64,000 nt of DNA, taken from the NCBI GenBank assembly GCA_009783445.1, contig WRFY01000125.1:1-64000 (forward strand). Reading direction: 5' to 3'. This DNA is from Candidatus Azobacteroides sp. (GTDB lineage Bacteria > Bacteroidota > Bacteroidia > Bacteroidales > Azobacteroidaceae). Below, in pieces: positions 1-64,000 of this stretch; the stretch's first letter is position 1; the number at the start of each line of letters is the position of its first letter. Below the pieces are notes generated by a model. It saw only the letters and a list, made by a program, of their open reading frames with translations, did not search any database and was not told the origin of the DNA. The translations under genes were made by a program, and so were the position numbers.

Positions 1-121
1 GTTTGCTTTACTTACTTGATCGATAAATTTCCGATTCTATAATCTTCTGTAATGATAACGCAGAAAATCACAATTTAGTATTTAAAATCGTTAAAATTTT
101 ATTGCCTAAATGTATATCCGA

Positions 122-195
122 AGGAGGCGTTCTTTTTCTAACAAGAAAAGTAAAGAGAGGCGAGTAGTAACGTTTAGGACACCTCCTGTTTTTTT
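122..195 (+). terminator. Terminator-like nested stem-loop followed by a T-tract
   Basis: AGGAGGCGTTC (122-132) pairs with GGACACCTCCT (177-187) apart from one mismatch and a G-U; nested CTTTTTCT/AGAAAAG hairpin inside; followed by GTTTTTTT. Confidence 0.4.
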
Positions 196-200
196 AAGAA

Positions 201-1535
201 TTAATCTAAATAATCGGTTATTCGACCGCTGATCTGCAGGAGGGAAATCTCGCAGAGTTTCGTATCCAATTGCGCTTGAAACAAACGTTCTCCCGCTTCC
301 AGCAAACTATTTTGAGCTTCCCGCAATTCTATTCCAGATAGTTCGCCCAAGCGGTAACGTTCCATCGCAATCTCATAATTTTCGCGCGCCGCCTCTAAGT
401 TTTCCGCTTCCAAATTAGTCAACTCAATATTGTTGCGGTAAGCCATCCACATAGCGGATAAATTAGCTTTCAGAGCAAGCTCCAACTGTTTATATTCCCA
501 TTCGCGGTTTTGAATGGCTATGTTCGCATTTTTTTGTTCCCGCTTGCGGTTCATTCCGTCAAAGAGCGCATAGCCCAAGGTGAAACCATAGGTGAAACCC
601 CTGTTGTTTTGTCGTTCAACAGACGAATTTTTCGTATCGTAAGCATTCAGGGAGTAGCCATAAGCGGCATTCAAGCGCAAATAAGGATAATTGCGCGATT
701 GAAGCGCTTTCAAGTCCAACTCGCTGAGCATCTTATTTTTTTGGGAAAGCAACAAGTTGGAATTTGTTTCCAGCGTATTTTTCCACAACGAAGTTTCCTC
801 CAATCCCTTATCGGCAACAATCGTAGTATCGCTTACGTACAATTTTTGCGATACATCTTCCAACGCCATGATTTGATTCAGCGTAATAGCCGAAGTCTGA
901 ACAACTTCATACTGTTTAATCAAGCTCGAACTGTCGGCGTTGAAATCCACTCGCGCCTGCTGCAAATCCAGACGGGACATAGACCCCATATTGTAACGCG
1001 CTTCCACAATCCGCAACCGTTCTCTGGAAAGAGAAACCGCATACTTCAAGTTATTTAACCGCAAATTTTGCCTAACATAAGTATAATATCCTGAGGCAAG
1101 AGTAGAAATCAGGTCTTCAATGGCCAAACGAACGCTGATTTCTCCCATTTTCTGTAATTCTTTCAAACGGGCATAGTTCGTTTGCATGCTAAAACCGTCG
1201 AAAACAGTCCAATTCAGATTTAAACCCAGAGTCGCTCCCTGATTGAAAATGCTGGAATAATGAACTTCCGTTTGATCCGCCATTTTTTGACCTATATTTG
1301 TGATCGAACCATTATACCCCGCTTGAACGTCCAGATTCGGAAGCATACCGGCATTGCCCCGCGTAACATTGTTGTCGGCAATCTGCTGTTCGTTGCGAAC
1401 AATACGAATATCGTAATTGTGTTCCAAACCGACGGCCAAAACTCGTTTTAAATCATAAATCTCCTGCGCTTCAACAGACAAGAGAAAAAATGAAAAAAAA
1501 ACAAGTATCCCTATCTTTTGTCCTCTTTTTTTCAT
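201..1535 (-). CDS. TolC family outer membrane efflux protein
   Basis: ORF with signal peptide (KIGILVFFSFFLLSVEAQ) and TolC-type repeats (ALFDGMNRKREQKNANIAIQNREWEYKQLE, YRLGELSGIELREAQNSLLEA). Start refined to an internal Met. Confidence 0.85.
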   Translation of the reverse strand: MKKRGQKIGILVFFSFFLLSVEAQEIYDLKRVLAVGLEHNYDIRIVRNEQQIADNNVTRGNAGMLPNLDVQAGYNGSITNIGQKMADQTEVHYSSIFNQGATLGLNLNWTVFDGFSMQTNYARLKELQKMGEISVRLAIEDLISTLASGYYTYVRQNLRLNNLKYAVSLSRERLRIVEARYNMGSMSRLDLQQARVDFNADSSSLIKQYEVVQTSAITLNQIMALEDVSQKLYVSDTTIVADKGLEETSLWKNTLETNSNLLLSQKNKMLSELDLKALQSRNYPYLRLNAAYGYSLNAYDTKNSSVERQNNRGFTYGFTLGYALFDGMNRKREQKNANIAIQNREWEYKQLELALKANLSAMWMAYRNNIELTNLEAENLEAARENYEIAMERYRLGELSGIELREAQNSLLEAGERLFQAQLDTKLCEISLLQISGRITDYLD

Positions 1536-1688
1536 CCTACAACGAATGCCTGTGAACTTCATATTTTTTATTTTCTTCATGATTTTATTTTCACAAAAAT
1601 AAAATTTAAATTTAAAATGACATTCAATCTGGCGATAATTTTTGGATTTATTCGTCAAAGGTTGTCAAAATCAGGAAAGATACGCTAT

Positions 1689-2591
1689 TTACTTTTCGTG
1701 TTCTCTTGCATCTGCTCCCCAGAATAATTTTTTTCGCAAAGTTTCGTAAAAATTCTGGCAAAAGCGTTTCACAACCGGAATGGTAAAATCGGCTTTTTGT
1801 ATGTATAATTCACTGCCTGAAGGGAAAACTTCCGATCGTCCATCTAAGGAAACCAGAAAATTCTTGCTCCTTGATTCGATCCTGAACCGTATTTTATAGT
1901 CTTCGGGAATGACAAGGGGACGCATATTGAGCGAATGAGATGCCACCGGACTCAAAACAAAGTTTTTGGATTGCGGAATAATAATGGGGCCGTTCACGCT
2001 CAGGTTGTATGCTGTCGATCCGGTAGGCGTGGCCAACAATAAACCATCAGACAGGTATTCGGTCAAAAACTCATCATTCAAATAAGTAAGAATAGAAATC
2101 ATCGAAGAAGTATCCCGTTTGAGTGCAGCAATTTCATTCAAGGCATAATTGTATGGATCGTGAAAATGGCAGGAAGATTCCAATTGCAAAAGGCTTCTTT
2201 CTTCCAAACGGTATTCCCCCTTGAAAATCTCGTCCAAGGTCTCGATGATTTCAGAGGCATTGGTATCGGCTAAAAAGCCCAACCGACCGATATTGATTCC
2301 CAAAATGGGTATATTCTGACGCCCGACCCAAGCGGCCGTTCTGAGAAAAGTTCCGTCTCCTCCCAAACTGAAAACCATATCCAAAGGAAAAGGCATTTCG
2401 GTAATCATTCCTTCTATCGAAGGAGTAAAGGCAAACGTTTTGAAAAGATAATGATAAAAATATTGTTCAACCCATACCTCAGTTCCCCGTTTTTGCAAAT
2501 AATCGAATATATCTCGGATAAAATTTTGTTTTCCAGCCTGATAATCGTTTCCGAAAATTCCAATCGTTTTCAATTTTTCTGAAAAAACCAT
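1689..2591 (-). CDS. nadK: NAD kinase
   Basis: FSLGGDGTFLRTAA (GGDGT) motif, LGINIGRLGFLAD, TPTGSTAYNLSVNGPI. Confidence 0.93.
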   Translation of the reverse strand: MVFSEKLKTIGIFGNDYQAGKQNFIRDIFDYLQKRGTEVWVEQYFYHYLFKTFAFTPSIEGMITEMPFPLDMVFSLGGDGTFLRTAAWVGRQNIPILGINIGRLGFLADTNASEIIETLDEIFKGEYRLEERSLLQLESSCHFHDPYNYALNEIAALKRDTSSMISILTYLNDEFLTEYLSDGLLLATPTGSTAYNLSVNGPIIIPQSKNFVLSPVASHSLNMRPLVIPEDYKIRFRIESRSKNFLVSLDGRSEVFPSGSELYIQKADFTIPVVKRFCQNFYETLRKKLFWGADAREHEK

Positions 2592-2595
2592 GCCT

Positions 2596-3255
2596 TTACA
2601 ATTCCAGATAAAACATTAATTCATTCAGCCGGTTATGCAACGTTTCATCGGTAACTTTTTGTTTTTGAGCAAAGTGAATTACCTTGTAATCGAAACGTTC
2701 CAGGCTTCTCACGACGTTGCTTGCATCTTCCGAATCAATAATCAATATCAGAATGAATTTGCCCGAGGATTCTTCCACATAAGAAAAAACGTTCAATACG
2801 CAAGCACGATTCTGTTCGGCTAAATGAATGATTTGTGATAACGAATAATCTGAACTGTTCAATTCGAGGATAATAAAAGCGCCGCCTCGCCCCATATTGC
2901 AAAGCTCGCTCATTTTTTCAATCAAAATATCCGAAGTCACAGCGCCCAAATAGTCGCCCGTTGCATTCACCACCGGCAATACGTCAATTCGGTTTTTGTT
3001 CATTATCTGCAAAACTTCCAAGACCATCGTTTGTTCGTTGGCAAAAGGAGCATAAGTACTAAGATTTTCAATCTTATCTGCCTGATTTTCCATGCTTGAA
3101 ACATCATTTTCCGAAAGCAAAAAAACATATTTGCCCTTCTCTACTACCGGAAGATGTTGTCTTTTGCATGCTTCCATTTGCAAAAGAGAAAAAGCGCCCG
3201 TATCTTGTAAGTTTAAAACGGGAATTTTGCTTGTTAAGAAATCTTTGCTAAACAT
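2596..3255 (-). CDS. CBS domain-containing protein
   Basis: Tandem CBS-like segments (MNKNRIDVLPVVNATGDYLGAVTSDILIEKMSEL); located next to nadK. Confidence 0.75.
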   Translation of the reverse strand: MFSKDFLTSKIPVLNLQDTGAFSLLQMEACKRQHLPVVEKGKYVFLLSENDVSSMENQADKIENLSTYAPFANEQTMVLEVLQIMNKNRIDVLPVVNATGDYLGAVTSDILIEKMSELCNMGRGGAFIILELNSSDYSLSQIIHLAEQNRACVLNVFSYVEESSGKFILILIIDSEDASNVVRSLERFDYKVIHFAQKQKVTDETLHNRLNELMFYLEL

Positions 3256-3376
3256 TCTTTTATTATTAAAACAAAATAAATTACTTTTGTATGATTATTT
3301 ATGTAATCACATACAAAATTAGTCATTATATCTGTAATTTAAAAGTAAAGAAAGAACGAATTAAGCATTAAATTTT

Positions 3377-4081
3377 ATGAATATATTGTTTTTCATTCAG
3401 GAGGGTCTTGCAAGCGGAGGTGCAAATACAGGGGAGTTGATTGCTCAGGAAACAATAAAGAGGATGAATATCTTTGAATTGGCCATTAAAGGCGGATGGG
3501 TAATGATTCCCATTGTTCTTTTATTTTTTATTGCCGTAGGCGTTTTTGTGGAACGGATTTTAGTCATCAACCAAGCGGCCAAAGAAGACGATTATTTTAT
3601 GGAGCGGATCAAGGATTATATCCACGACGGAAATATTAAATCAGCTGAAAAACTCTGCCAGACAACGAATACGCCTTATGCGCGAATGATTGAAAAAGGA
3701 ATTCAACGTTTGGGACGTCCCATGAACGATATCTTAACGGCCATTGAAAATGTAGGCAATATCGAAGTAGCCAAACTGGAAAAAGGATTTCCATGGGTAG
3801 CTACCACTGCCGCATTGGCGCCTATGCTGGGTTTTTTTGGAACGGTCACCGGCATGGTACGGGCTTTTTTCGATATGGCCAACGCCGGAAGCAACGTAGA
3901 TATAACTCTATTATCTTCAGGAATTTACGAAGCGCTGGTGACAACAGTGGCTGGTCTTGCGGTAGGAATTCCCATCCTGTTTGCTTACAATTATCTGGTG
4001 GCTAAAGTAGATGGCGTGGTCGCCCAAATGGAAACCAGCACCATGGATTTTATGGATTTGTTGAACGAACCCACTAAATAA
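3377..4081 (+). CDS. exbB: MotA/TolQ/ExbB family proton channel protein
   Basis: ExbB family core WVATTAALAPMLGFFGTVTGMVRAFFDMA...ALVTTVAGLAVGIPILFAYNYLV; followed by ExbD and TonB. Confidence 0.9.
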   Translation: MNILFFIQEGLASGGANTGELIAQETIKRMNIFELAIKGGWVMIPIVLLFFIAVGVFVERILVINQAAKEDDYFMERIKDYIHDGNIKSAEKLCQTTNTPYARMIEKGIQRLGRPMNDILTAIENVGNIEVAKLEKGFPWVATTAALAPMLGFFGTVTGMVRAFFDMANAGSNVDITLLSSGIYEALVTTVAGLAVGIPILFAYNYLVAKVDGVVAQMETSTMDFMDLLNEPTK

Positions 4082-4092
4082 TTGGTAAACTA

Positions 4093-4500
4093 ATGGCAAT
4101 CAAAAGAAGAAGAAAAGTGTGTGCAGAATTCAACATGGCCTCCATGACGGACATGATTTTTTTGTTGCTCATTTTTTTCATGATAACCTCTACGGTTGTA
4201 ACCCCCAATGCGATTAAGGTTGTTTTACCTCAAAGCACTCAGCAAACGTCCGCAAAACCGCTTTCGCGAGTGACAATCGACAAGAACTTGAATTATTATG
4301 TGGCCTATGGCAGTCAAAAGGAAAAACAAGTTGGATTCAATGAAATTGTTCCCTTTTTAAGAGACTGCTACAATCAAAATCAGGAAATGTATGTGGCTCT
4401 GTATGCCGATGAAACAATTCCGTATGCAGAAGTAGTAAAAATAGTGGATATAGTGAATCAAAACAATTTCAAAATGATTTTGGTAACTCGTCCCCGTTAA
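4093..4500 (+). CDS. exbD: Biopolymer transporter ExbD
   Basis: FNMASMTDMIFLLLIFFMITSTVV is the ExbD/TolR TM motif with its conserved Asp. Confidence 0.9.
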   Translation: MAIKRRRKVCAEFNMASMTDMIFLLLIFFMITSTVVTPNAIKVVLPQSTQQTSAKPLSRVTIDKNLNYYVAYGSQKEKQVGFNEIVPFLRDCYNQNQEMYVALYADETIPYAEVVKIVDIVNQNNFKMILVTRPR

Positions 4501-4502
4501 TT

Positions 4503-5297
4503 ATGAAAATTACAAAAGAACAACTATTCGGATTCGCGTTTTCAAGCATTCTCTGTTTGATTATTGCTTTTATTCTTTCCGTTATTTTCCTGCAAACAAA
4601 AATGCGAACGGAAGAAGAAGGCGTTTTGGTCAGTGTTGGGAATGTAAACTGGGCCAACGGTACGTTTACGCCGCAAGCCAAGGAATCGACGCCTGAAGTT
4701 GTTCCTGAAAAAACAACTCCAGAGGTAAAGCCGAATAAACCGGCGGCGCCTCCTGTGATTACGCAAAAAGATGAACCAAGCGTAGCAGTGAAAACTTCGG
4801 AAAAAAAATCTGATAAGGAACGGATAGCAGAAGAACAAAAAAAAGCTTCCGAACGGAAACGTGTTGAAGAGCAACGTCAAAGAGAAGCAATTAATCGCCA
4901 AATGGAAGGCGCTTTCGGGACAAAGGATGGCCAGGGAAGCAGCAGAGGAACGGCCGCATCAGGCTCTGGAACACAAGGAAGTCCTCAAGGCCGGGCGCCG
5001 GTAGGTTCTTATGTTGGATTTGGAGACAGTTTCGATTTAGCAGGAAGAAGCTTGGGCGAAGGAGGTCTGCAACGTCCAGCGTATATCGTTCAAGAAGAGG
5101 GAACAATTGTGACGGAAATTACGGTGGATCCACAAGGAAATGTGATCAAAGCAGAAATCCGTTTGACGGGAACAAACACAGATAATGCAAGCATGCGTAA
5201 ATCGGTTATTGAAGCAGCTAAAAAAACAAAATTCAATGCGATTAATGGTACGCAAAATCAAATAGGAACGATTACCTATCGTTTTTCGTTAAAGTAA
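4503..5297 (+). CDS. tonB: Energy transducer TonB
   Basis: N-terminal TM, Pro/Lys/Glu-rich linker, C-terminal TonB-like domain (GTIVTEITVDPQGNVIKAEI...ITYRFSLK); operonic with exbBD. Confidence 0.85.
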   Translation: MKITKEQLFGFAFSSILCLIIAFILSVIFLQTKMRTEEEGVLVSVGNVNWANGTFTPQAKESTPEVVPEKTTPEVKPNKPAAPPVITQKDEPSVAVKTSEKKSDKERIAEEQKKASERKRVEEQRQREAINRQMEGAFGTKDGQGSSRGTAASGSGTQGSPQGRAPVGSYVGFGDSFDLAGRSLGEGGLQRPAYIVQEEGTIVTEITVDPQGNVIKAEIRLTGTNTDNASMRKSVIEAAKKTKFNAINGTQNQIGTITYRFSLK

Positions 5298-5330
5298 CAG
5301 AACAAAAATCATTTATCATTTCGTAAATTT

Positions 5331-5876
5331 ATGGAAGTATATCTTTTTTTAGCAGAAGGTTTTGAAGAAACTGAAGCCGTTGGCGCCATTGACGTTTTGC
5401 GCAGAGGCGGATTAAATGTGACTAGCGTTTCGATAAGCGGCAGTTATCAAGTAACGGGGGCTCACAACATTCCAATTGTGGCTGATCGTTTGTTTAACGA
5501 TACCGTCTTTTCCAAAGGTAAAGCTTTAGTGTTGCCGGGAGGAATACCGGGTGCGACTAACTTGAATGCCCACGAAGGATTGAAAACCTTAATTAAGCAA
5601 TATTACGCCGAAAATAAAACTATAGCGGCTATTTGTGCCGCTCCTTTGGTTTTAGGCGGTTTGAATTTATTGCAAGGCAAAAAAGCGACAGTTTATCCGG
5701 GTTTTGAAGACCACTTGAAAGGAGCGACTGTTGTAAGCGACAAAATAGTGAAGGATGGAAATATCATTACCGCGAAAGGTCCGGGATGGGTGTTTGATTT
5801 TGCCTTGGCTATCGTTGCCGAATTGAAAGGCCGGGAAAAAGCCGATGAAGCGGCGGCCGGATTGTTATTGAAATAA
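5331..5876 (+). CDS. DJ-1 family (ThiJ/PfpI) glyoxalase/deglycase-like protein
   Basis: LAEGFEETEAVGAIDVLRRGG, AAICAAPLVLGG nucleophile-elbow Cys, full-length 181 aa. Confidence 0.88.
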   Translation: MEVYLFLAEGFEETEAVGAIDVLRRGGLNVTSVSISGSYQVTGAHNIPIVADRLFNDTVFSKGKALVLPGGIPGATNLNAHEGLKTLIKQYYAENKTIAAICAAPLVLGGLNLLQGKKATVYPGFEDHLKGATVVSDKIVKDGNIITAKGPGWVFDFALAIVAELKGREKADEAAAGLLLK

Positions 5877-5880
5877 GAGC

Positions 5881-5955
5881 GCAGATGACGCGGATAAAAC
5901 GGATAATATGGATTTTTATACTATCCGCGCTTATATGCTTATCCGCGTCATCTGC
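5881..5955. repeat. REP-like intergenic palindrome
   Basis: Perfect 17-bp inverted repeat GCAGATGACGCGGATAA / TTATCCGCGTCATCTGC at 5881-5897 and 5939-5955. Confidence 0.85.
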
Positions 5956-5965
5956 ATTCCATGAT

Positions 5966-6841
5966 CTATTTATCTATTTTGAACGATTTTTTTCCAATTA
6001 AATTTCCGTCGGCAAAAATATCCACACGGTAAGTTCCCGGATAAAGAAATTCTTCAATTTTCCAATAGATGCTTACGGGTATTTCTTCCCCCGTATATTC
6101 GATGGTGCGTTTGGCTGAATAGTTGATTTTTTTGTTTTCGTATGCAAAGACATCGCCTTGATTTTTGACCAACACCTCGTCATCGGGTTTTTGAATGCGG
6201 ATATAGATGGTCTTTTCGCCACGTTGAGCCGTAATATTTTGATTGATAGTGAACTGAACTTCCAATTGATCCATTTTTTTGATTTTGTCCGTCGATTTAT
6301 TTTTATTCGTAAGACCTCGAACATTGACATTGCTCGCATTCAATTTGGAAGCAATTTGAACCGTTTCGATTAATTGTTCTTTTTCATGAGTCAATTGAGT
6401 AACGCTCCGTGTAGCCGCGTGAAATCGTGCCGTGACCTGTTTGTTTTCCTGTTCCAATTGCTGATTCAAACGATTCAAAGAATCTACTTGTACCACATAT
6501 TCACGCAAGACGGCACGCAAAGATTCCAGCTCCTTTTTAAGTTCGCTGATTCGCTTAGCATCAGTAGCTTTCACTGTTCGAAGTTCTTCTTGCAGGCGCT
6601 GAACCTTCAGTTGCTCGCTTTCCAATTGAGCAATCAACGAATCGTTATTCACCTCAAGTTTGAAGCCTTCATATTGAATAGAGAGCTCGTTGTAATCGTC
6701 CGCTAATTCCTCCTTAAACAATTCCGACTGTTGAACTAAAATCTCTAACTGTTCCTTTTGCCGAACAATATAGAAAACGGCTCCAGCGATTAGCAACAAT
6801 AATAAAACTACAATACTGATCCAAATTATCTTACTTTTCAT
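5966..6841 (-). CDS. Membrane-anchored coiled-coil protein, function unknown
   Basis: N-terminal TM (IIWISIVVLLLLLIAGAVFYIV), long coiled coil, C-terminal beta-rich domain. Confidence 0.6.
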   Translation of the reverse strand: MKSKIIWISIVVLLLLLIAGAVFYIVRQKEQLEILVQQSELFKEELADDYNELSIQYEGFKLEVNNDSLIAQLESEQLKVQRLQEELRTVKATDAKRISELKKELESLRAVLREYVVQVDSLNRLNQQLEQENKQVTARFHAATRSVTQLTHEKEQLIETVQIASKLNASNVNVRGLTNKNKSTDKIKKMDQLEVQFTINQNITAQRGEKTIYIRIQKPDDEVLVKNQGDVFAYENKKINYSAKRTIEYTGEEIPVSIYWKIEEFLYPGTYRVDIFADGNLIGKKSFKIDK

Positions 6842-6921
6842 ATCTTCCGAATAAAAATTGAATGAAGTTGTGCAAATATAAGAATTTTTGACTAAATAAT
6901 TTGTGCAGAATTTGGAAAAAT

Positions 6922-7192
6922 TCATACAGAATAACAGTCTCCGAACTCTCTTGTCAAAATGATCACCCCAAGTACTATTAAAATTACGCCCGCAAATTTA
7001 GTAATTGTTAACGTTTCATTTAAGAAAACAGAACCTAAAATCAAGGTAAAAATATAGCCTAAGCTTACTAACGGATAAGCTCGGCTTAATTCCATTCGAG
7101 ATAAAACATAAAACCATAAAAGTAGGCTGAAGCCATTTTTGAAAAAATATTGTGCCAAGCGCTATGCTTATCAATGCTGCTATATAGTCCAT
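6922..7192 (-). pseudogene. Decayed DMT/SMR-type small multidrug transporter
   Basis: In-frame start MDYIAALISIALGT (ATG at 7192) is in a different frame from AQYFFKNGFSLLLWFYVLSRMELSRAYPLVSLGYIFTLILG...; the segment normally found between these parts is missing. Confidence 0.6.
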
Positions 7193-7253
7193 TTTATTCT
7201 ATCTTTATTCTTTGAATTTGTCGTAATATCCTTCATTGGCCATTTCATTTTCA

Positions 7254-7724
7254 TTACCTGTTTATTTTTTCCTGAACGAGCTTGAAAAGTTCCAAATATT
7301 CCGATTTGTTTTTCATCCAAATTCTCTCAATAAATATTTCTCTGATATAACCATTCCTTTCATCAGTGGCGATATAGATGGCTCCTCCATACAGACTGAA
7401 TATCGAATTGTAATCTGACAGTATTTTTAAGACATTTATATCGACATAGTAAATGGTATAGTAGTAGCTTGTGCTAAATATATCTGGAATGAATATCCGA
7501 TTTTCTTCCAATCGAATGTATTTGGGCTTGATGTTCGTTATAAAAATATATCCTATGATAGCACAGAGAGAAAAAAGCAAAGCAAAAAGAAAAAAACAAA
7601 TTATTTTTACCCATAAACTTACAGTGGATACAAAAAGCATTCTTACGAAAAAATAACAGCAAATTAATAGTCCGAGAATCGAAATTAAATTGATAATCGG
7701 AGATTTATAGCGATACGATTTCAT
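7254..7724 (-). CDS. Small membrane protein, function unknown
   Basis: 156 aa ORF with two predicted TM segments (LISILGLLICCYFFVRMLF, IICFFLFALLFSLCAIIGYIFI). Confidence 0.5.
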   Translation of the reverse strand: MKSYRYKSPIINLISILGLLICCYFFVRMLFVSTVSLWVKIICFFLFALLFSLCAIIGYIFITNIKPKYIRLEENRIFIPDIFSTSYYYTIYYVDINVLKILSDYNSIFSLYGGAIYIATDERNGYIREIFIERIWMKNKSEYLELFKLVQEKINR

Positions 7725-7730
7725 ATTATA

Positions 7731-9995
7731 TCATTTGTTTTCTAAGGTTGCATGAATCGGGACGGTTAGTTTGAAAATAAAATTTCGTCCGATGTTGTAA
7801 ATTCCTTCCGCTTTATAACGCGACAAATGGTCGTAATAACATTTATTCAACAGATTATTGACAACAACATCCGCTCGAAACTTATATTTATGAATGTTGA
7901 AATCAAGATAAACCCCTGTATTGATCAAAGAATAAGCATCCGTCGGCATTTCATATTCCGCAATCCGGTTTTGTTTGAACGAATATTGATATTGTAAAAA
8001 AGCGGAAAGTTTATTCATTGCTTTTTTCTCTGAAAAACTGGCGTTGACTGTAGAATTTATTTTTGAAGAAGGCATCAACGGCAAGCAGTTTCCATCCTTG
8101 TCTTGTCCGTATGCGCTACTGTAAGAAACTTCTAAATGCAACCAGTCCAACGGATGAGGATGAAAATGAATTACAGCTTCTCCTCCAAACAAATAAGCGT
8201 CTCTCTGTTTATAATCGTAAACGGGAAAATGTTCTTTTATTTCGCCCGATGGCTCAAGAAAAATATAGTTCCGTATATAGTTGAAATAAGGATTAACAGA
8301 AAATTCGAAATGCCTGACTTTATAATCGAGAGACCAATCTGCTTGATAACAATTTTCCGTTTTCAGATTTTGGTTGCCAATTTCATACCGATTCGTTCCT
8401 TCATGGATTCCATTGCTTAACAACTCAAACATATTCGGCGCCCGAAATCCAGAAGATAAAGAAAGTCGCAAAGAAAAATGTTGAGGCAATTGCTGAAATA
8501 TTCCGGTGGAAAAATTAAACGCAGAATAGGTTTTTGATAATGAAGGAAAATATTGCTCATTGTCGGATGTTCCTCGACTTTTTCCGTCGATAAACCGTTC
8601 ATCTATTCTCACTCCTGCTTGCCAGTAAGATTCTTGCGTATAATGATAATCGGCGGTTGTGTAAAATCCAATGTCGACCGTTTCCACATCTGGGATCAAC
8701 ACTTCTTCTCCTTTGTTCTTATTGATCTGATACATTCCCTGAGTTCCCAGAATCCATATCCAACGGTTGTTTATTTCCGGAGAAGTCCATTTGGCATTGT
8801 ATGATACCGTACTCAAATTCATATCCAAAGCCGCCTTTTGTTGATTATTAACCGCTTCTGCCTGTTCGTCCTCAAACTCCTTTCGGTTATTGAAAACAGA
8901 ACCCAAATCAACCTGCAATTTCGATTCGTTATCGAAAAAGAACGTATTTTCTGAACTGACCAGATGAGTAGTTAAAAGTTGATAGGGTAAAACCGGATTT
9001 CTTCCGTTCCGACGCTTGGCAATCCCGTCGTTTTCTCTGGTTTCGAGTAAACCGTATTTTTCATTCAAATAATTGTATTTCAAAGAAGTAATAAATTTTC
9101 CAAGCGTATATCCAAACGTAGTTTTGAAATCGGTTGTATGAAAACGACTGTTATCGACCCACTCGTCATTTCCTTCTTCATAATCTTGATGGGTCGTATG
9201 GCTTCCGAAAAGATTCCAATGAAATTTGCCTTTCGAAAGTTTAAATGAACCGGTATTCCGCCAACCTTCGGTATTGGTATTGTATTCAGAATGAAACGTT
9301 GCTTCCAAACTGTTCGCTATTGCATAACGTTCTCCCACAAAAAACAAAACCCCTCCCAATGCATCGCTTCCATATAAAAGAGAGGCCGGCCCTTTGATGA
9401 TTTCCACTTGTTCATATCCGTTTTCATCCAATCCTAAACCATGCTCGTCTCCCCACTGTTGGTTTTCGACTCGGATTCCTTGCGAGAAAACAGCTATTCG
9501 ATTTCCGGAAAATCCTCTGATCACCGGTTTGCCGATGCCAGCTCCGGTGCTTAAGTTGCTGATTCCCGGCGTCTCCGATAATTTTTGGGACAGAGAAATC
9601 CCTTGCATTTGAGCATTATTATTCAAAGAAACGATTTCTACATTCGCTACATTTTCGCCTTGTAATCGAGAACTACTGCCCGAAACAACAATTTCTTGCA
9701 AATCATGCAAGGAAGGTTCTAAAAAAACAGACAAGGTATCGTCATTCAACTTCAAAGTTTCCAGATAAGTTTTGTAACCGATAGATGAAATCTGTACGAG
9801 TACTGAATTTGCTTTGGTTTCAAAAGTAAAATTTCCCGATTCGTCTGTTTCTGTTCCCGTTTTTGAGTCAGGAAAATAAACGCTGGCATGCATTACCGGT
9901 TCCTGTGTTTCTTTATCTAAAACCTTGACTTGACTTTGGGAGTAAACATTTAAATAAGCTGCACAAAAAAATACAATCTTGAATATGCGATTCAT
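7731..9995 (-). CDS. TonB-dependent receptor with N-terminal carboxypeptidase-D-like regulatory domain
   Basis: VKVLDKETQEPVMHASVYFPDSKTGTETDESGNF, plug domain (ISNLSTGAGIGKPVIRGFSGNRIAVFSQGIRVENQQWGDEHG), C-terminal beta-barrel. Confidence 0.9.
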   Translation of the reverse strand: MNRIFKIVFFCAAYLNVYSQSQVKVLDKETQEPVMHASVYFPDSKTGTETDESGNFTFETKANSVLVQISSIGYKTYLETLKLNDDTLSVFLEPSLHDLQEIVVSGSSSRLQGENVANVEIVSLNNNAQMQGISLSQKLSETPGISNLSTGAGIGKPVIRGFSGNRIAVFSQGIRVENQQWGDEHGLGLDENGYEQVEIIKGPASLLYGSDALGGVLFFVGERYAIANSLEATFHSEYNTNTEGWRNTGSFKLSKGKFHWNLFGSHTTHQDYEEGNDEWVDNSRFHTTDFKTTFGYTLGKFITSLKYNYLNEKYGLLETRENDGIAKRRNGRNPVLPYQLLTTHLVSSENTFFFDNESKLQVDLGSVFNNRKEFEDEQAEAVNNQQKAALDMNLSTVSYNAKWTSPEINNRWIWILGTQGMYQINKNKGEEVLIPDVETVDIGFYTTADYHYTQESYWQAGVRIDERFIDGKSRGTSDNEQYFPSLSKTYSAFNFSTGIFQQLPQHFSLRLSLSSGFRAPNMFELLSNGIHEGTNRYEIGNQNLKTENCYQADWSLDYKVRHFEFSVNPYFNYIRNYIFLEPSGEIKEHFPVYDYKQRDAYLFGGEAVIHFHPHPLDWLHLEVSYSSAYGQDKDGNCLPLMPSSKINSTVNASFSEKKAMNKLSAFLQYQYSFKQNRIAEYEMPTDAYSLINTGVYLDFNIHKYKFRADVVVNNLLNKCYYDHLSRYKAEGIYNIGRNFIFKLTVPIHATLENK

Positions 9996-10145
9996 TTTGA
10001 ATATTTTAAAAAGAATAATGCTCAAACAATGGTTCAGGACGCAAAAATACTAAAATTTGCTCAAATTGTGAACACCCTCTTTTTTTCAGACGATCCTTTT
10101 TAAACTTGATCCGAGAGGGATTGTCAAATATTTTTATAAATTGAT

Positions 10146-10153
10146 TATCTTTG
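10146..10153 (+). promoter_or_regulatory. Putative Bacteroidota -7 element (TATCTTTG) upstream of ychF
   Basis: TAnnTTTG match with TTG about 21 nt upstream (10121); motif only. Confidence 0.35.
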
Positions 10154-10258
10154 CACGCACAATCGAACATGAAACAATTTTTCGTTTTTGTTGCGTAGAT
10201 TAAATGGAGAAAGAAAAACATTTATCTGTTTTGATAATAAATATTTTAATTAGTTATA

Positions 10259-11362
10259 ATGGCATTACAATGTGGTATTGTGGGACTTCCCAATGTGGGC
10301 AAATCGACCCTGTTCAATTGTTTGTCGAGCGCGAAAGCGCAAGCGGCCAATTTTCCTTTCTGTACAATCGAACCGAATATCGGCGTTATTACCGTTCCAG
10401 ACGAACGGTTAAATAAATTAGCCGAATTGGTAAATCCTCGGAAAGTGATTCCAGCTACGGTCGAAATTGTAGATATAGCCGGATTGGTGAAAGGCGCAAG
10501 TCAGGGAGAAGGTTTAGGCAATCAGTTTCTGGCCAATATCCGCGAAACAGATGCTATGTTGCATGTCTTGCGTTGCTTCGACGACGATAATGTCGTGCAT
10601 GTAGACGGCTCGGTCGATCCCGTGCGTGACAAAGAAATCATTGATTATGAGCTACAATTGAAAGATTTGGAAACGGTCGAATCGCGTATTGCCAAAGTAC
10701 AAAAACAGGCGCAAACGGGAGGGGATAAGCAGGCAAAAATTGTCTGGGAGGTTCTGCTGAAATACAAAACGGTTTTGGAACAAGGAAAGCCTGCGCGAAC
10801 CGCTCAATTAATCAATAAAGACGAACAAAAAGTGGCGCGCGAACTTTTCTTGTTGACAAACAAACCGGTACTTTATGTTTGCAATGTAGACGAAGCTTCG
10901 GCTTGTAAGGGAAACAAATATACGAAGGCCGTTTACGAAGCCATCCGCGAAGAAGGGGCTAAGTTACTGATCGTAGCAGCCAAAATCGAGTCCGATATCG
11001 CAGGTTTCGAAACTTACGAAGAACGCGAATTGTTCCTAAACGAATTGGGTTTGAAAGAATCTGGAGTAAGCCGTTTGATCAAAGCGGCTTATAATTTATT
11101 GAACTTGGAAACTTTCTTTACGGCAGGTCCGCAAGAGGTGCGTGCATGGACTTATCTGAAAGGAAGTAAAGCTCCTCAATGTGCAGGCATTATCCATACT
11201 GACTTCGAAAAGGGTTTTATCCGTGCCGAAGTTATCAAATACAGCGACTATGTAGCATTAGGATCGGAAAGCGCTTGCAAGGAAGCGGGAAAAATGAATA
11301 TCGAAGGAAAAGATTATATTGTAGCGGATGGAGATATCATGCATTTTCGTTTCAACGTATGA
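10259..11362 (+). CDS. ychF: Redox-regulated GTPase/ATPase YchF
   Basis: [19 protein letters not shown]-terminal TGS domain ([32 protein letters not shown]). Confidence 0.96.
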
Positions 11363-11390
11363 ATTTTTATTTTATTAAAACTATATTTAT

Positions 11391-12284
11391 ATGAAAAAAA
11401 GATTAATTGTATCATTTTGTCTGCTAAGCGGACTTTTTTTCTGTGTCCAAGCGCAAGAAATTAAAACTACAGTCGACAACTTGGCTGCCTATCATGCAAA
11501 AGCGGATTCCATCCAAGGATGGAAGAAATCCGGGCTCATTGGCATTACTTTCGGTCAAACCGCATTGAGTAATTGGGCGGCAGGAGGCGACAATACGGTT
11601 TCGGGAGATTTTTTCCTCAATTTATCAGCTAATTACCTGAAAAATCAATGGTTTTGGGACAACAATCTTTCGCTTCAATACGGCATGATTTCTTCTTCTG
11701 CCTATGATTACTGGCAGAAAAGCGCCGATAAAATCAATTTTGCTTCGATCGGAGGTCGGAAATTTTCGGATAAATGGGCGTTTGCACTCTTGCTGAATTT
11801 CAATACGCAATTTGCCAGAGGATACGACTATGGAAAGAGTAAAGACGTCTATATTTCTACATTCATGGCTCCGGCCTATCTGGACATGGCATTGGGTTTT
11901 ACTTACAAGCCCAACCCAAAATATACGATATTCCTTTCGCCTTTGGCCGAAAGAGCGATCTTTGTACTCGACGATTCTCTGTCCAATGCAGGCGCTTTAA
12001 GCGACCCCGGAAAAAAAGTCAAATGGGAAACGGGCGCCTACATCAAGGCTACTACCAATCAGGAGATACTCCAAAATCTCAGTCTGATTTCTTCACTGGA
12101 TTTATTTACTCCTTATAATAAGGACTTTGGAAATGTAGACCTCAACTGGGATTTGTTGCTCAACTATAAACTAACCAAATTGTTAACAGCTACGGTGAGT
12201 ACCACGCTCCGTTACTATGACAATGAAATTAAAAAAGTACAGTTCAAAGAGATTTTAGGCTTGGGACTCACGGTTAATTTTTAA
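11391..12284 (+). CDS. DUF3078 domain-containing protein
   Basis: Signal peptide; GWKKSGLIGITFGQTALSNWAAGGDNTVSG is typical of Bacteroidota DUF3078 proteins. Confidence 0.8.
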   Translation: MKKRLIVSFCLLSGLFFCVQAQEIKTTVDNLAAYHAKADSIQGWKKSGLIGITFGQTALSNWAAGGDNTVSGDFFLNLSANYLKNQWFWDNNLSLQYGMISSSAYDYWQKSADKINFASIGGRKFSDKWAFALLLNFNTQFARGYDYGKSKDVYISTFMAPAYLDMALGFTYKPNPKYTIFLSPLAERAIFVLDDSLSNAGALSDPGKKVKWETGAYIKATTNQEILQNLSLISSLDLFTPYNKDFGNVDLNWDLLLNYKLTKLLTATVSTTLRYYDNEIKKVQFKEILGLGLTVNF

Positions 12285-12319
12285 CGCAAACCAGATAAAA
12301 TTTATTTCATCAGATTCGA

Positions 12320-14215
12320 ATGAAGAGGCTTTACATTTTTGTATTAAAAACATTTTTACCTTTATTATTGGCAACTTTCAGTATTTGCCTTTTCATTCTC
12401 TTGATGCAATTTTTATGGCGATATGTCAACGACATGGTTGGAAAAGGGGTTAGCATAGGCGTTCTCGGCGAAATGTTTTTTTATGCCTCTCTTTCTTCCA
12501 TTCCGTTGGCTTTGCCCTTATCAATCTTGCTCGCCTCTTTGATGACTTTCGGCAGTTTGGCGGAACATTTGGAGTTGTTGGCCATAAAAGCTTCCGGAAC
12601 ATCCCTGATCCGGATCATGAAACCGCTGATTTATTCCGCCGTGGCAATTGCCTTTATTTCTTTCGTTTTCCAAAACAATATTGTTCCGAAAGCGCAAATG
12701 AAAATGTACACGATATTGGTTTCCCTCCGACAAAAATCGCCGGAATTGGATATTCCGGAAGGCTCTTTTTACAAGGAAATTACAGGTTATAACGTGTACG
12801 TTCGGCACAAAGATAAAAAAGGAGGAATGCTCCGCAACATGATGATCTACGATTATTCCAAGGGTTTTGAAAATGCCGCTGTGATTGTAGCCGATTCGGG
12901 GCAATTGAATGTATCGGCCGATAAAAAATACCTGGTTTTAACGCTCTATAGCGGAGAATCATTTGAAAATCTGGGAACCCGTAGAACCAGAAACGTAAAC
13001 GAAAAAATTCCGTATCGACGCGAAACTTTTGTGTTGCGCGATATTTTGATTTCGTTCGATACCAATTTCAATATGGCAGACGAATCAATCATGGGAGGTC
13101 GCGACATCAGCAAAAGCATAAAGGAATTAACCACTTTCATCGATTCTACCGCTCAACGACGGGACAGTACAAACCGCGAAACGGCTGTCCGGTTCAAGCA
13201 AAATGTTTACGAGAACACTTTCAAGGGGACGAAAGATTTCTCGTCGGGAAGAAAACCCGTCAGCGATTCCTTATTTCGGCAAGGATTCAAAATCTATTTC
13301 AATCGACTGAATGTAGATAATAAAATTCGTTACCTGCAACAAGCCAAAAGCAAGGTAGACCAAGTTCAATCGGATTACAACATTGTCATGCACTGGCAAT
13401 CGGAAGAGCAGAGACAATTGCGATCGCACAGCGTTCAATTATACAACCGGTTTTCGTTGGCTTTGTCCTGTATTCTTTTCTTTTTCATCGGCGCTCCTCT
13501 GGGCGCTATCATTCGAAAAGGGGGCTTGGGATTACCTACCGTGATCTCGGTTTTGCTCTTTATCCTGTATTATGTCACAGACAATTTTGGTTCGAAAATG
13601 GCGAAACAGGGCGTATGGCCGATTGGAGAAGGCGTATGGCTCAGCTCGGTTGTGTTGGCTTCGCTGGGCGCTTTCCTTACCTACAAAGCGGCCAACGATT
13701 CTACCATCCTCGATCTGGAGGCATGGAATATGTTCTTCCAGCGGATTATAGGGAAAAGAGAACTCCGGAATTACTCCCGAAAGGAAGTGATTATGACTCC
13801 GCCCGACTATCAGGCAGACCAAGAAAAGATGCTTCAATGGAATGAACAAGCGAAAGAATATCTCAAAAATCACAAAAAACCGATATTCTATCTATCTTTC
13901 TGGAAAAAAGGATTTACGGATACGGAGTTGAATCATTTGGTCGAAACGCAGGAAAGTATAATTGACGATTTGCTCAATTCGGAAGAAGTATTAGTGATCG
14001 GAAAATTGATGGATTATCCAGTCATTCGACCGCTTCAGTGGAAATTTTCAGACCGGAAATTTATTCGATGGTTTTGCGGAATTGTTTTCCCCATTGGCAT
14101 CATCATTTACGTGATAGCCATTCTGAAACAAAAACAGTTGAACAACGATCTAATCGTCAGCTGCAAAGTAAATGAACGTTTAATAGAAGAATTTGCAAAT
14201 CAATTGTATGAATAA
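12320..14215 (+). CDS. LptF/LptG (YjgP/YjgQ) family permease
   Basis: N-terminal TMs (LYIFVLKTFLPLLLATFSICLFILLMQFLWRYVNDMVGKG) and C-terminal TMs (FSLALSCILFFFIGAPLGAIIRKGGLGLPTVISV). Confidence 0.88.
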   Translation: MKRLYIFVLKTFLPLLLATFSICLFILLMQFLWRYVNDMVGKGVSIGVLGEMFFYASLSSIPLALPLSILLASLMTFGSLAEHLELLAIKASGTSLIRIMKPLIYSAVAIAFISFVFQNNIVPKAQMKMYTILVSLRQKSPELDIPEGSFYKEITGYNVYVRHKDKKGGMLRNMMIYDYSKGFENAAVIVADSGQLNVSADKKYLVLTLYSGESFENLGTRRTRNVNEKIPYRRETFVLRDILISFDTNFNMADESIMGGRDISKSIKELTTFIDSTAQRRDSTNRETAVRFKQNVYENTFKGTKDFSSGRKPVSDSLFRQGFKIYFNRLNVDNKIRYLQQAKSKVDQVQSDYNIVMHWQSEEQRQLRSHSVQLYNRFSLALSCILFFFIGAPLGAIIRKGGLGLPTVISVLLFILYYVTDNFGSKMAKQGVWPIGEGVWLSSVVLASLGAFLTYKAANDSTILDLEAWNMFFQRIIGKRELRNYSRKEVIMTPPDYQADQEKMLQWNEQAKEYLKNHKKPIFYLSFWKKGFTDTELNHLVETQESIIDDLLNSEEVLVIGKLMDYPVIRPLQWKFSDRKFIRWFCGIVFPIGIIIYVIAILKQKQLNNDLIVSCKVNERLIEEFANQLYE

Positions 14216-14261
14216 ACCGACGTTTTTTCAATAAATAATAGATATATAGATTGATTATAAT

Positions 14262-15470
14262 ATGAAATTAAACACGATAGAAGAAGCAATAGAAGATTTT
14301 CGCGAAGGTAAATTCCTGATTATAGTCGACGATGAAGATCGCGAAAATGAGGGTGATTTTGTGATTGCCGCGGAAAAAGTTACTCCAGAAAAAATCAATT
14401 TCATGATGACTTTCGGTCGGGGCGTACTCTGTGCGCCAATTACGGAAGAGCGCTGCAAAGAATTGGATTTGGAAATGCAAGTTTCAAAAAACACGTCCAT
14501 TTTCGACACGCCTTTTACGATCACCGTCGACAAATTGGGCGGAGGATGTACTACAGGCGTTTCGATGTTTGACCGTTCAGAAACGATCCGAGCGTTGGCT
14601 TCTCCTGAAACTAAACCCGAAGATTTAGGCCGCCCCGGACATATCAACCCTTTGCAGGCGCGCAACCGAGGCGTTTTGAAGCGAGCCGGACATACGGAAG
14701 CCACAGTCGATATGGCTATTTTGGCCGGATTGTATCCGGCGGGAGCGCTCATCGAAATTATCAACGAAGACGGAACAATGGCTCGCCTCCCGCAATTACT
14801 GAAAATTTCTCAAAAATTCGACATTAAAATTATCAGCATCAAAGATTTGATCAGTTATCGCCTGAAATACGAATCGTTGGTGGAAAAAGGAGAAATGGTC
14901 TGTATGCCTACAAAATACGGTCATTTTCAATTGATTCCTTTCCGACAAAAATCCAACGGACTGGAACACATCGCTTTGATCAAAGGCGAGTGGGACAAGA
15001 ACGAACCGGTTTTAATCCGGATGCATTCGTCTTGCCTCACCGGCGACACCTTCGGATCTTTGCGGTGCGAATGTGGAGAACAACTTCACAAGGCAATGGA
15101 AATGATTGAAAAAGAAGGAAAAGGAGCTGTCGTGTATCTGAATCAGGAAGGCAGGGGAATCGGATTGATGGACAAAATGAGAGCTTACAAATTGCAAGAA
15201 CAGGGTTTTGATACCGTGGACGCCAATCTCCATCTGGGTCACGATTCCGATGAAAGGGAATATGGCGTAGGCGCGCAAATCTTGCGGGAAATCGGCGTTT
15301 CTAAAATCCGTTTGATTACCAATAATCCTGTTAAAAGAGCTGCTTTGGAAGGTTACGGATTGGAAATTGTCGAAAACGTTCCCATTGAAATAGAACCCAA
15401 CCCATATAACGAAGCTTACCTTCGAACGAAAAAGGAAAAAATGGGTCATACCTTAAGAAATATCAAGTAA
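14262..15470 (+). CDS. ribBA: Bifunctional 3,4-dihydroxy-2-butanone-4-phosphate synthase / GTP cyclohydrolase II
   Basis: [13 protein letters not shown] (DHBP synthase) plus [23 protein letters not shown] and GRGIGLMDK (GTP cyclohydrolase II). Confidence 0.95.
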
Positions 15471-15481
15471 AGAATCATAGT

Positions 15482-15540
15482 TCGTAGGAAACTGAGAATG
15501 TTCAAAAAAATCTTTTTGAAAGCGCCCTCAGTTCCTACGA
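15482..15540. terminator. Bidirectional terminator-like stem-loop between convergent genes
   Basis: TCGTAGGAAACTGAG (15482-15496) pairs with CTCAGTTCCTACGA (15527-15540), one bulged A; inner TTCAAAAA/TTTTTGAA. Confidence 0.6.
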
Positions 15541-16773
15541 TGGTCGAAAAGGTATAACACTAAGTAGGTTAAGGTGCGATAAATTGGAGCAATCGTATTG
15601 ATGCAATCCGTTGTCGGATATTACGATTACTACGTTATTGGAAGAAACGATATCATATCCATCTATTTCATTGTAATGTGTTATTAACTGAGAATTCAAA
15701 GCGTTAGGATTAGACAAGTTGAAAATTTTCAAACCGTCGTCGCACACAAATAAAACGTCCTTATTCACCAGCATGCCTTTGGGATTATACATTGGGTAAG
15801 AAGCAATCTGAGCGGGTTGGTACGCATCGCTCATATCCAGTACAATCAATTCATTGGACTTCTGTCCGCACTGATTGCCCACGCGAATAGTTACATAAGC
15901 CAAGGTATCGTTCATTGCTATCGGATTGCAATCATATATGTGCATGACTTGCGAACACAAAACGGGATTGAGAGGCTCTTGCAGCGAATAAATCAGCAAA
16001 CCAAAAGAGGTTCCAATAAACATCTTATCTTGATAAGAAAAAACAGTTTCTACATGATTGCTAATATAAATATTTCCCTCCACCTTCCGTGGCGTTCCAG
16101 TAGAGAGGTCAATGATGCTCATCTGATTGTTTATCACCGCATAGAGATAAGTATCGTGTAAGGCAAAGCGCGACATAGATTCAAGCCCTTCGCCTGATTT
16201 CGCGATCAGGGAAGGATGGCTCTCACTCGAATCGGCGCCGTACGGGATTTCGTCGATTCTTTCTGTGAACAGCCATCCAACCACTACCTGATCGTTTTCA
16301 ATTCCTTCGATACATAAACTGTAATCGTAGTCATATTCATTATCGATGACAGGAAAAGCATCTGGAAAAATATTTTCGACCCGCCCCTTTAGTACCGGTA
16401 GGGAAGGATTGGATAAATCGAACCACACCAAATCTGTATACGAATCGGCGTACAGAAATTGATTGCGAATGATCAAATCACGATTCCCCATCAGCCGGAT
16501 AAAGCCTATATTTTGCGGGTTGGAAGGATTGGCATTGTTTATGATATGGATTCCTTCATTCGGTTCGGATATATATAGATAAGCCTCATAACTCCCTATT
16601 TTCCCATAGGTTTTCAATTCCTGCGGTTGAGAAGTTACTTTTACCGAATTGCGGAATTCTTCACGCGTAATAAAAACCGGCTCATTCACATTATAAGATA
16701 GCACTTGATAGGAAGTGTACTCGCATCCTGTCAATAAGCCGGTTAGCAAAAACAAAAAAACTATCTTTCTCAT
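15535..16773 (-). CDS. LVIVD repeat-type lipoprotein
   Basis: Lipobox-like signal (FLFLLTGLLTGC) and repeated beta-propeller segments (YLYISEPNEGIHIINNANPSNPQNIGFI). Confidence 0.7.
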   Translation of the reverse strand: MRKIVFLFLLTGLLTGCEYTSYQVLSYNVNEPVFITREEFRNSVKVTSQPQELKTYGKIGSYEAYLYISEPNEGIHIINNANPSNPQNIGFIRLMGNRDLIIRNQFLYADSYTDLVWFDLSNPSLPVLKGRVENIFPDAFPVIDNEYDYDYSLCIEGIENDQVVVGWLFTERIDEIPYGADSSESHPSLIAKSGEGLESMSRFALHDTYLYAVINNQMSIIDLSTGTPRKVEGNIYISNHVETVFSYQDKMFIGTSFGLLIYSLQEPLNPVLCSQVMHIYDCNPIAMNDTLAYVTIRVGNQCGQKSNELIVLDMSDAYQPAQIASYPMYNPKGMLVNKDVLFVCDDGLKIFNLSNPNALNSQLITHYNEIDGYDIVSSNNVVIVISDNGLHQYDCSNLSHLNLLSVIPFRPS

Positions 16774-16787
16774 TATCAATTTTAATT

Positions 16788-18044
16788 CTACCAAGTATAC
16801 CTGATCCCTCCATTCACTCCCCATGTTAAAGGATGAACGGTTCGTATGTTATAAGGCTGATTATTATCCAAATAATAACTAACCTGAGGTTCCAAATAAA
16901 GACTGTAATTTTTTACAATATTATAATCGATCCCTATAGCGACATTCACAGACCATTGCAGTCCTTTTATTTTTTCGTCGGAAGAGGTATCTATCGACAT
17001 GTTGGTATTGCTGTCGTATCGCGTTTGACTATAATGCGACAATAATCCTTTTTCCACCATAAAACCACCCGAAGCATACACTTCCCACTTCGAACGATTG
17101 CCTTGAAAAGGCGAAACAACCAAATAGAGCGGTATACCCAAGTAATGAAGTTCCAGACTTGCTCTCCGTTGCGGAATTTTGTTTTCAAATTTAGAATACA
17201 AATAAGAGTAGACCAAGCCGCTTTCGATCGATAAATGGTTGCTCAATCCCCGCCGAACGCTCAATCCAAACGAAAGAGGCGGATAGTGAGTGATCTGAGC
17301 AAAATCGTCGGGAGTAAACAATTCATTTTCCAACTGAGAAGGAGCGTTTTGCGAGATAATACTCGATCGCAATAAGCCTCCATTGTTCTCTTCGTTGAAA
17401 CGAAGGCCATCGTTCATTGCCAGCAGATTGGTTCCTGAACCCGCACGAAGGCCAAAACTTTTGTGCAATTGTTTTTTATGCGGCAATGATAAATTTTGCT
17501 GATATTCGTTCTCGTTTAAAGCCGCATTTTCTTCTTTCCGCGAAAAATATTCCGGATTAGAAAAATGCTCCGGATTCATGGATTCAATTTTAGCTATCGG
17601 TTGCGTTTCTTGCGCTGGCGTTTCAGTGATTAGGGGCAAATGGTCTTTGCCTTCTTCTCCTATATCAGATGGGGAAAAAACAGAGGTTTCTCCACTTCTT
17701 CCGATTGAGTTTTTCCGTGCCTGTACCGGTTGAGTTTGGAGACTTGAAAGCTCATCAGATAATAGAACTTTTTTATCCAATATTTCCGCTGTAACTTTTT
17801 TCTCATTATCGGGTAATTGTATTGCTGTTTCATCGTATATTAAATGTTTATTAAATGGAAATATGAGCCACACTAAAGCAATGGACGCAGCAACCGCCGC
17901 TCCTCCAATCCACGACAGCCAAAGTTTTTTCTTTGCACGCGCGGCCAATCGTTTTTCAATCTCATTCCACGCGCCCTCGTCCACTGGTAAAGCGTAACTC
18001 TTTAGTTTCTCTTTTATAATATGTTCAAAATGGTCGTTACTCAT
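16788..18044 (-). CDS. Anti-sigma-like/outer membrane beta-barrel hybrid protein
   Basis: N-terminal cytosolic segment (MSNDHFEHIIKEKLKSYALPVDEGAWNEIEKRL), one TM (LSWIGGAAVAASIALVWLIFPF), low-complexity linker, C-terminal porin-like barrel ending in WGVNGGIRYTW; next to ECF sigma. Confidence 0.7.
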   Translation of the reverse strand: MSNDHFEHIIKEKLKSYALPVDEGAWNEIEKRLAARAKKKLWLSWIGGAAVAASIALVWLIFPFNKHLIYDETAIQLPDNEKKVTAEILDKKVLLSDELSSLQTQPVQARKNSIGRSGETSVFSPSDIGEEGKDHLPLITETPAQETQPIAKIESMNPEHFSNPEYFSRKEENAALNENEYQQNLSLPHKKQLHKSFGLRAGSGTNLLAMNDGLRFNEENNGGLLRSSIISQNAPSQLENELFTPDDFAQITHYPPLSFGLSVRRGLSNHLSIESGLVYSYLYSKFENKIPQRRASLELHYLGIPLYLVVSPFQGNRSKWEVYASGGFMVEKGLLSHYSQTRYDSNTNMSIDTSSDEKIKGLQWSVNVAIGIDYNIVKNYSLYLEPQVSYYLDNNQPYNIRTVHPLTWGVNGGIRYTW

Positions 18045-18094
18045 TTCTTTTGCAATTCATTTTCATCTATCCTTTTTGTTATAAAATGGATTTT

Positions 18095-18652
18095 TCATCC
18101 TTTTTGTCCGTATAGTTTTTTTATTTTTACTTGAAGCAATTGTTTTGCACGCGTAAATTGCGACCGCGAAGACGATTCTTCAATGTTCAGCAATTGCCCT
18201 ATTTCACTGTGCGAATATCCTTCTACCGCATACATATTGAAAACCGTTTTCAAACCGAACGGAAGTTCATTCACACATCGAAGAATTTCATCAGCCGAAA
18301 GCTGTTCAACTACCTCTGGATCCACCTGATCGTCTGTTTCCTCATAATCATCCAGCCTCACGCTTGAGCGGAACTCTTTCGTACTTCGCAAATATTCAAG
18401 AGCCGACATGATAAATATCTTTTTCATCCACCCTTCGAAAGAACCCGCTCCGGAATAGTCCTTGATTTTAGTAAAAACCTTAATGAATCCCTCCTGTAAT
18501 ATATCCCGGGCGGCTTCTTTCTCATTTACATAACGGACGCAAATTCCCAACATCGCCGGAGCATAAAGTTCATACAATTTTTTCCTTGCCCATGAGTTAT
18601 TCCCTTTACATCCTGCAATTATTACTTGTTGGTCAGACTCAAGATTGTCCAT
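18095..18652 (-). CDS. RNA polymerase ECF-type sigma-70 factor
   Basis: ARDILQEGFIKVFTKIKDYSGAGSFEGWMKKIF (region 2) and YSHSEIGQLLNIEESSSRSQFTRAKQLL (region 4). Confidence 0.92.
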   Translation of the reverse strand: MDNLESDQQVIIAGCKGNNSWARKKLYELYAPAMLGICVRYVNEKEAARDILQEGFIKVFTKIKDYSGAGSFEGWMKKIFIMSALEYLRSTKEFRSSVRLDDYEETDDQVDPEVVEQLSADEILRCVNELPFGLKTVFNMYAVEGYSHSEIGQLLNIEESSSRSQFTRAKQLLQVKIKKLYGQKG

Positions 18653-18760
18653 TTATATTATAGATGAAAAAAGATGGAAAAACGCTGCATTGAAAACGAT
18701 TTTTTATTGTTTTTTAACAAAAAATGAAAATAAGCTTCAATGTATCCGGAATAAAAGTCT

Positions 18761-19537
18761 TCACAAAATAGTTTCCTTATAAATAGATTCGCTCAATATC
18801 CGGTATAATTCTTGTCGATCCGGATAGTCCCTAAGCATTTCTAAATGCTTATCAATCATATTTTTATCATTTCTTACCGCCGGTCCGGTCTGTGCCAGTA
18901 TGGGAGGCATTTCTTCCACTTTGGCTGCGGTCTCCCGAATCAAAGGGATCAATACGTCGAAAGGTAAATCGTGCTCTTCCAATATCCGGGCAGCGACAGT
19001 ATACAGGTAGTTGGTAAAATTGCAAGCAAAGACCGCAGCCAAATGCAATTGCCGCCGTTTTTCGGAAGATAGCCGAATGACTTGATCGGAAAAAGTCGAA
19101 GCCATTTTTTCCACTTGGTTTTCATCGTCTCGATTGTTGGCTTCGATAAAAATAGGAATATTTTCGAACGAAACTGCCCGCGTTTTACTAAATGTCTGTA
19201 AAGGATAGATAACGCCGTATCGGTCGAAATATCCGGCAAAAACGTCCATCGGAACGCTTCCTGAAGTATGCGCCGCCAGTCCTTCCACCGGAGGAAATAC
19301 TTTCACAATTTCCGGCAAAGCGGAATCTTTGACGGCAAAAAGATACAAGTCGGCCTCTCGGACTACATCCTGAATTTGCTGGGTATAGGGAACCTGGAGT
19401 TTTTCTCCTAAAGCCTTTGCCGAATCCAGGGTACGGCTATATACCTGCATCACCGAATAGCCTTTTTCTTGAAACGCCGTTCCCCATTGCGTCGCTACGT
19501 TTCCCGCTCCAATTAATACAACCTCCACCCGAATCAA
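18761..19537 (-). CDS. Rossmann-like and DUF2520 domain-containing protein
   Basis: VVLIGAGNVATQWGTAF N-terminus, HTSGSVPMDVFAGYFDRYGVIYPLQTFSK. Confidence 0.85.
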   Translation of the reverse strand: MIRVEVVLIGAGNVATQWGTAFQEKGYSVMQVYSRTLDSAKALGEKLQVPYTQQIQDVVREADLYLFAVKDSALPEIVKVFPPVEGLAAHTSGSVPMDVFAGYFDRYGVIYPLQTFSKTRAVSFENIPIFIEANNRDDENQVEKMASTFSDQVIRLSSEKRRQLHLAAVFACNFTNYLYTVAARILEEHDLPFDVLIPLIRETAAKVEEMPPILAQTGPAVRNDKNMIDKHLEMLRDYPDRQELYRILSESIYKETIL

Positions 19538-19540
19538 AGT

Positions 19541-20080
19541 TTACTGCATGTAATGCATGGTTCCGATATGAAGCTTCTCCCATTGAAGACTTTCTTCGCT
19601 GTGCGGTTTTTCGGCTTTTGCTTTGTGGCCAATCGCAATCAGGCATTCCACTGCCAAATTTGAAGGTATTTCCAATAAATCTCTGACAAATTGTTCAGAA
19701 TCGTAGCCGTCTGCCCGTTCACGCCCTCGTATTTGTACCCAGCAACTTCCCAATCCCAATTCTTCTGCCTGCAACTGAATATAGGTAGCGGCAATAGCGG
19801 CGTCTTCCACATACGCTTCACTCGCCAGAGGATCGGTCAATACAGCTACCGCCAAAGCGCAATGGGCTACAAACGCAGATCCCACCGATTTACTGGCCGA
19901 TAAATTCTGCAACATCTCTTTGTCCTCCACCAAGACAAATTGCCAGGAACGACTGTTTTTGGAAGAAGGAGACATTAAAGCGGCCTTCATAATTAATTCT
20001 ACCTCCGAAGGCAATAGCGGTTTGTCGGCATATTGTCTGACACTCCTGCGATTAGCGACTAATTCTGCAAAATGGTTCAT
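19541..20080 (-). CDS. Nitroreductase family protein
   Basis: NRRSVRQYADKPLLPSEVELIMKAALMSPSSKNSRSWQFVLVED; AEELGLGSCWVQIRGR. Confidence 0.88.
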   Translation of the reverse strand: MNHFAELVANRRSVRQYADKPLLPSEVELIMKAALMSPSSKNSRSWQFVLVEDKEMLQNLSASKSVGSAFVAHCALAVAVLTDPLASEAYVEDAAIAATYIQLQAEELGLGSCWVQIRGRERADGYDSEQFVRDLLEIPSNLAVECLIAIGHKAKAEKPHSEESLQWEKLHIGTMHYMQ

Positions 20081-20134
20081 TTGAATAATTAATAAATAAT
20101 GATTATTTTTGCGAAAATAAGGTTTTTTGTTTAA

Positions 20135-22354
20135 ATGAAAACGATACATATACAATTATTACTTCTTTTAACATGGATTTTTTCTTTTTTACCGGTTTCT
20201 GCACAGTATTCTCCTGCTGAAATCCGATATTCGGTAATGGATTTTCGGGCCTTGCGTTACTATCCCTTCACGACAAACGCCGATTCTATTGTGCGGAAAG
20301 TGATGGAACAAGGAACGGAGTCCTCTTCGTCTTCGCCGGCTGTTCACCGGAAAACGTCCATTCAGTTAGTGGCCAACGAGCTATTTTTGGAGGACCAACT
20401 GATCCATTTGGTTGCGGCAGACAGTTGGATTTACAAACGCCTCTTTCAACCTTATATGTCCTGGTTGCAATACGCTGTTCCTTTGAAAACGGATGCTCAG
20501 GAAACGGCTTTGACTATCGGATTGATAGAGGAAGATCAGAACGACCGGAAGCTTCAGTTGTCCAAACACGAAGGAATTTATGATTTTATCGGAAAACAAA
20601 ATGTTGCTCGCCTTCTCAAGGAAACCTTAGGAGAAATAGATTTATTCAAGAGCAAAAACAAAGTCATGCAGATGCCTTTCAAAGGTCCGCTCAGTCCCAA
20701 ACACAAAAATGCTTACCGTTATTTTCTTTCTGCGCAGAAAATGCTTGCAGATCAACCCGTATATGAAATCGCATTTTATCCCAAAAATGCATGCGACCGC
20801 GCATTTATCGGTTACTTATATATAACAGCCGACGAACATTATTCATTAGTGAAAGCCAGTTTTACTTTAAGCGATTGGTCGGAAATCAGTTTGGTAAAAA
20901 ATATTCTGTTTGTACAAACATTTGAAAATAAAGAAAATCGAATATCTCCTATCCATAAAGAATCATTTTTGATGGCAGGTCATGAAATAGCAGGATGCTT
21001 TCTGGTCAACCAAACGACGAATTATACGGATACGATAACGTCTTTGAGCGTCTCGGAAAAACAAATAGAGCCGATTGTTCAGATAGCCTCCCAAACCCGC
21101 GCATTCAGAAACTGGCAAAATGGAATGTATTTGTTAATGACTGATCATTTAAAACTGGGCGGTAAAAAAGGAAAATTTGAATGGGGGCCTGTCGACGAAT
21201 CGCTCAGTTACAACCAGACGGAAGGAATCCGGATAAAAGCCGCCGGAAATACGACCCTGAATCTGAACAAGCGTTTTCTTTTCGGCGGCTATTTAGCTTA
21301 CGGATTCAATGACAAGCGCTTCAAATACAAGGGAGAAGTCGTTTATTCTTTTCTGCCAAAAACAAAAGATATAGGGGAGTTCCCTAAACGGTTATTAAGC
21401 GTCTCCTACATTCACGATTTGAATGTTCCCGGGAATGATCTGACAACCAGCAACCGCGACAATATTTTTTATTCTTTTTCCCATTCGTATGACTTGAATC
21501 TGTCTTTGCAAAAATTGTTTACCGCTTCTTACGAACAGGAAGGGCCTCGGAATTTTTCATTCAAAATAGGCGGACAACGTCTGTACGACCGCCCCGTGGG
21601 AAGCATACAATATGTGAAAGGAAACGGGGATCGAATCGTCCCGCACGTCACTTCTTCGGAATTGAATTTTTCCCTTCGGTATGCTCCGAACGAAATGTTC
21701 TTCCAAAACAGGGAAAGCCGCTGGTATATTCATCGTGGGGCCATCGAATTTAACATTCGCCACCGGATCGGCATCAAAGGTTTTTTGGGTTCGGATTATG
21801 GCTATCAGATTACCGATTTCAGTATTTTCAAGCGATTTTATTTTCCTCAACACATTGGAACGATGGATGTCCAGCTTTCGGGCGGAAAAGTATGGAGCCG
21901 CGTCCCTTTTCCGCTGCTGTTTATTCCCATAGGAAATATCAGCTATATTTTCAAGGAAACCGATTACAACCTCATGAATTACTACGAATTCGTCATCGAC
22001 CGGTTTATTGCAGGAAACATCGATTGTCAATTCAATTGGTCGCCTTTCCGATGGTTTTCCAGGAGCAAATGGTTTTCTGGAAACACAATCAAAACCACTT
22101 TTGGGTTAAGAACAATCTATGGACCCTTGTCTTCCAACAACGACCCTCGACTGCATCCCGATTTATTCCGGTTCAGCCAAGGGGTAAGACCCTTGGACAA
22201 TGAACCTTATGCAGAAATGAATATCGGATTTTCCAATATTTTCAAATTGTTCCGCGTGGAATGGGTACGGCGTTTGTCTTACCTCGAACCCAGCGGGTTG
22301 GGGAAAAAGGTCAACAAAGCCTCCCTGCTTGTAACAACTACGTTTTCTTTTTGA
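20135..22354 (+). CDS. DUF5686-like outer membrane protein
   Basis: Signal peptide; C-terminal beta-barrel (EPYAEMNIGFSNIFKLFRVEWVRRLSYLEPSGLGKKVNKASLLVTTTFSF). Confidence 0.65.
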   Translation: MKTIHIQLLLLLTWIFSFLPVSAQYSPAEIRYSVMDFRALRYYPFTTNADSIVRKVMEQGTESSSSSPAVHRKTSIQLVANELFLEDQLIHLVAADSWIYKRLFQPYMSWLQYAVPLKTDAQETALTIGLIEEDQNDRKLQLSKHEGIYDFIGKQNVARLLKETLGEIDLFKSKNKVMQMPFKGPLSPKHKNAYRYFLSAQKMLADQPVYEIAFYPKNACDRAFIGYLYITADEHYSLVKASFTLSDWSEISLVKNILFVQTFENKENRISPIHKESFLMAGHEIAGCFLVNQTTNYTDTITSLSVSEKQIEPIVQIASQTRAFRNWQNGMYLLMTDHLKLGGKKGKFEWGPVDESLSYNQTEGIRIKAAGNTTLNLNKRFLFGGYLAYGFNDKRFKYKGEVVYSFLPKTKDIGEFPKRLLSVSYIHDLNVPGNDLTTSNRDNIFYSFSHSYDLNLSLQKLFTASYEQEGPRNFSFKIGGQRLYDRPVGSIQYVKGNGDRIVPHVTSSELNFSLRYAPNEMFFQNRESRWYIHRGAIEFNIRHRIGIKGFLGSDYGYQITDFSIFKRFYFPQHIGTMDVQLSGGKVWSRVPFPLLFIPIGNISYIFKETDYNLMNYYEFVIDRFIAGNIDCQFNWSPFRWFSRSKWFSGNTIKTTFGLRTIYGPLSSNNDPRLHPDLFRFSQGVRPLDNEPYAEMNIGFSNIFKLFRVEWVRRLSYLEPSGLGKKVNKASLLVTTTFSF

Positions 22355-22377
22355 AGATTTACGTTTTTTCCGTTCCT

Positions 22378-23181
22378 CTAAGATTGTTTACTTGTTTTGA
22401 TCGCCTGGATTATCGCATGGGAGAAGCCATTGGCTTCCAGTTCGTTTAATCCTTTGATGGTGATTCCGCCCGGCGTTGTAACTTTATCTATTTCCGTTTC
22501 GGGATTTTCTTTGGTTTCATCCAGCAAAGCCGCGGCTCCCAACATAGTTTGGACGATCAAATTTTGCGCATATTTCGGATAAAAACCCAATTCGACGCCC
22601 GCTAAGGTAGCCGCACGAACATAGCGGAACAAATAGGCTATTCCACAAGATGTTAAGGCAGCTCCGGCCTCCATCTTGTTTTCGTCCATGCAAATGGTGG
22701 TTCCCAATTCGTCGAAAATCCGTACCATCAAAGCTTGCTGTTCCGGAGACGCATTTTGCGAAGCCATTAAGGTAACGCCTTGCCCGACAGCAATGGCTGT
22801 ATTAGGAATCAAGCGGAAAAGCGTCGGCCATGCATTTTCGTCCTCTACCTTCTGAAGCGTTTCGTTCATCTCGTTGATGGTGACTCCTGCCGCAATGGAT
22901 ATCAGTATTTGTTTAGAATAATCCATCCGAAATTTGATGTTTAAAAGCACATCCCGAATCACCCATGGTTTGACTGCCAAAAGTACAATATCGGCGTTTT
23001 CCACACTGTCGTATATTTCCACTGCGGTGTGAATGGCCGGATTGAAATCGTTTATTATTTTCAAAGGTTCTTCCCGAACATCAATCACAGTGATATCGCT
23101 CGGTCGAAAAACACTTCCTCGAACTAAACCGCGAACCATGGCTCCTCCCATGTTTCCGCCTCCAACGACAACTATTTTCAT
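22378..23181 (-). CDS. proC: Pyrroline-5-carboxylate reductase
   Basis: MKIVVVGGGNMGGAMVRGL, LLAVKPWVIRDVL, ALTSCGIAYLFRYVRAA; start refined. Confidence 0.9.
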   Translation of the reverse strand: MKIVVVGGGNMGGAMVRGLVRGSVFRPSDITVIDVREEPLKIINDFNPAIHTAVEIYDSVENADIVLLAVKPWVIRDVLLNIKFRMDYSKQILISIAAGVTINEMNETLQKVEDENAWPTLFRLIPNTAIAVGQGVTLMASQNASPEQQALMVRIFDELGTTICMDENKMEAGAALTSCGIAYLFRYVRAATLAGVELGFYPKYAQNLIVQTMLGAAALLDETKENPETEIDKVTTPGGITIKGLNELEANGFSHAIIQAIKTSKQS

Positions 23182-23249
23182 GTTTTTAATTTTTAATATT
23201 ATTTTTTCATTATCTGCGCTCATCTGTTTCCTCGGCGTCATCTGCGTTC

Positions 23250-24371
23250 TTATAACACCCTATTTAACCGTTTCAAGAATTCGTTTGCTAATTCTTTACT
23301 CAAACACAAAGGAGGCAACAACCGGAAAACGTGTATTCCCGTAGCGCCTGTAAATACTTTTTCCTGAAACAACAACTGGTCGCGCGCTTCCCGGATCGGT
23401 TGTTCCAATTCGAGACCGATCATCAATCCTCGTCCACGCACCTCTTTGATTGCCGGTATTTTTTTTAATTCGCAAATCAGATAGCCGCCCACTTGCGCGG
23501 CATTTTCGATCAGATTTTCTTCTTCCATTGCGTCCAATACCGCGATAGCGGCGGCGCAAGCCAAATAATTTCCACCAAAAGTAGACCCCAGTTGTCCAGC
23601 GACAGCTGTGAAACGGGGTGAAATCAGAATCCCCGAAACAGGAAATCCATTCCCCATGCCTTTGGCTATTGTAATGATATCCGGACGGATTTCTGCTTCC
23701 TGATGTGCAAAGAACAGGCCTGTACGGCCATATCCCGACTGTATTTCATCCAGAATCAGAATGGTATCCGTTTCGTCGCAAATTTTACGAAGTTCTTTAA
23801 GAAACTCGGAATCCGGAACTATAATTCCGCCAATACCTTGAATGCCCTCGATAATGACAGAGGAAACGTCGTTCTTCTTCAACGTTTCTCTGACAGCGTC
23901 TATATCGTTCAAAGGCAAAAAGACCACTTCCAAATTTTCGTTGACAGGCGCCCGGTAGATAGCGCAATCCGTTACGCCAACGGCCGCAGACGTTCGTCCA
24001 TGAAAAGAAGAACGGAAGGCGACTACTTTTTTTCTTTTGTTATAAAAAGAAGCTAGTTTCAAGGCGTTTTCGTTGGCCTCAGCCCCCGAATTCACCATGA
24101 ATAAGGAATAATCCGGATAACCGGAAGCTTTTCCCAACTTCTCTGCATACTCGTTTTGCAAAGGAATCAACACCGAATTGGAATAAAATCCAATTTTTTC
24201 CAACTGGCGAGTCATTTTTGCAATGTATCCGGGATGCGAATGGCCAATGGAAATAACCGCATGACCGCCATAAAAATCCAAGTATTCGTTTCCTTCCTTG
24301 TCATATATTTTGCAACCCCGAGCATAAACCGGTTCAATAGGCCAGCGAGGGTATACATCGAAAATTTTCAT
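23250..24371 (-). CDS. argD: Acetylornithine aminotransferase (class III)
   Basis: LILDEIQSGYGRTGLFFAHQ, SGAEANENALKLA, TIAKGMGNGFPVSGIL; in arg cluster. Confidence 0.92.
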   Translation of the reverse strand: MKIFDVYPRWPIEPVYARGCKIYDKEGNEYLDFYGGHAVISIGHSHPGYIAKMTRQLEKIGFYSNSVLIPLQNEYAEKLGKASGYPDYSLFMVNSGAEANENALKLASFYNKRKKVVAFRSSFHGRTSAAVGVTDCAIYRAPVNENLEVVFLPLNDIDAVRETLKKNDVSSVIIEGIQGIGGIIVPDSEFLKELRKICDETDTILILDEIQSGYGRTGLFFAHQEAEIRPDIITIAKGMGNGFPVSGILISPRFTAVAGQLGSTFGGNYLACAAAIAVLDAMEEENLIENAAQVGGYLICELKKIPAIKEVRGRGLMIGLELEQPIREARDQLLFQEKVFTGATGIHVFRLLPPLCLSKELANEFLKRLNRVL

Positions 24372-24427
24372 ATTGATTGTTTAATTGAATTATAAATAAA
24401 TTAACAATTCATAATTCGTAATTTATA

Positions 24428-25414
24428 TTAAAATGCTGTTGGTTTTAAGTTCAAACCGGTTTTTTCATCCAAGCCAAACATCAAGTTGAAATTTTGCACG
24501 GCTTGTCCGGACGCACCTTTCAACAAATTGTCTATAATCGAAACAATTAACAATTTGCGGTCGTGCTTTTCCAAATACAACAGGCATTTATTTGTATTGA
24601 TTACTTGCTTCAAATCGAGTTCCCTATCTGTAACAAAGGTAAAAGGTTGATCCGCATAAAAATGAGTATATAAGTTCATTATCTCATGGATCGGTAAACC
24701 GCATTCAGTATAAACCGTAGCAAAGATGCCGCGCGTAAAATTCCCTCTTACAGGAATAAAGTTGATAGCGGACTTGTATCGGGGCTGAAGTTGGCCAATC
24801 GTCTCGTTGATTTCTTTTAAATGCTGATGATTAAACGCTTTATATACCGAAAGATTATTGTCGCGCCAACTGAAATGAGACGTTCCGGACGCTTGCACGC
24901 CGGCTCCTGTGGAACCGGTAACCGCATGCACATGAATTTCGCTGCGCAACAAATGTTCATACGCTAAAGGCAACAATGCCAATTGGATCGCGGTTGCGAA
25001 GCATCCGGGGTTAGCAACGCGTTTCGCTTGTTGAATGCTGGATCGATTCAATTCCGGCAGGCCATAAATAAATCCTTCCGCGTTTTCCCTTTTCCGGAAA
25101 TCCGTTGATAAATCAATGATTTTCAGTGTTTCCGGAATATCGTTGCTTTCCATGAATTTTCGACTGTCGCCATGAGCGGAACACAAAAACAAAGCGTCGA
25201 TTCCCCAGTCTTTGCGAGCGTTCGAAGGCAACTCGCCCGAAAAAACAGTATCCATATCGCCGATCAAACCTTCGTGGATGTCGGTGATTCGACGTCCTGC
25301 CTGACTACTGCTGTGTATAAATTGTATTTCTACTTCCGGATGATGAATCAATAAGCGAATCAATTCGCCGGCAGTATATCCAGCGCCTCCGATGATTCCC
25401 GCTTTAATACTCAT
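24428..25414 (-). CDS. argC: N-acetyl-gamma-glutamyl-phosphate reductase
   Basis: AGIIGGAGYTAGELIRLLIHHPEVE, VANPGCFATAIQLALLPL. Confidence 0.95.
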   Translation of the reverse strand: MSIKAGIIGGAGYTAGELIRLLIHHPEVEIQFIHSSSQAGRRITDIHEGLIGDMDTVFSGELPSNARKDWGIDALFLCSAHGDSRKFMESNDIPETLKIIDLSTDFRKRENAEGFIYGLPELNRSSIQQAKRVANPGCFATAIQLALLPLAYEHLLRSEIHVHAVTGSTGAGVQASGTSHFSWRDNNLSVYKAFNHQHLKEINETIGQLQPRYKSAINFIPVRGNFTRGIFATVYTECGLPIHEIMNLYTHFYADQPFTFVTDRELDLKQVINTNKCLLYLEKHDRKLLIVSIIDNLLKGASGQAVQNFNLMFGLDEKTGLNLKPTAF

Positions 25415-26615
25415 TCTTCCGGTTTTTCTTTTGCACTTCGTAATAAATCTTAGTTGGAATCGCCATCATTTTAATAAATCCTTTGGCATCTTCCGGCGTC
25501 CATGCCCTGTTGATTTCACCATATTCGCCAAAATCGGTCTTCATCAGGTCGAAATCGCTTTCTACCCCTATCGAAGAAAAATGATAAGGACGAAGAAGCA
25601 AGCGAACCGTTCCAGTCACTTGTTGTTGCGAATGGAGAAGAAACGCCTCCATATCGCGCATCACCGGTTCGAGGTATTGGGCTTCATGCAAAAACATTCC
25701 GTACCAATTTCCGATCTGGTCTTTCCAATACTGTTGCCACTTAGATAAAGTATGCTTTTCCAAAAGTTTATGGGCATGAATGATTGTTAACGAAGCGGCG
25801 GCTTCAAAACCGACGCGGCCTTTAATGCCGATAATTGTATCGCCCACGTGCATATCGCGGCCAATGGCGTAACGGGAAGCTATTTTTTCAATATCCTGAA
25901 TGGCTTTCACTTTATCGGTATAGACTTGGCCATTCACAGCCGAGATTTCGCCTTCGGTAAAAGAGATGCTCAATACTTCTTCTCCATTTTCCTGTAATTG
26001 AGAAGGATAAGCTTCTTCAGGCAAAGTTTGTTCCGATCGCAAAGTTTCCTTTCCTCCAATGCTTGTTCCCCATAAACCTTTATTGATCGAATATTCCATT
26101 TTCGTAAAATCCGCCTCGAAACCATGTTCTTTCAGGTAATTGATTTCATCCTCGCGGCTAAGAACCATATCACGCGTGGGCGTAAGGATTCCGATTTCGG
26201 GCGCCAGCACCTCAAATGTCAAATCAAAACGAACTTGATCGTTTCCTGCGCCCGTACTTCCATGAGCTACATAATCGGCGCCAATTTCCTGAGCGTAACG
26301 GATGATAGCAATCGCCTGAAAAATACGTTCCGAACTCACCGAAATGGGATAAGTCCCGTTGCGAAGCACATTCCCGAAAATCATATATTTGATACTTTTT
26401 TCGTAATATTCATTTGCAATATCCAGCGTCGTATGCCGGACAGCTCCCAAACGGTAAGCCCGTTCTTCTATCTTTTTCAAATCTTCGGAAGCAAAACCGC
26501 CTGTATTGGCCAAAGCGGTATAGACTTCATATCCTAATTCTTGCGATAAATACATGGCACAGAACGAGGTATCAAGTCCCCCACTGTACGCTAAAACCAC
26601 TTTTTTTTTCTTCAT
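25404..26615 (-). CDS. argG: Argininosuccinate synthase
   Basis: VVLAYSGGLDTSFCAMYL, HGSTGAGNDQVRFDLTFE; 3' end overlaps argC start by 11 bp. Confidence 0.95.
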   Translation of the reverse strand: MKKKKVVLAYSGGLDTSFCAMYLSQELGYEVYTALANTGGFASEDLKKIEERAYRLGAVRHTTLDIANEYYEKSIKYMIFGNVLRNGTYPISVSSERIFQAIAIIRYAQEIGADYVAHGSTGAGNDQVRFDLTFEVLAPEIGILTPTRDMVLSREDEINYLKEHGFEADFTKMEYSINKGLWGTSIGGKETLRSEQTLPEEAYPSQLQENGEEVLSISFTEGEISAVNGQVYTDKVKAIQDIEKIASRYAIGRDMHVGDTIIGIKGRVGFEAAASLTIIHAHKLLEKHTLSKWQQYWKDQIGNWYGMFLHEAQYLEPVMRDMEAFLLHSQQQVTGTVRLLLRPYHFSSIGVESDFDLMKTDFGEYGEINRAWTPEDAKGFIKMMAIPTKIYYEVQKKNRKNEY

Positions 26616-26694
26616 CTGAACCTATTTTATTTTTTAATTGTCATACAGAATGCAAAAAATGTTCTCATTCTTCCTTTTTTCCAAATTCTGCTTT

Positions 26695-27240
26695 TTAATG
26701 TCTGTGAAGCGCCGGATCGTACAACATTGCCGTGCAAATACAATACTTCCGGTTGGTGCGTTCCAGAATATCATAATTCACGCATCCCTGGCATCCTCTC
26801 CAGAATGCATCGTCGTCGGTTAACTCGGCATAAGAAACAGGAATATAACCCAAATCGGTATTGATTTTCATGACGGCTGCGCCAGAAGTCAAACCAAATA
26901 ATTTGGCATCCGGAAACCGCATCCGCGACAATTTGAACGATTCTTCCTTGATTCTGCGCGCAAGCCCCTGCCGACGGTAAGGTTCTGCGACTACCAATCC
27001 CGAATTGGCCACATATTGTTTATTTCCCCAACTTTCGATGTAACAGAATCCGGCAAAATCGTCTTCATCCAAAGCAATGATCGCTTTTCGTTCCCGCATT
27101 TTCAACTCCAAATATTCGGCAGTACGTTTGGCTATTCCTGTTCCGCGAACTTTTGCCGCATCCTTAATCGCTTTTAATATGGTTGGCACATATTTGATGT
27201 GGCTGTCATCAGCAATTAGTATTTTGATTCTACTGTTCAT
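26695..27240 (-). CDS. GNAT family acetyltransferase, candidate N-acetylglutamate synthase of the arg operon
   Basis: SGLVVAEPYRRQGLARRIKEESFKLSR acetyl-CoA binding motif; located between argR and argG. Confidence 0.8.
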   Translation of the reverse strand: MNSRIKILIADDSHIKYVPTILKAIKDAAKVRGTGIAKRTAEYLELKMRERKAIIALDEDDFAGFCYIESWGNKQYVANSGLVVAEPYRRQGLARRIKEESFKLSRMRFPDAKLFGLTSGAAVMKINTDLGYIPVSYAELTDDDAFWRGCQGCVNYDILERTNRKYCICTAMLYDPALHRH

Positions 27241-27295
27241 TGTTTATAAATTTAAAAGAATGAGATATAATAAATGAATTGCTTCCAAAGGCATT

Positions 27296-27769
27296 CTATA
27301 AATAAATGTTCGATTCTCTCAATGCAGCCAGAATTTGATTTTTGTCGAAACCTTCCTTCGGTATCACCAAAATGGTATCGTCGCCTGCAATGGTACCTAA
27401 AATAGCATACGATATACGGTTGTCGATATCGAAAGCAACGCCCATCGCATAGCCCGGACGCGTTTTGATTACCGCCAAGTTATTCGAAAAATCTACCGAA
27501 AGGATATCGGCGCTCCTTTCCCCTCCGCCTTCTGGATTATTGTTTTCCTTTGAAAAGTTTTTTTCTCCTGAAATCGCATACAGATAATTTCCTTTTGCAT
27601 CTGGTAACTTAACTAATTTGAGCTGCTTAATATCTCGTGAAAGAGTAGCTTGAGTAATTTTAAATCCTCTTTTCTGCAAAAGAACCAGCAAATCCTCCTG
27701 GCTGCGGATAGAATGCCGGCCTACTAATTCCAAAATGGCGGTCAAACGTTTTACCTTTTTTGTTATCAT
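27296..27769 (-). CDS. argR: Arginine repressor ArgR
   Basis: LLQKRGFKITQATLSRDIKQLKLVKLP winged helix; C-terminal GTIAGDDTILVIPKEG. Start refined to MITKKVKR. Confidence 0.93.
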   Translation of the reverse strand: MITKKVKRLTAILELVGRHSIRSQEDLLVLLQKRGFKITQATLSRDIKQLKLVKLPDAKGNYLYAISGEKNFSKENNNPEGGGERSADILSVDFSNNLAVIKTRPGYAMGVAFDIDNRISYAILGTIAGDDTILVIPKEGFDKNQILAALRESNIYL

Positions 27770-27805
27770 GTATAAATATGCTAAAATAGCCCGCAAATTT
27801 ATACA
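27767..27805. promoter_or_regulatory. Putative ArgR operator (ARG-box pair)
   Basis: TGTATAAATATGC (27769-27781) and inverted GCAAATTTATACA (27793-27805), 12/13 matching; CATGTATAAATATGCTAA (27767-27784) resembles the Bacillus ARG box. Confidence 0.55.
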
Positions 27806-27893
27806 ATTTTTTTATCGCTTGTATCTATTCTATAATTTTATTTTCAACAAAAAAAACATTATTTTTGTGACTAAATTAAAAAATATTTGTGTC

Positions 27894-28739
27894 ATGAAAA
27901 ATTTGCTTATTCTTTTCATTATTGTTTTTGGTCTTTATTCGTGTGGAAGCGTGCCAATTACGGGACGCCGCCAGTTGAATCTTGTATCCGATAGCGAAGT
28001 TTTATCGCTCAGTTTACAACAATACGGCGACTATATCAAGACGGCGAAAAAATCGACCGACAAGGCATCCATCGCCTTAGTAGAAAAAGTAGGTCAAAGG
28101 ATCGCGGGTGCGGTAGAAGCCTATTTCAAATCTACGGGACAAGAAAAATTGTTGGAAGGTTACCAATGGGAATTTAATTTGGTAGATGATCCTCAAGTGA
28201 ATGCTTTTTGCATGCCGGGCGGTAAAATTGTAGTGTACACCGGTATACTACCTTATACAAAAGATGAAACAGGACTGGCTGTCGTTTTGGGTCACGAAGT
28301 AGGTCATGCCATTGCAAAACATGCCAACGAAAGAATGTCTCAGCAAATGGCTGTCCAGTATGGAGGAGCGGCGGTCGGCGCGGCTTTAGGAAAATCTTCC
28401 GCTGTGATTCAAACCATTGGAACGCAGGTATATGGATTAGGAGCGCAGGTGGGCGTGATGTTGCCTTTCAATCGGAAACAAGAATTGGAAGCCGATCATT
28501 TGGGACTCATCCTTATGGCCATTGCCGGATACGATCCAAGTTATGCTATCCCATTCTGGGAAAGGATGTCTCAGCAAGGAGGAAGCAAAACGAGCGAACT
28601 TTTAAGCACTCACCCTTCCGACAATACCCGTATTGCTGAAATTCGGAAAGCGCTTCCCGAAGCAATGAAGTATTACAATGGACAAGGAAGTAATCCCGCC
28701 TCAAAAAGCGGCACGACCAGCAGTCAATGGCGTTTTTAA
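27894..28739 (+). CDS. M48 family metallopeptidase lipoprotein
   Basis: Zinc motif HEVGHAIAKH, lipobox (IVFGLYSCGS), ELEADHLGL. Start refined to MKNLLIL. Confidence 0.92.
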   Translation: MKNLLILFIIVFGLYSCGSVPITGRRQLNLVSDSEVLSLSLQQYGDYIKTAKKSTDKASIALVEKVGQRIAGAVEAYFKSTGQEKLLEGYQWEFNLVDDPQVNAFCMPGGKIVVYTGILPYTKDETGLAVVLGHEVGHAIAKHANERMSQQMAVQYGGAAVGAALGKSSAVIQTIGTQVYGLGAQVGVMLPFNRKQELEADHLGLILMAIAGYDPSYAIPFWERMSQQGGSKTSELLSTHPSDNTRIAEIRKALPEAMKYYNGQGSNPASKSGTTSSQWRF

Positions 28740-30529
28740 ACCGTAATACCCATTTTCTTCATGAGAAATGTGGCATTCATGTTTTGAGCTATTCCTTCTC
28801 GCAATTGATAGGAGAAGGATAGCTCATCGCCTTGAATATCGGCTTCGAAACAGTAATTTCTCACTTTTCCGGGGAATTCTTTTTCGAGACTTCCCAGCAG
28901 CAAATCGTGCGTGGCGATGATTCCGCAAGTTTGCAAAGAGATAAACTGTTGAACGAGAGCAAGAGAACCTTTTTGTTTGTCGACTGAATTTGTGCCTTTC
29001 AGAATTTCGTCCAGAATAATGAATACTTTTTCGCCTGCCTGCAGTCGGTCGATAATCACTTTCAATCGTTTAAGTTCCGCAAAGAAATACGATTCATGAT
29101 CGTTTAAGGAATCGGATGTGCGCAAACTCGTTATCAATAAGGCGGGGGAGAACGTTAGCGATTCCGCACAAACGGACGAACCTATGCATGCCAACACAAA
29201 ATTAACGCCGACGGTTCGCAGATACGTACTTTTTCCAGCCATATTTGCTCCGGTAACCACCAGAAACAAAGGAGCTTTTTCAATAAAAACATCATTCCTT
29301 ACGCACTGTTTCATGAGCGGATGCCCCAGACGCCGACCTTCCATCCGAAAATACGTATCGGTACACTCCGGAAACGCATAATCCGGATGATTAAATACAA
29401 AAATTCCTAAGGAACAATAAGCGTCGAATTCACCCATGATTTTAATCCAATGCAAAAGATTTTTCCCCCGCTTGTCTTTCCATTCTTCCAATTGGATCGA
29501 TTTCTGTATATCCCACAGCAATAGCGGATTCAATAAAAGAAAAACCAGCATGTTGCCCCGCTGTTCCAATTCGCTGGTTAATTGCGCCAGTTTTTTGAGA
29601 TCGGCAGACGCTTTCCGTTTATCCTGCAAAAAAACCGACTGCAATTCGTTCAGTCTTTTCGATTGAAAGGACTCGCATTCTACTGCCTGAATCAATTCCA
29701 AATAATTTTGAAGCAAGTCTACTTTCCGGCATACCGTTTTTTGTAAGCGGTTTATTTTCTTCGCTTGGCTTTCGCTGATCAGCAAAGCAAGAAGGTACAT
29801 CCCGATCAATCCTTTCGGAGGAAAAACCGCACAAACGGTCAACAAAATCAGGACTGCCCAAAGCAAGGGGAGAGCGATTTGAGCCGCTTTCCATTTTTTT
29901 CGAGACCCAATTCCATCCGAATGTTTCACGAAATCTTCGATTTCCTTATCGTCCGAGCTTTTACATGGATTGATTAATCCCAAAATCTGAAAATGATGAA
30001 TGAAATTTTGCTTCCGGCTCAATTCCTTGACCGCTTCTTGGCGTACGGCAATGTCGGCAACTTTCCGCAAAGGATTTTCAAACCATTCAATCAAAACCTG
30101 TTTGCCATAATTTGTACCAGTGCGGTTCATGGATTGAAACAAGGAATGATTTCCGAAAATATCCAAATCCGTGCTAAACAAATGAAGCGGATTGAGTTTT
30201 TCAGGCGCGCCGTCGAAAGCCGAAAAATCATAATCCAAAGCTTTCAATTCGTTTTTGCCGCATTGGATAGCCGTTTCCTGATACTGTTTTTTCCGCTGCA
30301 AACGATTATAGCGAAGCAATAAGGCTAAAAAGCAAGCAGTTCCAGCCAACAAAACCAAAATAATTATTCCGCTTCCTCCCGATCGTAAGCTGTAGGCTAA
30401 GACAATCGTTCCCAGAAAAACCAACAACCGGGCCATGGCCATTGAAAACAAACTTTTTTTCGTTGCAGACAACTGAATCTGGTTATTTTTTACTCGTTCT
30501 TTGTAGTAGTGGGAAACAGATTGGTTCAT
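28736..30529 (-). CDS. Membrane-anchored MutS-family ATPase
   Basis: MutS ATPase motifs TGANMAGKSTYLRTVGVNFVLA and ILDEILKGTNSVDKQ; hydrophobic TM segments in N-terminal half; no mismatch-recognition domain. Confidence 0.88.
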   Translation of the reverse strand: MNQSVSHYYKERVKNNQIQLSATKKSLFSMAMARLLVFLGTIVLAYSLRSGGSGIIILVLLAGTACFLALLLRYNRLQRKKQYQETAIQCGKNELKALDYDFSAFDGAPEKLNPLHLFSTDLDIFGNHSLFQSMNRTGTNYGKQVLIEWFENPLRKVADIAVRQEAVKELSRKQNFIHHFQILGLINPCKSSDDKEIEDFVKHSDGIGSRKKWKAAQIALPLLWAVLILLTVCAVFPPKGLIGMYLLALLISESQAKKINRLQKTVCRKVDLLQNYLELIQAVECESFQSKRLNELQSVFLQDKRKASADLKKLAQLTSELEQRGNMLVFLLLNPLLLWDIQKSIQLEEWKDKRGKNLLHWIKIMGEFDAYCSLGIFVFNHPDYAFPECTDTYFRMEGRRLGHPLMKQCVRNDVFIEKAPLFLVVTGANMAGKSTYLRTVGVNFVLACIGSSVCAESLTFSPALLITSLRTSDSLNDHESYFFAELKRLKVIIDRLQAGEKVFIILDEILKGTNSVDKQKGSLALVQQFISLQTCGIIATHDLLLGSLEKEFPGKVRNYCFEADIQGDELSFSYQLREGIAQNMNATFLMKKMGITV

Positions 30530-30595
30530 AAAATCTCTTTGATCATGTGAATTTTGAATTGATAAAGCGTTAAGACGATGCGCCTATTTTCTTGA

Positions 30596-30656
30596 CCTGA
30601 AGGTAAATTTCATCCGTTTAAGGCTGAAAACTTTCTAAATCAATAGCGTAAGACGG
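30596..30656 (+). repeat. Copy A of a diverged 61-nt intergenic repeat (copy B at 60981-61041)
   Basis: Ungapped alignment of both loci by eye gives 43/61 identical positions. Confidence 0.5.
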
Positions 30657-30715
30657 TTCCCTCCGAATCGGAATGGAATCTAAAATAAAGCCTTTTCAGG
30701 CCTTGATGCCATACG

Positions 30716-30753
30716 TAAAAAAAAAAGCTGCTCAAAAAATTTTTTTTGAACAG
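30716..30753 (-). terminator. Rho-independent terminator downstream of tRNA-Thr
   Basis: Minus strand: CTGTTCAAAAAAAATTTTTTGAGCAG hairpin followed by CTTTTTTTTTT. Confidence 0.75.
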
Positions 30754-30770
30754 TCTCTTCCTTTTTTCTG

Positions 30771-30843
30771 AGCCACTGACCAGATTCGAACTGGTGACCT
30801 ACGCGTTACGAATGCGTTGCTCTACCGACTGAGCTACAGTGGC
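30771..30843 (-). tRNA. tRNA-Thr (anticodon CGT)
   Basis: GCCACTG/CAGTGGC acceptor, GCTC/GAGC D arm, loop TTCGTAA with CGT anticodon, T arm with GTTCGAA; CCA not encoded. Confidence 0.93.
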
Positions 30844-30850
30844 CAATATT

Positions 30851-31297
30851 TTATTGTATCAATCCTTTCAAAAATGTATTCAATTCTTTCTCTACATGTC
30901 CCCAAAAATCCCCTTCTAACTTCAGGGTATCATCGTCTATAAAAATCAGTTCATCAGTCACAATAAAATCGGCGTCAATCAAATTAACCGAAAAAGGTTT
31001 GCAAATAAACTTTTTCTCGAAAACATGTTCTTTTTCCAATTCTTTGAGAACAAACTTAGCAGCAAACCGCACTTCCTTGAGAGAATCGTCGTCTAATAGA
31101 ATATTTTTATCTGTTAAATTGACGGAATACAATGGATTCTCCGTATCGTCAAAAAAGTTCAGCATCTGGTTTTCTACATCGTAATAGATGTATAAGTCGC
31201 TTAAAGAACCTCCTGCATCAGCGAGTTGATAATTTTCAAGGCTTTTTACGACTGCAACTTTCAATTCAGACTCCAGACTTTTATTGATTGCTTTCAT
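30851..31297 (-). CDS. Conserved hypothetical cytosolic protein
   Basis: ORF starting MKAINKSLESELKVAVVKSLENYQLADAGGSL; no family recognised. Confidence 0.55.
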   Translation of the reverse strand: MKAINKSLESELKVAVVKSLENYQLADAGGSLSDLYIYYDVENQMLNFFDDTENPLYSVNLTDKNILLDDDSLKEVRFAAKFVLKELEKEHVFEKKFICKPFSVNLIDADFIVTDELIFIDDDTLKLEGDFWGHVEKELNTFLKGLIQ

Positions 31298-31416
31298 GCG
31301 GCAAAGGTAAATAAAAATTAAAGAAAACACAAATTCTTAACTTTGAAAAAATAAAACCGAAAAGAAAGCATTGTTTGTATAAATTGCCAATTTTTTTGAA
31401 CTTTATTGGACAAAGG

Positions 31417-31448
31417 TTTGCAAAAGTCGTCGAACCGGTTTACTTTTG
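31417..31448 (+). promoter_or_regulatory. Putative primary-sigma promoter of the GH11-GH43 gene
   Basis: TTTG (31417-31420), N20, TACTTTTG (31441-31448), matching the Bacteroidota TTTG / TAnnTTTG pattern. Confidence 0.55.
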
Positions 31449-31513
31449 TAAGCATTATATTATTATACCGGACTAAAGAGGTGGTTGAGCATAATCTAAA
31501 TTCTAATAAAAAT

Positions 31514-33886
31514 ATGAAACAATTTATGTTATTTTCCTTTCTATGGCTGATTTTTGGTTTATTTGCACAGGCGCAGAGCGTCTTAGAGAAAACCCCTCGT
31601 CGGGGATTTGATGTTGTAAAGAACGGCGCTCTTCAAGGCTTGCACGACGGATTCGATTACGAACTGTGGTGGGATAGCGGCGATGTCGATATGATCCTGA
31701 ATGAAGGAGGTACATTCGAGTGCAGTTGGAACAATATCAACAATGCTCTGTTCCGTACAGGCAAAAAATTCGACTCTACCAAAACTTACGAAGAAATGGG
31801 TACTATGTCTCTCAATTATAGCTGCGACTACCAGCCGAACGGCAATTCGTATCTATGCGTCTACGGTTGGTCTGTTGATCCGCTGGTAGAGTTTTACATT
31901 GTAGAAGCATGGGGACATTGGCGTCCGCCCGGTGCAGAATCCATGGGGACTATCGAAATGGACGGCGGCACGTACGATATCTATGAGACTACGCGCGTCA
32001 ATCAACCTTCCATTCAGGGCGACACGACTTTTCAACAATACTGGAGCGTTCGTACCGAGAGAAAAACCAGCGGGACCGTATCTGTCAGCGAACATTTCAA
32101 AGCGTGGAAAGCAATGGGTTTGGAGTTGGGAAAGTTATATGAGGTTGCGCTGTGCGTCGAAGGCTATCAGAGCAAAGGAACTGCCAATGTATACGACTTT
32201 ACGCTGACCATTGGCGACGCCACGTTTGGCGCAAAAGATAAAAATGCTCCGCTTTTCACTCAATTTACCTATCGCGGCGATGATCCGGTATACAAGGAAA
32301 ATCCTTTGAAGCCAGATGAATTTTATACGCCGATCTTGCAAGGATGTTATCCTGATCCGAGCATTACGCGCAAAGGAAATGATTATTATTTGGTGACTTC
32401 GTCGTTTGTCATGGTTCCGGGAGTACCCATTTTTTATTCCAACGACTTGGTAAATTGGCGGCAAATAGGGCATGTACTCGATCGTCCGTCACAATTGAAA
32501 GTACAGGATGCCGGCATCAGCTCCGGTATATACGCTCCGCAAATTCTGTACAATCCGTATAACGATACGTTTTATATGATTACCACGCATATTGCCGCCG
32601 GTTTAGGCAATATCGTCGTAAAAACCAAAGATCCGGCCCAGGGATGGAGCGATCCTTTCAAACAGCAATTTGATGGAATCGATCCGTCGCTTTTCTTCGA
32701 CGACGATGGGAAGGCATACATAGTTCACAATGACGCTCCGGATCGTGGAAAAGAACAGTATGAAGGACATCGCGTCATTAAAATTTGGGAATACGATTTG
32801 GAAAAAGATCAGGTGATTCCCGGTACCGATCAAATGATTGTGGACGGCGGCGTGGACATTACCCAAAAACCCATTTGGATTGAAGCGCCTCATATCTATA
32901 AGAAAAACGGACGTTACTATCTTATGTGCGCCGAAGGCGGTACTGCCGACTGGCACAGCGAAGTGATTTTTGTGAGCGATCATCCCAAAGGACCTTACAT
33001 TCCTGCCGGCAGCAATCCCATTCTTACCCAAAGATATTTGTCGCAGGACCGGAAAAATAAGGTTGAGTGGGCGGGTCATGCTGATTTAGTTGAAGGCCCA
33101 GAAGGAAAGTATTATGGCGTTTTTCTGGCCATTCGTCCCAATGAAAAAAACAGGGTCAACATAGGCCGTGAAACATTTATATTGCCGGTAGACTGGAGCG
33201 GCGATTTTCCCGTTTTTGAAAATGGATTGATTCCTTTGTCTCCTAAATTGAAAATGTCTTCGGGAACATCCAACCAAACAGGCGAAAATGGATTTTTTCC
33301 CAATGGAAATTTTACGTTTGCCGATGACTTTACTTCCGACAAGTTGGATGATCGCTGGATTGGAGTCAGAGGAGGACGCGAGGATTTTATCCACAGGAAC
33401 ACAAGCGGTTTAAGAATCAAACCGTTCCCCGTAAATATACGAGAAGCAAAACCTACTTCTACTCTTTTTTACAGACAACAGCACAACAATTTCGAGGCAA
33501 CCGTAACGATAAACTACAAGCCGGCTTCGGCTTCCGAACTGGCAGGTTTGGTATGTTATCAAAGCGAGTCGTTTAACTATGTATTGGGCGTCACGCGAAA
33601 AGAACAGGATGATTGTATTGTACTTGTACGAACCGAACGCAAAGACAGCCAAAATAAATCTACTGTCGTCGCTTTCGAAAGGGTAGATTTAAGTAAGCCG
33701 ATAAAATTACAGGTAAAAGCTCAGGGAGACAATTATCAGTTCAATTATGCAATTGGCGATGGCGATTTGAAAAATTTGGGCGGTATTGTTTCGGGAGATA
33801 TCCTTTCAACCAACATTGCAGGCGGATTTACAGGCAGTCTGATTGGTTTGTATGCCACATCGGCAAATGATATCACGTCGTTTTAA
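31514..33886 (+). CDS. Secreted bimodular GH11 endo-xylanase + GH43 beta-xylosidase/arabinofuranosidase
   Basis: Signal peptide; GH11 motifs [18 protein letters not shown] and [24 protein letters not shown]...[14 protein letters not shown]43 motifs [40 protein letters not shown]-terminal beta-sandwich. Confidence 0.93.
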
Positions 33887-33892
33887 GAGGAC

Positions 33893-33980
33893 ACGTAAAT
33901 GACGCGCCTTATCTAAATGAACGCAGATTTTAATTTTATTTTTTATCTGCGTTCATTCGTATAGGATGTGTTATTTGCGT
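33893..33980. repeat. REP-like intergenic palindrome
   Basis: Perfect core AATGAACGCAGAT / ATCTGCGTTCATT (33916-33928, 33945-33957) plus outer arms differing only by transitions. Confidence 0.75.
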
Positions 33981-33981
33981 T

Positions 33982-34218
33982 CTATTTCAACCTTTTTATA
34001 TACTTTATCACTCGAGTTATACTGAAAGCCAATAAACCCAATACTACAATTGTCAAGACGAGAACGCCCGGCAAGAAAATATCTTTGCCGGCAGCCCTAT
34101 CTTCAATAAATAATTTTATAAACGTTCCTATGGCTACTATACAACATAAACTGATGATACCCCACACAATAAGATTCTTTATAAAAATAAACTTTTTTAC
34201 GCTTTCTTTCATAGACAT
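33982..34218 (-). CDS. Small two-TM membrane protein, function unknown
   Basis: 78 aa with two hydrophobic segments. Confidence 0.4.
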   Translation of the reverse strand: MSMKESVKKFIFIKNLIVWGIISLCCIVAIGTFIKLFIEDRAAGKDIFLPGVLVLTIVVLGLLAFSITRVIKYIKRLK

Positions 34219-34427
34219 TTTCTATATTTAATTATTTACAATCACTACGGATCGACTAAAATTTCAAAAAGAAGCAAAGGTAGTCAAAAAATTTAGTCAG
34301 TCAGCCGCTATTCAAACAAATCATCAAACGGTAAGAATCTTAACGAAACTCAACATTTCCGCTGCAAAGCGTGTAATTGGAACTTATGAATTAAATTTCG
34401 CCCCAGTTGATTTAATACACGATTTTT

Positions 34428-35204
34428 TTAATCCATTCCCATTTTTTCCATTAATTTTTTTACCGCTTCTTCCGGACTGTTGGTTTCTACCAATAAACTG
34501 ATAAATTGGCTGCCGATAATGGCTCCAGCTGCATTTTCAAAAGCTGCCGCAAGCGTTTCCTTGTTGGAAATTCCAAAACCAATCAAACGCGGATTCCGCA
34601 AATTCATGTGGTTGATACGTCGAAAATAAGCTTGCTTTGTTTCGTCAAAAGTATTTTGCGCGCCGGTGATTGCCGCCGAGGAAACCATATAAATGAAACC
34701 ATCGGTATGCGTATCTATCTGGCGTATGCGTTCTTCAGATGTTTCAGGCGTAATCAACAAAATCATTTTCAAATCGTATAAATCGGCAACAGGTTTATAT
34801 TCCATCAAATAATCTCTGAAAGGCAAATCCGGAATAATCATTCCAGAAATACCCGTTCGTTGACAATCTTTGCAGAAATTTTCAAAACCATATTGCATGA
34901 CCGGATTCAAATATCCCATCCAAATCAGAGGAATATGAATTTCATTCTGAGCGGATTCTAACTGGGAAAAAAGAATTTTCAGGCTCATGCCGTTGCGAAG
35001 GGCAGAAGCGCTGCTTTTTTGAATAACCGGCCCATCGGCCATCGGATCGGAGAATGGCATTCCAACTTCAATCAAATCGACTCCTTTTTCCTGCAATTCT
35101 TTGATAATCTGAACGGTATCATTCAATTGAGGAAATCCTGCCGTAAAATAAACCGAAAGAATGCCTCTGGTCTTACGTTGAAATAAAGCATTTATTTTGT
35201 TCAT
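34428..35204 (-). CDS. trpA: Tryptophan synthase alpha subunit
   Basis: [30 protein letters not shown]. Confidence 0.96.
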
Positions 35205-35225
35205 TGTTATGTGTACCTATATTTG

Positions 35226-35909
35226 CTATGATCTATTTTTCTTCCATTTTTCGTTTTCTAAAGGAACCTCGCCGACAGGCAATTTATTAGCCTGAATAAA
35301 AGGCAAAAGAAAGTCTTGTATCCGGCTAATATCTTTCAAACCGGGTGAAATTTCAAACCGGCTATTCAAATCAACCGCATACAACTGAGGAATATTGCAT
35401 TGCCGGATGATTTCAAAATCGTTCTTGTCGATGCCTCCGCTTAAAAAAAACGGTTTTTTACTTGAATAGGAGCTAAGAATTCGCCAATCGAATTTTTTTC
35501 CGGAGCCGCCATACAGAGGCGTTCGGGCGTCGAACAGGAAATAATCGCAAACGGTTTCATAGCAAGCGGTTTTTTCCAAATCTTTCCCCTTTTCAATTTG
35601 AAAAGCTTTAATGATTTTTATTCCTTTATCCTTCAATCTTTTGCATAAATCTGGCGATTCCGATCCATGCAATTGAAGCATTTGCAATCCGTATTGTTCC
35701 TTTTTTTTCCATATATTTTCTTCGTTTTCATCCACAAAAACGCCTACCTTTTGTACGTTGGACGGGACAATGCCTAACTCGCCTGCATTCAAGCTGCCGG
35801 CATATCGGGGCGACTTTTCATAAAAAATCAAGCCTATCAGGTCGATCGGAAGGCGCAACAAATCGTTTATATTGTCTGGATATTTCATCCCGCAAACTTT
35901 TATTTTCAT
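35226..35909 (-). CDS. trpF: Phosphoribosylanthranilate isomerase
   Basis: MKIKVCGMKYPDNI, LQLHGSESPDLC, PFFLSGGIDKNDF. Confidence 0.93.
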   Translation of the reverse strand: MKIKVCGMKYPDNINDLLRLPIDLIGLIFYEKSPRYAGSLNAGELGIVPSNVQKVGVFVDENEENIWKKKEQYGLQMLQLHGSESPDLCKRLKDKGIKIIKAFQIEKGKDLEKTACYETVCDYFLFDARTPLYGGSGKKFDWRILSSYSSKKPFFLSGGIDKNDFEIIRQCNIPQLYAVDLNSRFEISPGLKDISRIQDFLLPFIQANKLPVGEVPLENEKWKKNRS

Positions 35910-35934
35910 ATAGCGCACTCAGTTTTTTATTCAG

Positions 35935-36720
35935 TCAATCAAAATGGGTGATAAACTCCTGCAAGGCTTGTCCCGGATGATCTTTTTTCATAAAAATTTC
36001 CCCCATCAAAAAGCCGTTAAAACCTTCAACTAAGAGATGCTTTATCGTTGCAGGATCAGAAAGTCCGCTTTCCGAAATTTTGAAATATTCATCCGGTATT
36101 GGATGCGCCAAATCGAGACTGCATTGAACATCTGTATCGAATGTCTTCAAATTCCGGTTATTAATTCCCACTACATCCACTAAAGGCTGGATATAATCCA
36201 ATTCGTCGCGGTTGTGAATTTCCAACAAAACTTCCATATCTAATTCATGAGCAATCGCAGAAAATTGCAAAGATTCTTCCTTTGTCAAACAGGCTGCAAT
36301 CAATAAAACAACGTCTGCGCCCAAAACTTTGGACTGGTATATCTGGTAAGCATCCACAATAAAATCTTTCCGCAAAATGGGTATTTTCGTAACCGCTTTT
36401 CGCGCTTTTTTGAAATCGGAAAAAGAACCGCCAAAAAACGATTCGTCGGTCAAAACAGAAATCGCCGCAGCGCCTGCATCTTCATACTCTTTTACAATCG
36501 TTTCCACACAAGCGTTGGGATGTATCCAGCCCTTGGACGGTGACCGACGTTTGAATTCGGCTACAATACCCGGCGGCGAATCGGCCAACGACTGCCGAAA
36601 CGAAATTTTTTCGTGCGCCCAAACATGCAGCAAATTTCTCAGATGCGAAAGAGAAACGGCATCCTTTTGCCGAGCTACTTCCAAGCGTTTGCGAGCGCAA
36701 ATGGTTTCAAGAATGTTCAT
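35935..36720 (-). CDS. trpC: Indole-3-glycerol-phosphate synthase
   Basis: VAEFKRRSPSKGWI, ISVLTDESFFGGSFSDF, ILRKDFIVDAYQIYQSKVLGADVVLLIAA. Confidence 0.96.
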   Translation of the reverse strand: MNILETICARKRLEVARQKDAVSLSHLRNLLHVWAHEKISFRQSLADSPPGIVAEFKRRSPSKGWIHPNACVETIVKEYEDAGAAAISVLTDESFFGGSFSDFKKARKAVTKIPILRKDFIVDAYQIYQSKVLGADVVLLIAACLTKEESLQFSAIAHELDMEVLLEIHNRDELDYIQPLVDVVGINNRNLKTFDTDVQCSLDLAHPIPDEYFKISESGLSDPATIKHLLVEGFNGFLMGEIFMKKDHPGQALQEFITHFD

Positions 36721-36727
36721 CTGTTTA

Positions 36728-37741
36728 TCAACTGTTTAATTCTAAAAATCGCTCCCATGTTTTTCTCGCTTTTCCAGATTCCAGCGAATCCCGCGCTATT
36801 TCGATGCAAGTTTGCATATCCAATTGAGGCTCAATTGTTTGAATAGCTACCGCCGAATTGATCAACACAACGTTTTTTCGGGCTTCCGTCGTTTCGTTAT
36901 GGATCACTTCATCCAATATCCGGGCGGCTTTTGGAGGCGTATCTCCACCATACAATTCAAGCGGATCTATCTTCTGAAAACCCAATTGTTCGGGCGTATA
37001 CATATTTTCCTCGTAATTGCGAATGATTTTGAAAGCGCTGGTCAATGATATTTCATCATAACCATCGAGACTGTGGACAATCGCAAATTCATTGCCGCTT
37101 TCCTGGTAAATATAATTATACAAACGCGCCATTTTCAAATCATAAACTCCCAAAACCTGCCGTTTGGGCAGCACGGGATTCACAATAGGCCCCAAAATAT
37201 TAAAAAATGTTCTAACAGCCAGTGATTTACGTACAGGAGCAACAATTTTCAAAGCCGGATTGAACAATGGGGCATGAAGATAGGCAAAATGAGTTTCGTC
37301 CAATGATTTTTTGTGTAAATTTATATCTTTGGAAAATTTCACTCCGTGTTCTTCCATCACATTCGACGCTCCGCTCACGGAAGTCGCCCCATAGTTTCCG
37401 TGTTTCACTACTTCGTATCCGGCCCCTGCGGCGACTAAACAGGCGGCTGTCGAAATATTGAACGTATTTTTTCCGTCGCCTCCGGTGCCTACAATATCAA
37501 TTGGATTATAATCTCTTAATTCGTCCATGTTTACGCGCATTTCCAATAATGCCTCGCGAAAGCCGAGAATCTCGTCCACACTGACGCTCCGCATGAAATA
37601 AACTGTGATAAAGGCCGCAATCTGACTTTCGTTGTATCGGCCTTCCGCCATATTCGTCAAAATAGTCTTCGCTTCGTCGCGCGTCAAGTATTGATGTTCA
37701 AACAAACCATTCAATACCTCCGAAAATGTTTTTTGTGTCAT
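36728..37741 (-). CDS. trpD: Anthranilate phosphoribosyltransferase
   Basis: DIVGTGGDGKNTFNISTAACLVAAGAGYEVVKHGNYGATS. Confidence 0.96.
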   Translation of the reverse strand: MTQKTFSEVLNGLFEHQYLTRDEAKTILTNMAEGRYNESQIAAFITVYFMRSVSVDEILGFREALLEMRVNMDELRDYNPIDIVGTGGDGKNTFNISTAACLVAAGAGYEVVKHGNYGATSVSGASNVMEEHGVKFSKDINLHKKSLDETHFAYLHAPLFNPALKIVAPVRKSLAVRTFFNILGPIVNPVLPKRQVLGVYDLKMARLYNYIYQESGNEFAIVHSLDGYDEISLTSAFKIIRNYEENMYTPEQLGFQKIDPLELYGGDTPPKAARILDEVIHNETTEARKNVVLINSAVAIQTIEPQLDMQTCIEIARDSLESGKARKTWERFLELNS

Positions 37742-37752
37742 CTTTTTAACTA

Positions 37753-38319
37753 TTAACCATTCAAAAATCGAGCAACAATTTCTTTACCATAAGGCGTCAA
37801 TATCGATTCGGGATGAAATTGCAGACCGTGTACCTCCCATTTTTTGTGCTTCAAGGCCATAATTTGTCCCTTTTCGTCTGTTGCCGTAACGGTCAATTCC
37901 GCCGGAAAATCCTCGTTGCTGACCAACCATGAATGGTATCTCCCTGCCTCAAAACTTTCGGGCAAACCGTCGAAAATCCGATGAGGAGCAATAACTTTGA
38001 CCGGAGTAGCTACTCCGTGGTATACATCTTCCATGTTAATCAACTTCCCTCCGAAAGCTTCTGCAATGGCCTGATGTCCCAAACAAATGCCTAACAAACT
38101 TTTGGTCGGAGCAAATTGTCGGATCAATGGAAGCAACAAACCGGCTTCGCTCGGAATTCCCGGTCCGGGCGACAAAATGATCTTGTCGAACTTTTCGATT
38201 TCTTCCAAGCGGATTTTATCATTTCGGTGGACTTCCACCTCCTTGTATCCCAATTCTTTCACTAAGTGTGCTATATTGTAGGTAAAAGAATCGTAATTAT
38301 CAAAAATCAATATTTTCAT
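37753..38319 (-). CDS. trpG: Anthranilate synthase component II (glutamine amidotransferase)
   Basis: MKILIFDNYDSFTYN, ILSPGPGIPSEAG, LGICLGHQAIAEAFGG. Confidence 0.95.
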   Translation of the reverse strand: MKILIFDNYDSFTYNIAHLVKELGYKEVEVHRNDKIRLEEIEKFDKIILSPGPGIPSEAGLLLPLIRQFAPTKSLLGICLGHQAIAEAFGGKLINMEDVYHGVATPVKVIAPHRIFDGLPESFEAGRYHSWLVSNEDFPAELTVTATDEKGQIMALKHKKWEVHGLQFHPESILTPYGKEIVARFLNG

Positions 38320-38333
38320 GTGTTTCGCAAACT

Positions 38334-39746
38334 TCAATTGATTATTTTTTCCGCAGCGTCAATCGCTTTCTTCAAAGCGCCCAATTTATTATTTACTTCT
38401 TGCAGTTCGGATGCTTCCTGAGAACGGGAAACGATTCCGGCTCCCGCCTGGTAGTACAATACATTATTTTTGCTGAGAAAGGAACGAATCGTGATGGCTT
38501 GATTCAAATCGCCGTTTAATCCAACGTAACCGATCGATCCTCCATAAGCGCCCCTGTTGTAAGGTTCTATCTCGCGAATCAATTCCATAGCGCGTACTTT
38601 CGGCGCTCCCGAAAGAGTACCTGCCGGAAAAGTATCCGCATAAATCTGAAGCGTATTGCTTCCCTCTTTCACTTCGCCTACAACCCTCGAAACTAAGTGA
38701 ATGACATGCGAATAATATTGCACCTCTTTGTAAAAATCTACATGGACATTTTCTGCATTTTTACTTAAATCGTTTCGCGCCAAATCGACCAGCATCACAT
38801 GTTCGGCATTTTCTTTGGGATCATTCAATAAATCTTGAGCCAGTTCTTTATCTTTTTCGTCGTCGCCCGTCCGTTGAAAAGTTCCAGCAATGGGATCGAT
38901 ATACGCCCGTTTTCCGGAAATCCGGCAATGCGTTTCAGGACTTGAACCAAAAATACGAAAAGAACCAAAATCAAAATAAAACAGATAAGGAGACGGATTG
39001 ATGGAACGTAAAGCACGATATACTTTGAAATCGTCGCCCGAAAAGGCTTGCGAAAAACAGCGGGACAAAACAATTTGAAAAACGTCGCCTCGTTTGCAGT
39101 GTTGAATTCCCTGCCTCACCATGGAGCGGTACGTTTCGTCGCTGACAAGCGATTTTTCTTCTCCTTTCGTAGAAAAATTGTAAGAAGCATAATTTCGATT
39201 GTTCAAAATAGCCAGTACTTCATCCATTCGGCTGGCTTCTTCTTCCATCGCATTTTCTATAATGGTCATTTCATTTTTAAACTGATTGACCACAATAATG
39301 TAGCGGTAAAAAATGTAAACCATATCAGGAATCATACTTCCTTCAAAATTACTTTTACCCGGGACAATATCTTCGAAATATTGAACAGCGTCGTAAGCTG
39401 TATAACCGAAAAAACCATTGTAAGTAGTCGTATTCCCATCGTTTTTTCTTTCAAAAGAACGAATAAACTGGTTCAACAACAAGGGAATCGATTCTCCTTT
39501 TTCCAATCTTCTTTCTTTCCTGCTTTTATCAGGATACTCCATGCAGATATTTCCGTCTTTCACTTCAAAGCGAGCCATCGAATTCAAACCGATAAACGAA
39601 ACGGAATTTTCGTTTCCATGGAAATCGGAACTTTCCAACAACACCGATTCAGGAAAAACATCCCTCACTTTCAAATAAATGCCGACAGGCGTTTGCAAAT
39701 CCGCCAAAACCGTTTTGCATTGCGTACAAATCGTCACTTTCTTCAT
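38334..39746 (-). CDS. trpE: Anthranilate synthase component I
   Basis: DVFQIVLSRCFSQAF, RIFGSSPETH, TFPAGTLSGAPKVRAMELI; start refined to MKKVTIC. Confidence 0.95.
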   Translation of the reverse strand: MKKVTICTQCKTVLADLQTPVGIYLKVRDVFPESVLLESSDFHGNENSVSFIGLNSMARFEVKDGNICMEYPDKSRKERRLEKGESIPLLLNQFIRSFERKNDGNTTTYNGFFGYTAYDAVQYFEDIVPGKSNFEGSMIPDMVYIFYRYIIVVNQFKNEMTIIENAMEEEASRMDEVLAILNNRNYASYNFSTKGEEKSLVSDETYRSMVRQGIQHCKRGDVFQIVLSRCFSQAFSGDDFKVYRALRSINPSPYLFYFDFGSFRIFGSSPETHCRISGKRAYIDPIAGTFQRTGDDEKDKELAQDLLNDPKENAEHVMLVDLARNDLSKNAENVHVDFYKEVQYYSHVIHLVSRVVGEVKEGSNTLQIYADTFPAGTLSGAPKVRAMELIREIEPYNRGAYGGSIGYVGLNGDLNQAITIRSFLSKNNVLYYQAGAGIVSRSQEASELQEVNNKLGALKKAIDAAEKIIN

Positions 39747-39753
39747 ACCCTCG

Positions 39754-40953
39754 TTACTGATCTTTCTCATTACTGATTTTCTGATTCACATACGTTTCCA
39801 TATCCTTATCCCCCCTACCCGACAAGCACAAAACAACCACCTGATCTGGAGCGAATTTTTTTCTTTTGAAAACGGCTAAAGCATGAGCCGATTCCAACGC
39901 GGGAATAATTCCTTCCAAACGAGTCAATTCCATAGCCGCCTGCAAAGCTTCGTCGTCGTCGATCGCCAACACTTCGGATCGACCCTGCTTAGCCATGTTC
40001 GCATGCATAGGTCCGATTCCCGGATAATCCAATCCCGCCGAAATAGAATACGGTTCTTCAATCTGTCCATCAGGCGTTTGCATCAACAAGGTTTTGGCTC
40101 CATGAATAATTCCCACGCTGCCCAAGTGAATCGTAGCCGCCGATTGTCCCGAATGTATTCCTTTGCCCCCAGCTTCTGCTAAAATAATTTTCACTTGTGG
40201 ATTATCAATGTATTCGTACATGGCGCCTCCCGCATTGCTCCCTCCGCCTACGCAAGCGATCAGATAATCGGGATAGTCTCGTCCTTCTTTCCCCATCAAC
40301 TGTTTCTTTATCTCTTTACTGATAATAGATTGCAGACGTACCACCAAATCAGGATAAGGATGAGGCCCTACGGTAGATCCAATGATATAATGTGTATCGG
40401 CCGGATGGCAGCACCAATCGCGAATGGCTTCATTGGTGGCGTCTTTCAATGTGCGGTTTCCGCTATCGACCGAAACAACTTGAGCGCCAAGCATTTCCAT
40501 TTTCTGTACATTCAATTTTTGGCGTTCTACATCAGTTCTACCCATGTAGACGACGCATTCCATATTCATCAACGCACAAACCGTTGCGGTTGCTACTCCG
40601 TGCTGTCCGGCGCCAGTCTCAGCAATTATTCGGGTTTTGCCCATCCTCCGCGCCAATAGAATTTGACCTACCGTATTGTTGATTTTATGCGCTCCCGTAT
40701 GATTCAAATCCTCTCGCTTCAAGTAGATACGGCATCCGTATCGTTGCGATAAGCGTCCGGCCAGATACAGCGGCGTAGGACGGCCCACATAATCGGTCAA
40801 TAGGGCATGGTATTCCTGCTGAAATTCAGGATCATCGAGAATCTTCTGATAATTGTTTCGCAAAGATTCTACATTGGAATAGAGAATTTCTGGAATATAG
40901 GCGCCGCCAAAATCCCCATAGTATCCTTCTTCGTTGACATAAAAACTTTTCAT
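39754..40953 (-). CDS. trpB: Tryptophan synthase beta subunit
   Basis: YLKREDLNHTGAHKINN, AETGAGQHGVATA, CVGGGSNAGGAMYEY. Confidence 0.97.
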   Translation of the reverse strand: MKSFYVNEEGYYGDFGGAYIPEILYSNVESLRNNYQKILDDPEFQQEYHALLTDYVGRPTPLYLAGRLSQRYGCRIYLKREDLNHTGAHKINNTVGQILLARRMGKTRIIAETGAGQHGVATATVCALMNMECVVYMGRTDVERQKLNVQKMEMLGAQVVSVDSGNRTLKDATNEAIRDWCCHPADTHYIIGSTVGPHPYPDLVVRLQSIISKEIKKQLMGKEGRDYPDYLIACVGGGSNAGGAMYEYIDNPQVKIILAEAGGKGIHSGQSAATIHLGSVGIIHGAKTLLMQTPDGQIEEPYSISAGLDYPGIGPMHANMAKQGRSEVLAIDDDEALQAAMELTRLEGIIPALESAHALAVFKRKKFAPDQVVVLCLSGRGDKDMETYVNQKISNEKDQ

Positions 40954-40992
40954 TGATTCATTTGATTGTTTTAACGTGCTATCTCACAAGAA

Positions 40993-41021
40993 AAGGTCTG
41001 TTGTGAGTTACAACAGACCTT
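40993..41021 (-). terminator. Attenuator/terminator-like hairpin in the trp leader
   Basis: Minus strand AAGGTCTGTTGT-AACTC-ACAACAGACCTT (12-bp perfect stem) followed by TTCTTGT, 40 nt before trpB. Confidence 0.65.
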
Positions 41022-41066
41022 CTCTCGTTTGTTTTTTAATGTTTTATTTTTTTAGCATTTATTTTT

Positions 41067-41156
41067 TTAACAACAAAATAGAGCAGGAAGCTTCACCCCT
41101 TCTTTCTGGAAGAACAAGCGGCGCCACCAACCTTTATTGTTATCAATTTGTATCAT
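41067..41156 (-). CDS. trpL: trp operon leader peptide (29 aa: MIQIDNNKGWWRRLFFQKEGVKLPALFCC)
   Basis: ORF with tandem Trp codons (TGG TGG), downstream of a good promoter and upstream of a terminator-like hairpin and trpB; absent from supplied ORF track because of its length. Confidence 0.8.
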   Translation of the reverse strand: MIQIDNNKGWWRRLFFQKEGVKLPALFCC

Positions 41157-41185
41157 TCTCTTTCTTTTTATTTGGAATATGGCCA

Positions 41186-41216
41186 CAAAGATATAAACTT
41201 ATTTTTAAATCGCAAA
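41186..41216 (-). promoter_or_regulatory. trp operon promoter
   Basis: Minus strand TTTG-N19-TATCTTTG, exact match to the Bacteroidota primary sigma pattern, about 30 nt before the leader ORF. Confidence 0.75.
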
Positions 41217-41277
41217 AAAATATTGAAATAATCCAGGTTGCTATCCCTCCAAAATGTCCGCGACGATAATTTCGCGT

Positions 41278-41508
41278 TTAAAATGTTTTTTCTACTGTTT
41301 CACCCCATTCATCATCAATGGTAATGGGCAAAGTAGATGATGACTTACCATTATCCGCTTGAGACAGATTGTCAAATAATTTTCCTGTGTACCGGAACAT
41401 TTTGTTTTTCTCAATATCGACTTGGCTGATTGTTTTCGTGGCAACGATGGCATTTATTAAAAAAGGTGCGTTTAATTTGCCAAGCGAATGCTTCTTCTTG
41501 GAAATCAA
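41278..41508 (-). CDS. Orphan small ORF of unknown function, possible gene remnant
   Basis: 76 codons from a TTG start, hydrophilic, no recognised family; lies in an otherwise AT-rich non-coding stretch. Confidence 0.25.
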   Translation of the reverse strand: MISKKKHSLGKLNAPFLINAIVATKTISQVDIEKNKMFRYTGKLFDNLSQADNGKSSSTLPITIDDEWGETVEKTF

Positions 41509-41878
41509 GCCGATAAAACCTTTTTTTCACCCCATTTCAAAGGTTTAGATGGGTTAGGTAATAGTAATGAAACAAGGTGAAAAATAAGGTTCAAAAGTAC
41601 AAGATTTTTTATCTCCATGCAGAATTACTCTGCGTCCTGATTGAGTTATAATAATTCCACAACTTTTTTTTGACATTCAACAGATACGATTCGCAATTAC
41701 TCACAAAAATAATAGGCTCGACTTTTCAAAAAATAAACTTCTGTCAAAAATAGCATATATTTTTCTAAATAAAAAGTAAGTTTGTCGAAAATTTATTCTA
41801 CAATTGTCAAAACAGTGTAAATTAATCGATATAGGTCTGAAAATGGAAAAAATAAGTTCATTTCAACTGCTGAAATTT

Positions 41879-42499
41879 TCAAATTTTCAAATTTTCAAAC
41901 AGAAGTGCTGCTTCCGGTCCCATATTAAATAATAAATCAATAACGCTTAAATTGGCTTGAAAACCATATTTATGGTCAAACACTTGATAATAGGGTTTGA
42001 GGTTCTGAACAATTCCTGTTTTTTTAGGATGCAGCGCTTCGCGCAAATCCAGCATATCTGGCTGAGGTTTAAGCGCGTACTCAGATGAATAGAACACGAC
42101 AGGCGATATATCCAATAACAAACAAATCAGCTCCCTCAATTGTTCATTGAAATCGAATAAAAAAACAGGCGTTTTTTCATAAAAAGGATAAAAATCATCG
42201 GCATAATATTCAAAAAACGGCGTAGAATTATAGGCCGAAACAATCGCATTCCAATGCAAATGCTGCCACTGTCCATGGGCGGCGATGCGGATGTCGCGCG
42301 TCAAACATTTCGGCGAATCCGGCTTTACAATGGGGATGCTTAAAGTTTGCAAACCATTGGCTGAAGCAATGATACAACGATTGCGATAGGTTTGCTTGAC
42401 ATAGTAGTCGTGTTGTTCAATCACCACTCGTTCGGCTTGATATATTTGTCGGTAATAGGCGACTGGAGCCAGATAAGCGGTAGTCAAAAGAACGCTCAC
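41879..42499 (-). CDS. WbqC family protein
   Basis: VSVLLTTAYLAPVAYYRQIYQAERVVIEQHDYYVKQTYRNRCIIASANG; GTG start overlaps lepB TGA (GTGA). Confidence 0.85.
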   Translation of the reverse strand: MSVLLTTAYLAPVAYYRQIYQAERVVIEQHDYYVKQTYRNRCIIASANGLQTLSIPIVKPDSPKCLTRDIRIAAHGQWQHLHWNAIVSAYNSTPFFEYYADDFYPFYEKTPVFLFDFNEQLRELICLLLDISPVVFYSSEYALKPQPDMLDLREALHPKKTGIVQNLKPYYQVFDHKYGFQANLSVIDLLFNMGPEAALLFENLKI

Positions 42500-43956
42500 T
42501 TGTTGCTCACTCTTGTAAAGATGCGGTTCCAGCGAATTTTTCCGTCCAACCAACCTCGATCTTGATCGATGGACAACCAAATTAACAAAGGTTTGCCTAC
42601 AACGTGATCTTCGGGAACAACCCCCCAGCAACGCGAATCCAGCGAATTGTGACGATTGTCGCCCATCATAAAATAATAGTCATATTTAAAGGTATAACTA
42701 TTGGCCGGTATTCCATTGATAAAGATCTTGCTTCCGTCTCGCCGGAGCGTATTTCCTTCATAATTGACAATGCAACGCATATAAAGCGCTAAATTCTGTT
42801 CGTTCAACACGATGGTTTCTCCTTTTTTAGGAATCCACAAAGGACCAAAATCATCTCTTGTCCAACCGGTTACATATCCGTAAGGATAAGTTGGGCCGCC
42901 AAATTCAGCCGGTTCTATCCGAACGGATTTAGCCCAACCGCTTTTTTCCAGAAAGCGCAAGGCTTCTTGCGTCAACGGAATCCGGTAAACGGGATTGAAA
43001 TCTCCATTTTCGTTCCGTTCTATTCCCAAACGCTCAAATACAAATGGCGCGTCTCCCGACCGATTGTATAAAAATTGCTCGTCTTTATTGACGTTTAATT
43101 TTCGAAATTGCTTTTCAGTCAAAAGATTTCCCTGTGTTTCCACAAAATAAGCGAATTGTACCTTTTGGGGAGCAGGCAGCTCCACTCCGTTGATATAGAC
43201 TGTATTATTAATAATTTGCAAAGTATCGCCCGGCATTCCGATGCAACGCTTTACATAATTCTCTCTTCGATCGACCGGTCGGTAGATCACCTCGCCGAAG
43301 GTATTTTTATCGCTATTCACTCGTTCCCAAGAAAAACGGTTGTATATTAAGTCGTAATAATCCGGATTTTGAATTTTTAATGCGACCGTATCGCCTGCCG
43401 GAAAATTAAAGACTACAATATCTCCTCTTTGAATGTTGCCCAAACCTTTCAGACGTTTATAATCCCAATGCGGCCAATCGGAATAAGATTTGGTATTCAA
43501 TACAGGCAAGGTATGATGCGTCAATGGAAAAGCCAAGGGCGTATTCGGCACTCTCGGCCCGTAACTGAATTTGCTGACAAAGAGGTAGTCGCCCACCAGC
43601 AAAGTTTTTTCCAAAGAAGAAGATGGAATTTTATAATTTTGAAAAATGAATATATTGATGATATAAACCGCGATCAAAGCGAAGATAATTGCATCTGCCC
43701 AATCGGCTATCTTTTTGATTGCCACATTATTCGAATGTTTCCATGCACCCCATTGGATGATTTTTGAAATATAAATATCAAAAATAAGGAGGAGTCCTCC
43801 TACCAGCCAGAAATTATGATCCCAAATCACAAATAGCAAATAGAATATCGCAATAAGTATAAACTTTATCCATTGCCCTCGACTGGCAGACTTGATTCGT
43901 TCCTTAACCGTTGGTTTTAAATTTCTTTTTGTGTTGCTCATACTTTTATTATTCAT
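42496..43956 (-). CDS. lepB: Signal peptidase I
   Basis: NYKIPSSSLEKTLLVGDYLFVSKFSYG, VKRCIGMPGDTL, GDNRHNSLDSRCWGVVPEDHVVGKPLLIW. Confidence 0.94.
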   Translation of the reverse strand: MNNKSMSNTKRNLKPTVKERIKSASRGQWIKFILIAIFYLLFVIWDHNFWLVGGLLLIFDIYISKIIQWGAWKHSNNVAIKKIADWADAIIFALIAVYIINIFIFQNYKIPSSSLEKTLLVGDYLFVSKFSYGPRVPNTPLAFPLTHHTLPVLNTKSYSDWPHWDYKRLKGLGNIQRGDIVVFNFPAGDTVALKIQNPDYYDLIYNRFSWERVNSDKNTFGEVIYRPVDRRENYVKRCIGMPGDTLQIINNTVYINGVELPAPQKVQFAYFVETQGNLLTEKQFRKLNVNKDEQFLYNRSGDAPFVFERLGIERNENGDFNPVYRIPLTQEALRFLEKSGWAKSVRIEPAEFGGPTYPYGYVTGWTRDDFGPLWIPKKGETIVLNEQNLALYMRCIVNYEGNTLRRDGSKIFINGIPANSYTFKYDYYFMMGDNRHNSLDSRCWGVVPEDHVVGKPLLIWLSIDQDRGWLDGKIRWNRIFTRVSNK

Positions 43957-44672
43957 AATTTCAACATATTGTCCATTGTCAGAAAACCGGTTTTTCCTTT
44001 AATAAATTCAGCGGCTAACACAGCTCCCCATGCAAAACCTTTGCGGTTTTTCGCCTCGTGCCGGATGTGGATGGTATCGGCATCGGATTCGTAAACGACT
44101 TCATGGATGCCGGCTACTTCTCCTTCTCTTTTCGAGTAAATCAACAAATCGCTCTCATTTTCCCTTTCTCCTTCTTTCCATTGACTTTTCCTGTCAATGT
44201 TTTCCATAATTCCTTCCGCTAAGGTTATGGCTGTTCCGCTCGGCGAATCCAACTTATGGATGTGATGAATCTCTTCCATGTACACGTCATACCGCGGGAA
44301 GTTGTTCATGATCTTAGCCACGTATCGATTGATCGCAAAAAATAGGTGAACGCCGATACTGTAATTAGACGCATAAAAAAAGGTTTGCTTTTTTTCTTTA
44401 CATTCTTTTTTTATTTCTTCCAATTCGTTCAGCCAACCAGTAGTTCCGGCTACGACTGGAATGTTTCGTTCAAAGCATTTCCGATAATTAGACACGGCCG
44501 TTTCGGGTCTGGTAAATTCGATCGCTACTTCCGTCGAAAAAAGAAATTCCAGTGAATCAAAATCTTCCTGGTTATCAATATCAATAATGGATACAATTTC
44601 ATGCCCCCTTTCTAAGGCTACCTTTTCCACCTCCCGGCCCATTTTACCATAACCGATCAACGCAATTTTCAT
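43953..44672 (-). CDS. dapB: 4-hydroxy-tetrahydrodipicolinate reductase
   Basis: MKIALIGYGKMGREVE, FYASNYSIGVHLFF, EIHHIHKLDSPSGTAITLAEGI. Confidence 0.95.
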   Translation of the reverse strand: MKIALIGYGKMGREVEKVALERGHEIVSIIDIDNQEDFDSLEFLFSTEVAIEFTRPETAVSNYRKCFERNIPVVAGTTGWLNELEEIKKECKEKKQTFFYASNYSIGVHLFFAINRYVAKIMNNFPRYDVYMEEIHHIHKLDSPSGTAITLAEGIMENIDRKSQWKEGERENESDLLIYSKREGEVAGIHEVVYESDADTIHIRHEAKNRKGFAWGAVLAAEFIKGKTGFLTMDNMLKL

Positions 44673-44778
44673 ATAATTTTTTTTGTACGCAAATATAGAA
44701 ATAATCAGGCAGGAAATGCTCGTTATTTATCAATATTTTTTACCTCTTTTCAAAATGTCCCCAAAAAACGTCCAAATT

Positions 44779-45300
44779 CTATTCTCGGTCAAAATCTCGG
44801 TTCCCTTCCTTGTCCACCCAACCGATTTGTTTTCCCGGATTTCCCACAACCAGCGCGTAAGCGGGAACATCTTTCGTGAGTACGCAACCGGCCCCAATCA
44901 TGGCATATTCCCCAATCGTAATCCCGCAAAGGATAGTCGCATTAGCGCCGATACTGGCGCCTTTTTTGACAAGCGTTGGTTTGAATTCCGCTTTCCGATC
45001 GATAAAACTTCTCGGATTAATCACATTAGTAAACACGCAACTCGGCCCCAAAAAAACATCGTCTTCGCAAACAACTCCCGTATAAACCGATACATTGTTC
45101 TGTACTTTTACATTATTTCCCAACACAACTCGGGGAGCGATCACCACATTTTGCCCGATATTACAGTTTTTGCCCACAACGGCGCCGGACATGATATGCG
45201 AAAAATGCCAAATTCGGCTTCCTTCGCCAATCACAACTCCTTCGTCGATTATAGCCGTAGAATTCGCCTGATAATCAGGAATTGGTCTTTCCATAAGCAA
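44779..45300 (-). CDS. Left-handed beta-helix acyltransferase, WbpD/WlbB-like N-acetyltransferase
   Basis: Hexapeptide repeats; [42 protein letters not shown]. Confidence 0.82.
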
Positions 45301-46414
45301 TCAGTTGACAAATAATATAATCGAGCTGCGCTTCCTCCAATTCGGTATGTATCGGCAGCGACAATACAGAAGTGCAGAGTTGATCGGTTACACTTAAATC
45401 GCCTCTCGTTTTCAATATGTTTCTGAAAGCCGGCTGACGCTGCAAAGGTCGAGGGTAATATACCATCGTTGGAATTCCTTTCTTTTTCAAGTAGTTCTGC
45501 AAATCGTCTCTTTTGCCATTGTTTACTTTGATGGTATATTGATGATATACAGGATTCGATTGAGGAATGCAATAGGGAATTTCAAACAAGCCGTTTGCCG
45601 AAAGCAAGGCCGCGTCGTATTCTTTCGCCGCTTTTCTTCGTGCGTGAATGTAAGCCGGCAAATGCGGCAATTTTACCCGCAATACGGCCGCTTGCAATGT
45701 ATCCAGGCGCGAATTGCACCCGATGCGTTCGTGTATATATTTCTGCGATTGACCGTGAGATGCAATTTGCCTGAGTTTTTCCGCCAAGTCGTCTCGGTTG
45801 GTCAACAAAGCGCCCCCGTCGCCATAACAGCCCAAGTTTTTACTGGGAAAAAACGACAAAGTTCCTATATCGCCCATCGTTCCAGTCTGTTTTCGACTTC
45901 CATCCGAAAAAGTATAGTCGGCGCAAATACTTTGAGCATTATCTTCGACTACATATAAACCCCATTTCCGCGCTATTTGCATGACCGGTTCCATATCAGC
46001 GCTTTGTCCGAAAAGATGAACCGGAAGAATCGCTTTTGTTCGAGGAGAAATCGCTTCTTCTATTTTGCGCACATCCATATTGAAAGTTAACGGATCGACA
46101 TCGACCGCTACCGGAACCAGTCGCAACAAAGCAACCGCCTCGACTGTAGCCGCATACGTAAAAGCAGGGACAATAACTTCGTCGCCTTCCTGTAAATCCA
46201 AAGCCATCAAAGCGATCTGAAGGGCGTCCGTACCATTGGCGCAGGGAATAACTTGCTTAGCGCCAGTCAGTTTCGACAATTCGGAGGCAAACAATTGTAC
46301 TTCTTCCCCGTTGATATATCTTCCCGAACGAATTACGCGCAGGACTGCATCATCAATTTCTTCCTGTATCCGCTCGTACTGCGAAATCAGGTCGGTCATC
46401 TGTATGGATTTCAT
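45275..46414 (-). CDS. DegT/DnrJ/EryC1 (WbpE/PorR-like) sugar aminotransferase
   Basis: [67 protein letters not shown]. Confidence 0.9.
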
Positions 46415-46866
46415 ATCTTATACGCTCTCTCCATTTCTCGTTTGTCGTCTTTTTCCTTCAAGGACTGGCGTTTATCGTACATTTTTTTTCCTTTTGCAAC
46501 AGCTATTAACATTTTGGCCAAACCTTTTTCATTGATAAACAAGCGAACAGGAACAATGGTAAATCCTGTGTTCATGGAAAGTTGTTCGATTTTATTCAAC
46601 TCTTTCCGATTCAAAAGGAGCTTCCGGTCTCTCCGAGCTTCATGATTGTTGTAGGTGCCATAAAAATATTCGGATACATTCATATTCTTCACCCACAATT
46701 CTTTACGGATAACTACGCCGTAACTGTCCACTAAGCTGGCTTTTCCCATGCGGATGGATTTTATTTCTGTTCCCGTCAGAACAATTCCGGCGATAAAGGT
46801 TTCAATAAATTCGTAATCAAACGAAGCTTTTTTATTTTTAATCACTATGTTGCTGGATTGCCTCAT
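46411..46866 (-). CDS. smpB: SsrA-binding protein
   Basis: [45 protein letters not shown]-terminal Lys-rich tail. Confidence 0.95.
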
Positions 46867-46874
46867 TTTTGCAC

Positions 46875-47444
46875 TTATATTTTCATGTTCGGCATAAATA
46901 TATTAATCAGTAATTTGATAAAATAAGGAGCGAGCATAATCAAAACGCTTGCAAAAATAGTAAATTTCATCCATAACTCTTCCTCCATTTTAAAAAAACG
47001 ACCGGCGCTCGTCCAAATCATATAAATGGTATAAAAAACAATGATTTCTAAAAAGAAAAAACTGGGAAACACGGCTTCTATCATGGCAACGATATAAATT
47101 AAAGCGGAAGAATAACCCGTAAACCGCTCCCCCAAAACTCTGTTTTTTTCCATGCCAAAGAACGGAAACAGCCATTCCGACACAATGAAAGAAACCAAGT
47201 AAAAACTTCCTAAATAAATGACTACTTGCCGAATAACCACCTTCAAAGCCAGAGCCGTTGAAAAAGCTTTAGTCGAAATCACTACGCCGACAAAGGCCAA
47301 AAGAGCTATAAGTCCTATGATAGGAAACAAATAATCCTTGTAAAAATTCTCATTGTCTTTTTCCTGATCTTCAGATAAAAATTCCCAGCTGGAAGCCGTT
47401 TCCGCAATCAATCGGTAAAGAAGGACGAAAAGTCGTTTAAACAT
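46875..47444 (-). CDS. Yip1-like multi-spanning membrane protein
   Basis: Five hydrophobic segments, position downstream of the NigD-like gene. Confidence 0.55.
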
Positions 47445-47449
47445 TTATT

Positions 47450-48199
47450 TTAATTGTAAATAGTCAATTCGATATTTCCATAATTTTTAAACGGCGTTTC
47501 TTCACTTTCCTGCGTGTAATATTTTAAATTGACTTTAAGATATTTCACTCTCACACTGTTGTTTATTGTTGTATCCCTTCCTAAAGTCATCACCATGTTG
47601 TTGATCACAAAAACTTGATTTTGATTGACTTCAACTGCATTTCCCTCGCCTTTGTCCTGTTTAGCGAGCAAATACATATTATACACTCCGTTGTTGTCGA
47701 CTTCTTTTTTGCTTGCTACCAGTCTGTAATCTATTCTGGGCGAAAGCGTCGTTTGGTGTTGCATTTGGAAAAAATATCTTCCTTTCAAAAACAAAGGATT
47801 ATTATATGGCGAAATGTATACGTTGGCGATTGGCAAAGTATAATCGCCAACCGAAACGCTGTCTTCTTCAATCTCGGCGGTCGCAACATTGATCACATCC
47901 GAATGATCGTCAATGCTCGTAGCCGTAAAATACGATGAAGAAGGTTGATTGTCATAATCAATTGTAAATGAAGTCATTAGGCAATCACCCTGATTATACT
48001 CCGACAATTGAGGAGCCGCTATTTCACCCCATGCAGTCAACAAGGTAGTCCCTCCCATTTCCGTATTATAATTCACAACGCTCGGTACTAATGGAAACGA
48101 TTGATAGTTATTTCCTCCCTCATTCACACAACTTGTTAAGCCTACGGCCATTCCCCCTATTCCTAAAAGGATAAAAAATAATTTCTTCATATTCCTCAT
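47450..48199 (-). CDS. NigD-like lipoprotein
   Basis: Lipobox (MAVGLTSC), overall composition of the Bacteroidales NigD-like family. Confidence 0.65.
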   Translation of the reverse strand: MRNMKKLFFILLGIGGMAVGLTSCVNEGGNNYQSFPLVPSVVNYNTEMGGTTLLTAWGEIAAPQLSEYNQGDCLMTSFTIDYDNQPSSSYFTATSIDDHSDVINVATAEIEEDSVSVGDYTLPIANVYISPYNNPLFLKGRYFFQMQHQTTLSPRIDYRLVASKKEVDNNGVYNMYLLAKQDKGEGNAVEVNQNQVFVINNMVMTLGRDTTINNSVRVKYLKVNLKYYTQESEETPFKNYGNIELTIYN

Positions 48200-48509
48200 T
48201 TTTATTTATTTTTTTATTGAATTTATTCCTGCTCATCTCTCCCCACACCCTGTTCAAAAAGCTTTTAAACATCTTCTCAGGAGATAATCAATTCCGGAAA
48301 AGAAAGCCCTTGTTGCATTTATTGGGTTACCTCATTTGCTTACAACAAATTGTCCTTTTTCCCAATCCTAAGCTCAGCTAATTTCTATCCAATCGAATAT
48401 TTTATACAAATGTAACAAATATTCTCCATAAAAATCCCGAAATAATACAAAAAAAACTTACCTTTGCATACTTTTTACATGAAGTACGTTCGGTTCATAA
48501 GAGAGATAT

Positions 48510-49433
48510 ATGTTAATAGATGAAAAAAATACAAAAATGTTGCAGGGACGTACAAAAAATAGCAACTCTATAAAAAGCGCTGATTATTTCAGGGTGGATG
48601 TGCGCCAAATTCTTCAGACCAAATCTCCCAAATTATACAAAAAAATACCGGACTTTGCGATCACTTTATTATCCAAATTGATATATCAGGATGAAATTAA
48701 TCTTTTTCTCGAAAAAAATGCAGATTTAAGCGGTATTGATTTGATGGAACGTTTCATTCAATATTTCAATCTCATCATTCATATCTATGGCAAGGATCAT
48801 ATCCCCGAATTCGATCACAAATGTATTTTTGCTTCCAATCATCCATTGGGCGGATTGGATGGCATTTGTTTAGCGGCAATATTGGGAGAAAAATACGAAA
48901 AACAAGTTCTTTTTATTGTAAATGATATTTTGCATTTCATTCAACCGGTTCAAAATGTATTTATTCCCATCAACAAACACGGGTTGCAAACGCGCCATTC
49001 AGTACAGGCAATCCATGACGCTTTTACTTCCGAAAATCAGATCATTACTTTTCCTGCGGGACTTTGTTCGCGAAAAACAAAAAAAGGAGTGGAAGATGTT
49101 GAATGGAAAAAAATGTTCATCACTAAATCGATTGAATACAAGAGAGATGTTGTACCCGTTTACTTTGAAGCCAAAAATTCTGGATTATTTTACTTTCTTG
49201 CCAATATTCGTAAGTTTTTTTGTATAAAATTCAATATAGAAATGTTATTTTTGCCAAGAGAAATGTTCAAAGCTAAAAATGCAACATTTACGATTTATTT
49301 TGGAACACCTATCCCTTGGCAGACGTTTGATTCGCTCAAAACTCCGCAACAATGGGCTGACGACGTGAGAAACCAAGTTTATGGTATAAAAAACAGAACA
49401 GGCTCCTATAAAAGAATAACATGGAAGAAATAA
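48510..49433 (+). CDS. PlsC-like O-acyltransferase, probable glycine-lipid O-acyltransferase
   Basis: 1-acylglycerol-3-phosphate acyltransferase-like FASNHPLGGLDGICLAAI; adjacent to GNAT/hemolysin-type acyltransferase. Confidence 0.75.
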   Translation: MLIDEKNTKMLQGRTKNSNSIKSADYFRVDVRQILQTKSPKLYKKIPDFAITLLSKLIYQDEINLFLEKNADLSGIDLMERFIQYFNLIIHIYGKDHIPEFDHKCIFASNHPLGGLDGICLAAILGEKYEKQVLFIVNDILHFIQPVQNVFIPINKHGLQTRHSVQAIHDAFTSENQIITFPAGLCSRKTKKGVEDVEWKKMFITKSIEYKRDVVPVYFEAKNSGLFYFLANIRKFFCIKFNIEMLFLPREMFKAKNATFTIYFGTPIPWQTFDSLKTPQQWADDVRNQVYGIKNRTGSYKRITWKK

Positions 49434-50443
49434 TCCCTAAAATAGACCGGTCGATTCTTAAAACAGAATTGACAAAGGAAAAACTTTTTCGAAAAACAAA
49501 TAAATCGGGAAATGAAATTTACCTGTTTACCGCACATAACGCTCCGAATTTAATGCTCGAAGTAGGCCGATTGCGCGAAATCGCTTTTCGGAATTATGGC
49601 GGAGGAACCGGGCAATCAACAGATATCGACGAGTTTGATGAAATGGAAACTCCTTACAGGCAATTGATTGTATGGGATCCTCAAGAAGAGGAAATATTAG
49701 GGGGATACCGTTTCCGCTATGGTAACGACGTTACTTTTGGCTCCAACGGTCAGCCGAATAACATCGCTACTTCTGAATTGTTCCATTTTTCTGAAAAATT
49801 TATTGATCTCTACTTGCCCAAAATGGTCGAATTAGGCCGTTCGTTTGTTTCTCTCGATTACCAGTCTACTAAATTTGGAGCTAAGGGACTTTTTGCTTTA
49901 GACAATTTGTGGGATGGATTAGGCGCTTTATCGGTCATCGATCCAGACTTTCGCTATTTTTTTGGAAAGGTAACTATGTACAATACGTACAATTCTGAAG
50001 CGCGTAACTTGATCCTATTTTTTTTGGACAAATATTTTAAAGACCAAGAGTGTTTGGTCGTTCCCATCTATCCTTTAGATACGCACATGAACAGGGAATA
50101 TCTGGAGGGCTTATTCAATAAAAATACATACAAGGAAAATTACCATATCCTCAATCAGGAAGTAAGAAAACGCAACATCAATATACCTCCTTTGATAAGC
50201 GCTTACATGAATCTTTCGCCCTCCATGCGCGTTTTTGGAACGGCACTCAACGAAAGTTTCGGCGAAGTAGAAGAAACCGGAATATTGATCGATTTTAATG
50301 ATATTTTCGAAGATAAAAAGCAACGGCATATTGAATCTTTTTTGCGCGAAAATCCTACTCAAAAATTAAAGAACCATATCCGCAAGATCATTAGCCATAC
50401 GCATAGCCTCAGAAAGTCTAAACAAAAAACGAAACGAACTTAG
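49421..50443 (+). CDS. GNAT (hemolysin-type) N-acyltransferase, probable glycine-lipid N-acyltransferase
   Basis: LMLEVGRLREIAFRNYGGGTGQSTDIDEFDEMETPYRQLIVWDPQEEEILGGYRFRYG is OlsB/GlsB-like. Confidence 0.78.
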   Translation: MEEIIPKIDRSILKTELTKEKLFRKTNKSGNEIYLFTAHNAPNLMLEVGRLREIAFRNYGGGTGQSTDIDEFDEMETPYRQLIVWDPQEEEILGGYRFRYGNDVTFGSNGQPNNIATSELFHFSEKFIDLYLPKMVELGRSFVSLDYQSTKFGAKGLFALDNLWDGLGALSVIDPDFRYFFGKVTMYNTYNSEARNLILFFLDKYFKDQECLVVPIYPLDTHMNREYLEGLFNKNTYKENYHILNQEVRKRNINIPPLISAYMNLSPSMRVFGTALNESFGEVEETGILIDFNDIFEDKKQRHIESFLRENPTQKLKNHIRKIISHTHSLRKSKQKTKRT

Positions 50444-50445
50444 CC

Positions 50446-51411
50446 GTGAAAGAAGCTGTATTTATATATCAGAACAAGGAAAAATGGAAAGAGTATGAAA
50501 CGCATCTGCGTAATATCCGGCAGGAAACGCCCGATCGGTTAGCCGATATATACATAGATGTCACCAACGACTTGTCGTATGCACAAACGCATTACCCAGG
50601 ATCGAAAATAACCTATTATCTCAACGGACTTTCTTCCAAACTCCACCAATTTATCCATGAGAAAAAAAAATGGAATTTTTCTCAATTGTTCGATTTCTGG
50701 CTGAAAGAAGTTCCCTTGACTATGTACGAATGCAGAAAAGAACTGTTGTATTCTTTTTTAATATTTCTGACAGCCGCTTTTATCGGCGTTTTCTCCGCCG
50801 CCCACGACGACACTTATGTCCGGTTGATTTTGGGAGACGATTATGTGGATATGAGCTTGGAAAACATTAAGAATAACGATCCCATGGCGGTCTATAAAGA
50901 TATAAACAAAAACAGTATGTTTGTAGGGATCACGTGGAATAATATCCGGGTTTCTTTTAACGTATTTATTGCAGGGATATTTACGTCCATTGCTTCTGCG
51001 TGGATACTGATCTACAATGCCATCATGATTGGCAGTTTTCAATATTTTTTCTATGAAAATGGTTTATTGTGGGAATCTTTTTTGGCTGTCTGGCTGCATG
51101 GAACGTTGGAAATTTCGGCGGTCATCGTTTCGGGATGCGCAGGCATCACCATGGGCAATGGCTGGCTTTTCCCGAAAACGTATTCCCGAAGAGAGTCATT
51201 TAAAAATTCAGCGAAAAAAGGCGTAAAAATCGTCATTGGCGCCATTCCTATTTTTATTTTGGCAGGATTCTTCGAATCGTATTTTACACGACATACCGAA
51301 TGGCCCAATGCAATCCGCCTAACAATTATACTTTTATCGCTTGCGTTTGTATTATTTTATTATGTAGTCTATCCGCAGAAATGGGGACGTCTATTGGAAT
51401 ATCGCGCGTAA
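50446..51411 (+). CDS. Stage II sporulation protein M (SpoIIM) family membrane protein
   Basis: NNIRVSFNVFIAGIFTSIASAWILIYNAIMIGSFQYFFYENG...FLAVWLHGTLEISAVIVSGCAGITMGNGWLFP. Confidence 0.88.
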   Translation: MKEAVFIYQNKEKWKEYETHLRNIRQETPDRLADIYIDVTNDLSYAQTHYPGSKITYYLNGLSSKLHQFIHEKKKWNFSQLFDFWLKEVPLTMYECRKELLYSFLIFLTAAFIGVFSAAHDDTYVRLILGDDYVDMSLENIKNNDPMAVYKDINKNSMFVGITWNNIRVSFNVFIAGIFTSIASAWILIYNAIMIGSFQYFFYENGLLWESFLAVWLHGTLEISAVIVSGCAGITMGNGWLFPKTYSRRESFKNSAKKGVKIVIGAIPIFILAGFFESYFTRHTEWPNAIRLTIILLSLAFVLFYYVVYPQKWGRLLEYRA

Positions 51412-51514
51412 GTTGGCAACAACCAGTAAAGAGTAAGCGCTTTCATAAGAATGCAGGGGATGCACTGAAATATATCAAATAAAAAGCAATTAAATTTTTA
51501 AAATTATATTCAAC

Positions 51515-52429
51515 ATGGAACAAGAAACAAAAGTGGAATTTTTCAAAAATCGCACCATTGGAGAACGATTTGCGGCTTCTGGCGATTTTATTCGCCAAAA
51601 TTGGAAAGTATTGTTAAAAAACCTTGCATATATTGGAGTACCTTTGACTCTGATAGTGGGATTTTTTTCGCCTTATTATTTGCAAAATATCTTGCAAATG
51701 GTTATTAGTCCTTATGCTCCGCTCCCCCCGCAGAATTATGGAATGACTCTTTTATTTATTTCTTTTTCCGGTCTTCTGCTCCTCTTCTTATATTCGATGA
51801 CCGGTTCTATTTTGAACAGATATATCAAAGGATCGTTAACAGAAGAAACGGGCTGGTCGGATTTGAGCGGAAATATGTTTTCCTTTGCTGGAAAAATTCT
51901 GATTCAATGGCTTATCTTGATGCTCGGTTTTTTTGTATTGGGTATCATTCTGTCTGTTTTATTCGGATTTTCGATGTTAGGCGGCTCTCCTGCAATGGCT
52001 GGATTTGTAAGCTTATTAATCATTATTCTGGTGATTGTACTCATTCCTCCGCTTATACTCGTCATATTTCCTGTTTTTTTTGAAGGAGCTTCTGCTTTGG
52101 AAGGAATCAAAAAAGGTTTTCGATTGGGATTCAAATACTGGGGTTCCACCTTTTTAACGGTTTTCCTGGGATCGCTTTTGGCCATGGTTGTTTCTTATAT
52201 TTTAGCCATGCCGTTTAGCTTTTATTTTATAACCCATTTGGGAACAGAAATCGGGTTGGGAACAGAAATCGGGTTGACAGGATTTCTCCTGATTTTGCTT
52301 CCCTGTTTATGTTCTCTTATTATTTATCCGGTTTTTATTGTATTTTGCGGCCTGCAATATACTTCGATTTTGGAAAACGAAGAGGGAGTCTCGCTCCAAA
52401 ACAAGATGGAGGAATTTGATAATTTGTGA
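51515..52429 (+). CDS. Multi-spanning membrane protein, function unknown
   Basis: Several TM helices, DUF4013/glycerophosphoryl diester phosphodiesterase membrane-domain-like layout; in MoxR operon. Confidence 0.6.
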   Translation: MEQETKVEFFKNRTIGERFAASGDFIRQNWKVLLKNLAYIGVPLTLIVGFFSPYYLQNILQMVISPYAPLPPQNYGMTLLFISFSGLLLLFLYSMTGSILNRYIKGSLTEETGWSDLSGNMFSFAGKILIQWLILMLGFFVLGIILSVLFGFSMLGGSPAMAGFVSLLIIILVIVLIPPLILVIFPVFFEGASALEGIKKGFRLGFKYWGSTFLTVFLGSLLAMVVSYILAMPFSFYFITHLGTEIGLGTEIGLTGFLLILLPCLCSLIIYPVFIVFCGLQYTSILENEEGVSLQNKMEEFDNL

Positions 52430-53127
52430 AAGGCGATCGTTACATATACCTATTGTTGGTTTGGTTCTGTATATTCCCCGCACACGCAAAAGAAGCGGCG
52501 CCGAACGATACATTCCAGATAGAAGCTTTTCCTTTTGATTCAACGATTTATGAAAAACTAAAGGAAGAAAAGGAATTCAATTATTATCGGCAGCAAGATC
52601 CAAACGAAACCAATTCGTTGCTAAGCTGGAGGAATCAATTATATCGGTGGTTGGAAAAACACATGAATATGAAAATAACCGAAAAACAGTTCAACAATAT
52701 CATGCTTTTCTTTTTCCTATTGATGATAGTTGCGGCCGTTGTGTTGCTGTATTTCTATAAACCTTCCCTGTTTTATTTCAACCGAAAACAAAGAGGAGGG
52801 CATCCTTTGGAAGAAGAAAGTATTGAAGGACAGGATTTCGAATTCTTGATCCGACAAGCTTTGAAAAAAGGCGACTATACGGAAGCCATCCGGCTGAACT
52901 ATTTGAAGGTATTGAAATTGTTGACCGAAAGGGGATTGATTTCTTTTAATCCGTATAAGACTGTCAACGAATATGTATATGAATTGAAACGAACCGACCT
53001 GAAACCGGATTTCAGAATGCTCTCGCAGCAATTTGTTTATTATCGGTATGGAAAAAGAAAAGCCTCGATGGAAACTTTCGAACATTTCAAGGAATTGAGC
53101 CGCACGATTATTCAACGCTTCCAATGA
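52426..53127 (+). CDS. DUF4129 domain-containing protein
   Basis: One TM, LIRQALKKGDYTEAIRLNYLKVLKLLTERGLI. Confidence 0.75.
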   Translation: MKGDRYIYLLLVWFCIFPAHAKEAAPNDTFQIEAFPFDSTIYEKLKEEKEFNYYRQQDPNETNSLLSWRNQLYRWLEKHMNMKITEKQFNNIMLFFFLLMIVAAVVLLYFYKPSLFYFNRKQRGGHPLEEESIEGQDFEFLIRQALKKGDYTEAIRLNYLKVLKLLTERGLISFNPYKTVNEYVYELKRTDLKPDFRMLSQQFVYYRYGKRKASMETFEHFKELSRTIIQRFQ

Positions 53128-54341
53128 AAAAAAATATTTTATTTTTTATCGTTATAGGCCTCCTGTTTATAATCCTATATGAGATAAACCGGAACAATCC
53201 AGAACAACAATATGTCTGGAATCCAACCTACGGCCAGAACGATAAGCAACCCTATGGCGCTTATGCGCTCGATAAAATATTGAAAGCTTCCTGGAAAAAC
53301 GAATACATTCATTCGTACAAGAATTTTTTCGGCCTGTATACTTTTGATGCAGTATTGGACGATAAAAACCTTTTTATTGTATGCAACCAATTGATTCTGA
53401 CAGATTCCGATTGGAAATATTTCTGGAAATACATCGAAACAGGAGGAAACGTCCTGATTGCCGCCGAAAGTTTTCAGTCGGCTTTGGAAGATACTCTGCA
53501 ATTTGAGACGACTACTCGTTATTCGAATTTTTCATTACCGCTCAATTTATCTTCGAAACAAAAAACGACTTCGCTTATTTTTGGGAAAAACCGCATTCAA
53601 GGCATTCCGCGATCCATGCTGCGGTATTTTTTTAATTTTCCCAAAGAAATCGACAGTATCCCTGTCAGTAAAAAATTCACATTGGCATTCGACGACGAGA
53701 ATCACCCGATTATGCTTCGTTATCCCATTGGAAAAGGCAACCTGATTGTATCGTGTACCCCCCTGCTTTTTACCAATTATGCCGTCTTGAACGACTCGAT
53801 TCATCCTTTCATCTGGCAATCGCTGGCTTACCTGAAAGGAAAACCTTTAGTAAGAACAGAATATTATGAAAAAGGAGACTTCGGTGGAAATTCCGAATCG
53901 GTATTTCGTTACTTGTTGAGTCAACCTTCGTTGCGCTGGGCGTATTACATTACTTTGGCCACCCTAATCCTTATGATGTTTTTTACTGCCAAACGGAAAC
54001 AAAGTCCGATTCCTGTGGTGAATCCGCCGCCCAACAAAATGCTGGATTTCGTCCGATCCATTTCATCGCTTTACTTGATAAAAAACAACAATACGGATAT
54101 TATTTTGAAAAAATATATTTATTGGGGAGACTCTCTGAAGAAAGAATATGGAATAGACCCAATTAATGAAGAGCATACGCCGGATTTCATTCGGCAATTT
54201 GCAAATAAAATCGGAATGGATGAAAACGAAGCAAAACATTTATTTGCGGAATTAGACCGCATGCGGGAAAACAGCTGGGTAAGCGATGAGAATATGATGG
54301 ATTTAATAACAAAAATGAAAATAGATTCATGGAAGAATTGA
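53124..54341 (+). CDS. DUF4350 domain-containing protein
   Basis: PYGAYALDKIL...GGNVLIAAE...GKGNLIVSCTPLLFTNY; followed by moxR. Confidence 0.8.
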   Translation: MKKNILFFIVIGLLFIILYEINRNNPEQQYVWNPTYGQNDKQPYGAYALDKILKASWKNEYIHSYKNFFGLYTFDAVLDDKNLFIVCNQLILTDSDWKYFWKYIETGGNVLIAAESFQSALEDTLQFETTTRYSNFSLPLNLSSKQKTTSLIFGKNRIQGIPRSMLRYFFNFPKEIDSIPVSKKFTLAFDDENHPIMLRYPIGKGNLIVSCTPLLFTNYAVLNDSIHPFIWQSLAYLKGKPLVRTEYYEKGDFGGNSESVFRYLLSQPSLRWAYYITLATLILMMFFTAKRKQSPIPVVNPPPNKMLDFVRSISSLYLIKNNNTDIILKKYIYWGDSLKKEYGIDPINEEHTPDFIRQFANKIGMDENEAKHLFAELDRMRENSWVSDENMMDLITKMKIDSWKN

Positions 54342-55300
54342 AAAACAGAATAGATTTATCTGCATTTGCCGCCAAAGTGGAGGAGTTGCGGACAAAAATC
54401 GGAACGATCATTATCGGACAAGAAACAGCGGTCGATTTATTGCTGACCGCTTTAATGGCCGACGGGCATGTACTTTTGGAAGGTGTACCCGGCGTGGCCA
54501 AAACCTTGTTGGCCAAATTGATGGCCAAGTTGATTCAGGCGGATTTTTCCCGCATACAGTTTACGCCCGACCTAATGCCTTCGGATGTATTGGGAACATC
54601 GGTATTTAATCTCAAAACGAATGAGTTTGAATTTGTGAAAGGTCCGATTTTTTCGGAAATCGTATTGATCGACGAAATCAACCGATCTCCAGCCAAAACG
54701 CAGGCGGCTCTTTTTGAAGTCATGGAAGAACGTCAGATAACGGTAGACGGATTTACCCGTTCCATGGGTGAAGTCTATATGGTTGTGGCTACTCAAAATC
54801 CAGTGGAACAGGAAGGCACTTACCGGCTTCCAGAAGCGCAGCTCGATCGTTTCCTAATGAAAATAAGCGTCAATTATCCCACCGCCAAAGAAGAATTGGC
54901 GATATTGAAACGCCACAACGAAAATAAACATTTGACTCAGCTGACAGATATTCAACCTATTTTAAGTAAAAAAGAACTATTGGCTTTCCGGCGGTTAGTC
55001 GAACAGGTGATTGTGGATGAAAGCCTGCTGAAATATATCGCCGACATTGTCGTTGCCAGCCGCAACAGCAAAGCGATCTACCTTGGGGCTTCTCCGCGGG
55101 CCGGCATCGCTCTATTGAACTCAGCCAAAGCATACGCTATTTTGCAAGGCCGGGATTTTGTCATTCCCGACGATATTAAATACATGGTTATTCCGGTGTT
55201 GCAGCATCGTCTGATACTTTCTTCCGAAACGGAAATGGAAGGCCGTTCAGCGGCAACGGTAATCAAATTGCTCATCGAAAAAATTGAAGTCCCGAAGTAA
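54329..55300 (+). CDS. MoxR family AAA ATPase
   Basis: GHVLLEGVPGVAKTLLAKLMA Walker A, LIDEINRSPAKTQAALFEVMEERQITVDG. Confidence 0.95.
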   Translation: MEELKNRIDLSAFAAKVEELRTKIGTIIIGQETAVDLLLTALMADGHVLLEGVPGVAKTLLAKLMAKLIQADFSRIQFTPDLMPSDVLGTSVFNLKTNEFEFVKGPIFSEIVLIDEINRSPAKTQAALFEVMEERQITVDGFTRSMGEVYMVVATQNPVEQEGTYRLPEAQLDRFLMKISVNYPTAKEELAILKRHNENKHLTQLTDIQPILSKKELLAFRRLVEQVIVDESLLKYIADIVVASRNSKAIYLGASPRAGIALLNSAKAYAILQGRDFVIPDDIKYMVIPVLQHRLILSSETEMEGRSAATVIKLLIEKIEVPK

Positions 55301-56613
55301 TGTTTATAAAAAACCGGTTTTATATTGCCGTAATTATTGTGGTCCTTTGTTTTATAGGAGGCTACGCCAGCGTCTTTCTGTTCACGCTGGCTCAAGTCTT
55401 GCTATTGCTGCTGCTGGCGCTGTGCGCATACGAAATATTCCTTTTATATGTGACTAAAAGGAATGCCGTGAAAGCTCGGCGCGAATGTGCGGAACGTTTC
55501 TCCAATGGCGATAAAAATGAGATAAAACTGTACTTGTCCAACCGGTATCCCTTTTCGATATCCTTGGAAATCATCGACGAAATCCCTGTTCAATTTCAGA
55601 AACGGGATTTACTTTTTCTCCTTTCGATGAAAAAAGGAGAAGAGAAAGTATTGAAATATTTCATTCGTCCGGTCAAACGGGGAGTATATTCGTTCGGCGT
55701 TATTCATGTTTTTGTTTCTACAAAAATCGGATTCATCAGTCGTCGTTTCAAATCAGGAACTTCATGTCAAGTAAAAGTTTACCCTTCTTTTATTCATTTA
55801 AAGGAATATGAATTGCTGGCTTCGAGCAATAAACTGAATCTATACGGAAATAAGAAAATCCGCAAAATCGGCCAACAACTCGAACCCGATCAAATCAAAG
55901 ATTATATCAAAGGAGACGATTACCGTTTCATCAACTGGAAAGCGACCGCTCGTCGAAGTAAATTGATGACCAACGTTTTTCGCGACGAACGAGCGCAAAA
56001 TCTATACTGCCTGATCGACAAGGGACGAACCATGCAATCGGCTTTCGAACAAATGACTCTATTGGATTATGCCATTAACGCCTCTTTGGCTTTATCGTAT
56101 GTCTCCCTGTTGAAAGGAGATAAAGCAGGTTTGATTACTTTTGAACGGAAAATAGATACCATCGTTCCGGCAAGGCGCAATCCCATACAAATGCAAACCA
56201 TTCATGAAGCTTTGTACCAGCAGGCAACGTCTTTCTACGAGTGCGATTTTCAAGCGCTTTATCAGGCGGTTAACCGATACATTAAGAACAGAAGCTTGCT
56301 GATCGTTTTTACCAATTTCGATTCTGTTCAAGCCATGCAACGCCAATTGCAATATTTGTCTTTATTGGCCAAAAAGCACAGCGTATTGGTGGTTTTTTTC
56401 GAAAATATCGAATTGGAAGAAATCGCTTTGCGTCAGCCTTCGAATAAGACAGAAGTATACGAAACAGTCATCGCTGAAAAATTAGAATATGAAAAAACGC
56501 TTATTATCAATAAGTTGAGACAGCACAACATTTTGTCTCTTCTGACGCATCCTCTCCATTTGACCGTCCAAACCATCAATCGCTACTTAGATATCAAAGC
56601 GAAAGGAATATAA
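55300..56613 (+). CDS. DUF58 domain-containing protein
   Basis: DDYRFINWKATARRSKLMTNVFRDERAQNLYCLIDKGRTM. Confidence 0.92.
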   Translation: MFIKNRFYIAVIIVVLCFIGGYASVFLFTLAQVLLLLLLALCAYEIFLLYVTKRNAVKARRECAERFSNGDKNEIKLYLSNRYPFSISLEIIDEIPVQFQKRDLLFLLSMKKGEEKVLKYFIRPVKRGVYSFGVIHVFVSTKIGFISRRFKSGTSCQVKVYPSFIHLKEYELLASSNKLNLYGNKKIRKIGQQLEPDQIKDYIKGDDYRFINWKATARRSKLMTNVFRDERAQNLYCLIDKGRTMQSAFEQMTLLDYAINASLALSYVSLLKGDKAGLITFERKIDTIVPARRNPIQMQTIHEALYQQATSFYECDFQALYQAVNRYIKNRSLLIVFTNFDSVQAMQRQLQYLSLLAKKHSVLVVFFENIELEEIALRQPSNKTEVYETVIAEKLEYEKTLIINKLRQHNILSLLTHPLHLTVQTINRYLDIKAKGI

Positions 56614-56622
56614 GCAAAAACG

Positions 56623-57891
56623 TCAACTGAACATCAATTGCGACAAGGCTTTTTCGTCAAAAATCTCATTGGCTATCTCCAGCAAGAGCGAAGGAGTGAT
56701 TGCATCCAATTTTTTGTGAATTTCCGGCAAACTTTCGTATTTGTTGAAATGCAGAAAACTTTTACCCATTCCCAAAGACAGGGTTTCCTTGTTGTCGCTT
56801 GAAACGCCTAACTGCCCTTTCAACTGTTTTACGGCGGAATGCAAACGAGAAGCGCTTAGTTTGACTTCTCGAAATCGTTTCAATTCTTTGTGTATAAGTC
56901 GAATACATTTATCTCGGTCGTCTGGATCACAGCCAAAATAAATGTTGAACATTCCGGTATCGGTATACGAAGTAGTTTCAGATTCTACGAGGTAGACCAA
57001 AGCGTGTTTTTCCCGCAAAGAAATGTTCAAACAGCTGTTCATACATGGACCGCCTAAAATATTATTCAACAGATATAATCCGTAGCGTTTCGGATGAAAA
57101 TAATGATATCCTTTTCCTCCAATAATTGCATGCATCTGGTGCAAATTTTTATCAACTTCGATATTCGCAGGTAAAATGGCTTCGGGAGTTTGCCGATCTT
57201 TTTTAGAAAGATCAACCAGATTTTCAATTATGCAATATTTACGAAGAAAACGGAAAATCTGCATAGAAGACGTCTTTCCATAATAAAAGAAAATCATATT
57301 TTCCGGACGATAAAACGCATGGACAAACTCGTTGCAAGAAGCAGATGTAAAAGTATTCAGCGTGGCTTCTTCGCCTAAAATCGGATGCCCCATTTCATTC
57401 CCTTTGAATAAAATATTTTCAAATTCGTCAAAAATCAATTCCGAAGGATTGTCCTGATACGAGCGAATTTCATCAATCACGACTCCCTTTTCCTTTTCCA
57501 TTTCCGCTTGGGGAAAACAGGAATTAATTGCCATATCCGAAAGCAATTCAATCGCTCGTTCATCATTTTCCGAAAGACAAATCGAATACAAAAAAGTTTC
57601 CTCCTTGGTCGTATAGGCATTCAATTCGCCTCCCACACTGTCTAAGCGGTTAAGGATATGCCACGCTTTTCTTTTTTTCGTTCCTTTGAAAAGCATGTGC
57701 TCAACAAAATGGGCTAATCCCCACTGATTTGGATTTTCGTCGCGCGTTCCTGCGTTGATCACAAAACCGCAGTAGGAAACCGGCGACATAGAAGGATAAC
57801 AAATGACGCGCAATCCATTGGGCAAGACTTCCGACACATACGGTCGAATAGATAAATCAGTTATCATTAAAAATTGGTTATTTTCATTCAA
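56623..57891 (-). CDS. M16 family zinc peptidase
   Basis: Inverted zinc motif HFVEHMLFKGTKKR (HxxEH) and downstream conserved Glu (EKEKGVVIDEI). Confidence 0.93.
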   Translation of the reverse strand: MNENNQFLMITDLSIRPYVSEVLPNGLRVICYPSMSPVSYCGFVINAGTRDENPNQWGLAHFVEHMLFKGTKKRKAWHILNRLDSVGGELNAYTTKEETFLYSICLSENDERAIELLSDMAINSCFPQAEMEKEKGVVIDEIRSYQDNPSELIFDEFENILFKGNEMGHPILGEEATLNTFTSASCNEFVHAFYRPENMIFFYYGKTSSMQIFRFLRKYCIIENLVDLSKKDRQTPEAILPANIEVDKNLHQMHAIIGGKGYHYFHPKRYGLYLLNNILGGPCMNSCLNISLREKHALVYLVESETTSYTDTGMFNIYFGCDPDDRDKCIRLIHKELKRFREVKLSASRLHSAVKQLKGQLGVSSDNKETLSLGMGKSFLHFNKYESLPEIHKKLDAITPSLLLEIANEIFDEKALSQLMFS

Positions 57892-59184
57892 CTACAATAG
57901 AGGAATCGTTTTCTCCAATTGATTTCCTCTCGAACCTTTCATTAATATATGATATCCCGCTACCGAAACATTTTTCAGGTAGGTTATTAAATCTTCTGTT
58001 TGGGAAAATAATTGCCATCCGCAATCTGTCGGAGCGCATTTTTGAAAAATCTCGCCTACCAAAAACACTTGGTCTATTTTTTGAGTCAGCAATTCGCCGA
58101 TTAATTTCTTATGTTCTTCTTCTCCTGAATCGCCTAATTCTCGCATCTCTCCCAAAATCACCATTTTAGGAGAAACGTTCAAAGAATCGAAGTACTGCAA
58201 GGCCGCCCGCATGCTGTCGGGATTGGCATTGTAAGCGTCGATGATCAACTCGTTTTTTCCGGTTGAATAGTTTTGCGAACGGTAATTGGCTGGAATGTAC
58301 TGGACAATAGCCCTATTGATTTTTTCTTTTTCTACTCCCAAGTAACTGGCTATGCAAATGGCAGCCAATACATTTTCAAAATTATAATCTCCTGCCAAAT
58401 GGGTAACGATTTCATTTCGTTCCTCTCCTTTTTGCCATTCCAACTGGAGCGTAGGAGCAGAAGCTACAATTTTTCCCCGAATAAAAGCGTCTGGAGAGGT
58501 TCCATAATAAACCATGGATAAATAATCGTAAAAAAACCTCAGGATCGGGTTATCCAGATTGCCAAAGACAATTCCGCCTTTCTCCCGAAGATATTCATAC
58601 AATTCGGTCTTCGTGCGGACGACTCCTTCCAGAGAGCCGAATCCTTCCAAATGTGCTTTTCCTATATTGGTAATCAAACCGTAATCCGGATCGGCAATTT
58701 GGCAAAGGGCTTGAATTTCTCCCGGATGATTCGCTCCCATTTCAATGACAGCCCATTCGTGTTCGCGCTTCAATTGCAGCAAAGTAAGAGGAACGCCGAT
58801 GTGGTTGTTCAGGTTTCCCTGCGTATAAAGCGTAGGGTACTTCGAAGATAAAGCGGCAGCCGTCAACTCTTTGGTGGTTGTTTTCCCATTGGTTCCGGTA
58901 ATAGCGATCACTTGGACAGGCATTAGCTTCCGGTGGTAATTGGCCAGTAATTGCAAAGTTTGGAGCGCATCGTCTGTTGGAATGATCCGTTTTTCATTCG
59001 GCAAACGATCAGAATCACCCACCGCGTAAGCCGCCCCCGACGCCAAAGCTTGTTCGATATAATCGTTCCCGTCGAACTGACCTCCTTTTAAAGCAAAAAA
59101 GATAGAACCGGCAGGACAATGACGCGAATCGGTAGTTATCACCGGATGACGCTGGAAAATTTCATATAATTGCGGAATATTCAT
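57892..59184 (-). CDS. murF: UDP-N-acetylmuramoyl-tripeptide--D-alanyl-D-alanine ligase
   Basis: ITGTNGKTTTKELTAAAL, EMGANHPGEIQALCQIADPDYGLITNIGKAHLEGFGS, DAYNANPDSMRAAL. Confidence 0.95.
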   Translation of the reverse strand: MNIPQLYEIFQRHPVITTDSRHCPAGSIFFALKGGQFDGNDYIEQALASGAAYAVGDSDRLPNEKRIIPTDDALQTLQLLANYHRKLMPVQVIAITGTNGKTTTKELTAAALSSKYPTLYTQGNLNNHIGVPLTLLQLKREHEWAVIEMGANHPGEIQALCQIADPDYGLITNIGKAHLEGFGSLEGVVRTKTELYEYLREKGGIVFGNLDNPILRFFYDYLSMVYYGTSPDAFIRGKIVASAPTLQLEWQKGEERNEIVTHLAGDYNFENVLAAICIASYLGVEKEKINRAIVQYIPANYRSQNYSTGKNELIIDAYNANPDSMRAALQYFDSLNVSPKMVILGEMRELGDSGEEEHKKLIGELLTQKIDQVFLVGEIFQKCAPTDCGWQLFSQTEDLITYLKNVSVAGYHILMKGSRGNQLEKTIPLL

Positions 59185-59336
59185 TTGTATGAGTATTCAT
59201 TTTTTAGAGTGCAAAGATAATCACTGGCCGATGAAATTATTCTAATATCTTTCATAAAATTATTTTTTAAATAAAAAAAGGCATACATCCTGAGATAAAA
59301 TCCTACATTTGCGCCATAAAATCAAAGAGCCAATAG

Positions 59337-60194
59337 ATGACTGCAAATATAAAAGGCGAATTAATGGATTTAGATTCTCCCAAAGTAATGGGGATCCTGA
59401 ATATTACGCCTGATTCTTTCTATGCGGGCAGCCGTCGGCAAAGCGAAAAGGATATTGCCTGCCGAACCGTTCAGATTTTGGAAGAAGGAGGCGATATCAT
59501 CGACGTGGGCGCTTATTCGTCGCGTCCGCAGGCAGCCTACGTGAGCGAAGAAGAAGAAATAGAGCGTCTTCGTTTCGGTTTGGAAATTCTTTTTAGGGAA
59601 GCTCCGCAAGCCGTCGTATCGATCGATACTTTCCGGGCAAATATCGCCCGCGAATGTGTGGAAAAATTCGGAGCGGCCATTATCAACGATATTTCGGCAG
59701 GCGAATTAGATGCCCGCATGTGGGATACGGCGGCGGAATTGCAAGTCCCTTACATTGCCATGCACATGCGCGGAACGCCTCAAAATAGCAGGGAACAAAT
59801 CCAATACGAAAATCTGATGCAGGACATCCTCCTTTATTTTGCTGAAAAAGTGGGTAAACTGAATGAAAAAGGAGTAAACGACGTTTGGATCGATCCGGGA
59901 TTTGGATTCAGTAAAACAACCGATCAAAATTACGAAATTTTGAGTAATTTAGAACAATTTGCCATTCTTGAACGACCTCTTTTGGTGGGATTCTCTCGAA
60001 AAACCATGATTCGGGAGGTAGCGGGAGTTTCTACGGAGAACGCTTTAACAGGAACCATTGCTCTAAACATGTTTGCCTTGACAAAAGGCGCTTGCATACT
60101 CCGCGTACACGATGTAAAGGAAGCCGTTCAAACGGTTTCAATCTTTTCTAAAATCATCCATTCCAGCCTTCCCGAAGGCTCAAAAAATAATTAA
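59337..60194 (+). CDS. folP: Dihydropteroate synthase
   Basis: VMGILNITPDSFYAGSR, DVGAYSSRPQA, WIDPGFGFSKTTDQNYEIL. Confidence 0.95.
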   Translation: MTANIKGELMDLDSPKVMGILNITPDSFYAGSRRQSEKDIACRTVQILEEGGDIIDVGAYSSRPQAAYVSEEEEIERLRFGLEILFREAPQAVVSIDTFRANIARECVEKFGAAIINDISAGELDARMWDTAAELQVPYIAMHMRGTPQNSREQIQYENLMQDILLYFAEKVGKLNEKGVNDVWIDPGFGFSKTTDQNYEILSNLEQFAILERPLLVGFSRKTMIREVAGVSTENALTGTIALNMFALTKGACILRVHDVKEAVQTVSIFSKIIHSSLPEGSKNN

Positions 60195-60198
60195 ACTC

Positions 60199-60966
60199 AT
60201 GATTCATTTTGGCATAAAAGACGCAATAGACATTCTGATTGTCGCTTTTTTTCTTTACGAGACTTATTTGTTAATGAAAAAAACGGGAACAATGGCCATT
60301 TTTTTAGGCGTACTCTCCTTCATCGGCTTGTGGATATTGTGTTCGAAAGTATTGGAAATGAGTTTGACGGGCGCTATTCTGGACAAATTTGTCAGCGTGG
60401 GCTCTATCTTGATCGTCATTGTTTTTCAAAGGGAAATACGGGAATTTCTTCAGGCTTTGGGTTCCAACAAGGGTTTGCAAAAATTATTGAAATGGTTGAA
60501 ACCCCATGAAGAAGGCAATATCGAAGAAAACATTTCCTACATCATGCCGATTGTGTTGGCTGCCATGGATATGGCCAAAAGAAAAGAAGGCGCTTTGATT
60601 GCCGTTGAACAGGACGTTCCGCTGGATACGTTTATCGAAACCGGCGAAATATTAAACGCAGCGATTAGTACCCGTTTAATCGAAAATGTTTTTTTCAAAA
60701 ACAGTCCCTTACACGACGGAGCAATGATTATCGGAGGAAAAAAAATCAAAGCGGCGGCCTGTATCCTGCCTGTTTCGGGAAATCAAGAGATTCCAAAGGA
60801 ATACGGTTTGCGTCATCGTTCGGCCTTGGGACTATCCGAAGAAACCGACGCCAAAATAATCATTGTTTCCGAAGAAACCGGAAAAATATCGCTGGCGCAC
60901 CGCGGCCGCTTATACACAAACATTTCCGGAGAGGAGCTTCAACAAATGCTGATTACGAAAAATTAG
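60199..60966 (+). CDS. cdaA: Diadenylate cyclase (c-di-AMP synthase)
   Basis: DAC motifs NSPLHDGAMII (DGA) and LRHRSALGLSEETDA (RHR); N-terminal TMs. Confidence 0.93.
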   Translation: MIHFGIKDAIDILIVAFFLYETYLLMKKTGTMAIFLGVLSFIGLWILCSKVLEMSLTGAILDKFVSVGSILIVIVFQREIREFLQALGSNKGLQKLLKWLKPHEEGNIEENISYIMPIVLAAMDMAKRKEGALIAVEQDVPLDTFIETGEILNAAISTRLIENVFFKNSPLHDGAMIIGGKKIKAAACILPVSGNQEIPKEYGLRHRSALGLSEETDAKIIIVSEETGKISLAHRGRLYTNISGEELQQMLITKN

Positions 60967-60980
60967 GGATGCCGTCGTAA

Positions 60981-61041
60981 GCCGAAGGTCCAGATCATCC
61001 CGTTAAGGTTGAAATTCTTCTAACTCAAGAGCGTATGAGAA
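60981..61041 (+). repeat. Copy B of a diverged 61-nt intergenic repeat (copy A at 30596-30656)
   Basis: 43/61 ungapped identity by eye; followed by a GCCTT-AC-AAGGC mini-hairpin (61043-61054). Confidence 0.5.
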
Positions 61042-61128
61042 TGCCTTACAAGGCGCAAGAGAAAAATAATTTTTTTATCCGGCTATTATGCGTATATTTG
61101 CCCTTCAATTTATTTTATATATAAACTT

Positions 61129-62268
61129 ATGAAAAAAATAATTTTGGTAATATTTAGCCTTGTTACGCTCGTTTCCTGCGCGCGAACGACCGAAGATTCC
61201 TATCAAATTAAAGGTAAAATAGGAAATTATAACAGTCCGGCGGTAATTTATTTGCAATACATAAAAGGCAACGATTTTATTACAGAATCATCTCCTTTGA
61301 GGAATGGAGAGTTTTCTTTTTCGGGGAAAGTAGACGAACCGTCTGATGCGCGCCTCGTCATTCTTCCGGAGGGAGGAGAATTCAGCAATGAACAGCCTTA
61401 TCCAGAAGCTAAATTTTTGATTCTTTCCAACGAAAAAATGAAAGTCGACAGTCCCGATCGCTTGGAAAATGCCATCCTTACGGGTTCAAAATTGAACAGG
61501 GAGTGGGAACAACTTTCGAAAAATCTGGAAGGAGTGGATGCTAAAATAAAACAGCTCACGCAAGAATATCAAACTACCGTTGTTCAAGCAAAGAATAATC
61601 CGGATTATCTTGAGAATATTCAGGCGCGTTACGAAGCGCTTCAGCAAGAGAAGCGTGATATTTGCGTCGCTTTTGTGAAAAAAAATCCAGATTCTTTTGT
61701 CAGTTTATTGATTCTGGCAAATTTTGGCCAACAAATCGGAGATGCAAATTTCATCAGCGAACTGTTGAAAAATTTAAATCCTACTCTCCAAAATACTTCA
61801 ATGGCTATTGATCTGAATCAACGAATTAACGCCATGAAAGTGACCGCAGTCGGTTCAGTAGCTCCCGATTTTACATTAAACGACTCGAAAGAAAATCCAG
61901 TTCGTCTGTCGGATTTTAGAGGAAAATACCTGTTGATCGATTTTTGGGCAAGCTGGTGCGGTCCTTGCCGAAAAGAAAATCCCAACATCGTCAACACCTA
62001 TCAATTGTATAAAGACAAAAATTTTGAGATTTTAGGCGTTTCATTGGATATGCCCGGCAAAAAACAGGATTGGCTCAATGCCATTACGAAAGATCGCTTG
62101 ACTTGGCCTCAAGTGTCGGATTTGAAGGGATGGCAAAGCAGCGTAGCCTTGCAATACAGCATCCAATCGATTCCCCAAAATCTTCTGTTGGACCCTCAAG
62201 GAGTGATTATCGCCAAAAATTTAAGAGGAGAAGCTTTGCCGAAAAAATTAGCCGAACTGTTAAATTGA
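61129..62268 (+). CDS. TlpA/ResA-like thioredoxin-fold lipoprotein with N-terminal DUF4369-like domain
   Basis: Lipobox (VTLVSC), thioredoxin motif WASWCGPCRKENP. Confidence 0.92.
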   Translation: MKKIILVIFSLVTLVSCARTTEDSYQIKGKIGNYNSPAVIYLQYIKGNDFITESSPLRNGEFSFSGKVDEPSDARLVILPEGGEFSNEQPYPEAKFLILSNEKMKVDSPDRLENAILTGSKLNREWEQLSKNLEGVDAKIKQLTQEYQTTVVQAKNNPDYLENIQARYEALQQEKRDICVAFVKKNPDSFVSLLILANFGQQIGDANFISELLKNLNPTLQNTSMAIDLNQRINAMKVTAVGSVAPDFTLNDSKENPVRLSDFRGKYLLIDFWASWCGPCRKENPNIVNTYQLYKDKNFEILGVSLDMPGKKQDWLNAITKDRLTWPQVSDLKGWQSSVALQYSIQSIPQNLLLDPQGVIIAKNLRGEALPKKLAELLN

Positions 62269-62338
62269 ATAAATCCACTCTTTCTTTATTTTTAGATTCC
62301 TATTTATACGCATTTGGCATTTTCTCCGTTATTATAAT

Positions 62339-62408
62339 TACGTAGATGCGATAATACAAGTGGCGCTTCGGGTCAGCGCCGACGCTATTATTTCATCTAC
62401 GTATTTTT
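62339..62408 (+). terminator. Long multi-segment stem-loop between the TlpA-like gene and ruvA
   Basis: TACGTAGATG/CATCTACGTA, ATAATA/TATTAT and GGCGC/GCGCC nested arms, followed by TTTTT. Confidence 0.55.
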
Positions 62409-62422
62409 ATCGGATTTAGTCT

Positions 62423-63010
62423 ATGCTGGATTACATTAAAGGTGAAATTATTGAATTAACGCCGGCTTCAGTTGTTATAGAAGCGGGAAATTTGGGTTAT
62501 TTCATCCATATCTCATTGAACACTTATTCAACCTTAGGCGGGCTAAAAAACTGCAAAATATATGTTTATGAAGTTATTCGCGAAGATGCCCACCAACTTT
62601 TCGGTTTTATAGAGAAACGAGAGCGCGAACTTTTTCTGCTGCTGATTTCCGTGTCGGGCATAGGAGCGAATACCGCGCGGATGATTTTATCGTCCTTGGC
62701 TGTTTACGAATTGGAAAGTATTATTTCTGTAGGCAATGCATCGGCTTTGAAAACAATCAAGGGAATTGGAAGCAAAACAGCCGAAAGGATCATTATTGAT
62801 TTGAAAGACAAGGTAAAACTAAGTGAAGAAACAACTGCAAAAACATCTTCTTCCCGTGTAGATTCGGAAACGGTTCATGAAGCGGTTTCCGCTCTGATGA
62901 TGTTGGGCTTCAATCAGCCGGCTTCCCAAAAAGCGGTCGGCAAAATTATAAAGGAAAATTCCACGCTTTCGGTTGAACAAATAATCAAAAATGCGCTTAA
63001 AATACTTTAA
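62423..63010 (+). CDS. ruvA: Holliday junction branch migration protein RuvA
   Basis: MLDYIKGEIIELTPASVVIEAGNLGYFIHIS, helix-hairpin-helix GIGSKTAERIIIDLKDKV. Confidence 0.95.
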   Translation: MLDYIKGEIIELTPASVVIEAGNLGYFIHISLNTYSTLGGLKNCKIYVYEVIREDAHQLFGFIEKRERELFLLLISVSGIGANTARMILSSLAVYELESIISVGNASALKTIKGIGSKTAERIIIDLKDKVKLSEETTAKTSSSRVDSETVHEAVSALMMLGFNQPASQKAVGKIIKENSTLSVEQIIKNALKIL

Positions 63011-64000
63011 TGAAACAAAAGGGTAAAAACATGATTGTTGGCGCGATCGCCTTGATGACGGGAACGATCTACGGATTGAACACTAATTGGACTGGCCTTC
63101 ATTCGTTCGTTTCAGAAGAAACAGTCACAGAAGCGGATAGCGTTTCTCCCCCTCGTTTTCCAGTATCTCCTGTTGTTCCAGATACATACGAAGATTTAAA
63201 GGAAGTTCATCCCATCGATTTGCAGAATCCGGAAAATTTGGACGAAGATTTCAAATACAATCCCGAAACCAACCGTTACGAATTGCATACTCCAATCGGA
63301 AATACAGATTTGAACACTCCAATTTCGCTTACTCAAGACGAATATCTGAATTATACGCTTCAAAAAAGTATGTATTTGTATTTCAAGTCGCGGAACGAAG
63401 AAGAATTTTCAAGTCAAGGAGAAAAAAGGAAAGACGCCTTATCGATGTTTGATTTTAATTTTGATTTAGGTCCGGCAGAAAAAATTTTCGGCCCCGGCGG
63501 CGTACGCGTACAAGCGCAGGGAAGCGTGGAAACAAAAATGGGTCTTACCCGCACTTCTACCGGCAACCCGACCTTGACTGAACGGCAACGCAATCGCACG
63601 TCTTTCGATTTCGATCCGCAGGTTCAATTAAGCGCAAACGCTTCTGTGGGCGACAAAGTGAATTTCAATTTGAATTACAATACTTTATCTACATTCGATT
63701 TTGATACTAAAAAATTAAAACTGGCTTATACCGGAAAAGAAGACGAGGTAATCAAAGTTTTGGAAGCGGGGAATGTCAGTATGAATACTACGAATTCCTT
63801 GATACGGGGAGGCACCGCTCTGTTTGGCATCAAAGCGGAATTGCAATTCGGTAAACTGACCGTAGGCGCTATTTTTTCTCAACAAGAATCACAATCCCGT
63901 TCGATCTCTTCGAAGGGAAATATTCAGACCACTCCTTTTGAAATCAAGGTAGATAATTACGACGAAAACATGCACTTTTTCCTCGGAAATTATTTTACAG
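63010..64000 (+). CDS. sprA: SprA (Sov-type) type IX secretion translocon protein, 5' part, truncated by window end
   Basis: ATG overlaps ruvA stop; MFDFNFDLGPAEKIFGPGGVRVQAQGSVETKMGLTRTSTGNPTLTERQRNRTSFDFDPQVQLSANASVGDKVNFNLNYNT is characteristic of SprA. Not in supplied ORF track since open at the end. Confidence 0.92.
   Translation, partial: MKQKGKNMIVGAIALMTGTIYGLNTNWTGLHSFVSEETVTEADSVSPPRFPVSPVVPDTYEDLKEVHPIDLQNPENLDEDFKYNPETNRYELHTPIGNTDLNTPISLTQDEYLNYTLQKSMYLYFKSRNEEEFSSQGEKRKDALSMFDFNFDLGPAEKIFGPGGVRVQAQGSVETKMGLTRTSTGNPTLTERQRNRTSFDFDPQVQLSANASVGDKVNFNLNYNTLSTFDFDTKKLKLAYTGKEDEVIKVLEAGNVSMNTTNSLIRGGTALFGIKAELQFGKLTVGAIFSQQESQSRSISSKGNIQTTPFEIKVDNYDENMHFFLGNYFT

Follow-up and report, generated by a model that had tools for sequence, protein, structure and literature searches.

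How does the tryptophan biosynthesis operon of Candidatus Azobacteroides sp. (assembly GCA_009783445.1) respond to its end product? We analyzed positions 1 to 64,000 of contig WRFY01000125.1, a stretch of 64,000 nucleotides referred to as the window, for which a ribosome-mediated attenuation leader in front of trpB had been proposed from the DNA letters. Seven minus-strand genes have trpB, E, G, D, C, F and A, in this order, as their best model matches, and all of them are open: trpB (39754-40953; NCBIfam TIGR00263, 576 bits), trpE (38334-39770; TIGR00564 as the best equivalog, at 414 bits short of its cut-off of 518), trpG (37753-38337; TIGR00566, 177 bits), trpD (36728-37741; TIGR01245, 288 bits), trpC (35935-36720; NF001377, 283 bits), trpF (35226-35918; phosphoribosylanthranilate isomerase models, the best at 162 bits, below the cut-offs) and trpA (34428-35204; TIGR00262, 214 bits). 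A second, distant TrpB-like gene with 34% identity, likely a TrpB2-type paralogue, is located outside the window at G000:C98:3156-4199.

Upstream of trpB we read on the same strand a Bacteroidetes-type promoter (41216-41186), consisting of a TTTG -33 element (41213-41216) and, after a spacer of 19 nt, the -7 element TATCTTTG (41186-41193). The latter conforms to TAnnTTTG, the Bacteroides sigma consensus (PMC7366714), and would place the transcript start near 41180. In 68 of 70 related leaders a TAnnTTTG box lies at most 90 nt from the leader ATG, as compared with 5.6% in shuffled sequence, and TTTG or TTG is found at matching spacing beside it in 66. Some 600 bases 5' of the promoter (41278-41878, minus strand) contain short ORFs only (up to 76 amino acids, the longest ending at 41278) and might represent a decayed gene. 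The leader ORF MIQIDNNKGWWRRLFFQKEGVKLPALFCC runs from an ATG at 41156 to a TAA at 41067 (29 codons plus UAA), has WW(W)R homologues in 70 relatives, and is recovered by R1, a covariance model trained on the leaders of 16 relatives that share its subtype, with the window left out. Its codons 10 and 11 are the tandem UGG UGG pair (41129-41124) that would act as sensor; both are invariant in a 16-sequence genus alignment, and a third Trp codon is present in most sequences. The promoter and the 29-residue WW leader peptide of the original prediction are thus both present.

The leader ORF is followed by an intrinsic-terminator-like hairpin. Its perfect 12-bp core, AAGGTCTGTTGT-AACTC-ACAACAGACCTT (41021-40993), carries an AACUC loop (41009-41005), ends 39 nt before the trpB ATG (40953), and is lengthened in the minimum-energy fold to 19 pairs (41028-40986). 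The U-tract that follows, UUUUCUUGU, is as weak as had been noted from the letters. In the genus alignment the hairpin covaries, with four pairs altered on both sides; an automatic terminator scan flagged only the opposite strand here and not the hairpin's own. The 198-nt leader transcript folds with -56.6 kcal/mol (z = -6.5 against dinucleotide shuffles, none of 200 as good), and the fold of the leader part alone is matched by 2 of 300 shuffles. In the minimum-energy fold a 10-bp protector stem is formed by strand 1, UUGAUAACAA (41137-41146), located just 5' of the Trp codons, and strand 2, UUGUUGUUAA (41067-41076), which includes the leader stop codon; 34 of 2000 shuffles reach this 1:2 duplex energy. 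The hairpin might in principle serve only to terminate transcription from the gene upstream, with tryptophan being sensed by a TrpR repressor or a T-box instead. However, the window's genome gave no match to TrpR (PF01371) and none to the T-box (RF00230) at E <= 0.001, while positive controls were detected in both searches, and the leader ORF and promoter separate the hairpin from the upstream region and share its conservation. We consider this explanation highly improbable.

We next turned to trpB loci gathered from 60 related genomes and 80 named contigs, the nearest named relatives being termite-gut Dysgonomonadaceae and Candidatus Symbiothrix. With the window excluded, 70 of 93 distinct upstream regions have, before trpB, a short WW(W) ORF and then a terminator hairpin, so that the alignment suggested earlier for tandem TGG codons does return a homologous leader. 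Two of the 70 deviate at the sensor, one with a single Trp codon and one with WRW. Interrupted or single Trp codons (LWR, WRWR) were seen in L082, L095, L119 and L120, which keep the downstream pairing segment S described below and the terminator. In same-genus genomes in which the operon is split differently, the leader precedes trpE (L111, L112, L113, L117 and L118) or trpD (L114), and it thus tracks the head of the operon rather than trpB. One genome, G021, has two copies, which precede trpB (C57) and trpE (C150). Many same-genus genomes (L005, L007, L008, L009, L010, L012, L022 and others) have a trpB with no recognizable leader directly upstream. A tRNA-like sequence replaces the leader at trpB in L022 and in G004 (L005); the latter genome has a leader before trpE at another place. 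In a Parabacteroides locus (L086) the leader lies about 330 nt 5' of trpB, with an array of CTAAGGCTTAG-like repeats in between.

Does this leader belong to a known family? Weinberg et al. (2010, PMC2864571) list Bacteroid-trp among likely cis-regulatory RNAs; the element precedes the trp operon of F. psychrophilum, consistent with attenuation (PMC6414381), and amino-acid operons of that species show clues of leader-peptide attenuation (PMC9723704). The original prediction had named this family. The window leader (41176-41054) aligns across the whole Bacteroid-trp model (RF01692) but reaches 27.2 bits where the cut-off is 49, identically in a search of the whole genome, and formal membership therefore does not follow. 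Only a tRNA passes an Rfam cut-off in the window, and the E. coli Trp_leader model (RF00513) scores 14.1 bits against a cut-off of 41. The Bacteroid-trp cut-off is also missed by most intact leaders of the genus: G020 (L004, 50 bits) is the sole genome above it among 41, and 11 of 198 order-level genomes pass. By R1, the window is the top match in its 2.7-Mb genome (68.9 bits, E 3.5e-10), and homology extends to leaders that do pass the Rfam cut-off. The second match is the antisense of the terminator hairpin alone, at 28 bits, which indicates that roughly 40 bits of the R1 score come from the leader part. R1 matches were found in 19 of the 41 genus genomes. Like Bacteroid-trp, the window has a short ORF with tandem Trp codons before a Bacteroidetes tryptophan operon (trpBEGDCFA), a hairpin over the Trp region and then a terminator. 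Judged by sequence, the leader is a homologue of the Bacteroid-trp leaders that has diverged to below the formal threshold: the kinship is borne out and the score-based assignment is not.

We investigated how the switch may operate in the relatives. In nearly all of them a segment S, located 23-30 nt past the first Trp codon and mostly holding the leader stop codon, is complementary to a segment P, which comprises the terminator loop and the start of the 3' arm, and not the 5' arm. Examples are GUCGUGAG:CUCACGAC, GUCGUAAG:CUUACGAC and GUGAGUU:AACUCAC, and further compensated types occur in a same-genus leader (AGGUGGA:UCCACCU, L121) and, within the order-wide set introduced below, in L132 (GUCGUGAAU:AUUCACGAC) and L149 (UCGUGAAA:UUUCACGA). 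Matched S:P complementarity is 17.4 as compared with 14.6 after permutation across leaders (sd 0.33, 0/5000, uncorrected for kinship). An order-wide set of 30 leaders, which overlaps the first set by a few genomes, gives 16.9 versus 14.4 (sd 0.46, 0/5000, likewise uncorrected for kinship); about 5 of the 30 have no clear S:P match, and its absence is thus not unique to the window. Among 61 distinct leaders, the 3'-terminal triplet of S and its partner read GAG:CTC in 32 and AAG:CTT in 21, and none has the mismatched GAG:CTT or AAG:CTC, indicating that UGA and UAA stops covary with the terminator. Shifting the partner of S by one to three bases lowers pairing from 85% to 25-44%. Shuffling within each leader preserves the base composition of what is a short region and so tests S:P energy weakly, with 24 of 71 leaders at <=5%; we regard the permutation across these sequences as decisive.

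S also pairs with R, the segment directly 3' of the Trp codons (matched 16.0, permuted 13.8, sd 0.31, 0/5000, again uncorrected for kinship). When the relatives were folded with the ribosome footprint masked, S:P pairs averaged 2.07 with no ribosome, 8.26 with a ribosome stalled at Trp and 0.12 with a ribosome at the stop codon. The Trp-stalled state has at least four S:P pairs in 68 of 70 leaders, and a subset of leaders shows 7.8 pairs as compared with 2.5 after shuffling.

The window departs from this scheme. At the aligned S position it has AAAGAAGGGGUGAA (41092-41105), reading GAA GGG GUG AAG where relatives of the same subtype typically have GAG UGA GUG AA(A/G) or GAG UGA GUU. Codon 20 (41099-41097) is thus GGG in place of the relatives' UGA stop, a change of two substitutions, and the ORF continues for ten codons past that position, which sets it apart from Bacteroid-trp leaders. 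The terminator retains the AACUC loop of the relatives, but the relatives' antiterminator, as defined by us and not by Rfam, is reduced to four S:P base pairs. The local hairpin of R (CGCUUGUUCUUC, 41109-41120) with S, which is kept in the relatives, scores 18 in the window, higher than in 57% of them. S is intact in L031, the nearest relative by TrpB identity; the comparison extended to species representatives, and the loss of S is thus seen in a single assembly.

Loss of S could have uncoupled the switch, leaving the operon mostly terminated or constitutively reduced regardless of tryptophan. The substitutions in a lineage whose neighbor L031 retains S would fit such a decay, as would the several genus members that have trpB and no leader. 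Yet the tandem Trp codons, the promoter, the R:S hairpin, the perfect terminator and all seven trp genes are intact, and both the leader fold and a stall-specific pairing described below go beyond shuffled sequence. We thus judge a decaying attenuator unlikely. Alternatively, S may still act on a shifted target, with AAGAAGGGGU (41104-41095) pairing to ACCUUUUCUU (40997-40988) at the base of the 3' arm and in the U-tract. This would provide ten contiguous pairs (-12.2 kcal/mol) at the homologous S position, but 31% of shuffles of the purine-rich S region do as well with the target trimmed at its 3' end, and the target emerges last during transcription, when the hairpin can already have formed. 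We rejected this pairing as a candidate and consider a shifted target improbable, more so than decay of the attenuator.

We favor a different pairing in the window, between region 2 (41072-41098) and region 3 (41005-41033), which comprises AACAAACGAGAGAAGG together with the remainder of the 5' arm and the loop of the terminator. The original prediction had found no obvious partner for this arm; the candidate 2:3 duplex (41098-41072 with 41033-41005) now provides one, with a predicted energy of -17.2 kcal/mol. Its plain duplex energy corresponds to p 0.038 or 0.008. Just before the 3' arm emerges, 2:3 pairs number 0 with no ribosome, about 14 with a ribosome stalled at W1/W2, and 0 with a ribosome at the stop codon, and the matching values for 1:2 are 17.3, 0 and 2.5. 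Over a wider region the Trp-stalled state has 19.5 expected 2:3 pairs as compared with a shuffle mean of 2.9, a value reached by 1 of 300 leader-side and 3 of 300 terminator-side shuffles. We predict this pairing post hoc, from a single sequence and without covariation support; in the relatives it does not exceed chance (5 of 70 at p <= 0.05). Another candidate, in which strand 2 mimics the terminator 5' arm (UUUGUUGU:ACAACAGA, -7.6 kcal/mol, p 0.028), was discarded, 2:4 pairs being 0 in all folded states. In equilibrium folds of every ribosome state the terminator prevails once its 3' arm has been transcribed, and antitermination, in the window as in the relatives, must thus be kinetic. We give the 2:3 pairing roughly even chances of operating in the genome.

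Promoter, WW leader ORF, terminator and homology can be read directly, and from them we infer the switching steps. Without translation, the 1:2 stem and the 3:4 terminator would form, and the operon would be off. When charged tRNA-Trp is scarce, a ribosome would stall at codons 10-11, cover strand 1 and open the leader hairpin, freeing 41098-41072 to pair with the terminator 5' arm and loop (41033-41005); this would delay or block the terminator and turn the operon on. When tryptophan is ample, the ribosome would reach the stop codon inside strand 2 and mask this strand, allowing the terminator to form and the operon to be switched off. In the relatives an equivalent switch may operate through S at the leader stop, whose partner would be the loop of the terminator plus its 3' arm. 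In E. coli, the trp leader uses a 1:2 protector, a 2:3 antiterminator and a 3:4 terminator together with a stall at two Trp codons. The window shares this logic and, as predicted, this topology, and differs in operon order and organism. The unusual switching geometry suspected earlier is borne out in part: in the relatives the pairing involves the loop and 3' arm, and the window has lost it. The 2:3 pairing predicted in its place is of the classical kind and is a further difference from Bacteroid-trp leaders.

The conserved WW(W) leader, promoter box and terminator across Bacteroidales, together with the top R1 match, make tryptophan-responsive attenuation of the window operon highly likely, in line with the original prediction. 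That the locus is a ribosome-mediated trpBEGDCFA attenuator, a diverged Bacteroid-trp homologue, appears probable to us. It is a more tentative proposal, for which we would give somewhat less than even odds, that the stop codon and terminator coevolve in Bacteroidales and that this lineage lost S and the stop and was rewired to an E. coli-like 2:3 pairing with its output unchanged.

Among the papers searched, we found no description of the S:P pairing and no experimental dissection of a Bacteroides trp leader. The leader type is already known in the phylum; the copy in the window has lost the antiterminator of its relatives and seems to use a different pairing. That the relatives have no counterpart to the terminator 5' arm is explained by their antiterminator pairing with the loop plus 3' arm instead. 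This leader is found throughout the phylum and has figured as a predicted cis-regulatory RNA since 2010; our analysis proposes a switching mechanism for it that is open to testing, and presents a natural case in which the antiterminator has apparently been exchanged while the sensor and the terminator were retained.
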